Assembly: GCA_015661185.1 (NCBI GenBank)
Contig: JACVXU010000022.1
Span: 1-34,509, forward strand
Length of the DNA stretch: 34,509 nucleotides
Direction of reading: 5' to 3'
Origin: Bacteroidota bacterium
Lineage (GTDB): Bacteria > Bacteroidota > Ignavibacteria > UBA10030
Shown here: piece after piece, positions 1-34,509 of the stretch
Numbering within the stretch: the stretch's first letter is position 1
Layout: each line of letters starts with the position of its first letter
Program-made: the position numbers and the translations under genes
The notes under the pieces: model-generated
Told to the model about the DNA's origin: nothing
Database searches by the model: none
Seen by the model: only the letters and a program-made list of their open reading frames with translations

Positions 1-240
1 GAACTCGAGGAGCGCTTCGGCAAGCGAGCGTTGGACAAGAACCTGCGCATCTATATGGATGTGGGCGAGTTAGAGCCCAGTCTTGTTCCCGGGAACCGGT
101 TGCTCGCGGCGTACCTGCAAAAGAACGGATTTGAGCCAGGGAACAATCTGGAGTTCTTCTTCGCTGAAGGTGCGCTGCACAACGAGCAATCCTGGTCTCA
201 TCGTATGTGGCGCCCGCTGAAGTTCATGTTCGGTCGATAG
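1..240 (+). CDS. Putative esterase (alpha/beta hydrolase), 3' end only
   Basis: The open frame runs in from the left edge and stops at TAG 238-240, leaving about 79 C-terminal residues. The tail carries GALHNEQSW followed by an arginine and a hydrophobic LKFMFG end. This is the pattern around the catalytic histidine at the C-terminus of Fes/IroE-like putative esterases (PF00756): G-x-x-H-x-E-x-x-W, about ten residues, then LxFLFG. The catalytic serine and acid residues lie outside the window, so substrate and localisation cannot be judged. The TTG at 31 is an internal leucine codon, not a start. The family call rests on the C-terminal motif alone. Confidence 0.6.
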   Translation, partial: ELEERFGKRALDKNLRIYMDVGELEPSLVPGNRLLAAYLQKNGFEPGNNLEFFFAEGALHNEQSWSHRMWRPLKFMFGR

Positions 241-258
241 ACTCACCCGTCGCCCGTT

Positions 259-480
259 CCAAAAACAAGACTTCTTCATTCATCATTCGTGTTCGTTATT
301 GGATATTCCTGGGCAACAACGTGGAGAGCACCGCGAATCGCGAATATCGAACACGAACTTCGAAGGATGAAGTTGGGAGTGCTGGATGTCCGTCACCTTG
401 CGTGCTTCATGAGTCAGGTGCCGGACATCTACCAAGGCCCGCCCCAAAACCAAACTTCTTGATTCATTATTCGATGTTCC
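259..480. repeat. Degenerate intergenic repeat, two direct copies and one inverted copy
   Basis: The 314-bp spacer 241-554 has no convincing gene. A motif of the form CAAAAxCAAxACTTCTT-ATTCAT-ATTCG-TGTTC occurs at about 259-308 and again at about 444-480. A degraded inverted version lies between them at about 338-374 (reverse complement ACTTCATCCTTCG, then GTTCGTGTTCGATATTCG). It resembles dispersed intergenic repeats found in many environmental genomes. Function is unknown, and no additional copy was noticed elsewhere in the window. Confidence 0.5.
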
Positions 481-554
481 TACCCGCTATGGTGAATCAA
501 AAAAGCAGGCGGGCGATATTGGAAATTCAAGTGAACAAATCCTGGAGGCTCCCC

Positions 555-2579
555 ATGAAACGCATTGCCATCCTGTGCGCGGTTCTGTTTTCGGTTTTCA
601 TCTCGCCTGCACAGACGAAACATCCGCTCACATTCGACGCATTCATAGACCTCGGAAGGGTTACCGACCCTCAGATTTCACCCGACGGCAAAACCGTGGC
701 TTTCGTTGTAACGGACCACAACAAAGCGGAAAACAGAACGAACAGCAACATCTACCTTGTCTCTGCCGATGGCGGGGCTGTTCAGCAATTGACGAGAGCG
801 AAGGGGGTGAACAATTCACCGCGCTGGATGCCGGACTCGAAATCCATCGCTTTCATCTCGACCCGCGATGGGGAAGCTCAGGTCTGGATGATACCTGCGA
901 CAGGGGGCGAGGCACGCAAAGCGTCGACCATTTCCACTGGGGCCTCGGACTTGCAGGTCTCACCGGACGGAAAATGGCTGTCGTTCTCTTCAACGGTCTT
1001 CCCGGACTGTCCGAATGATGACTGCAACAAGAAACGAATGGAGGAGGCGGAGAAGAGCAAGGTGAAGGCGAAGGTCTTCGACAAACTTCCCTACCGGGTT
1101 TGGAACTCATGGAAGGATGGGATGCGAAACCACTTGTTCGCGATCCCGGCAGGCGGTGGATCGGCAACGGATATCACGCCGGGCGATTATGACACACCGC
1201 CGATCGATCTTGGAGGCAACTGGTCGTATGCATGGTCCCCCGACAGCAAGGAAATCGCCTTCGAAAGAAACCCGGACCCATTCATTGCGACGAGCACGAA
1301 CAACGATATCTTCCTCGTTCCCATATCAGGGGGCGAACCCCGGAAGATTACAGATAATCCGGGCAATGATTCGCAGCCGATGTACTCGCCTGATGGAAAG
1401 TACATCGCCTATCTCCAAATGAAGCGGTCAGGGTTCGAAGCCGATCAGAAGCAGCTGATTCTGTACGAACGATCCACCGGTAAGCGTCTCAACCTCACCG
1501 AACAGTTCGATTACAGCGTCAACGACATGGTGTGGTCGCCTGACTCGAAAATCATCTACTTCAATGCAGATGACAAGAGCAATGAATCCCTCTTCAAGCT
1601 GACCGTCGCCGGCAGGAAGCTCGAGACCCTCATCGGAAAGGGATACACCCACTCGTTGCGGATGGGTCCGGATGGAAAATCAGTCGTCGTGGCGCGGGAA
1701 TCGATCAATCAACCGGTAGAGATCTTCCGGATTGACGCCGACGGGAAGAATATCAAAAAGCTGACCGCGGTCAATGAAAGCAGATTGAGCCGGATTGAAA
1801 TGAATCCCAAAGAAGATTTCTGGTTCGATGGAGCCGGCGGCACAAAGGTCCATGGTTTCATTGTCAAACCCCCCGGCTTTGACGCAGGGAAGAAGTATCC
1901 AATGATCTTCCTTATCCACGGTGGACCACAAGGGCAGTGGGGGGATCAATTCCACTATCGCTGGAACGCACAAATGTTTGTCGCGCGGGGCTACGTCGCA
2001 GTGCTGATCAATCCCCGCGGAAGTACGGGCTACGGGCAGCGTTTCACCGATGAGATCAGCCGCGACTGGGGGGGTAAGGCGTACGAGGATCTTCTGCTGG
2101 GGGTCGACCACGTCCTGAAAACGTATCCGTTTATCGATGGGAAGAGAATGGCGGCAGCAGGTGCGTCCTATGGAGGGTACATGGTCAACTGGATCGCGGG
2201 ACATACCGACCGGTTCCGCTGCCTGGTCTCACACGACGGTGTGTTCAACCTAAAGAGCATGTACGGCACAACCGAAGAGCTTTGGTTCCCTGAGTGGGAG
2301 CTTGGCGGGACGCCATACAAGAACCCCGAGCTCTATGAGAAGTGGTCACCCATGGCATTCGTTCACAACTTCAAGACCCCGATGCTCGTCATCCATGGCC
2401 AGATGGATTTCAGGCTGGATGTCAGTGAAGGATTCCAACTCTTCACCGCGCTCCAGCGTCAGGGCGTAAAGTCGAAGATGCTCTATTTCCCCGACGAAGG
2501 GCACTTTGTCGCAAAGCCCGCGAATGCTGAACTCTGGTACAAGACAGTGTTGGATTGGATAGACGAGAACACGAGGTAG
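555..2579 (+). CDS. Exported prolyl oligopeptidase family serine peptidase (S9C, DPP5/acylaminoacyl-peptidase-like)
   Basis: Encodes 674 residues, normal for S9C enzymes. These use an N-terminal beta-propeller to gate an alpha/beta-hydrolase domain that cleaves short peptides or N-acylated amino acids. The N-terminus is a signal peptide (MKRIAILCAVLFSVFISPAQ), placing the enzyme in the periplasm or outside. Residues about 35-400 contain repeated SPDGK/SPDSK blades typical of TolB-like propellers. The catalytic domain shows nucleophile Ser538 in GASYGGY, Asp618 in GQMDFRLD and His650 in DEGHF. ATG 555 is chosen because GGAGG lies at 544-548 and the signal peptide starts there; the in-frame extension upstream to 207 is repeat-rich and not protein-like. 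A hairpin terminator follows. Exact substrate preference is not readable. Confidence 0.93.
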   Translation: MKRIAILCAVLFSVFISPAQTKHPLTFDAFIDLGRVTDPQISPDGKTVAFVVTDHNKAENRTNSNIYLVSADGGAVQQLTRAKGVNNSPRWMPDSKSIAFISTRDGEAQVWMIPATGGEARKASTISTGASDLQVSPDGKWLSFSSTVFPDCPNDDCNKKRMEEAEKSKVKAKVFDKLPYRVWNSWKDGMRNHLFAIPAGGGSATDITPGDYDTPPIDLGGNWSYAWSPDSKEIAFERNPDPFIATSTNNDIFLVPISGGEPRKITDNPGNDSQPMYSPDGKYIAYLQMKRSGFEADQKQLILYERSTGKRLNLTEQFDYSVNDMVWSPDSKIIYFNADDKSNESLFKLTVAGRKLETLIGKGYTHSLRMGPDGKSVVVARESINQPVEIFRIDADGKNIKKLTAVNESRLSRIEMNPKEDFWFDGAGGTKVHGFIVKPPGFDAGKKYPMIFLIHGGPQGQWGDQFHYRWNAQMFVARGYVAVLINPRGSTGYGQRFTDEISRDWGGKAYEDLLLGVDHVLKTYPFIDGKRMAAAGASYGGYMVNWIAGHTDRFRCLVSHDGVFNLKSMYGTTEELWFPEWELGGTPYKNPELYEKWSPMAFVHNFKTPMLVIHGQMDFRLDVSEGFQLFTALQRQGVKSKMLYFPDEGHFVAKPANAELWYKTVLDWIDENTR

Positions 2580-2637
2580 CAGGAGGCTCGCTGGTGTCTG
2601 TCTGCTGCTATCTGCAATCTGCCTGCTCCTGTACATA

Positions 2638-2677
2638 AGAAAGCCGCTGCGACACCAGCCGCAACGGCTTTCCTTCT
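2638..2677 (+). terminator. Rho-independent terminator after the S9C peptidase gene
   Basis: Arms 2640-2651 and 2660-2671 (AAAGCCGCTGCG / CGCAACGGCTTT) pair with one mismatch around an 8-nt loop and are followed by a broken T-rich tract. It sits about 60 bp past the stop codon and before the next promoter. Confidence 0.65.
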
Positions 2678-2719
2678 TCCCACAACCATCCCGGCGTGAC
2701 CAGGACGGTGTTTCTCAGA

Positions 2720-2748
2720 TTGACATTTAAAACTCCATCCCCTACATT
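2720..2748 (+). promoter_or_regulatory. Sigma70-type promoter for the oligopeptidase B-like gene
   Basis: TTGACA at 2720-2725, a 17-bp spacer and TACATT at 2743-2748 lie between the upstream terminator and the next start codon. The predicted transcript start is about 58 bp before the ATG. The -35 matches consensus exactly and the -10 is a partial match. Confidence 0.6.
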
Positions 2749-2812
2749 GCCTGCTATCATGGTGCCCTGCATCGCCCATGGTAACCCACGTTAGGGAGGC
2801 TATCTGGATCAT

Positions 2813-4921
2813 ATGAAAATTTCCATAATCATTGTACTATTCTGCACTATGATCGATCAATCACTGCACGCACAATCCAATACAGGTATCGGCAGCCCGC
2901 CGATTGCGAAGAAAAACCTAAAAGTCGACACCATCCATGCTGACGTCCGGGTCGACAACTACTTCTGGCTTCGTGATAAAAAGAATCCTGAGGTGATCTC
3001 CTATCTCGAGGCTGAAAACCGTTACACTGAAAGTATGACGAAGAATGGTGATGGGTTGCAGCAAACTATCTACAAAGAGATTCTTGGTCGGATCAAGCAA
3101 ACAGATCTGAGTGTGCCCTACAAGTTGGGGGGATACTGGTACTACACTCGAACGGAGGAAGGGAAGCAATACGCCGTCTATTGCCGGAAGAAAGGGACCA
3201 TGGATAGTCCGGAAGAGGTGACACTCGATCTCAATGAGATCGCCAGAGGGCACAAATTCCTTGGCCTCGGCCTCTATGAGGTCAGCGACGATGGGAACCT
3301 GCTAATGTATTCCCTGGATACGACCGGCTTTCGCCAGTATCAGTTCGCCGTCAAGGATTTGAGAACCGGTGCTGCGCTTCCGGATGATATCGGCCAGGTA
3401 AATGGCGCTTTGTGGGCTGCAGACAATAAGACCATATTCTATGTGAAGGAAGACGCTGCGAAACGGCCCTACCGATTGTTTCGCCACGAGCTTGGCGGCA
3501 ACCAGGATGAGCTGTTGCATGAAGAAAAAGATGAACTCTATCGCGTTGGCGTAGATCGATCGAGCGACCGTAAATTCCTGTTCTTCATTGCGGGAAGCTC
3601 GATTACGGATGAGTTCCATTATCTCCCCAGTGACCAACCGCGTGGAGCGTTCAGAGTCCTCTACGCACGGGAGGAGGGGCACGAACTCAGCGTTGACCAT
3701 CGTGAGGGGCTCTTTTACGTCCGGACAAACAAAGGGGCAAAGAATTATCGCCTCGTAACGGTGCCCGATTCCGATCCGCGGCCTCAGAATTGGAAGGAAA
3801 TCCTGCCTCATCGTCCGGCGGTCAAGCTTGAAGGGGTTTCGCTCTTTCGCAGTCACGCGGTGTTCGTCGAGCGGGAGCAGGCGTTGGTCAGGTTTGTGAT
3901 TCACGATTTTCGCACGGGCACGAACACAAACGTGGCGTTTCCAGAGCCCGTTTATTCGGCAGGTCCCGGGGCGAATCCTGAGTACGATACAAAGGTCTTT
4001 CGCTACAGCTATCAATCATTCGTCACGCCGGGTTCGGTCTACGACTACGACATGGAATCCGGGAAGAGCACATTGCTGAAGCAGACGGAGGTCCTGGGCG
4101 GCTACGACCCGAAGAACTATGTGTCTGAGCGAGCATATGCGAAAGCGGCGGATGGAGAGATGGTTCCGATCTCCGTTGTCTACAAGGCGGGCATCAAACG
4201 CGACGGGACAAATCCTCTGTTGCTCTACGGCTACGGGGCGTATGGGTTTTCGCAATCGGCCTCATTCTCCGTGGCACGTGTCAGTCTCCTGGACCGCGGA
4301 GTTGTTTACGCACTTGCCCACATACGCGGTGGAGGCGATCTGGGTGAGCAGTGGCGTGATGAAGGTAAGATGTTGATGAAAAAGAACACATTCACGGATT
4401 TCATCGCCTGCGCCGACCATCTTGTTCGCCAGAAGTACACATCGGCACAACATCTTGCGATCCAAGGAGGAAGTGCCGGCGGTCTGCTCATCGGCGCTGT
4501 TCTGAACATGCGCCCCGACCTCTTCAAAGTAGCTCACCTCGCTGTTCCATTCGTCGATGTCGTCAACACGATGCTTGATGAGTCTCTTCCATTGACGGTC
4601 CCTGAGTTCCTCGAGTGGGGGAATCCGAAGAAGAAGGAGGAGTATGACTACATGAAGACCTATTGTCCGTACACGAACATCGAAGCGAAGGACTATCCGG
4701 CTATGCTCGTTACAACATCGCTCAATGACAGTCAGGTGATGTACTGGGAGTCGGCGAAATATACAGCGAAGATGAGGGTGATGAAGACCGACAAGAATCC
4801 TCTTGTCATGAAAATCAACATGGGGGCCGGGCACGGAGGCGCCTCGGGACGCTACGATGCGTACAAGGAACAGGCGTTCAACTTCGCGTTCATACTGGGA
4901 CAACTTGGGATCACGAAATAA
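2813..4921 (+). CDS. ptrB: Oligopeptidase B-like prolyl oligopeptidase (S9A), exported
   Basis: Encodes 702 residues, the usual length for S9A oligopeptidase B, which cleaves oligopeptides after basic residues. The N-terminus is hydrophobic and ends LHAQS, a plausible signal peptidase I site. That suggests a periplasmic enzyme, whereas E. coli PtrB is cytosolic. Residues about 75-410 form the propeller. The hydrolase domain shows RGGGDLG, nucleophile Ser554 in GGSAGG, WGNP, Asp639 in LNDSQV and His674 in GAGHGG. The run from WGNP through YWESAKYTAKMR to the histidine motif is close to oligopeptidase B and distinct from prolyl endopeptidase. AGGGAGG at 2793-2799 precedes the ATG at a somewhat long spacing. 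The gene has its own promoter and terminators on both sides are likely. Substrate preference for Lys/Arg is inferred from family membership. Confidence 0.88.
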   Translation: MKISIIIVLFCTMIDQSLHAQSNTGIGSPPIAKKNLKVDTIHADVRVDNYFWLRDKKNPEVISYLEAENRYTESMTKNGDGLQQTIYKEILGRIKQTDLSVPYKLGGYWYYTRTEEGKQYAVYCRKKGTMDSPEEVTLDLNEIARGHKFLGLGLYEVSDDGNLLMYSLDTTGFRQYQFAVKDLRTGAALPDDIGQVNGALWAADNKTIFYVKEDAAKRPYRLFRHELGGNQDELLHEEKDELYRVGVDRSSDRKFLFFIAGSSITDEFHYLPSDQPRGAFRVLYAREEGHELSVDHREGLFYVRTNKGAKNYRLVTVPDSDPRPQNWKEILPHRPAVKLEGVSLFRSHAVFVEREQALVRFVIHDFRTGTNTNVAFPEPVYSAGPGANPEYDTKVFRYSYQSFVTPGSVYDYDMESGKSTLLKQTEVLGGYDPKNYVSERAYAKAADGEMVPISVVYKAGIKRDGTNPLLLYGYGAYGFSQSASFSVARVSLLDRGVVYALAHIRGGGDLGEQWRDEGKMLMKKNTFTDFIACADHLVRQKYTSAQHLAIQGGSAGGLLIGAVLNMRPDLFKVAHLAVPFVDVVNTMLDESLPLTVPEFLEWGNPKKKEEYDYMKTYCPYTNIEAKDYPAMLVTTSLNDSQVMYWESAKYTAKMRVMKTDKNPLVMKINMGAGHGGASGRYDAYKEQAFNFAFILGQLGITK

Positions 4922-5007
4922 TGGCGGTTCATCTTTCACTTTGAAACTAGAATTACAGCGACCTGCAAGAGATTCGGTCGGAAAGCCTGTTTGCTCTTGG
5001 CCACGCG

Positions 5008-5126
5008 GAGGCTGTCCAAAATGTAGGTCGAAATGTCATTTCGACCACGTTGAGTTTTGAAAATTCCCGATATTTCAGATTTCCCGAGGTAGCCATAAAG
5101 GTTGATAGTACTTTTTGGACAGCCTC
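5008..5126. repeat. 119-bp MITE-like element with 14-bp perfect terminal inverted repeats
   Basis: The left end GAGGCTGTCCAAAA (5008-5021) is the exact reverse complement of the right end TTTTGGACAGCCTC (5113-5126). Near the left end lies a second palindrome, GGTCGAAATG-T-CATTTCGACC (5026-5046). No plausible coding frame lies inside. Small size, terminal inverted repeats and intergenic location fit a non-autonomous transposable element or a large REP-like repeat. No flanking target duplication was confirmed and no second copy is in the window. Confidence 0.6.
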
Positions 5127-5146
5127 GAGCAAATAGGCCCGCAATA

Positions 5147-5170
5147 GTGTCAGGACAAAAGTCCTGACAC
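5147..5170. repeat. Perfect 10-bp hairpin repeat (GTGTCAGGAC-AAAA-GTCCTGACAC)
   Basis: The two 10-bp arms are exact reverse complements around an AAAA loop. No T-tract follows, so it is not a canonical intrinsic terminator for the + strand. It lies between the MITE-like element and the RDD gene and looks like a REP-type palindrome or an mRNA-stabilising hairpin. It belongs to the 337-bp gene-free spacer 4922-5258, which otherwise shows only the RBS of the next gene. Confidence 0.6.
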
Positions 5171-5258
5171 CGCGACGTGGGGTTTTCGTCTGTGTCTCTA
5201 ATCGAAGGGCAAGGAGTCTGTCCCACCATTTCATTCTAAAACCACCAACGGAGGAATC

Positions 5259-5768
5259 ATGCAGCCAACGCAGATCCAACCACCGATTTCCACGCCGCTG
5301 CGTCCAACTGTCCGATACGCAGGATTCTGGCGGAGGTTCGTTGCACACTTGATCGATAATGTTCTTGTAGGCATTGTAGCCCTCCTACTCTTTATCCCGG
5401 CGCTGGCTATTCTTGGCGTTGGAATAGGTGCGGGTATGATGGAAGAGTCTGAGAGCGGGATAGGCTTACTCTTTGCCTTCATCGCGGCGTATATGGCAGC
5501 CATCCTGCTTATTGTCGTCATGCAGTGGCTCTACTACGCTCTGATGGAATCGTCAACCAAACAAGCAACGCTTGGCAAACTTGCTCTCGGAATAGTTGTG
5601 ACCGACCTCAACGGACAGCGGATTTCTTTCGGTCGTGCGACGGGTCGCTACTTCGGCAAGATCGTTTCCGGAATGATCCTGTACATCGGCTTCATCATGG
5701 CGGGATTCACGGAGAAGAAACAAGCGCTCCACGATATCATGGCCAGCTGCCTGGTCGTGATGAAGTAA
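5259..5768 (+). CDS. RDD family membrane protein
   Basis: Encodes 169 residues. The N-terminal region is proline-rich and soluble. It is followed by YAGFWRRFVAHLIDNVLVG, the RDD signature with conserved Arg and Asp at the head of the first membrane helix. Hydrophobic helices lie at about residues 33-58, 68-92 and 132-148. The stretch SSTKQATLGKLALGI is typical of the family's middle segment and QALHDIMASCLVV of its end. RDD proteins are inner-membrane proteins of mostly unknown role, some linked to ion exchange or sorting. ATG 5259 is preceded by CGGAGGA at 5248-5254. The gene appears monocistronic, and the family call says little about function. Confidence 0.9.
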   Translation: MQPTQIQPPISTPLRPTVRYAGFWRRFVAHLIDNVLVGIVALLLFIPALAILGVGIGAGMMEESESGIGLLFAFIAAYMAAILLIVVMQWLYYALMESSTKQATLGKLALGIVVTDLNGQRISFGRATGRYFGKIVSGMILYIGFIMAGFTEKKQALHDIMASCLVVMK

Positions 5769-5897
5769 ACAGAGTGGTTGGATGGGTGCTCGCGGTTGAT
5801 TGGTTTTCGTTCACCGAATGAGAATGCACAGGGATCCGTTTACGGCGTACCTTGGTGCCGCGGCAAGAAAACGACAAAACAGCAAGGAGAACATCGC

Positions 5898-7781
5898 TTG
5901 AGTATCGTTCGCCAACATCGCCGGGTCTGGATATCAATGTTCTTCATTGCCGCTTCATCCGTGTCCCTTTCTTCTGCCCGTGCTCAGGATTCTGTCTACG
6001 TCAAAGAGCACTACAACAAGAGTGAATTCACCATCACCATGCGTGATGGGGTCAGGCTCTTTACCTCCGTCTATACGCCGAAGGACACCACGCGGCAATA
6101 CCCCATTATTCTTAATCGTACACCATACAGCGTGGGACCCTATGGGCTCGGTGCAACGCGCAACCGGATGGTTCCATCGATGAACGAAGCCCGCGAAGGC
6201 TTTATCTTCGCGCATCAGGATGTCCGCGGAAGATACATGTCTGAGGGGACCTTCGTCGACCTCCGTCCGTATAAGCCCGTGAAAAAGGGGAACAGTGATA
6301 TTGACGAGACGACCGATACCTATGATACTGTTGATTGGCTCGTAAAGAACCTTGCCCGCAACAATGGACGTGTCGGGATAACCGGCATTTCCTATCCGGG
6401 CTTCTACACGACGATGGGCACAATCGACGCGCATCCTGCTGTGAAGGCAACGTCTCCTCAAGCACCGATCGCCGATCCATTTGTGGGAGACGATGAACAT
6501 CATAACGGCGCATTCTTCCTTGCTCAGAATTTCAGTTTCTATATGTTCTTCGGTCATCCGAGACCTGCACCGACCACCCGTACGATCTTCTCCTTCCGTC
6601 CCTGGACGATGGACTCCTACAAGTTCTTCCTGGCAATGGGGCCTCTCTCGAACGCGGACAAGCTGTATTTCAGAGACAGCGTTGCGATGTGGACCGGAAT
6701 GATGAAACACGAAACACTGGATGAATTCTGGGAGCCGATGCTTGTCTACCCCCACCTGAAGAACATCAAGCCTGCGGTGATGACCGTAGGAGGTTGGTTC
6801 GACCAGGAGGACATGCTGGGACCGCTCAAGACGTACAAGGAGATCGAAAGAAACAATTCAGGCATCACGAACATGCTGGTGATGGGGCCGTGGAGCCACG
6901 GTCAGTGGAACGGAGACGAAGGCGAGCGCCTGGGTGATCTCAATTGGGGGTCGAAGACTTCTGTCTGGTTCCAGGTAAACGTGCAATTGCCGTTTTTCAA
7001 CTACTATCTAAAGGGGAAGGGTGAACCGCCCAAAGCTGAAGCCATCGTCTTTGAAACCGGCTCGAACATCTGGCATCAACTCGATCGCTGGCCTCCAAAG
7101 AACGTATCGGAGAAGAAACTCTATCTGCAGCCAAAAGGGGGGCTTGGCTTTGATGCGCCGTCAAAGTCTCCGGAGGCTTTTTCCGAATACGTCAGTGACC
7201 CCGGCAAGCCCGTTCCCCACACGCGAGAGATACGCTCCGGCGTTTCGCGCTCCGTCCTCGGAGAAGACCAGCGTTTTGCAGCAACCCGCCCCGATGTCCT
7301 TGTCTTCGAAAGCGAAAAACTCCTCGGCGACGTGACGTTCGCCGGCCCCATAGTCGCCAGCCTCCAGGTGTCAACGACGGGCACGGATGCCGATTGGGTT
7401 GTGAAGCTCATCGACGTGTTCCCCGATGACTCCCTCGGCGTGACGATGAGCGGAGTGCCGGTTGGTGGATACCAGATGCTGGTCCGTGGCGACGTCTTCC
7501 GCGGTAAGTTCAGAGAGAGTTTCTCCAGGCCGGTGCCCTTTGTTCCCAACAAAGTTACTCGCGTCGAATTTGAGCTGCTCGATGTCCTTCATTGTTTCAA
7601 GAAAGGGCATCGCATGATGGTGCAGGTCCAGAGTACGTGGTTCCCTCTGGTCGATCGCAATCCGCAGAAGTTTGTCAACATCCGCACGGCCAGGGAATCA
7701 GATTTCCAAAAGGCTACCCAAAGGCTCTATCACTCGCCGGAGTTTCCTACCTACCTGAAAGTACAAGTCTGGAACAAGTGA
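5898..7781 (+). CDS. Exported CocE/NonD (S15, X-Pro dipeptidyl-peptidase-like) hydrolase
   Basis: Encodes 627 residues, normal for CocE/NonD hydrolases. These combine an alpha/beta-hydrolase domain with a C-terminal beta-jelly-roll (PepX_C) and act on acyl esters, amides or X-Pro peptides. TTG 5898 is taken as the start because AAGGAG at 5884-5889 sits 8 bp upstream and the product then begins with a signal peptide ending SSARAQ; ATG 5937 is a possible alternative. Visible motifs are RDGVRL near the mature N-terminus, QDVRGR, nucleophile Ser165 in GISYPG, Asp302 in GGWFDQ and His334 in GPWSHGQW. Residues about 370-625 form the jelly-roll domain. Location beside other secreted peptidases supports peptide degradation, but esterase or acylase activity is equally possible from sequence. 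Confidence 0.88.
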   Translation: MSIVRQHRRVWISMFFIAASSVSLSSARAQDSVYVKEHYNKSEFTITMRDGVRLFTSVYTPKDTTRQYPIILNRTPYSVGPYGLGATRNRMVPSMNEAREGFIFAHQDVRGRYMSEGTFVDLRPYKPVKKGNSDIDETTDTYDTVDWLVKNLARNNGRVGITGISYPGFYTTMGTIDAHPAVKATSPQAPIADPFVGDDEHHNGAFFLAQNFSFYMFFGHPRPAPTTRTIFSFRPWTMDSYKFFLAMGPLSNADKLYFRDSVAMWTGMMKHETLDEFWEPMLVYPHLKNIKPAVMTVGGWFDQEDMLGPLKTYKEIERNNSGITNMLVMGPWSHGQWNGDEGERLGDLNWGSKTSVWFQVNVQLPFFNYYLKGKGEPPKAEAIVFETGSNIWHQLDRWPPKNVSEKKLYLQPKGGLGFDAPSKSPEAFSEYVSDPGKPVPHTREIRSGVSRSVLGEDQRFAATRPDVLVFESEKLLGDVTFAGPIVASLQVSTTGTDADWVVKLIDVFPDDSLGVTMSGVPVGGYQMLVRGDVFRGKFRESFSRPVPFVPNKVTRVEFELLDVLHCFKKGHRMMVQVQSTWFPLVDRNPQKFVNIRTARESDFQKATQRLYHSPEFPTYLKVQVWNK

Positions 7782-7997
7782 TATCGCAACCTGGGCCACA
7801 TCCCGGCATCCACCCGAAGCCTTGGCTTGATGGTGTCAAATATGTCCGCGATAATCAGGTAAGAAATACCGCCCGAGGTAAAAATGTCCGAGAGCCCGGG
7901 TCGGCTTCCATTGGTCCGGCTCAGTTTATCGGGGGGTTTAGTCCCCATGGTCGTCTGGTTGCAGGGGCATAGATATTGAACGTATCTGTGCAGCCAA

Positions 7998-8023
7998 GTC
8001 CCCTCCTTCGGGTGACGGGGGAC
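7998..8023. other. Stem-loop in the 5' region of the pilin-like gene
   Basis: GTCCCCT at 7998-8004 pairs with GGGGGAC at 8017-8023 (one T-G wobble) around CC-TTCG-GG. No T-tract follows. It lies about 33 bp upstream of the next start codon and could be a mRNA leader structure or a weak terminator of the upstream gene. The rest of the 274-bp spacer 7782-8055 shows nothing recognisable. Confidence 0.35.
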
Positions 8024-8055
8024 ACACTAGTCGTGCGCATTCTGGGAGGCAACGG

Positions 8056-8442
8056 ATGGGCCAACAACAGATTCTGCTCGTAATCGTCGGTGTGATTATT
8101 GTAGGCCTAGCGATAGCAGTCGGCATTGCCCTCTTCGGTGCTCAGTCCGTCGCATCGAATCGTGATGCAATGATCACTGATCTCCAGCATATCTCCTTGC
8201 TCGCATACCAATATCGCATCACTCTTCGCACCATGGCGGGAGGTCAGGGGGACTACAGCTTGTTTGTTATCCCCTCGCAGATGACGAGCAATAGCAATGG
8301 AACGTACTCCATTACCGATGCTCAACCGAATACTCTGACTCTTCAAGCAGTTTCTGCCAATAGCGTTGCGAACACAATTACGGTAATTGTTGACAGTCAA
8401 GGCAAGCTTGGCAGCCTGACTTTTGGAGGGGAATTCCAGTGA
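8056..8442 (+). CDS. Single-span pilin-like hypothetical protein
   Basis: Encodes 128 residues. The very N-terminus MGQQQ leads straight into a long hydrophobic helix (about residues 6-30). A polar stretch SNRDAMITDLQHISLLAYQYR follows, which would continue as an amphipathic helix, and then a small beta-rich Gly/Ser/Thr domain. This layout, a long N-terminal helix half in the membrane with a small globular head, is that of type IV pilins. The classical prepilin cleavage site (G followed by FTLIE) is absent. I associate similar MGQQQ-starting proteins with Ignavibacteria-type genomes but cannot name a characterised member. GGGAGG at 8044-8049 gives an ideal spacing to ATG 8056. Membrane anchoring is near certain and function is unknown. 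Confidence 0.75.
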   Translation: MGQQQILLVIVGVIIVGLAIAVGIALFGAQSVASNRDAMITDLQHISLLAYQYRITLRTMAGGQGDYSLFVIPSQMTSNSNGTYSITDAQPNTLTLQAVSANSVANTITVIVDSQGKLGSLTFGGEFQ

Positions 8443-8733
8443 CCCCCCCTGTGTGTTTCCCCCCATAGCGTTCGGTTCAAGCCTCGCATGCCTGGTGCGA
8501 AGCAAGGATCGGGCGCTTCTCTTTTTATGTAGTCCCGCATTTGTTCTCAAGCCTTCCTCGTGGTCTCAGAACGCTCCAACGCGCCGCCCGAATGAGATTT
8601 GTAATGGTGAATTCCATGACCTCCATTCTCGGTCCAACTTTCCTTTGCCATTTCTCTTATCGTTCTCTATATTGATCGCGATAAGCCACCCCCAAGAATC
8701 CATCGTTTGACTCAAATTGGAAGGCCATACCGC
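8443..8733. other. Gene-free spacer between the pilin-like gene and the M28 peptidase gene
   Basis: No gene, consensus promoter or convincing terminator was found in these 291 bp. It begins with C-rich runs after the pilin-like stop codon. A weak imperfect hairpin (GCCTCGCA...TGCGAAGC) lies near 8490-8510. The only clear signal is GGAAGG at 8719-8724, the RBS of the next gene. Confidence 0.4.
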
Positions 8734-10767
8734 ATGAACAAGGGGCGCAACCTCCTCTGTCTTTTCTTTCTCTTTTCCCAAGCCCTCTCGCAGCCAAGCC
8801 AGGACTTGCTCGACGCAAGGGTCAGGGCTCTTTTGCACGAGTCGCTGAGTGGCGAGCTTGCAAAAGATCATGTCATCCAAATCAGCCGCCATCATCGGAT
8901 TCAGGGCTCGCGTGGGTACCGCGCAGCGGCTCAGTACGTCCTCGAACAACTCCGTGCCTGCGGCTACTCCGACAAAGACGCTTACATCGAATCGTACAAA
9001 TCAGATGGCCGGGTGGTGTATCAGACCTGGCAGTCGCCGTCCGGGTGGGACATCTCCTGGGGGGAATTGCGGATGATGGAGCCGTACGAAGAGCGGATCG
9101 TTGGCTATCCGGAAATTGCGATGAGTGTGATCACGTACTCAAATCCCGGCGATGTGACAGCCGAACTTGTGTGGGTGGGGGAGGGGACAAGTGATGAGAA
9201 TTACAAGGGGAAAGACGTCGTTGGGAAGATCGTTCTGGCGACCGGCTACGGAGGGAGCGTTCACCGGCTGGCCGTGTTGAAGTATGGCGCAAAGGCTGTC
9301 GTTTGCTACCTTGACGACGATCGTGCGAAGGATCACCCGGACATGCTGCAATACACCGGCATGTGGCCGCGGACCGAGGAGCTCGATCGTGTGACGTTCG
9401 GATTCAATTTGAGCCACCGGCAGGGAGAAAAACTCAGAAATCTGGTGCTGGAAGGAAAGAAAGTGGTCGTGCGGGGACAGGTCAAAGGAATCGGCCTGGA
9501 ACCGTACTTCATGGACGTTGTCGTGGCTCACCTGCGCGGGTCGGAAAAACCGCAGGAGGAACTCGTATTGAGTGCTCACCTCGACCACCCGAAGGAATCC
9601 GCCAACGACAATGCAAGCGGCTCGGCTGCGATCCTGGATATTGCCCGCACGCTGAAGGAACTGACGGATTCGGGTCGAATGCCGAAACTGAAACGATCAG
9701 TCCGTTTTGTCTGGGTCCCCGAATGGAACGGTACAATGCCATACATCGATGCTCATCCTGAGCTCGTGGGCCCGGAACTTGGTGGAAAATTCCTTGCCAA
9801 TCTGAACATGGACATGGTTGGGGAAAATGAAGAACTTCTTCATTCCAAGCTCATTTTGACCCGGACTCCAAACTCCATTCCCTCAATCCTGATCGACGTC
9901 ATGGAAAACATGACACAGATGGCCGATGCTCTGAACATAAGGACCCCTCGGGGGAGCCTCTCCGAGTTTAACTATCGTATCGTTCCATACTCCGGCGGAA
10001 GCGACCACATGATGTTCATCGACCGGAAAATACCCGGGGTCATGATGGTCCATGGTCCTGACTACACCCATCACACATCGGACGATACTCCCGATAAGGT
10101 CGACCCTGTCGAGCTTGCGAGGAGCGAGATGATTGCTGCAGGAACTGTTGTTTTTCTCTCGAATCTGGCCACGAATCAGGCTCTTGATCTCGTCTACCTG
10201 GCGGGCGCGAACGCAATGCAGAGACTCGGCCAGGCCGGACGAAACGCCGCCCGGCTGGTCTTGGATTCGCCGCCCGATCGACTGCCGGACTTTCTCCGGG
10301 AAGCCATGATTGTAATTGATGAGAACGCACGCGTCGCAAAAGAGGGATTGGCAACAATCCTCTGGTTCAACAGTGAAACTGAGATCCAGCGGGCAACTAA
10401 GAAATCAACCGAACAAATTGGCGCATATGCGGGTGCGCTTCTGGAGGAAGTCAGGCAGGATGCTGCAATGCGACTCGGGAAGAAGAGCGTTCCGACGTCT
10501 CGGGCTGTTGTGGACAACAGGGTGCCAGTGCGGCTGACCCGCGGCCCGCTCGATTTCGGATTGCCGGAGAGCAAACTCGCTCAGCCCCGGGAGCCCTATC
10601 AACTGAATGGCGATGTACGGTTTGAGATTGTCAATTTTATTGACGGAAAACGGACAATGGCAGAGATCGAACGATGTCTGATCGGGGAATTTGGCCGGGC
10701 AGCTGTCGCACGATTCGATCACTTCATCGAAGACCTTGTCACCGTCGGTGTGGTCAAGTGGAAGTAA
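8734..10767 (+). CDS. Exported M28 family aminopeptidase with C-terminal PqqD/winged-helix-like domain
   Basis: Encodes 677 residues. ATG 8734 is preferred over TTG 8707 because it has GGAAGG at 8719-8724 and begins a signal peptide (LLCLFFLFSQALSQ). Residues about 130-260 resemble a PA insert with VGKIVLATGYGG. The M28 di-zinc core shows His282 in SAHLDH, Asp292 in ANDNASG, Glu330 in VPEWNG, Asp360 in NMDMVG and His446/447 in YTHHTSDD. The usual EE pair of M28 is reduced to PEW, as in some DUF4910-type relatives. The last 60 residues (GKRTMAEIER, then FIEDLVTVGVV) look like a PqqD or winged-helix domain, so the protein is longer than single-domain M28 enzymes. The role would be removal of N-terminal amino acids from peptides outside the cytoplasm. 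It precedes the M1 gene by 41 bp. Confidence 0.85.
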   Translation: MNKGRNLLCLFFLFSQALSQPSQDLLDARVRALLHESLSGELAKDHVIQISRHHRIQGSRGYRAAAQYVLEQLRACGYSDKDAYIESYKSDGRVVYQTWQSPSGWDISWGELRMMEPYEERIVGYPEIAMSVITYSNPGDVTAELVWVGEGTSDENYKGKDVVGKIVLATGYGGSVHRLAVLKYGAKAVVCYLDDDRAKDHPDMLQYTGMWPRTEELDRVTFGFNLSHRQGEKLRNLVLEGKKVVVRGQVKGIGLEPYFMDVVVAHLRGSEKPQEELVLSAHLDHPKESANDNASGSAAILDIARTLKELTDSGRMPKLKRSVRFVWVPEWNGTMPYIDAHPELVGPELGGKFLANLNMDMVGENEELLHSKLILTRTPNSIPSILIDVMENMTQMADALNIRTPRGSLSEFNYRIVPYSGGSDHMMFIDRKIPGVMMVHGPDYTHHTSDDTPDKVDPVELARSEMIAAGTVVFLSNLATNQALDLVYLAGANAMQRLGQAGRNAARLVLDSPPDRLPDFLREAMIVIDENARVAKEGLATILWFNSETEIQRATKKSTEQIGAYAGALLEEVRQDAAMRLGKKSVPTSRAVVDNRVPVRLTRGPLDFGLPESKLAQPREPYQLNGDVRFEIVNFIDGKRTMAEIERCLIGEFGRAAVARFDHFIEDLVTVGVVKWK

Positions 10768-10808
10768 TGCTGTAAGCGTTTCCAAATATCTGTAAAAGGA
10801 CGAATCCC

Positions 10809-12821
10809 ATGAATCGTTTACGACAGTCCCTCGCAGCATTGGCTCTCGGCGTCTCCATCCTGCACGGAGTCGCCGATGCCCAGACAATGTTCAAGGTGCC
10901 TCTCAGCCCCAGGATCGCGAACTATAAGATCTCTGTAACGCTCGATCCGGTGGAAAAAATGTTGAATGGAAAAGAGACGCTGACCTGGCGCAATACCTCG
11001 ACTGACCGTGTCGGAGAGTTGCAGTTCCATCTGTATTTCAATGCGTTCAAGAATTCGGAATCCACATTTATGAAGGAGTCCGGAGGCGTCAATCGTGGAT
11101 TCGAGTTGGCGGAAGGGGGATGGGGTTGGATCGACGTCACTTCCTTGAAAACTGCCAGCGGCGAAGACCTGACGGGACTCATCCAGTTCATCCATCCCGA
11201 CGATGACAACGACAAGGACCAGACCGTCATGCGCGTTCCATTGTCGGAGCCCGTGCTTCCAGGCCAGACAATTCAGCTGGACATCGCCTTCACTGCCAAG
11301 CTGCCGAGGGTATTTGCGCGAACCGGCTACTATCAGAACTTCTTCATGGTGGGTCAGTGGTTTCCGAAAATCGGAGTCTACGAAGCAGCTGGTCAGAGAT
11401 ATGCCACCAAGGGACAATGGAATTGCCATCAATTCCATGCCAACACAGAATTCTATGCCGACTACGGTGTCTATGACGTGGACATGACTGTTCCGAAAGA
11501 ATACGTTGTCGGTGCGACCGGTCTTCTGTCGAACGTCAAGGACAATGGTGACGGCACGAAGACGATCACGCATCACGCAGAGGATGTTCACGATTTTGCC
11601 TGGACTGCTTCTCCCTCATATGTGGACTTGAGCGATCAATGGAAGCACGTAAAAATACGCGTTCTGATGCAGCCGCAACGTGTGCATCAGGCGGAGCGCT
11701 ACTTCCAATCAGTGAAGGCTGCCCTTGAGTATTTCGATCAACACGTAGGTAAGTACCCGTATCCGAATGTCACCGTCGTCGATCCTGCATACGGAGCCTC
11801 TGGAGCAGGAGGAATGGAGTACCCCACGCTTATCACCGCGGGTTCGATGTGGGGAATCGGCAAGTTTGCGAAGTTCGCTGAGCTCGTCACCGTGCATGAG
11901 TTCGGTCATCAGTACTGGTATGGTCTGGTTGGCAGTAATGAATTTGAAGAAGCGTGGATGGATGAGGGAATCAATCAGTACTACGAGACCCGCATCATGG
12001 ATCACGCGTATGGGAAGAAGACCGCAACGATCGAGTTCCCTGGTTTTACGGCGGGAGATCTTGAAGCAACCAGGTTGGGATATACCGGAATGCGCAATCC
12101 TAAAATCGCGCCGACCGCCACGCTCGGCTGGCAATTTAAGCAGGGGGGATACGGCAACCTAACCTATCAGAAGACAGCCGTCTTTATGACGACTCTCGAG
12201 CGCCTCATTGGGCGAGCGGTGATGGATACCCTTATGAAGACGTATTTCGAGAGGTGGAAATTCAAACACCCGTCCGGCAAGGACTTCATAGCAGTCGTGA
12301 ATGAGATCGTTCCTAAATATCACGGGAACAAGTTCGGCAAGGACCTGAACTGGTACTTCGATCAGGTTCTCTACGGCACAGATGTGTGTGATTATGAACT
12401 GAGTCTCATCGAGAACAAGGAAGTCCGCACACCTCAGGGGCTCTTCGACAACAATGGGAAGAAAGTCTCATTCGGTTCGATGAAGGATAGCTCAAAAGCG
12501 GCAAAGCTCTACGAATCGAGAGTGGTTGCGAGAAGAACAGGCGAGATCAAGCTGCCAACCTCGGTTCTCGTACATTTCGACAACGGTCAGGAAGTGCGCG
12601 AGCCCTGGGATGGACAGAGCCGATGGGCGGAATTCAAGTACACGCGGCCTGAGAAAATCGTCTGGGCGACTGTGGATCCCGATACCACGCTGGTCATTGA
12701 CAAGAACTGGAATAACAACAACAAGACGACGGAACCAGCTGTTGCTCCCATCTGGAAGTATACCATCAAGTTCCTGTTTTGGTTCCAGAATGTACTCCAG
12801 CTGGGCGGGATGATAGGATAG
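10809..12821 (+). CDS. Exported M1 family metallopeptidase
   Basis: Encodes 670 residues. The signal peptide ends GVADAQ. The N-terminal beta-sandwich domain (about residues 30-240) carries YKISVTLDP and LNGKETLTW. The zinc site is HEFGH (His363, Glu364, His367) with the third ligand Glu386 exactly 18 residues later in WMDEGI. The substrate-binding GxMEN element appears as GGMEYP, a variant seen in this bacterial M1 branch. A catalytic tyrosine candidate lies in LTYQKTA. The C-terminus ends in a hydrophobic stretch (about 650-666) that could anchor the protein. M1 enzymes remove N-terminal amino acids, so this should complement the adjacent M28 enzyme. AAAGGA near 10797 precedes the ATG. The following membrane-protein gene starts 37 bp later and is probably co-transcribed. 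Confidence 0.92.
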   Translation: MNRLRQSLAALALGVSILHGVADAQTMFKVPLSPRIANYKISVTLDPVEKMLNGKETLTWRNTSTDRVGELQFHLYFNAFKNSESTFMKESGGVNRGFELAEGGWGWIDVTSLKTASGEDLTGLIQFIHPDDDNDKDQTVMRVPLSEPVLPGQTIQLDIAFTAKLPRVFARTGYYQNFFMVGQWFPKIGVYEAAGQRYATKGQWNCHQFHANTEFYADYGVYDVDMTVPKEYVVGATGLLSNVKDNGDGTKTITHHAEDVHDFAWTASPSYVDLSDQWKHVKIRVLMQPQRVHQAERYFQSVKAALEYFDQHVGKYPYPNVTVVDPAYGASGAGGMEYPTLITAGSMWGIGKFAKFAELVTVHEFGHQYWYGLVGSNEFEEAWMDEGINQYYETRIMDHAYGKKTATIEFPGFTAGDLEATRLGYTGMRNPKIAPTATLGWQFKQGGYGNLTYQKTAVFMTTLERLIGRAVMDTLMKTYFERWKFKHPSGKDFIAVVNEIVPKYHGNKFGKDLNWYFDQVLYGTDVCDYELSLIENKEVRTPQGLFDNNGKKVSFGSMKDSSKAAKLYESRVVARRTGEIKLPTSVLVHFDNGQEVREPWDGQSRWAEFKYTRPEKIVWATVDPDTTLVIDKNWNNNNKTTEPAVAPIWKYTIKFLFWFQNVLQLGGMIG

Positions 12822-12858
12822 GAACGCCTTTCTTTACTGAATAGAGGAATCGACTATC

Positions 12859-13788
12859 ATGAGCATACTAAAAGCATTTTCCAGCGGCATTCGGCGAGCG
12901 ACCTCTGAACCCAGGATGGTTCTCGCTTTGTATGTGGTCAATCTTCTGATGGCGCTTCCCTTGGCCATGGCCTTCCGGGCCGTGCTGGTATCGGGCTTCG
13001 GTGCCTCGATGGCTCCGGTCGAACTCATGCGCGGTCTGGATTTTACTGTGTTCGTGGACTTCATGAATGTTCATGTCGAAGAAGTGTCGGCTGTGCTCCG
13101 ACAAATATCCTGGGCCATCGCTTTATTCATGCTCATCAATTCCTTCCTGGCGGGAGGGATTTTGGCCGTTCTACGCAATGAACATGATAAATACTCGATA
13201 TCGGAGTTTTTCGCGGGCTGCGGCAAATATTTCGGCCGGTTTCTGCGGCTCTTTTTCGTGTTCGCGATCGTGCTGGTTGTCCTCGTTCTCATCATGACCT
13301 TTATTCTGGCGATGCTTTCAAAGCTCTTCATTGATGACTCAACCTCCGAAGTCACGTATATCGTGCTGACTATTGTGCAGATCAAACTCTTCTTCCTTCC
13401 TGTGATGTTGCTTTTGATGATCGCGGACTACTCCAAGATCAGCATCGTTGTGAACGACGGGCGAAAAGTGTTGAAGGCTGCATGGCAATCAACGAAATTT
13501 GTTTTCAGCCATTTCTTCAGGACATTCGGTCTTGAGCTCCTGATGCTCCTTGTCCCGATAGCCTTGTTTGCCATCTACGTGCTTCTCGATCTCGCCATTG
13601 GCATGACAACCGACCTCACAATTATCGTCATGCTGATTATACAGCAGCTCTTCATGGTATCGAGAGCGTGGTCCAAAGTGTTCTTTTTTGCAGGCGAAAT
13701 GTCCCTCTATCAGAGCCTGCAACCCGTTGTCTATTCGACCGTTGAAGGAGCCGGAGCTCCGTTAGTCATTGAGCCCCTCAAGCCGTGA
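12859..13788 (+). CDS. Polytopic membrane protein of unknown function
   Basis: Encodes 309 residues, very hydrophobic, with about six membrane helices near residues 18-45, 84-106, 130-156, 167-190, 216-245 and 248-268. Between helices are short basic loops (KYFGRFLR, VLKAAWQSTKFVFSHFFR) of the kind seen in DUF4013 or glycerophosphodiester-phosphodiesterase membrane-domain proteins. I see no catalytic motif or transport signature. AGAGGA at about 12843 precedes the ATG. Its position 37 bp after the M1 peptidase gene suggests an operon, perhaps as a membrane partner, but that is inference. The reading frame is certain and the function is not. Confidence 0.85.
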   Translation: MSILKAFSSGIRRATSEPRMVLALYVVNLLMALPLAMAFRAVLVSGFGASMAPVELMRGLDFTVFVDFMNVHVEEVSAVLRQISWAIALFMLINSFLAGGILAVLRNEHDKYSISEFFAGCGKYFGRFLRLFFVFAIVLVVLVLIMTFILAMLSKLFIDDSTSEVTYIVLTIVQIKLFFLPVMLLLMIADYSKISIVVNDGRKVLKAAWQSTKFVFSHFFRTFGLELLMLLVPIALFAIYVLLDLAIGMTTDLTIIVMLIIQQLFMVSRAWSKVFFFAGEMSLYQSLQPVVYSTVEGAGAPLVIEPLKP

Positions 13789-13844
13789 AAGAACCATATG
13801 ACTTCATTTCTTGTTTTACCAGAGGAGAATAAGGAGATAGTTCT

Positions 13845-15368
13845 ATGGAACAGTTCAAAGAGAGCATGTTGAGCCTCGTCACCGAAACCTCGACGAATTT
13901 GCCGGCGGATGTCCGGAGAGCGATCAAAGATGCGGCAAAAAGGGAGAACAAGGGTACGCAATCCGATCTCGCCCTTCAGACGGTTGCCATCAACATCGAC
14001 ATGGCTGTTACCGGGTGTGCCCCGATCTGCCAGGACACCGGAATGCCGACGTTCGAGATCAAGACGCCTGTCGGTGTCAACCAGATCGCGATGAAGAAAC
14101 AGATCCTCGAAGCAATTGTTGAAGCTACCAAACAGGGAAAACTGCGCCCGAATACGGTCGACTCGCTGACCGGAAAGAACAGCGGTAACAACCTGGGTGA
14201 AGGCGCTCCCGTGCTGCATTTCGAACAGTGGGAAGAGAGTGATATCGAAGTGAAATTGATCCTCAAAGGGGGTGGATGCGAGAACAAGAACATTCAGTAC
14301 TCGCTCCCGACTGAGTTGCCGAATCTCGGACGCGCAGACAGAACACTCGACGGTGTGCGCAAGTGCCTCTTGCACGCCGTGTGGCAGGCGCAAGGTCAGG
14401 GCTGCAGTGTGGGAGCTATTGGTGTATCGGTGGGCGGAGACCGTGCATCCGGCTACCACTACGCGAAGCAGCAGCTCTTCCGCGAGCTCGATGATATCAA
14501 CCCGAATCAGGAACTAGCGAAGCTCGAAGCATACATTCTGGAAAACGCGAACAAGCTGGGCATCGGCATGATGGGCTTTGGCGGCCAGGCCACGTTGATC
14601 GGCTGCAAAATCGGTTCATACCATCGCCTGCCGGCGAGCTTTTTCGTCTCTGTTGCATATGATTGCTGGGCCTACCGTCGCCTCGGTGTCGTGATAGATC
14701 CAGCGACCGGCAAGATCAAGCGCTGGCTCTACAAGGGAGATACGCCCACCATGAAAATGGCAGAGGCAGAACATCTGCCACTGACCGGCCGTGAGATCCG
14801 ACTCACGACTCCACTCTCGGAGACGCAAGTCCGAGGCCTGAAGGTCGGAGACGTTTTGCTGCTCAACGGCATGATGCACATGGGGCGGGACGTCCTCCAT
14901 CATCACCTGATGACGCACGATTCTCCCGTCAACTTGGACGGAGGGGTCATTTACCATTGCGGACCTGTCTCATTGAAGAGGGGGGACAAGTGGTTCATGA
15001 ATGCTGCTGGTCCGACCACGAGCATTCGGGAAGAACCCTACCAGGGGGAAATCATTAAGAAGTTCAAGGCTCGCGCAATCATCGGGAAGGGGGGCATGGG
15101 GGGTAAGACCCTTGCAGCGATGAAAGAAGTGGGAGCCGTGTACCTCAGCGCCATCGGCGGTGCGGCGCAGTACTACGCCAAGTGCATCGAGGAAGTGGAA
15201 GGAGTGGACTTTCTGGAATTCGGAGTGCCGGAGGCGATGTGGCATGTCCGCGTGAAGGATTTCCTGGTTATCGTCACCATGGACTCGCATGGCAACAGTT
15301 TGCACGCAGACGTGGAAAAAGCTTCCGCCGCGGAACTCGCAAAATTTGCACAGCCAGTCGCGCTCTGA
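13845..15368 (+). CDS. fumA: Class I (iron-sulfur) fumarate hydratase
   Basis: Encodes 507 residues, a single-chain class I fumarase with fused alpha and beta parts. It interconverts fumarate and malate in the TCA cycle using an oxygen-sensitive [4Fe-4S] cluster. Cluster ligand candidates are Cys62 in ICQDTG, Cys187 in GQGCSVG and Cys254 in IGCKIG. Other signatures are KNSGNNLGEG, LILKGGGCENKN, DRASGYHYAK in the N-terminal half and RDVLHHHL, GPTTS and IGKGGM in the beta part. AAGGAG at 13830-13835 sets the start. A tartrate dehydratase reading is possible because the families overlap, but length and full motif set favour fumarase. The ATL gene follows after 9 bp. The enzyme is cytoplasmic. 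Confidence 0.93.
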   Translation: MEQFKESMLSLVTETSTNLPADVRRAIKDAAKRENKGTQSDLALQTVAINIDMAVTGCAPICQDTGMPTFEIKTPVGVNQIAMKKQILEAIVEATKQGKLRPNTVDSLTGKNSGNNLGEGAPVLHFEQWEESDIEVKLILKGGGCENKNIQYSLPTELPNLGRADRTLDGVRKCLLHAVWQAQGQGCSVGAIGVSVGGDRASGYHYAKQQLFRELDDINPNQELAKLEAYILENANKLGIGMMGFGGQATLIGCKIGSYHRLPASFFVSVAYDCWAYRRLGVVIDPATGKIKRWLYKGDTPTMKMAEAEHLPLTGREIRLTTPLSETQVRGLKVGDVLLLNGMMHMGRDVLHHHLMTHDSPVNLDGGVIYHCGPVSLKRGDKWFMNAAGPTTSIREEPYQGEIIKKFKARAIIGKGGMGGKTLAAMKEVGAVYLSAIGGAAQYYAKCIEEVEGVDFLEFGVPEAMWHVRVKDFLVIVTMDSHGNSLHADVEKASAAELAKFAQPVAL

Positions 15369-15377
15369 GCAGTAGTG

Positions 15378-15716
15378 ATGATCTCTAGCACGGAAACGAG
15401 GAAAACGCTCAGCACCTACGAGCTCATCTGGAAAACCGTTTGTCAGATCCCGAAAGGGAAAGTGGCAACCTACGGTCAGGTTGCTTCCGAAGCGGGATTC
15501 CCCAGGCAGCCGCGAATGGTCGGCTATGCGCTTCATGCTCTCCCGCCGCATTCCGGTGTGCCGTGGCACCGGGTGATAAATGCGCAGGGAAGGATTTCGT
15601 TTCCCAAAGACAGCGCTGCCTGCAAGAAACAACGACGACTGTTGAAAGCAGAAGGCCTGGTCTTCCATGGGGAAGTCCTTGACCTGGAACGATTTGGCTG
15701 GCTGAACGACTTGTAG
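15378..15716 (+). CDS. atl: Alkyltransferase-like protein (ATL, MGMT family without active cysteine)
   Basis: Encodes 112 residues, matching only the DNA-binding domain of O6-alkylguanine-DNA alkyltransferase. IPKGKVATYGQVA and RMVGYAL are the helix-turn-helix and nucleotide-flipping arginine (Arg46) regions. The PCHR active site of MGMT is replaced by PWHR with Trp63 in the cysteine position. ATL proteins of this type cannot transfer alkyl groups. They bind O6-alkylguanine, bend the DNA and recruit nucleotide excision repair. ATG 15378 is taken as start, 9 bp after the fumarase stop; GTG 15375 immediately before is possible. No own promoter is visible, so it is probably co-transcribed with the fumarase gene. 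Confidence 0.9.
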   Translation: MISSTETRKTLSTYELIWKTVCQIPKGKVATYGQVASEAGFPRQPRMVGYALHALPPHSGVPWHRVINAQGRISFPKDSAACKKQRRLLKAEGLVFHGEVLDLERFGWLNDL

Positions 15717-15737
15717 CTGTGTTAAGGGATGGTATGC

Positions 15738-16229
15738 ATGGTTAAGCCGGAATATCCAATGACAACCGCCATTCGGGTGCTTCGGGAAAAGAAGATTGAT
15801 TTTCATCCTCATCTCTACACCTATGAAGAACACGGCGGCACGAAGCTCTCCTCAAGCGCGTTGAATGTGCCGGAACACGAGGTCGTGAAAACGCTCGTGA
15901 TGCAGATGGACGAAAAGCAGCCGTTAATCGTTCTTATGCACGGCGACCGGGATGTCTCCACCAAGCAACTTGCCCGCCTCATGGGTGCAAAGCGTGTCGA
16001 GCCGTGCGATGAATCAACTGCGCAAAGGCATACAGGCTATCAATTCGGAGGAACAAGTCCATTCGGCACCCGCCATCCGCTCCCGGTGTACGTCGAGCGG
16101 AGCATCTTTGCCTTGCCCAGAATCTTCATCAATGGCGGCAAGAGAGGTTTCTTGGTAGAAATCCATCCAGCTGACCTGAGGAAAGTTCTTGAAGTTACTG
16201 AGGTTGACGTAGCAATCTCACCAACCTAA
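15738..16229 (+). CDS. ybaK: YbaK/EbsC family aminoacyl-tRNA deacylase (Cys-tRNA(Pro) deacylase-like)
   Basis: Encodes 163 residues, the normal length for stand-alone YbaK proteins, which hydrolyse Cys-tRNA(Pro) or other mischarged tRNAs. Visible family elements are the N-terminal AIRVLREKKIDF, the catalytic-lysine region HEVVKTLVMQ, the core DVSTKQLARLMG and YQFGGTSPFGT, and FINGGKRGFLVEI near the end. ATG 15738 is chosen because AAGGGA at 15724-15729 is 8 bp upstream; ATGs at 15729 and 15759 are in the same frame. It lies 21 bp after the ATL gene and 13 bp before the MgtC-type gene, in the same co-directional run. The precise mischarged substrate cannot be inferred. Confidence 0.9.
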   Translation: MVKPEYPMTTAIRVLREKKIDFHPHLYTYEEHGGTKLSSSALNVPEHEVVKTLVMQMDEKQPLIVLMHGDRDVSTKQLARLMGAKRVEPCDESTAQRHTGYQFGGTSPFGTRHPLPVYVERSIFALPRIFINGGKRGFLVEIHPADLRKVLEVTEVDVAISPT

Positions 16230-16242
16230 CAATGGTGCTAAG

Positions 16243-17484
16243 ATGAATATCATTGAATGGACAACGGAACTGCGCCTGGCCCTGGCGCTCGCACTGGGAT
16301 TCCTTGTCGGCATTGAGCGTGAGAGTACGAAGCTTGAACAGGGGAGTGTGATTTTCGGAGGCGTGCGGACGTATCCGATCATCAGCCTGCTGGGTTTTGG
16401 ATGTGCCTGGCTTCAGCGATATGGGGTTGGCCTGATGCTTCCCGTGGGCCTGTCAGTCATGGGTGCACTCGCGGCGATCGCGTACATCACAAAGACGAAA
16501 GCAGGCCACCACGGTTTCACGAGCGAGGCGTCTGCTCTCTTGACGTTTGTCGTGGGGGCCGTTGCCCTGCTGGCCGATGTCTGGATTGCAATGGCGCTTG
16601 CGGTGGTGAATACCGTTCTTCTCTCGGAGAAGGCAGAGCTTGAGACCTATCTCGATCGCTTCAACAAAGTGGAGTTTCTCGCTGTCGTCAAGTTCATCCT
16701 GGTGACGGTCATCATCCTGCCCGTTCTCCCGAATCAGGATTACACGGCGTTCGGGCTCAATCCAACCCGGATCTGGCAAATCGTGATCCTGGTTTCGAGC
16801 ATCGGATTTGTGGGATATTTCTTGTCAAAGAGGTTCGGGAACAAGGTGAGCCTCTGGCTGTCGGGCGTATTTGGTGGAATTGTGTCGAGCACTGCCACGA
16901 CCGTTGCGGTCGCGCGCATTGCACAAAAGAGCCCGGAGCATTCCGGCATGGCTCTGCAGGCTTCAATCCTCGCCTCCAGCATGATGTATCTTCGAATCCT
17001 CGTGCTTATCCTTGCGCTCAACCCGTCATTCCTCCCGGCGATGTGGTGGCGGTTGACGATACTATTCCTTGTGGGTGTCGTTCTGTCGTTTCGTGTGAGG
17101 CCGCAGGGAGAGTCGGAGGAGATGACGACGTTTCCCAACCTGCACAATCCCTTCGAAATAAGGCCGTCATTGGTTTTCGCCTTGATGTTTGTTCTGCTGA
17201 TGGTAGTAACGAAACTGATTGAACAGCGATTGGGTAATACCGGGCTTCTGGCTTTTTCTGCCGTGGTCGGGTTTGCAGATATCACCCCGTATGTCTTATC
17301 ACTCCTTCATCCTTCTGCCGCGATGGCCCGTTCTGTTGTTCTCGCAATTATGGTGGCAATGATGTGTAATACTCTTGCGAAGTCGATCTATTTTGCCTCA
17401 GTTGTCCCAAGTGCACGAAGAGAAGCGTTTCTGAGGTACGGTGTGTGGGCAGCGCTCCACCTGCCGTTGATCTTCATTCAGTAA
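16243..17484 (+). CDS. MgtC/SapB family membrane protein with DUF4010 domain
   Basis: Encodes 413 residues with about eleven or twelve hydrophobic helices. The N-terminal third is MgtC/SapB-like: LALGFLVGIERE, then GVRTYPIISLLG. The C-terminal two thirds match DUF4010, including LNPTRIWQIVILVSSIGFVGYF and the conserved GGIVSSTATTVA. Such proteins sit in the inner membrane. The MgtC domain is linked to Mg2+ stress and ATP synthase modulation in other bacteria, while the DUF4010 part is uncharacterised. The start ATG 16243 has only a poor ribosome site, and the gene begins 13 bp after ybaK, which suggests translational coupling. The stop codon overlaps the strong ribosome site of the next gene. 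Confidence 0.9.
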   Translation: MNIIEWTTELRLALALALGFLVGIERESTKLEQGSVIFGGVRTYPIISLLGFGCAWLQRYGVGLMLPVGLSVMGALAAIAYITKTKAGHHGFTSEASALLTFVVGAVALLADVWIAMALAVVNTVLLSEKAELETYLDRFNKVEFLAVVKFILVTVIILPVLPNQDYTAFGLNPTRIWQIVILVSSIGFVGYFLSKRFGNKVSLWLSGVFGGIVSSTATTVAVARIAQKSPEHSGMALQASILASSMMYLRILVLILALNPSFLPAMWWRLTILFLVGVVLSFRVRPQGESEEMTTFPNLHNPFEIRPSLVFALMFVLLMVVTKLIEQRLGNTGLLAFSAVVGFADITPYVLSLLHPSAAMARSVVLAIMVAMMCNTLAKSIYFASVVPSARREAFLRYGVWAALHLPLIFIQ

Positions 17485-17494
17485 GGAGGAATGC

Positions 17495-18499
17495 ATGCGG
17501 GGTCGCTTTCTGTCTTCCATTGGTTTCGTTCTGTTGTTTGTCGCCCAATTCGGTCAGGCTCAGGAATTCGAAGTCCCGCTGACAGACGGGATGCGCTGGT
17601 TCAAGGGGAACACGCACTCCCACACAACGATGAGCGACGGAGACTCCCCGCCGGAAGAAGTCGCGCGATGGTACAAGACACACGGTTACCAGTTTCTCGT
17701 TCTCTCCGATCATAATACCTTCACCGACCCGAAAGCGCTCGCCGGTCTTGTCGACTCATCCTTCATTCTCATTCCAGGGGAGGAGTTGACATCAAGCTTT
17801 CAGAAGAAGCCCGTTCACGTCAACGGACTGAATATCCATGGTGTCATTCCGCCACTAAAGGACAGCACGCTTCTTGGGACAATTCAGAGGAACGTCGATG
17901 CCGTCCGATCTGTCGAGGGAGTACCGCATATCAACCATCCCAACTTCGGATGGGCAATTGATCAAGGGACCCTTCTGCAGGTTAGGAACAACAACCTGCT
18001 CGAGATTTTCAACGGTCATCCGGCGGTGCACAACCAGGGCGGGAGCGGGCATCCGGGCATGGAGGATGTCTGGGATCATCTATTGACATCCGGGATGCGC
18101 ATCTACGGCATTGCCGTCGACGATGCCCATCATTTCAAAGAGGAGTTTAGCCCGAAACGGTCGAATCCCGGAAAAGGGTGGGTTGTGGTTAGGGCATCGA
18201 AACAGGATCCTCGTGAGATCATCCGCAATCTTGAAGCGGGATTCTTTTATTCGAGCACAGGGGTCGAGCTGGAGGATGTTCGGATCAGTTCCAGACGAAT
18301 GGAGATCAGGATCAGGCAGAAGTCGGATTTCGGGTACCGAACCGAGTTCATTGGAGCAGGAGGGAGAGTGCTCCATCGGACAGAGAACAATCCGGCAGTG
18401 TTCGAGTTGAAGGATCAGGAGGCGTATGTTCGGGCACGAGTGAGTGATTCAGGTGGATTCGTAGCATGGGTGCAGCCTGTGTTTGTAAGAATGAAATAG
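17495..18499 (+). CDS. Exported PHP-domain metal-dependent phosphoesterase-like protein
   Basis: Encodes 334 residues. A signal peptide ends at FGQAQ (cleavage about residue 22). The PHP core starts with NTHSHTTMSDG (His41, His43, Asp48), then VLSDHNT, PGEELTS, HINHPNFGW and VDDAHHF, giving the usual set of histidine and acidic ligands for a two- or three-metal phosphoesterase centre. The last 80 residues are beta-rich and lie outside the PHP fold. PHP enzymes hydrolyse phosphate esters, and export suggests an extracytoplasmic substrate. AAGGAGGA at 17483-17490 lies 4 bp before ATG 17495 and overlaps the upstream stop codon. The TIM-barrel gene follows 10 bp later, so the two are likely one transcription unit. 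Confidence 0.87.
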   Translation: MRGRFLSSIGFVLLFVAQFGQAQEFEVPLTDGMRWFKGNTHSHTTMSDGDSPPEEVARWYKTHGYQFLVLSDHNTFTDPKALAGLVDSSFILIPGEELTSSFQKKPVHVNGLNIHGVIPPLKDSTLLGTIQRNVDAVRSVEGVPHINHPNFGWAIDQGTLLQVRNNNLLEIFNGHPAVHNQGGSGHPGMEDVWDHLLTSGMRIYGIAVDDAHHFKEEFSPKRSNPGKGWVVVRASKQDPREIIRNLEAGFFYSSTGVELEDVRISSRRMEIRIRQKSDFGYRTEFIGAGGRVLHRTENNPAVFELKDQEAYVRARVSDSGGFVAWVQPVFVRMK

Positions 18500-18509
18500 G
18501 AGGTGAGTG

Positions 18510-19325
18510 ATGGAGTTGCAGATTTATCGACATCTTTGGGGAATCACGGAGGCCTGGGAAACGCTCTTCCCGCGTATCAAGGATCTAAAGTACAGCGGCA
18601 TTGAGCATATCCTGCCGGATGAAGGAGACCGGGAGCGATTCCGGAAACTTCTTGATCTCCATGGGTTCGACTACATCGCCCAGGTCGTTACCACGGGCAC
18701 GACCGTCACTGACCACCTCAAGAGCTTTCAAAGGGTTGTCGAGGAAGCGCGTACTCTCGGGCCACGGAAAATAAATTGCCACAGTGGCTGTGACTGGTTT
18801 TCGGAGGAGGAAGCACGGCGGTTTTTCGGCGAGGCGCTGGAATTCGAATCCAGGGTCGGCGTCCCCGTCGCGCACGAAACTCATCGGGGACGAATTCTCT
18901 ATAATCCCTGGACGACGCAACGGATTCTGACAGAATATCCGCAGCTCAATCTGAGCTGCGACTTCAGCCACTGGGTGTTGGTATGTGAGAGGCTCCTGGA
19001 AGGTGAAACTGACATTGTTCGCCAGGCCGCAGAGCGGTGTATTCACATCCATGCGCGGGTGGGGTACGAAGAAGGCCCTCAGGTTCCTGACCCACGCGCT
19101 CCTGAATACGAACGACATGTGCTTGCGCACGAACGGTGGTGGGACATGGTTTGGGATGCGCAGAGACGAAGGGGGATGAAGGAATCGACTCTGACGCCGG
19201 AGTTCGGGGCGCCGGACTACCTCCACACACTGCCGTACACAAGGACGCCCGTCGCCGACCTCTGGGAAATCTGCAATTGGCAGGCAGAGAGGCAGCGATC
19301 CCGGTTCTCAGCGAGAGGGAGATAG
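18510..19325 (+). CDS. Sugar phosphate isomerase/epimerase-like TIM-barrel protein
   Basis: Encodes 271 residues of the xylose isomerase-like TIM-barrel superfamily (AP endonuclease 2 family). Supporting elements are KDLKYSGIEHIL early on, the strand-end INCHSGCDWFS, the metal-site segment VPVAHETHRGR, LSCDFSHWV (Asp/His ligands) and IHIHARVGYEEG. The E-x-H, D-x-x-H and H-x-R arrangement fits a divalent-metal sugar isomerase or epimerase. No signal peptide is visible, so it is cytoplasmic while its operon neighbour is exported. ATG 18510 has AGGAGG at 18498-18503; the GTG at 18507 is adjacent. Substrate unknown. Confidence 0.85.
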   Translation: MELQIYRHLWGITEAWETLFPRIKDLKYSGIEHILPDEGDRERFRKLLDLHGFDYIAQVVTTGTTVTDHLKSFQRVVEEARTLGPRKINCHSGCDWFSEEEARRFFGEALEFESRVGVPVAHETHRGRILYNPWTTQRILTEYPQLNLSCDFSHWVLVCERLLEGETDIVRQAAERCIHIHARVGYEEGPQVPDPRAPEYERHVLAHERWWDMVWDAQRRRGMKESTLTPEFGAPDYLHTLPYTRTPVADLWEICNWQAERQRSRFSARGR

Positions 19326-19330
19326 GCGTG

Positions 19331-19366
19331 AAAAAAAAGAGCCTCTCTGAATCAGAGAGGCTCTTT
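19331..19366 (-). terminator. Strong intrinsic terminator oriented for the - strand
   Basis: Arms 19336-19350 (AAAGAGCCTCTCTGA) and 19352-19366 are perfect reverse complements. On the - strand the hairpin is followed by eight T residues, which makes it a textbook terminator for the small gene at 19394-19567. On the + strand only TTT follows, so it may also weakly terminate the epimerase-like gene. Confidence 0.85.
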
Positions 19367-19393
19367 GCGTCAACAGATGAAGCTGCGAATGCA

Positions 19394-19567
19394 CTAATGA
19401 AACGAATGCCCACCGCGAACATGGCCCGCTGTTACTTTCTGCACTATTTTCAATTGCTTGGAGACCCGGTTTTTCTTCTTGCGCCGGTTCTCAAGTATGC
19501 TGAGTTTCTTGAGCAACGATTTCGGCTGTTCTGTATCCATATTCAAAGGTACATGAGAATCCTTCAT
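19394..19567 (-). CDS. Unrecognised 57-residue basic small protein
   Basis: Encodes 57 residues. It is rich in Lys/Arg (10 Lys, 4 Arg, 4 His against 4 acidic residues), with a central cluster ENRRKKKNR inside a probable amphipathic helix and a glycine/histidine tail (GHVRGGHSFH). No family is recognised; basic composition suggests RNA, ribosome or DNA binding, but that is inference only. Independent signals support a real gene: AGGAGGAAGG directly before the ATG, a TTGACA-17-TACAAT promoter at 19627-19655 with a leader of about 50 nt, and a 15-bp hairpin terminator with T8 just past the stop. It is the only complete - strand gene in the window, between two oppositely oriented units. Confidence 0.75.
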   Translation of the reverse strand: MKDSHVPLNMDTEQPKSLLKKLSILENRRKKKNRVSKQLKIVQKVTAGHVRGGHSFH

Positions 19568-19626
19568 ACCTTCCTCCTGGAGAATTTTGGTGGGATTCAA
19601 AGAACAGAAGAACCTGACTCTAGGCA

Positions 19627-19655
19627 ATTGTAGTGAGCGTACAATCAAATGTCAA
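19627..19655 (-). promoter_or_regulatory. Near-consensus sigma70 promoter for the small basic-protein gene
   Basis: On the - strand TTGACA (19650-19655), a 17-bp spacer and TACAAT (19627-19632) give five of six -10 matches and a perfect -35. Initiation near 19620 would leave a leader of about 53 nt before the ATG at 19567. Confidence 0.8.
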
Positions 19656-19678
19656 GAGCGTTGCTGTAAAATTTCATG

Positions 19679-19707
19679 TTGCTCCCGATAGCCTTTTTTG
19701 CTATATT
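19679..19707 (+). promoter_or_regulatory. Candidate promoter for tRNA-Thr
   Basis: TTGCTC at 19679-19684, 17 bp, then TATATT at 19702-19707. Initiation near 19714 would give a leader of about 55 nt before the tRNA. It is divergent from the small-gene promoter, with about 23 bp between the two -35 elements. Confidence 0.5.
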
Positions 19708-19769
19708 TAACAGTTATTTTTGTGGTGGGAGATGTACGTCGATTTTCCGATGCCGCAGTTGACCAGTTT

Positions 19770-19841
19770 GCTGAAGTAGCTCAGCGGTAGAGCAGCGGTT
19801 TCGTAAACCGCAGGTCGTGGGTTCAAATCCCACCTTCAGCT
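19770..19841 (+). tRNA. tRNA-Thr (anticodon CGT)
   Basis: A full cloverleaf can be drawn. The acceptor GCTGAAG pairs with CTTCAGC, the D-arm is GCTC-AGCGGTA-GAGC, the anticodon stem GCGGT/ACCGC encloses the loop TTCGTAA with CGT at positions 34-36, and the T-arm is GTGGG-TTCAAAT-CCCAC. The discriminator base is T and CCA is not encoded. Anticodon CGT reads ACG codons. Confidence 0.95.
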
Positions 19842-19921
19842 CGAAGGGCCATCGGGATTCGCTCTTTCAACAATCGCAGAGCGGATCCTCATTCAATCAT
19901 CGCCGTCAGGGAGTTGTTCCG

Positions 19922-19946
19922 AAATCCGCTTCGCGCGGATTTTTTG
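19922..19946 (+). terminator. Rho-independent terminator after tRNA-Thr
   Basis: AAATCCGC (19922-19929) pairs with GCGGATTT (19935-19942) around TTCGC and is followed by a T-run at 19940-19945. It separates the tRNA from ypdA, whose start codon is only about 20 bp downstream, so the ypdA promoter must overlap this region or rely on read-through. Confidence 0.8.
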
Positions 19947-19965
19947 TTGCTGAGGCATACAACGC

Positions 19966-20925
19966 ATGACTCCATACGACCTTATTATTATCGGTGCCGG
20001 CCCTTCAGGACTCGCCTGTGCGATCGAAGCCAGGAAGAAGGGACTCTCCCTGCTGATGCTCGACAAGGGCTCGGTGGCCGACGCCATTCGGCGATTTCCC
20101 GTCGAAATGACTTTCTTTTCGACGCCGGAGCTCCTCGAAATTGGGGGGGTTCCGTTCACTTCTGCAGGATTCCGTCCGACGCGCGTCGAGTGTGTCCGGT
20201 ACTATCAGATGATTGCCCGGTACTTCGACCTGCCCGTGAAGCAAGGGGTGGAAGTTGTCGGCATAAGACGTAATGAAGCGGGGTTTGAGGTCGTATCTAG
20301 GGATGGGTCGTTTCTGACGAAGAGCGTTGTCGATGCGACCGGTTATTTTGATCACCCGAACCGATTTGATGTCCCGGGGTCGGATCTCACCAAAGTCCGA
20401 AGGTACTACGACGAGCCTTATGCATACTCCGGAAGGAATGTCGCGGTTGTCGGTGGGAAGAATTCATCAGTCGAAACAGCGCTCGATCTTTTTCGCAACG
20501 GTGCCCGAGTGACCCTCATTCATCGCGGCCCAAGCCTGAGTCATGGGGTCAAGTACTGGATACTACCCGACATCGAGAACAGGATCAAGGCCGGTGACGT
20601 CCGTGCGATGTTTGAGACCAGGGTTCAGCGCATTACTCCGGGCTCGATCGTGGTCGAAGGGACGCATCAGGAGGAATTCGCAAATGATGCTGTTTTCATC
20701 ATGATTGGCTATTGCCCCGATACCTCACTCCTTCGGCAGGTAGGCGTGAACATAGATCCCGATACTCAGGCGCCCATTCACAATCCGGCTACGATGGAAA
20801 CGAATGTTAAGGGCCTCTACGTAGCCGGGTCGATTGCGGCCGGCAGATTCAACAACAAGATTTTCATCGAAAACGGGAGAGCACACGGGAAGTTGATCGT
20901 CGATGCAATTGCATCCTCTCATTGA
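19966..20925 (+). CDS. ypdA: YpdA-type putative bacillithiol disulfide reductase (FAD/NADPH)
   Basis: Encodes 319 residues, the YpdA/Bdr length. It has the thioredoxin-reductase-like fold with two nucleotide-binding sites: FAD at GAGPSG (residues 10-15) and NADPH at GGKNSSVETA (from residue 163). The CxxC redox pair of thioredoxin reductase is missing and the corresponding stretch reads VDATGYFDHP, as expected for YpdA. RRFPVEMTFFSTPELLEIGG and the final FNNKIFIENGRAHG are strongly YpdA-like. The enzyme reduces bacillithiol disulfide with NADPH, so its presence implies the organism makes bacillithiol or a close analogue. Ribosome site is weak (GAGG). It stands between the tRNA terminator and atpD. 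Confidence 0.9.
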   Translation: MTPYDLIIIGAGPSGLACAIEARKKGLSLLMLDKGSVADAIRRFPVEMTFFSTPELLEIGGVPFTSAGFRPTRVECVRYYQMIARYFDLPVKQGVEVVGIRRNEAGFEVVSRDGSFLTKSVVDATGYFDHPNRFDVPGSDLTKVRRYYDEPYAYSGRNVAVVGGKNSSVETALDLFRNGARVTLIHRGPSLSHGVKYWILPDIENRIKAGDVRAMFETRVQRITPGSIVVEGTHQEEFANDAVFIMIGYCPDTSLLRQVGVNIDPDTQAPIHNPATMETNVKGLYVAGSIAAGRFNNKIFIENGRAHGKLIVDAIASSH

Positions 20926-20950
20926 TTTTCGGGCCTAGTTTTGTTAATTT
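20922..20950 (+). promoter_or_regulatory. Weak candidate promoter for atpD-atpC
   Basis: TTGATT at 20922-20927 overlaps the ypdA stop codon. After 17 bp comes TAATTT at 20945-20950. The -10 is a poor match, but the AT-rich spacer before atpD contains no better candidate. Confidence 0.3.
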
Positions 20951-20985
20951 ATGTCCAATATTTTGTTCCAAGGTTTTCCATCTGA

Positions 20986-22410
<1,425 letters not shown>

Positions 22411-22417
22411 TCATCCT

Positions 22418-22828
22418 ATGGCAGAAAAAGTATTCAAACTGGAAATCGTAACACCCAAGAAGATCATCTTCAGCGGGGATGTAACCAGCTTCAGCGCCCC
22501 GGGCGTTGTCGGTGGATTCCAGGTGTTGAAAAGCCACGCACCTCTGCTATCGAACATCGCTGTCGGAGAGGTTAAGCTGACGGACGTTTCCGGGAACGAG
22601 TCGCGGTATTCCACAAGCGGGGGGGTTGTCGAGGTCCACGACAACAAGGTGATCATGCTCGCTGAGACCGCCGAGCGGTCCGACGAAATCGATGTCGCAC
22701 GCGCGGAAGCCGCAAGGGAAAGAGCCCGCAAGAGACTTGCCGAGAAGTCAGAAAAGACTGACATCGACCGGGCGCGGCTCGCGTTGTTCCGTGCAATGAA
22801 CAGACTCAAGGTCGCGGATCAACTATGA
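22418..22828 (+). CDS. atpC: F1Fo ATP synthase subunit epsilon
   Basis: Encodes 136 residues, normal for epsilon, which couples the rotor stalk and can inhibit ATP hydrolysis. The N-terminal beta-sandwich (about 1-88) starts KLEIVTPKKIIFSGDV and contains GGFQVLKSHAPLLS; the C-terminal helical hairpin (about 90-136) is rich in Arg, Ala and Glu. ATG 22418 is 7 bp after the atpD stop with little ribosome site of its own, so translation is probably coupled. A strong terminator follows 30 bp after the stop. Confidence 0.95.
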   Translation: MAEKVFKLEIVTPKKIIFSGDVTSFSAPGVVGGFQVLKSHAPLLSNIAVGEVKLTDVSGNESRYSTSGGVVEVHDNKVIMLAETAERSDEIDVARAEAARERARKRLAEKSEKTDIDRARLALFRAMNRLKVADQL

Positions 22829-22857
22829 ACCATGCCTGCACGTGGAGAGAGATGTTC

Positions 22858-22890
22858 AACCCATCAGAAATCTTGGTGGGTTTTTTGTTT
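22858..22890 (+). terminator. Rho-independent terminator of atpDC
   Basis: AACCCATCA (22858-22866) pairs with TGGTGGGTT (22874-22882), nine pairs including one wobble, loop GAAATCT, followed by a T6-G-T3 tract ending at 22890. The alanine racemase reading frame opens only a few bases later. Confidence 0.8.
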
Positions 22891-22925
22891 GTTGAACCTC
22901 CCTCCAGGTTGGTCGGGATGTCAAA

Positions 22926-23945
22926 GTGATGGCTGTCGTAAAAGCGAACGCCTATGGCCACGGCATCGTGGAGGTAGCGACGTTTCTTCAGCACCAGAGT
23001 GTTGACTACTTTGGTGTTGCGAACGCGGAGGAGGGCGTTACGCTGCGGGAAGCTGGAATCACAGCCCCGATCCACATCTTCACAATCCCTGCTACGACTC
23101 AGATCGCAACGTGTACATCGTTTGGACTTGAACCCACCGTCTGCACCGAGACAGAAGCGCGATTGCTCAATGTGCAGGCGCAGCGCTCCAGAACCATCCT
23201 CAGTGTCCATATCAAAGTCGATACCGGTATGAACAGGATCGGAGTGAGACTTCGGGATCTGGGCAAGTTTGTACGTATCTTGGGCAGCCTCCGGCGTTTG
23301 GAGATCAAAGGCGTGTACACCCATTTTGCAACAGCCGACAGGCGTGACAAGACTTTTTCGATGCAACAGCTCGACCTGTTTCATCAGGCTCTAAACACGT
23401 TGCGGGCTGCCGGCGTCGCTCCGGAGGAGGTCCATTGTGCGGGAAGTGCCGGGATCCTCGATCTTCCCGAGTCCTATTTCTCGATGGTACGGCCCGGCAT
23501 CATGTTGTACGGATACTACCCATCCGCTGAAACAACGGAGAGTGTGCCTCTCAAGCCGGCACTCACGCTGAAGTCACGAGTCTCCCTGGTAAAATGGATC
23601 GAACCCGGGGAGAGCGTGAGCTACGGCCGAAGATTCATCGCCCGTCGCCGCACGAAGATTGCGACCCTCCCGGTAGGCTATGCGGATGGGTACATGAGAC
23701 TGCTCACGGGGCAGTCGGAAGTGTTGATCGGCGGCCGCGTGTTCCCGACGGTAGGGACAATCTGTATGGATCAGCTGATGGTCGATGTTGGGGCACACAA
23801 CGTCCGCGTTGGGGATGAGGCTGTCCTGATAGGCCGTCAAGGCCGGAAGCTGATCACTGCATGGGATCTTGCCTCGAAGGTCGGAACAATTCCATACGAA
23901 ATTTGTACGAATATTTCATCACGTGTTCCACGAATCGTTGGGTAA
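22926..23945 (+). CDS. alr: Alanine racemase, N-terminally truncated
   Basis: Encodes 339 residues from GTG 22926 (ATG 22929 is next). Alr interconverts L- and D-alanine for peptidoglycan. The PLP-lysine motif AVVKANAYGHG falls at residue 6 here but near residue 35-40 in complete enzymes, so about 30 residues are absent. Homology-like residues (QVGRDVKV) continue upstream of the GTG to an in-frame TGA at 22893-22895, and none of the three frames beyond it shows the usual N-terminus. The rest is intact: RPGIMLYGYYP, the second catalytic tyrosine (Tyr233) in VSYGRRF, LPVGYADGY and the C-terminal beta domain with GTICMDQLMVDVG. No good ribosome site is visible, and the frame starts directly behind the atpDC terminator. 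Either a decayed gene or a sequence error; the family call is sure, functionality is not. Confidence 0.8.
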   Translation: MMAVVKANAYGHGIVEVATFLQHQSVDYFGVANAEEGVTLREAGITAPIHIFTIPATTQIATCTSFGLEPTVCTETEARLLNVQAQRSRTILSVHIKVDTGMNRIGVRLRDLGKFVRILGSLRRLEIKGVYTHFATADRRDKTFSMQQLDLFHQALNTLRAAGVAPEEVHCAGSAGILDLPESYFSMVRPGIMLYGYYPSAETTESVPLKPALTLKSRVSLVKWIEPGESVSYGRRFIARRRTKIATLPVGYADGYMRLLTGQSEVLIGGRVFPTVGTICMDQLMVDVGAHNVRVGDEAVLIGRQGRKLITAWDLASKVGTIPYEICTNISSRVPRIVG

Positions 23946-23948
23946 CCT

Positions 23949-24641
23949 ATGACACAATCCAATGAGATACTCCGGACGCTTCTCTCGAACTTCCCTGTTG
24001 CCGAGCTGTCGTCCGGTGAACATCAGGGCGTGTTCGAAAGCGTCAAGAACCGGCTCATCGAAGCTCCCGATTCCGGCGAAGAGCTCAAGAATCTGTACAG
24101 AGTAACCGGATTCTCTCAATTTGCCCTGGGACTGATGTGGATGGTGGACCGCGCGGAAAAAAAACCCGGTCAGATCGCGATCGGCCTGGAAGACGAAACG
24201 CTTCTGCTTTCTTCGTTCCGGAAGGCAATGGCGGAGCAATCCTTCCCAGGTCAGCAGAGCGACTCGGCGGCGGAAGTCGGAGGGGGTGGGACCGGAGAGG
24301 CCGACGAAAAAGCATTCGCCGGTCAGATTGAGCAGTTTTCGGAGTCGGTCCAGAGCGGCTCGGGAGGGACGAGAATGTTCCTTGAAGATCTGGTCACTGA
24401 AAGCGAAACCATCGCCAGGCAGGGTGGGGCGTCGGAGCTTGTTGAATTCAGCTCTCTGCTCGCAGAATTTCTGAAATTCATCTCGGAACGTGAATTGCTC
24501 GACGATGTCCGAGTCATCAATATTGTATCCAACGTATCATCCACCGTCTCGCAGTGGGCGAATACACTTCCGGATGCTCGAACGGGCATCTTGGAGGAAG
24601 CGCTGAACATGCTCCGGGACTTCAAGACTCAATTCGAATAA
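23949..24641 (+). CDS. Hypothetical helical protein
   Basis: Encodes 230 residues with no family I recognise. Residues 1-100 look helical (LKNLYRVTGFSQFALGLMWMVDRAE), residues about 108-120 form a low-complexity Gly/Glu linker, and residues 120-230 return to helices with acidic character. No signal peptide, membrane span, cysteine motif or catalytic signature is visible, so a cytoplasmic protein-binding or scaffold role is possible but unproven. It starts 3 bp after the alr stop and ends 15 bp before manC, which implies co-transcription. Its codon usage looks like that of its neighbours. Confidence 0.8.
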   Translation: MTQSNEILRTLLSNFPVAELSSGEHQGVFESVKNRLIEAPDSGEELKNLYRVTGFSQFALGLMWMVDRAEKKPGQIAIGLEDETLLLSSFRKAMAEQSFPGQQSDSAAEVGGGGTGEADEKAFAGQIEQFSESVQSGSGGTRMFLEDLVTESETIARQGGASELVEFSSLLAEFLKFISERELLDDVRVINIVSNVSSTVSQWANTLPDARTGILEEALNMLRDFKTQFE

Positions 24642-24656
24642 CTATTGCGGCGACAT

Positions 24657-25745
24657 ATGCCTCAGACTTTTGCTGTGATCATGGCGGGGGGTGTTGGCGC
24701 GAGGTTCTGGCCGCGCAGCCGTGAACGATCTCCCAAGCAATTCCTTGAAATCCTTGGGGGCGGCACCATGATCGAGAACACGCTTTCGCGACTCAAGCCC
24801 CTGGTCGACCAGAGCAATGTCTTTGTTGTAACAAATCGTATCCAGGCGGATATCGTCCGGCAGCTTGTGCCGGAGATGCCCTCTTCAAATGTGCTCGCAG
24901 AGCCCATCGGCCGCAATACCGCTGCCTGCGTCGGCCTGTCGGCGCTCTGGATCAACAGGGTCGATCCCGACGCGTTGATGGTTGTCTTGCCCGCCGATCA
25001 TATTGTGCTGAACACGGAGGAGTTCCTTCGCATCCTTCAGCTCGCGCTGCGGGTGGCGCAGGAAAAAGATGCGCTCGTTACAATCGGTATCAAGCCGACG
25101 CATCCCGAGACGGGTTATGGATACATCCAGTCTGCAGAAGAGGAGATCGACCGCAATGAGTACCGTTCACAAGGCGTTTACCGCGTGAAGACATTTGCGG
25201 AAAAACCCAATCTGGAGACAGCCGAACGATTCCTGGAGAGCGGCGACTTCCTCTGGAACAGCGGCATCTTCGTATGGAAGGCAAGCGTGATTCTTCGCGA
25301 ACTGGAGATTCATCTTCCCGAGTTGCACGAACAGCTGCTCGACGTCCGTGCAAGCATCGGCACTCCCGTCTATGAGCAGACGTTGGAACACGCCTATCGG
25401 ATCATTCGCAGTATCTCCATCGACTATGGTATCATGGAGAAAGCGGGAAATGTCTATGTGGTCAAGGGCGATTTTGGCTGGAGCGACGTCGGCTCCTGGG
25501 ACGAAGTCGTGCGGTTGACCCCGACAGACGACGCCGGCAACTCGATCCGGGGTCGGACCATCCTTGTCGATTCGAACAACAACTATGTGGACGCCGGCAA
25601 GAAGATCGTGGCTACGATCGGCGTTGACGACCTGATTATCATCAGCACCGACGACGCAGTCCTTGTCTGCAAAAAGGAGCGATCGCAGGAGGTCAAAGAA
25701 GTTGTCGACTTCATTCGACGAAAGCAGATGAATGAGTATTTGTAG
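24657..25745 (+). CDS. manC: Mannose-1-phosphate guanylyltransferase (GDP-mannose pyrophosphorylase)
   Basis: Encodes 362 residues of the one-domain form without the phosphomannose isomerase extension. It converts mannose-1-phosphate and GTP into GDP-mannose for polysaccharide or glycan synthesis. The nucleotidyltransferase signature [20 protein letters not shown] starts at residue 11. [46 protein letters not shown] and [12 protein letters not shown] are all in order. ATG 24657 is preferred to TTG 24645, since family proteins begin a few residues before the signature. The 3' end overlaps the rlpA-like gene by 14 bp, indicating coupled expression. Confidence 0.93.
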
Positions 25746-26229
25746 CAGATTCTTTGTCGACGCTTGTTCGGCACTTTCGGTGGGTTTGATTCTCGTCGGT
25801 TGTGCCTCGGCGCCGAGATTTGCCACCAGAAGCAACCCACCCTCCCCACGGACCGAAAGCACGGCCGAAACCACGAAATCCGAAAAGACAAGACCTCCCC
25901 GCAATCCCACAGGGAAGATCCTCCTGACGTTGGAGGGCGTAGCCTCGTATTACGCCGATGATTACCACGGCAAGCAAACATCGAACGGTGAGATATTCGA
26001 TATGAATGAACTCACCGCTGCACATCGAACGCTCCCCTTCGGAACAACAGCGCGAGTCACGAACCTGGAAAACAAGAAAAGCGTCGTCGTTCGGATCAAT
26101 GACCGGGGACCTTTCAAAGAGGGGAGAATTATCGATCTCTCGCTCGCAGCTGCAAAAGAACTCGACCTCATCAGGATGGGGACGGCTCGGGTGAGGATCG
26201 AGGTGCTCGAATGGGGAGATGGATCGTGA
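25732..26229 (+). CDS. rlpA: RlpA-like septal ring lytic transglycosylase, lipoprotein
   Basis: Encodes 165 residues. The lipobox LVGC places the lipidated cysteine at residue 24, so the protein is membrane-anchored in the envelope. A proline- and serine-rich linker (about 25-65) leads to a double-psi beta-barrel: [30 protein letters not shown] and [11 protein letters not shown] with the catalytic-type aspartate, then [15 protein letters not shown]. RlpA cleaves denuded glycan strands at the septum in other bacteria. No SPOR domain is present, so it is a minimal version. The start overlaps the end of manC by 14 bp. A hairpin terminator lies shortly after the stop. Confidence 0.9.
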
Positions 26230-26263
26230 CGGAGGGGGTTGGGAAGCAAATGGCAATGATGGC

Positions 26264-26290
26264 ACGCACCTCTGACGGGGTGCGTTTCTT
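26264..26290 (+). terminator. Probable terminator after the manC-rlpA unit
   Basis: ACGCACC at 26264-26270 pairs with GGTGCGT at 26279-26285 (six to seven pairs) around TCTGACGG and is followed by TTCTTGTCT. It lies 34 bp past the rlpA stop. Confidence 0.55.
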
Positions 26291-26317
26291 GTCTCCGGGG
26301 GAGCGTACGGTCGTCGA

Positions 26318-26536
26318 ATGAAAATCACCGTTCAGGTAAAACCGAATGCTCGAAACGATGAAGTGGTCGTCCGCGATGACGGGGTCTTCGTAGTAAAAGT
26401 GTCGGTACCACCGATCGAGGGAAGGGCGAACGAACGGCTCATCGAGGTTCTGGCAAAACACTTCAAGAAACCCAAGCGGTCGATAGGGATTCTGGCTGGC
26501 GCCCGAGGCAAACACAAAATCGTGGAAATCCAATGA
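26318..26536 (+). CDS. DUF167 (YggU) family protein
   Basis: Encodes 72 residues, close to the length of small DUF167 proteins. The family pattern is plain: VKPNARNDEVV at the start, VKVSVPPIEGRANERLIEVLAKHF in the middle and SIGILAGARGKHKIVEI at the end. YggU-type proteins have a solved fold but no established biochemical role. No signal peptide is present. ATG 26318 has a weak GGGAG site about 14 bp upstream. The stop overlaps the next start (ATGA at 26533-26536), a clear translational coupling. Confidence 0.9.
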   Translation: MKITVQVKPNARNDEVVVRDDGVFVVKVSVPPIEGRANERLIEVLAKHFKKPKRSIGILAGARGKHKIVEIQ

Positions 26537-27720
26537 TATCAACCATAAAATGCCGCTTGAGAAGCTCCCTTGCGTGGGGGCTTCTGATGTTCATCGTGGC
26601 GATGACTCCGTCGTTAGCAACCGCAAGCGGTCGCGACTCCGTCACATCGAGTACCATTGAGCCGGGGGTCACTTATCTGTCGATCCTCAAGGAGGGGCCC
26701 TACACCATCAACGTATTGGTCGTGGATCTGTCAGCGAAGAACCTTCGAATCGAATCCTATCGTCCGATCGGGTTGGTCCCAACGTCTCAACAGGCGAAGA
26801 GGAACGATCGCGAAGATCATCGGGTTGTGGCTGCAATCAATGCCGACTTTTTCAGCTTCAAGTTGGGCTGGCCGGTGAACAACCAGATTGAGAACGGTGA
26901 GTTCGTCCTCGGGACTCAGACGCAGCGATCACATCTCGTTGTTGATGGCAGGGGCAAGGTACACATCGAGAGAATCAGTTTTGAAGGATGGTTGAAATCC
27001 GGAGCGGGCAAACCTTACGCAATCTCGGGGATCAATGATGTCCATCGGGGCGACGCTGTGATTCTTCACACGTCGTTCTCTGATACGGCAACAAGATTCA
27101 ACGGCTCCGGAAAGGCCTTCCTCCTGAGACTCCTGAATCCAGTCTGGTCAGTATGTGATACGCTCCGAATGGTGGTGATCGGAAATGGTACTGTGGATCT
27201 ATCACAGATCCCGTCGGACCAGGCCGCAGTGTGGGTGGGTGCAGGATCATCAGTCTCGGCTGCTGGAGAGGAAATGAAATCCGGTGATACCGTCCTGGTC
27301 TATCTTGGAATCCAGCCCAGACTCAAAGACGTCAAGACAGTCCTTGGTGGAGTCGGTATGATCGTCGCCAACGGCATCCCGGTCGGCGACAGTGTCAACG
27401 TGAAAGAGAAAACGAATATCGCCTTTCTGACGGCACGCCACCCGAGGACGTTTGTTGGATTCGACCGCGACACAACAAAGCTGTTTCTGTGCACCGTCGA
27501 TGGCCGTCAGAAGTCAAGCATCGGCATGAACTTCCACGAAATGGCTGATTTCCTGCTTTCGATAGGCGTTTGGAATGCAGTCAATTTTGACGGAGGAGGA
27601 TCGACGACAATGGTTGTTCAAGGGAAGATCGTGAACTCCCCTTCGGATAAGACTGGGGAGCGTCCTGTCGCGAATACTCTCCAAGTGATCAGGTTGGGTC
27701 CTCCGGCGAATGCCAGATAG
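26533..27720 (+). CDS. Exported phosphodiester glycosidase family protein (NAGPA domain)
   Basis: Encodes 395 residues. The N-terminus is a signal-like segment (AWGLLMFIVAMTPSLATA). The NAGPA domain (PF09992) is recognised by AAINADFFSF in the first half and HPRTFVGFDRD, FLCTVDGRQ, MNFHEMADFLLSIG, NFDGGGSTTM and ERPVANTL in the second. Its eukaryotic namesake removes GlcNAc from a mannose-6-phosphate diester; bacterial members act on exopolysaccharide or cell-wall phosphodiesters. The conserved DGGGS motif with the following ER is intact. It starts within the DUF167 stop codon. Substrate is unknown, though the nearby manC-rlpA unit points to envelope glycans by context only. Confidence 0.88.
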   Translation: MISTIKCRLRSSLAWGLLMFIVAMTPSLATASGRDSVTSSTIEPGVTYLSILKEGPYTINVLVVDLSAKNLRIESYRPIGLVPTSQQAKRNDREDHRVVAAINADFFSFKLGWPVNNQIENGEFVLGTQTQRSHLVVDGRGKVHIERISFEGWLKSGAGKPYAISGINDVHRGDAVILHTSFSDTATRFNGSGKAFLLRLLNPVWSVCDTLRMVVIGNGTVDLSQIPSDQAAVWVGAGSSVSAAGEEMKSGDTVLVYLGIQPRLKDVKTVLGGVGMIVANGIPVGDSVNVKEKTNIAFLTARHPRTFVGFDRDTTKLFLCTVDGRQKSSIGMNFHEMADFLLSIGVWNAVNFDGGGSTTMVVQGKIVNSPSDKTGERPVANTLQVIRLGPPANAR

Positions 27721-27807
27721 GAGACATCGACGAGGTCTTGGTACTTCTACCGAAATCCCGAAAATCAGAAATCAGATGTAATCTCTACCGTACGAAAGGT
27801 GCAAGCC

Positions 27808-29157
27808 ATGTCGATAAAAAGCATCTCAATTCCAGTTTCTCTGCTTTGCTTGGTCCTGCTTCTGTTTGCCCGGACATCAGCTCAGGAAAACGTCGCTCCC
27901 ATTCCTTCACTGCGTGAACAAAATGCCATACAGCAGGAGTGGCTCAAAATCCGGCTTGAGCGTGTGCTCCCGGCTCTCATGAGAGAACACAACGTCCAGA
28001 TGTGGATTGTCCCGATGCGGGAATACAATGAGGATCCCGTGTTCTCGTCGCTTGTGTCGGCGACCACATTCTCTGCACGCCGGAGAACCATCTTCGTTTT
28101 CTTCGACCGCGGCCGTGAGAAGGGGGTGGAACGACTGGCACTTGGGGGATCTTCCCAGGGGGGCCTCTACGCGGCATATCGTGATACCACACTTAAAAAC
28201 GCTGAATTGTGGGGTGAAGGACAATGGAAACTGCTCTCCAAGCTCGTTGAAGAGCGGGATCCTGAAACCATCTCCGTCAATATCTCTTTCACGCACGCAT
28301 TTTCAGATGGAATGAGCGCTGGTGAATGGGAGCAACTCCAAAGAGCACTCGGCCCCAAGTTCTCGAAACGGGTTATTCGCGCGGACCGCCTTCCGCTCGA
28401 CTTCATCGCGATACGTGCGCCTGAGATGCTTCCAACCTACAAAGTGATGATGAAAACTGCCCACGCCATTATTGAGCAAGCATTCTCAAATTCGGTCATA
28501 ACTCCCGGAAAGACTACCACACAGGATGTGGTCTGGTGGATGAGGCAAAAGGTTCAGCAGCTGGGAATGACCACCTGGTTCCAGCCGACCGTCGATATTC
28601 AGCGCCGCGGCAAAGATCTCCCCGACAATCCGGACCCTGTCATACAGCGTGGGGACGTCCTTCATTGCGATTTCGGGATTACTGCCATGCGACTCAACAC
28701 CGATACCCAGCATATGGGTTACGTACTTAGGGAGGGAGAGACTGACGTTCCGTCAGGAATTAAGACCGCTTTGTCAAGGAGTAATAGACTACAGGACATC
28801 GTCCAGAACGCAATGAAGGTCGGTCGCACGGGAAACCAGATTCTGGCTCAATCATTGGATGAGATGAAGGCAAATGGAATTGAAGGGTCTGTCTATTCCC
28901 ACCCGATAGGAGAACACGGACACGGGGCAGGCACACTGATAGGTCTTTGGGACCGTCAAATGGGGGTCCCTGGACGCGGTGATGTTCCGGTCCTGCAAAA
29001 CACATGGTACTCGGTTGAGCTGCAAGCCAGCTCCCCGGTGCCCGAGTGGGATAATCAGGTCGTGAGGTCCGCCCAGGAAGAAGATGTTGTCGTCGGCACG
29101 GATGGTTCGGTCCAGTGGATTTTGAAGCGCCAGACCGAATTCCACCTGATCAGATAG
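27808..29157 (+). CDS. Exported M24 family metallopeptidase (Xaa-Pro aminopeptidase-like)
   Basis: Encodes 449 residues. ATG 27808 has GAAAGG at 27794-27799; GTG 27799 is less likely. A signal peptide ends RTSAQ. Residues about 35-215 form the N-terminal creatinase-like domain. The pita-bread domain shows metal-ligand candidates Asp288 (HCDFGI), Asp299 (NTDTQH), His365 (HPIGEHGHG), Glu404 (YSVELQA) and Glu425 (QEEDVVV), all five present. The metal-site histidine motif differs from the usual GHGIG, so it is a divergent M24. It should remove an N-terminal residue before proline in peptides. Followed by a strong terminator. Confidence 0.85.
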   Translation: MSIKSISIPVSLLCLVLLLFARTSAQENVAPIPSLREQNAIQQEWLKIRLERVLPALMREHNVQMWIVPMREYNEDPVFSSLVSATTFSARRRTIFVFFDRGREKGVERLALGGSSQGGLYAAYRDTTLKNAELWGEGQWKLLSKLVEERDPETISVNISFTHAFSDGMSAGEWEQLQRALGPKFSKRVIRADRLPLDFIAIRAPEMLPTYKVMMKTAHAIIEQAFSNSVITPGKTTTQDVVWWMRQKVQQLGMTTWFQPTVDIQRRGKDLPDNPDPVIQRGDVLHCDFGITAMRLNTDTQHMGYVLREGETDVPSGIKTALSRSNRLQDIVQNAMKVGRTGNQILAQSLDEMKANGIEGSVYSHPIGEHGHGAGTLIGLWDRQMGVPGRGDVPVLQNTWYSVELQASSPVPEWDNQVVRSAQEEDVVVGTDGSVQWILKRQTEFHLIR

Positions 29158-29187
29158 GTCTGGATCGTCGCCTAACTTGGTCGTAAG

Positions 29188-29226
29188 GCCAAAAATTCGC
29201 CAATTTTGAGGCTTTTTGTTTTTTGG
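29188..29226 (+). terminator. Rho-independent terminator after the M24 gene
   Basis: GCC-AAAAATT (29188-29197) pairs with AATTTTGA-GGC (29203-29212) around CGCC. The hairpin is AT-rich at its core and is followed by TTTTTGTTTTTT. Confidence 0.75.
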
Positions 29227-29238
29227 AATATCCAGGTC

Positions 29239-29267
29239 TTGACTTTGACCTAGGTACGTATTACATT
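29239..29267 (+). promoter_or_regulatory. Sigma70-type promoter for the lytic transglycosylase gene
   Basis: TTGACT at 29239-29244, a 17-bp spacer and TACATT at 29262-29267, just after the M24 terminator. The -10 sequence is identical to that at 2743-2748. The leader before the coding region would be about 180 nt if the TTG at 29452 is the start. Confidence 0.6.
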
Positions 29268-29451
29268 GGAAGGGTAACCAGCGTTGTGATCATCTATTGG
29301 GGACTGGTACTCAGATGGAATGCTCATTGAGAACTAGAACTTGTTGATTTTCAAGCGGTTGCTTGGCCGGAGTCTTCTGGGCTCCCACAAGTTGAAACGC
29401 ATCTGGTTTTCGACCGTAGGAAATTGGAAACTGCAACAAGTAGGGGGAATA

Positions 29452-30198
29452 TTGAAGTTCAAATTAGTCAATAAAATCAGTGTGTTTGCGTTGTTTTGGG
29501 GATTGTCTTTTGCTACGCTTTCCCAGGTCGGGTGTTTTCGTCCGGAATCTTCGCTTGCCAACAAGGCCGAGGACATTCGGGCGACCTTCAAGGGTAAGAT
29601 GCATCAAGCCAGCCAAGCATCTTTGGACCATCGAACCGAGTCCTCCGTCCAGCGATATGGCTCAATGGTTAGGACCTATTCGAACAGATACGAGCTGGAC
29701 TGGCGCCTGGTCATGGCTGTTATGCGGCATGAGTCACATTTCGCAGCCGATGCCGTGAGCAACAGAGGGGCTTTCGGGCTGATGCAGATCATGCCAGCAA
29801 CCCAATTGGAGCTCGCAGGAAAGCTGGGGGTCAATGAGACTGAGACACCCTCCAACAACATCAAAGCAGGTGCATACCACCTTCAGCAGCTGTATCGGGC
29901 AATTGATGCCTCTGACGAGGAAAACCACATTCGGCTAACGCTGGCAGCCTACAACGCCGGCCTGAACAGAATTCTTGATGCCCAGGATGTTGCAGCTTAT
30001 TTGGGCGATAAGCCAGACAAGTGGGAATCTGTAAAGACCGCTCTTCCACTCCTCTCGAAGCGATATCAGAGTCTCCATGGCAATATCTGGCAATCGGGTA
30101 AGCCGACGGCCGGGTATTTTACGGACTGGCACCAGACTATCGGGTACGTCGAGTCTGTGATGTCCTACTATAGTCACTACCAGGTAGCGCTTAGGTAG
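29452..30198 (+). CDS. Lytic transglycosylase (SLT domain, MltF/Slt-like)
   Basis: Encodes 248 residues from TTG 29452; this start is uncertain. AGGGGGA (29442-29448) is close, and the product then begins with a signal-like segment (ISVFALFWGLSFATLS) ending QVGC, a poor lipobox. Upstream in-frame TTGs at 29341 and 29344 would add a non-export-like extension. The SLT core starts at about residue 80: LVMAVMRHESHF with catalytic Glu94, NRGAFGLMQIMPAT, NIKAGAYHLQQLY and LAAYNAG. It cleaves the peptidoglycan glycan backbone to 1,6-anhydro products in the periplasm. It has its own promoter and appears monocistronic. Confidence 0.87.
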   Translation: MKFKLVNKISVFALFWGLSFATLSQVGCFRPESSLANKAEDIRATFKGKMHQASQASLDHRTESSVQRYGSMVRTYSNRYELDWRLVMAVMRHESHFAADAVSNRGAFGLMQIMPATQLELAGKLGVNETETPSNNIKAGAYHLQQLYRAIDASDEENHIRLTLAAYNAGLNRILDAQDVAAYLGDKPDKWESVKTALPLLSKRYQSLHGNIWQSGKPTAGYFTDWHQTIGYVESVMSYYSHYQVALR

Positions 30199-30381
30199 GC
30201 TTTGTCATCGCCGTTCCTCCGTTGGTCCGGCAGTATCACTATTAACAGTAGCGACAGCACCATTTCAATTAAGTCATTTGGGGCCACTTCCCATCAACGA
30301 CTGGAGTGTGATGGTTCGTGCATATCGCTCGCAACAGCACCATTTGATAATCCCATCTGAAATGAATATATTCCGTTCAGA

Positions 30382-31404
30382 ATGATCAACTTTGAAAAAG
30401 GAAATATCCGGGCTCCAGGACTCTTCGGAGATTTTTGGTTGAACTCCCAACCCGTAACATTGCGGGAACTCAAGGGGAGCGTAGTACTCATTGAATTTTG
30501 GGACTACTCGAATGTGAACTGCCTGCGGACCCAACACTACATCAAGGGATGGTTCACCCGCTATAGGGAATTCGAGCTGACAGTGATCGGAGTGCACACA
30601 CCGCAGTTCAAGTTTGGCAGGGATCCAGAAAACGTTGAGAATGCCATACGCAGGTTCGGGATTGAATACCCCGTGGTGATGGACAACGATGCCATCATAT
30701 GGACGGCGTTCTCCAATCGCATCTGGCCAACGCGGTACTTGATTGACAAGGATGGATTCCTGCGGTTTTCACACCCGGGAGAAGGAAGCTACGATCAGTT
30801 CGAGCGCGCCATTCAGGCCCTTCTTGCGGAGGCAGGATATCACGGAGTTTTTCCCGACCTTCTTCTGCCCGCGAGAGATACCGACTTTCCGGGTGCGGTC
30901 TGTTACCGTTCGACGGCCGAAATCCAGCTGGGTTACGTGAAAGGAACACTTGGCAATCCCGAAGGTCACGGTCCCGAATCGACGGTCCTGTACGACGATC
31001 AGGGTTTCCATCTCAACGGTCGTATCTACTTGAGAGGAAAATGGTATAGCGAACGCGAAAGTGTCCGATTCGATGGAGACAGTGGCGAAGAGGGGGGCGC
31101 GTCATGTACGTACGAAGCCATCGAAGTGAACTTGGTGATGGATTCTGAGAGCGATAGTCCGGGCAAAGTGTTCGCGCTGCAGGACAGAAGGCCGTTGACG
31201 AAAGAGAATGCCGGTCTCGACATCAAGTTCGATGATGAAGGTCTCAGCTATGTCCTGGTTGACGGTCCGAGGGATTTCAATATCGTATGCAACCGGGAGT
31301 TCGGTGAGCATGAAATTGCGCTCACGACCCATACGCCCGGACTGGAAATATTCACATTCAGTTTTGTGACCGGAGCGATCCCCGAGCTTGTTTCCTTGAA
31401 CTAG
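30382..31404 (+). CDS. DipZ-like thioredoxin-fold protein with degenerate redox site
   Basis: Encodes 340 residues. The first 150 match the thioredoxin domain of DipZ-like proteins: FWDYSNVNCLRT, YREFELTVIGVHTP, VENAIRRFGIEYPVVMDN, WPTRYLIDKDGF and GEGSYDQFE. The remainder resembles the C-terminal carbohydrate-binding-like domain (Thioredoxin_10). In family members the active site is SCxNC; here it reads SNVNC, so only Cys47 remains and Cys44 is Asn. Disulfide exchange by the usual mechanism is therefore not possible. No signal peptide is visible, which is odd for a DipZ-like domain. ATG 30382 lacks a clear ribosome site. The 183-bp spacer before it shows no promoter I trust. Confidence 0.85.
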   Translation: MINFEKGNIRAPGLFGDFWLNSQPVTLRELKGSVVLIEFWDYSNVNCLRTQHYIKGWFTRYREFELTVIGVHTPQFKFGRDPENVENAIRRFGIEYPVVMDNDAIIWTAFSNRIWPTRYLIDKDGFLRFSHPGEGSYDQFERAIQALLAEAGYHGVFPDLLLPARDTDFPGAVCYRSTAEIQLGYVKGTLGNPEGHGPESTVLYDDQGFHLNGRIYLRGKWYSERESVRFDGDSGEEGGASCTYEAIEVNLVMDSESDSPGKVFALQDRRPLTKENAGLDIKFDDEGLSYVLVDGPRDFNIVCNREFGEHEIALTTHTPGLEIFTFSFVTGAIPELVSLN

Positions 31405-31512
31405 TCCGGCTCGCACTTAACTCATCTGTAACTGAGGATGAGTATGACACACTCGACGGCAAACACATTGCCACGCTCAGCTGTCGTTTTGACAATCATT
31501 GAGTACTACAGC

Positions 31513-31556
31513 AACCCCAACCTTCTGTGATGTTTTAAGGTCGGGGTTTTTTGTTT
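31513..31556 (+). terminator. Rho-independent terminator after the DipZ-like gene
   Basis: AACCCCAACCTT (31513-31524) pairs with AAGGTCGGGGTT (31537-31548) with one mismatch, loop CTGTGATGTTTT, followed by TTTTTTGTTTT. Confidence 0.8.
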
Positions 31557-31597
31557 TCAGATCGGGCCTTACTAACAGCATGTGCATGGAGGAAATT

Positions 31598-32197
31598 ATG
31601 AAGACATCGATCGTGTTCAGCATGGTCCTTCTCATCCTCTGCCTTCCGTTGAACGCTTTGGCTCAGAAAGAATCAGGGAACCTCATCAAGAATGGGGACT
31701 TCGAGAAATTCACCGGCGAGAACCCGGACGGTTGGGACACTTCCAATATCCCCGGCACACTCACGGTTGTGTCGGCGTCAAAAACAAGTCACTCGGGTGC
31801 ACGGGCGATGAAATGCGAGGTTAAGGAGTTCTATGGCTCGATTATCGCGGGGTACATTTCTCAGAAAAATATCCAGACGGGCGGAAAGGAACTCCACTTC
31901 TCAGGAAGTTTTCTCGTTCGGTCGGTCGAAGGAGATCAGGGTGTCATCGTCATCTGTTTCCTCAACTCAACCGGGAGCACGGTCGGAACCATGGAGGAAT
32001 ACCTTGATGATTCGAAGTCAAAATTTGTTGAATACGCGAAGGATATCACGCCGCCTGCCGCGACTGCGGCGGTCCACGTGCGACTGACCGTTCTTCCTGG
32101 AAAAGGGAACGAGAAGGCCCATCCCGGGTCCTATCTCGTCGCTGATGGCTTGCGGCTCGTTGCCCAGGCTTCGAAGGAAAAGCCCCTGGTCCAATAA
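31598..32197 (+). CDS. Exported CBM4/9-like carbohydrate-binding-type protein
   Basis: Encodes 199 residues. A signal peptide (FSMVLLILCLPLNALAQ) is followed by NLIKNGDFEKF...PDGWDT, the opening of CBM4/9/22-type jelly-roll domains. The strands SHSGARAMKCEV, FSGSFLVRS and AAVHVRLTVLPG complete one domain of about 150 residues. No catalytic module is attached. GGAGGA at 31588-31593 sets ATG 31598; the frame is open further upstream, but that part runs through the terminator and is not protein-like. It probably binds a polysaccharide outside the cell; the substrate is not predictable. Confidence 0.8.
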   Translation: MKTSIVFSMVLLILCLPLNALAQKESGNLIKNGDFEKFTGENPDGWDTSNIPGTLTVVSASKTSHSGARAMKCEVKEFYGSIIAGYISQKNIQTGGKELHFSGSFLVRSVEGDQGVIVICFLNSTGSTVGTMEEYLDDSKSKFVEYAKDITPPAATAAVHVRLTVLPGKGNEKAHPGSYLVADGLRLVAQASKEKPLVQ

Positions 32198-32346
32198 CGA
32201 CCGGGGGGCAGGGCGTCCATCGCGGGGTAAACTTCGTCGAAGACTCTAACAAACCCAGTCTGTGCCTTCTCTTTGCTATCGATGACGTCGAGTGTGCACA
32301 CCACAAGTGCACCAGTCGGACACTCTCTCACAGCAGTACACACGCC

Positions 32347-32375
32347 TTGTATTCGAATCGATTTTTGAATACTAT
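32347..32375 (+). promoter_or_regulatory. Candidate promoter for the MDR dehydrogenase gene
   Basis: TTGTAT at 32347-32352, 17 bp, TACTAT at 32370-32375. Initiation near 32382 would give a leader of about 28 nt. The rest of the 212-bp spacer 32198-32409 shows nothing else recognisable. Confidence 0.4.
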
Positions 32376-32409
32376 CACACACCAATCATTGAATTCCCGG
32401 GTGATGCGA

Positions 32410-33438
32410 ATGAAATGTGTCCGGATCCACGAGCACGGTGGTGTCGAGAAGCTGGTGTTCGACGATGTCCCCAAACCGTCGATCGGTCCGAATGACGTAC
32501 TCCTTACTGTGAAGGCAACTTCGCTCAATCACCTCGACATCTGGGTGCGACAGGGACTGCCGGGCGTGAAATTCCCGCTTCCCTTGATCCCCGGAGTTGA
32601 CGCATCCGGTGTGGTAGCGGAACTGGGGGAAGCTGTTCGCCATGTGCGTATCGGGGACCGGGTCGTTGTGGCTCAGGGGATCTCGTGTGGGCACTGCAAA
32701 CAGTGTCTCAATGGCGACGACAACCTGTGCAAAGACTACAGGTTGATCGGCGAACATCGGGACGGTGCGGATGCAGAGTTCCTCGCAGTCCCGGGGAGGA
32801 ACATACTCAGGCTCTCAGATTCAGTCAGCTTCGAGACCGCAGCCGCATCAGCGCTTGTCTTTCTGACCGCCTGGCATATGCTTGTGAACAAAGCGAACGT
32901 GCAGCCCGGCGATGACATCCTTGTGGTTGGGGTGAGCAGCGGCGTTGGAAGTGCGGGTCTGCAGATCGCGAAAATGTTAGGAGCAAGAGTGATTGCGACA
33001 ACAAGCTCCGACGAGAAGGCAGCAAAGGCAAGGGAGCTCGGTGCGGATGAAGTCATCAACTACAAGACTCACAGCGTTCTCGACCAGGTACGGCGGTTAA
33101 CCGAAAAGAAGGGGGTCGAAGTTGTTTTTGACCACGTCGGATCGAGCGTGTGGGAGGAATGCATCAAGGCTATGGCAAAGGGTGGGCGCCTTGTGACGTG
33201 CGGCGCCACCTCAGGCTATGAGGCGAAGATTGATTTGCGATACATTTTCTACAAGCAACTCCAGATTCTGGGATCGACAATGGGGCGGAAGGGGGATCTA
33301 ATGACGATTCTGAATCTTATTGAACGGGGAGTGCTGAAGCCGGTCATTGACCGCGTGATGCCGCTGGCCGAAGTACGTTCGGCCCATGAAATTGTGGAGA
33401 TAGGGAAGCACTTCGGGAAGATCGTGCTCATACCGTAA
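32410..33438 (+). CDS. Zinc-binding medium-chain dehydrogenase/reductase
   Basis: Encodes 342 residues, normal for the MDR family. The N-terminal GroES-like domain carries [10 protein letters not shown] and the structural-zinc cysteines 93, 96, 99 and 107 in CGHCKQC...C. Catalytic zinc ligands are degenerate (Asn40 where Cys is usual; PGVDASG in place of GHE), as in quinone oxidoreductase-like or crotonyl-CoA reductase-like members. The Rossmann motif [20 protein letters not shown] binds NAD(P)H. ATG 32410 is chosen; ATG 32404 is two codons upstream. Substrate unknown; an NADPH-dependent enone, quinone or alcohol activity is expected. Confidence 0.9.
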
Positions 33439-33439
33439 T

Positions 33440-34216
33440 TTGATTGGTCTTGACAAGACGACAAAACTGACTTCAATCGAGTGGACTGAAGCAACCTGGA
33501 ATCCGGTAACCGGCTGCAGCAAAATCAGCCCTGGCTGCAAGCACTGTTATGCGGAAAGGATGGCAGCTCGCCTCCAAGCAATGGGATCGCCACGGTACCG
33601 AAACGGCTTCAAGGTTACGTTGCAGGAGGATCTTGTCGAGTTGCCACTGCAATGGAAACAGGCCAAAGTGATCTTCGTAAACTCGATGAGCGACTTGTTC
33701 CACAAGAACGTACCGAGCGATTTCATCGTAAAAGTTTTTGACACGATGAAACGGGCACATTGGCACACATTCCAAGTGCTTACCAAAAGGTCGGATCGAC
33801 TCGTCTCGCTGGCACCGTATCTTCCATGGCCGGAGAACTTGTGGATGGGCGTCAGCGCTGAGACCCCACGTTATTTCTTCCGAGTACACGATTTGGCGAG
33901 AGTACCAGCGGCAGTGAGGTTTCTATCTCTTGAGCCCCTGCTTGCACCAATGCCAAGGCTCCCCCTGCGCTCGATTGATTGGGTTATCGTTGGCGGGGAG
34001 TCTGGCCCGGGCGCACGTAGGAACGAGTCGGCATGGGTACAGCAGATTCAAAAGCAATGCGAAGATCGCGAGATAGCATTTTTCTTCAAGCAATGGGGCG
34101 GTGTCCACAAGAAAGCTGCTGGTCGTCTTCTGAATGGACGAACCTACGATGAGATGCCAACCCCGAGACTCAGACAGAAGAGTCCGGTGCTTTCACTCAC
34201 TCCCGTACAGGCCTAG
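33440..34216 (+). CDS. DUF5131 (phage Gp37/Gp68) family protein
   Basis: Encodes 258 residues, the full family length. [15 protein letters not shown] is followed by Cys26-x6-Cys33-x2-Cys36, a three-cysteine cluster reminiscent of radical SAM proteins, then [45 protein letters not shown] and FKQWGG, all family hallmarks. The biochemical role is not established. TTG 33440 is the only start that keeps the whole motif; it sits 1 bp after the MDR stop codon without a clear ribosome site. Members occur in phages and mobile regions, and an insertion sequence adjoins the stop codon here. Confidence 0.85.
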
Positions 34217-34509
34217 CAGGCTGCGGAAAAACTGAGTTTAAGATCAAGTTTTGGATGATCGAATGTTTTTTGAAGCAATGCAGATGAGAAAGAGATATCC
34301 ACATAGGACGTCGTCGACTTTTGAAGATCATCCTGCCGAGGCACGCCGGGCGATGTTGACACGTTTTCACAGGGGATCAACATGGTTCGGCCTCCAGGTT
34401 CTTCATTCTCACCAAGTTGTAAACCGCCAACGCAAAGGTGAACATCCATCCCACACGCTGAGTCCCTTTGTGGCGTGTCTTGCGCATGAGTCCAATGGTC
34501 TTGAGCCAT
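34217..34509 (-). mobile_element. Insertion sequence, 3' portion, truncated by the window edge
   Basis: The sequence from about 34217 holds a transposase C-terminus on the - strand preceded by a non-coding end of about 160 bp. The outer sequence CAGGCTGCGGAAAAACTGAG looks like an IS terminal repeat and lies immediately after the stop codon of the DUF5131 gene, so this is the likely junction. The other end is beyond the window, so inverted repeats and target duplication cannot be verified. Confidence 0.6.
34377..34508 (-). CDS. Transposase C-terminus (DDE, IS1182/IS5-like), partial
   Basis: On the - strand a frame entering from the right edge encodes 43 residues and stops at TGA 34377-34379. 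The stretch LMRKTRHKGTQ, then VGWMFTFALAVYNLVRMKNL, is the typical C-terminal end of DDE transposases of the IS1182 or IS5 type (AxAxYNLVRM). It uses a different frame from the longer ATG-initiated open frame overlapping it, which is not protein-like. Catalytic residues are outside the window. Confidence 0.75.
   Translation of the reverse strand, partial: WLKTIGLMRKTRHKGTQRVGWMFTFALAVYNLVRMKNLEAEPC

Follow-up and report, generated by a model that had tools for sequence, protein, structure and literature searches.

The question raised by this locus is whether a short, strongly basic reading frame on the opposite strand to its neighbours is a genuine gene and, if so, what its product may do in the cell. 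In the window (the whole stretch of 34,509 nucleotides that was analysed) the minus-strand ORF 19394-19567 translates to MKDSHVPLNMDTEQPKSLLKKLSILENRRKKKNRVSKQLKIVQKVTAGHVRGGHSFH, a protein of 57 aa with 14 K/R against 4 D/E residues, hereafter P57, just as the earlier note had described it. The frame is flanked by a plus-strand TIM-barrel gene (18507-19325, PF01261) and by a plus-strand tRNA-Thr(CGT), and the following features are found in and around it:

19394..19567, minus strand: P57 gene of 57 codons, with the ATG start at 19567 and the TAG stop at 19394-19396
19397..19429, minus strand: codons of the C-terminal 11 residues AGHVRGGHSFH, nearly invariant in homologues
19573..19578, minus strand: Shine-Dalgarno sequence AGGAGG, with GGAGG conserved in homologues
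19589..19605, minus strand: 5' leader element GTTCTTTGAATCCCACC, of the pattern GTTCTTTGAA(A/T)CCCACC, which recurs at the corresponding place in L002-L007, in L007 only in part (six aligned loci)
19627..19655, minus strand: sigma-70-type promoter TTGACA-17-TACAAT, conserved in homologues
19331..19366, minus strand: intrinsic-terminator-like hairpin with a T-run, beginning 27 nt past the stop codon
19770..19842, plus strand: tRNA-Thr (CGT), an Rfam match and the divergent neighbour of P57

The near-perfect promoter and the AGGAGG ribosome site claimed in the earlier note are both present, the former consisting of TTGACA (19650-19655), a 17-base spacer and TACAAT (19627-19632) and giving 11 of 12 matches. 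The 15-bp hairpin with eight T residues was described less exactly: the hairpin and the eight-T run exist, but the stem (19336-19366, with a 3-base loop) has 14 pairs, three of the T residues close it, and the structure lies outside the interval 19394-19655 to which it had been assigned. The claim that its orientation suits only P57 is reasonable, as on the plus strand it ends in a run of only three T, but weak use on that strand is conceivable. Between the promoter and the ribosome site lies the leader element 19589-19605, common to the genus and in part to L007, which could be a regulatory site or an sRNA target. Taken from the window sequence alone, the single promoter-like match is no better than chance (one found in a 3-kb stretch against 1.8 expected). 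For the stricter pattern TTGACA-17-TAnnnT, 0.14 occurrences would be expected over the full window and two are found, the sole other exact one being at 2720-2748 on the plus strand. It is the conservation in homologues that makes the match significant.

For this comparison 31 intact and distinct proteins were aligned, selected by the rule that an ATG should give 57 or 56 residues; under this rule 28 of the 31 have 57 residues and three, from two genera, have 56. AGGA or GGAG precedes 30 of the 31 selected ATGs, independently of the length rule, and only one motif-bearing copy failed it. That copy, in genome G084 (L028/L068), carries the motif in a frame without an ATG at the family length, owing to either sequencing error or decay, and was left out, as was a second copy in genome G058. 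The latter (L128, 97-270) is diverged, has exactly 57 codons, ends in GHVRSGHAFH with RSG for RGG and lies on another contig than the normal copy; G058 is the only carrier of 32 with two good matches.

The exact TTGACA-17-TAnnnT is found no more than 220 nt upstream in 25 of the 31 homologues (shuffled mean 0.06, maximum 1), GGAGG stands ahead of the start in 24 (shuffled mean 0.22, maximum 3) and a terminator-like hairpin follows no more than 120 nt from the stop in 23 (shuffled mean 6.35, maximum 10). A match of at least 6 bases to the complement of the anti-Shine-Dalgarno sequence precedes 22 of the 31 P57 genes; among 178 longer genes it is seen in 18, and among 178 control stretches inside genes in 2. 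This contrast is somewhat inflated, since the longer genes, from the window and the fetched loci, were read from the first ATG, which is not always the true start, and include some orthologues. P57 is a stand-alone gene and, judged by these signals, probably well expressed.

The check that the earlier note had proposed, conservation of the frame with a codon bias in relatives, gave a clear positive answer. Besides the 31 homologous frames, ten chosen homologue pairs show a dN/dS of about 0.05-0.20 (dN 0.02-0.29 against dS 0.31-2.7); in two of the ten, meaning-changing codon differences outnumber silent ones, the per-site rates still favouring silent change. When all pairs of the 28 57-codon genes are pooled (pairs that are not independent), the final 18 codons show 4336 differences at third positions against 1289 at first and 1076 at second ones. 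Many synonymous codons are in use for the invariant C-terminal residues, and thus their conservation is not that of an RNA alone, the outcome that the earlier note had named as making the element a non-coding RNA. A non-coding RNA was accordingly rejected, as wobble positions vary freely within the invariant motif; the Rfam scan gave nothing at the gathering score except tRNA, and the predicted fold of the P57 transcript is barely more stable than its shuffles (z −1.89). Together with the conserved signals, these data make it virtually certain that P57 is a real, protein-coding gene, as had been proposed.

Among 120 related genomes searched, the five others of the genus all have a strong homologue, and weaker ones occur in additional families of the order. 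A profile of 28 homologues, with E < 1e-10 as the threshold, detects P57 in 32 of the 98 genomes of the order. The family to which the window belongs accounts for 22 of these carriers (out of 32 genomes), two other families for 4 (of 15) and 6 (of 22), and the three remaining families, with 29 genomes, for none. In the other 66 of the 98, some of which are incomplete assemblies, the profile did not detect it; a weak match in G034 (E 0.06, with an internal stop) was not counted. A pattern scan of one genome per species over 84,980 species yielded 55 stretches, 25 of them confirmed, and all 25 belong to metagenome-assembled genomes of the same order, labelled 'bacterium', Bacteroidetes/Bacteroidota, Ignavibacteria, Ignavibacteriae or Ignavibacteriales (one record is of isolate UBA10030). 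The searches beyond the order covered samples of the larger groups. Across the class (294 genomes including the own order) there were 12 outside matches with E of 0.005-0.094, the best with an internal stop and none convincing; across the phylum (395 genomes, in many of which only some first-look candidates were scored) ten beyond the class with E of 0.027-0.091 were equally unconvincing. A DNA pattern for the C-terminus was found in 33 of 391 class genomes, 31 inside the order, the two outside being taken as chance. From these sequence comparisons P57 appears to be known so far only from one order of Ignavibacteria.

The earlier note had placed the protein in no family, and the profile searches agree with this. 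None of the 31 members exceeds the curated cut-off in Pfam-A (best E 0.016, one member) or NCBIfam (best E 0.1, one member), no convincing match was obtained in PHROGs for 28 of the 31 (best E 0.011, one member) or in PADLOC-DB for the 31 (best E 0.038, one member), and the PDB sequences contain no match to P57. The string RGGHSFH was not found in the literature searched, and nothing that names P57 came up among papers on small proteins of Ignavibacteria, small basic proteins of the ribosome, arrest peptides or catalogues of small proteins; the catalogues themselves lay outside this search and may hold it. Judged by sequence, P57 cannot be assigned to any family described in these libraries. 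A mobile or phage origin was considered and rejected: tblastn of the window protein against plasmids and phages gave no match at E up to 1, and none of 22 pattern stretches in viral contigs was confirmed.

What the homologues have in common is an unusual combination of a fixed length, a variable body and an invariant end. Over columns 1-40, 376 of the 465 homologue pairs are less than 35% identical, and 304 of these are equal in total length, so that by alignment the length of P57 is held even where the sequence diverges. The C-terminal 11 residues, [AV]G[HR][VI]RGG[HY][SAG][FY]H-stop, hardly vary, and conservation peaks at the chain end itself: columns 1, 48, 51, 52, 53 and 57 (including G48, R51, G52, G53 and H57) are identical in all 31 proteins, H54 and F56 in 30, and A47 and column 2 in 29. 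All 31 are strongly basic (11-16 K/R against 0-5 D/E), and mostly hydrophobic columns (18, 22, 39, 41, 42 and 45) interleave with mostly basic ones (16, 20, 28, 32, 37 and 40). By eye, the 31 aligned sequences contain no long hydrophobic run, hence no export signal or membrane segment is apparent. Two AlphaFold trials with the same 26 sequences predicted a helix with a loose tail, spanning residues 14-51 in the first model (pLDDT 72, pTM 0.33) and 5-46 in the second (pLDDT 63, pTM 0.21). Both models are poor and of low confidence, and may be relied upon only in suggesting that P57 does not have a clear globular fold.

The genomic surroundings of P57 are only partly constant. Among the 22 carriers in the window's family, 15 (the window and 14 further genomes) have tRNA-Thr(CGT) upstream in divergent orientation; it was not seen in the other six examined, of which two have less than 700 bases of contig upstream and one has a tRNA-Arg instead. 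In 9 of the 10 carriers of the other two families, where the flank lengths differed, there was no tRNA near P57. Non-carriers of the window's family were fetched at their best tRNA match in 7 of 10 cases: six have tRNA-Thr(CGT) but no P57; the seventh gave no tRNA call. P57 is missing at these six tRNA loci and is therefore accessory and dispensable. At four of the six loci the gene immediately upstream of the tRNA codes for a homologue of a 370-395-aa protein that is found near P57 in 12 carrier loci; the single member of this group that was tested is a phosphatase of the SpoIIE type (PF07228). The distribution of P57 fits vertical inheritance with loss, or local gain. Past the tRNA, the window holds at 19966-23945 on the plus strand genes for a YpdA-family putative bacillithiol disulfide reductase, the ATP synthase beta subunit and alanine racemase, and parts of this block recur in several P57 carriers and non-carriers.

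No operon partner was found among the neighbours examined. The downstream neighbour of P57 in the window is convergent and no plausible same-strand gene comes next, while some relatives have a same-strand gene about 200-450 nt after P57, in clusters of five loci (the one member tested has a polysaccharide-deacetylase domain) and of three (the one member tested has no Pfam match). Comparison of P57 carriage with tmRNA, YpdA, COX1 and bS21 over the order likewise yielded no partner. tmRNA is over the cut-off in 27 of 32 carriers, including the window's genome, and in 52 of 66 others, weaker matches being ignored because the search also rings in archaeal control genomes. YpdA is over the cut-off in 17 of 32 carriers and 32 of 66 others, and therefore shows no link; an earlier hint of one, from its presence in 1 of 10 non-carriers, vanished over the full order. 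bS21 was found in 26 of 32 carriers and 58 of 66 others (84 of 98 genomes), and COX1 in 87 of the 98 genomes overall.

Taken together, the evidence leads us to favour, at a probability of roughly 30%, the reading that P57 is a small protein whose C-terminal tail contacts RNA, with the ribosome as the likeliest target. It would act as a free protein. Its N-terminal 40 residues, rich in lysine and arginine, poorly conserved and probably helical once bound, would serve as an anchor, the tail AGHVRGGHSFH-COOH would reach a fixed functional site, and the constant total length would be the spacer from the anchor to this site. The mechanism, including the binding itself, the tail as the active part and the length as a spacer, is what we infer from the features counted in its favour: the coding character of the gene, its own conserved signals, the charge, the fixed length, the helix models and the strong ribosome site. 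The charge, the probable alternating helix, the fixed length and the invariant end fit a large rigid partner in which the tail is fixed in place, and the ribosome is the likeliest such partner because of the precedents of overlooked small ribosomal proteins and rescue peptides. No structural match or gene-neighbour link ties P57 to the ribosome or RNA, and the basic charge fits DNA or an acidic protein partner equally well. The earlier note had suggested binding to RNA, ribosomes or DNA, any of which is conceivable.

Each of the rivals to RNA or ribosome binding lacks some feature that it would lead one to expect. That P57 might bind DNA, as a nucleoid protein or regulator, or RNA polymerase rather than ribosomes is unlikely in our estimate: the basic composition, the predicted helix and the strong own promoter agree with such a role, but the Pfam scan gave no DNA-binding family, and an invariant C-terminal end is not typical of small nucleoid proteins. 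A conserved C-terminal segment after a variable N-terminal part would also be the layout of a precursor that yields AGHVRGGHSFH by cleavage and modification, in the manner of a RiPP or a cofactor. This we consider highly improbable, as the leader is strongly basic without a conserved recognition segment and the shared neighbours identified in the subset that was profiled (SpoIIE-type phosphatase, ATP synthase beta subunit, YpdA, alanine racemase, TIM-barrel, PHP-type, MgtC-type and polysaccharide deacetylase), include none of the expected modifying enzymes, transporters or peptidases.

Two further alternatives keep the ribosome as the target and change the mode of action. In the first, the C-terminal motif would work in cis, stalling the ribosome at the stop codon as a nascent chain and so controlling its own mRNA or monitoring some activity. 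Conservation that continues through the final residue ahead of the stop, and is very high in that part alone, points in this direction, as does the same-strand gene following P57 in some relatives. For Bacteroidota, PMC10987492 reports motifs conserved at the C-terminal end and an involvement of the termination codon in arrest. The arrest-peptide candidates NAP-stop and NSP-stop described there likewise have a C-terminal motif conserved up to the stop, and P57, as expected of Sec/YidC-type peptides, has a C-terminal sequence that is conserved among its homologues. The P57 motif is, however, unrelated to that of NAP-stop and NSP-stop, and, according to the same paper, the Sec/YidC peptides precede sec or yidC and carry an export or membrane segment, whereas no such segment is apparent in P57 and the window gene does not lie upstream of secA, secDF or yidC (in some relatives the following genes were sampled by single members). 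Instead, the window has the hairpin 27 nt past the stop and then convergent genes, and a constant N-terminal length is not obviously needed for arrest; we find this mode of action quite unlikely. The second alternative, a rescue factor of the ArfA/BrfA/ArfT type that brings a release factor to stalled ribosomes, appears very unlikely. Like these short proteins P57 is small; it is basic with a functional-looking C-terminus and, like BrfA, lineage-restricted. According to PMC8012679, BrfA is likely limited to Bacillus, the C-terminus of rescue peptides goes into the mRNA channel, and the discovery of further small rescue proteins is expected. A lenient scan of the 31 homologues did give ten with a weak hairpin plus T-run close to the 3' end of the reading frame, a count not above the shuffled rate (6.35 of 31 per 120 nt) for 174 nt. 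The terminator before the stop that constitutes the BrfA switch is not seen in the window, where the strong hairpin lies past the stop and none was detected within the frame. tmRNA is present in most carriers, and no family match links P57 to these factors.

The favoured reading, a free protein that binds RNA or the ribosome by its tail, finds close precedents in bL38 and bS22, small lineage-restricted ribosomal proteins that, according to PMC10618245, remained unannotated until ribosomes were solved (bL38 is reported from Flavobacterium and Borrelia). P57 is like them a small protein that annotation could easily overlook, but it differs in having no PDB match, in escaping detection in two thirds of the order, which speaks against a core ribosomal role, and in showing strong conservation at the C-terminal end alone. 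A further likeness concerns bS21 (RpsU): in Flavobacterium johnsoniae (of the related class Bacteroidia) Shine-Dalgarno sites are largely unused, with rpsU as the exception (PMC9976891), and P57 is similarly small and basic, its ribosome site exceeding in strength those of most surrounding genes. The two are nevertheless distinct, as the window's genome has a separate bS21 gene (G000:C192) and P57 shows no match to the bS21 family: at E up to 1 the 31 members match nine Pfam families in all, and PF01165 is none of them. A bolder version, which we regard as quite doubtful, would make P57 an endogenous ribosome-targeting peptide of a new kind, whose basic helix of fixed length docks on the ribosome while the invariant tail AGHVRGGHSFH-COOH enters either a catalytic site or one in the tunnel, acting in trans or as a nascent chain at its own stop, tuning or silencing translation in one branch of Ignavibacteria.

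From this point of view P57 may be considered a clean case of a complete, conserved small gene that could easily be overlooked and stands outside the families in the libraries searched. Its constant length, variable body and invariant C-terminus together suggest that the chain end has a specific molecular task, and the small size of the family together with the shortness of the motif makes a direct test by synthetic peptide feasible. If P57 does act on the ribosome, it would be a lineage-specific translation factor added in a phylum that is already known for its unusual initiation.
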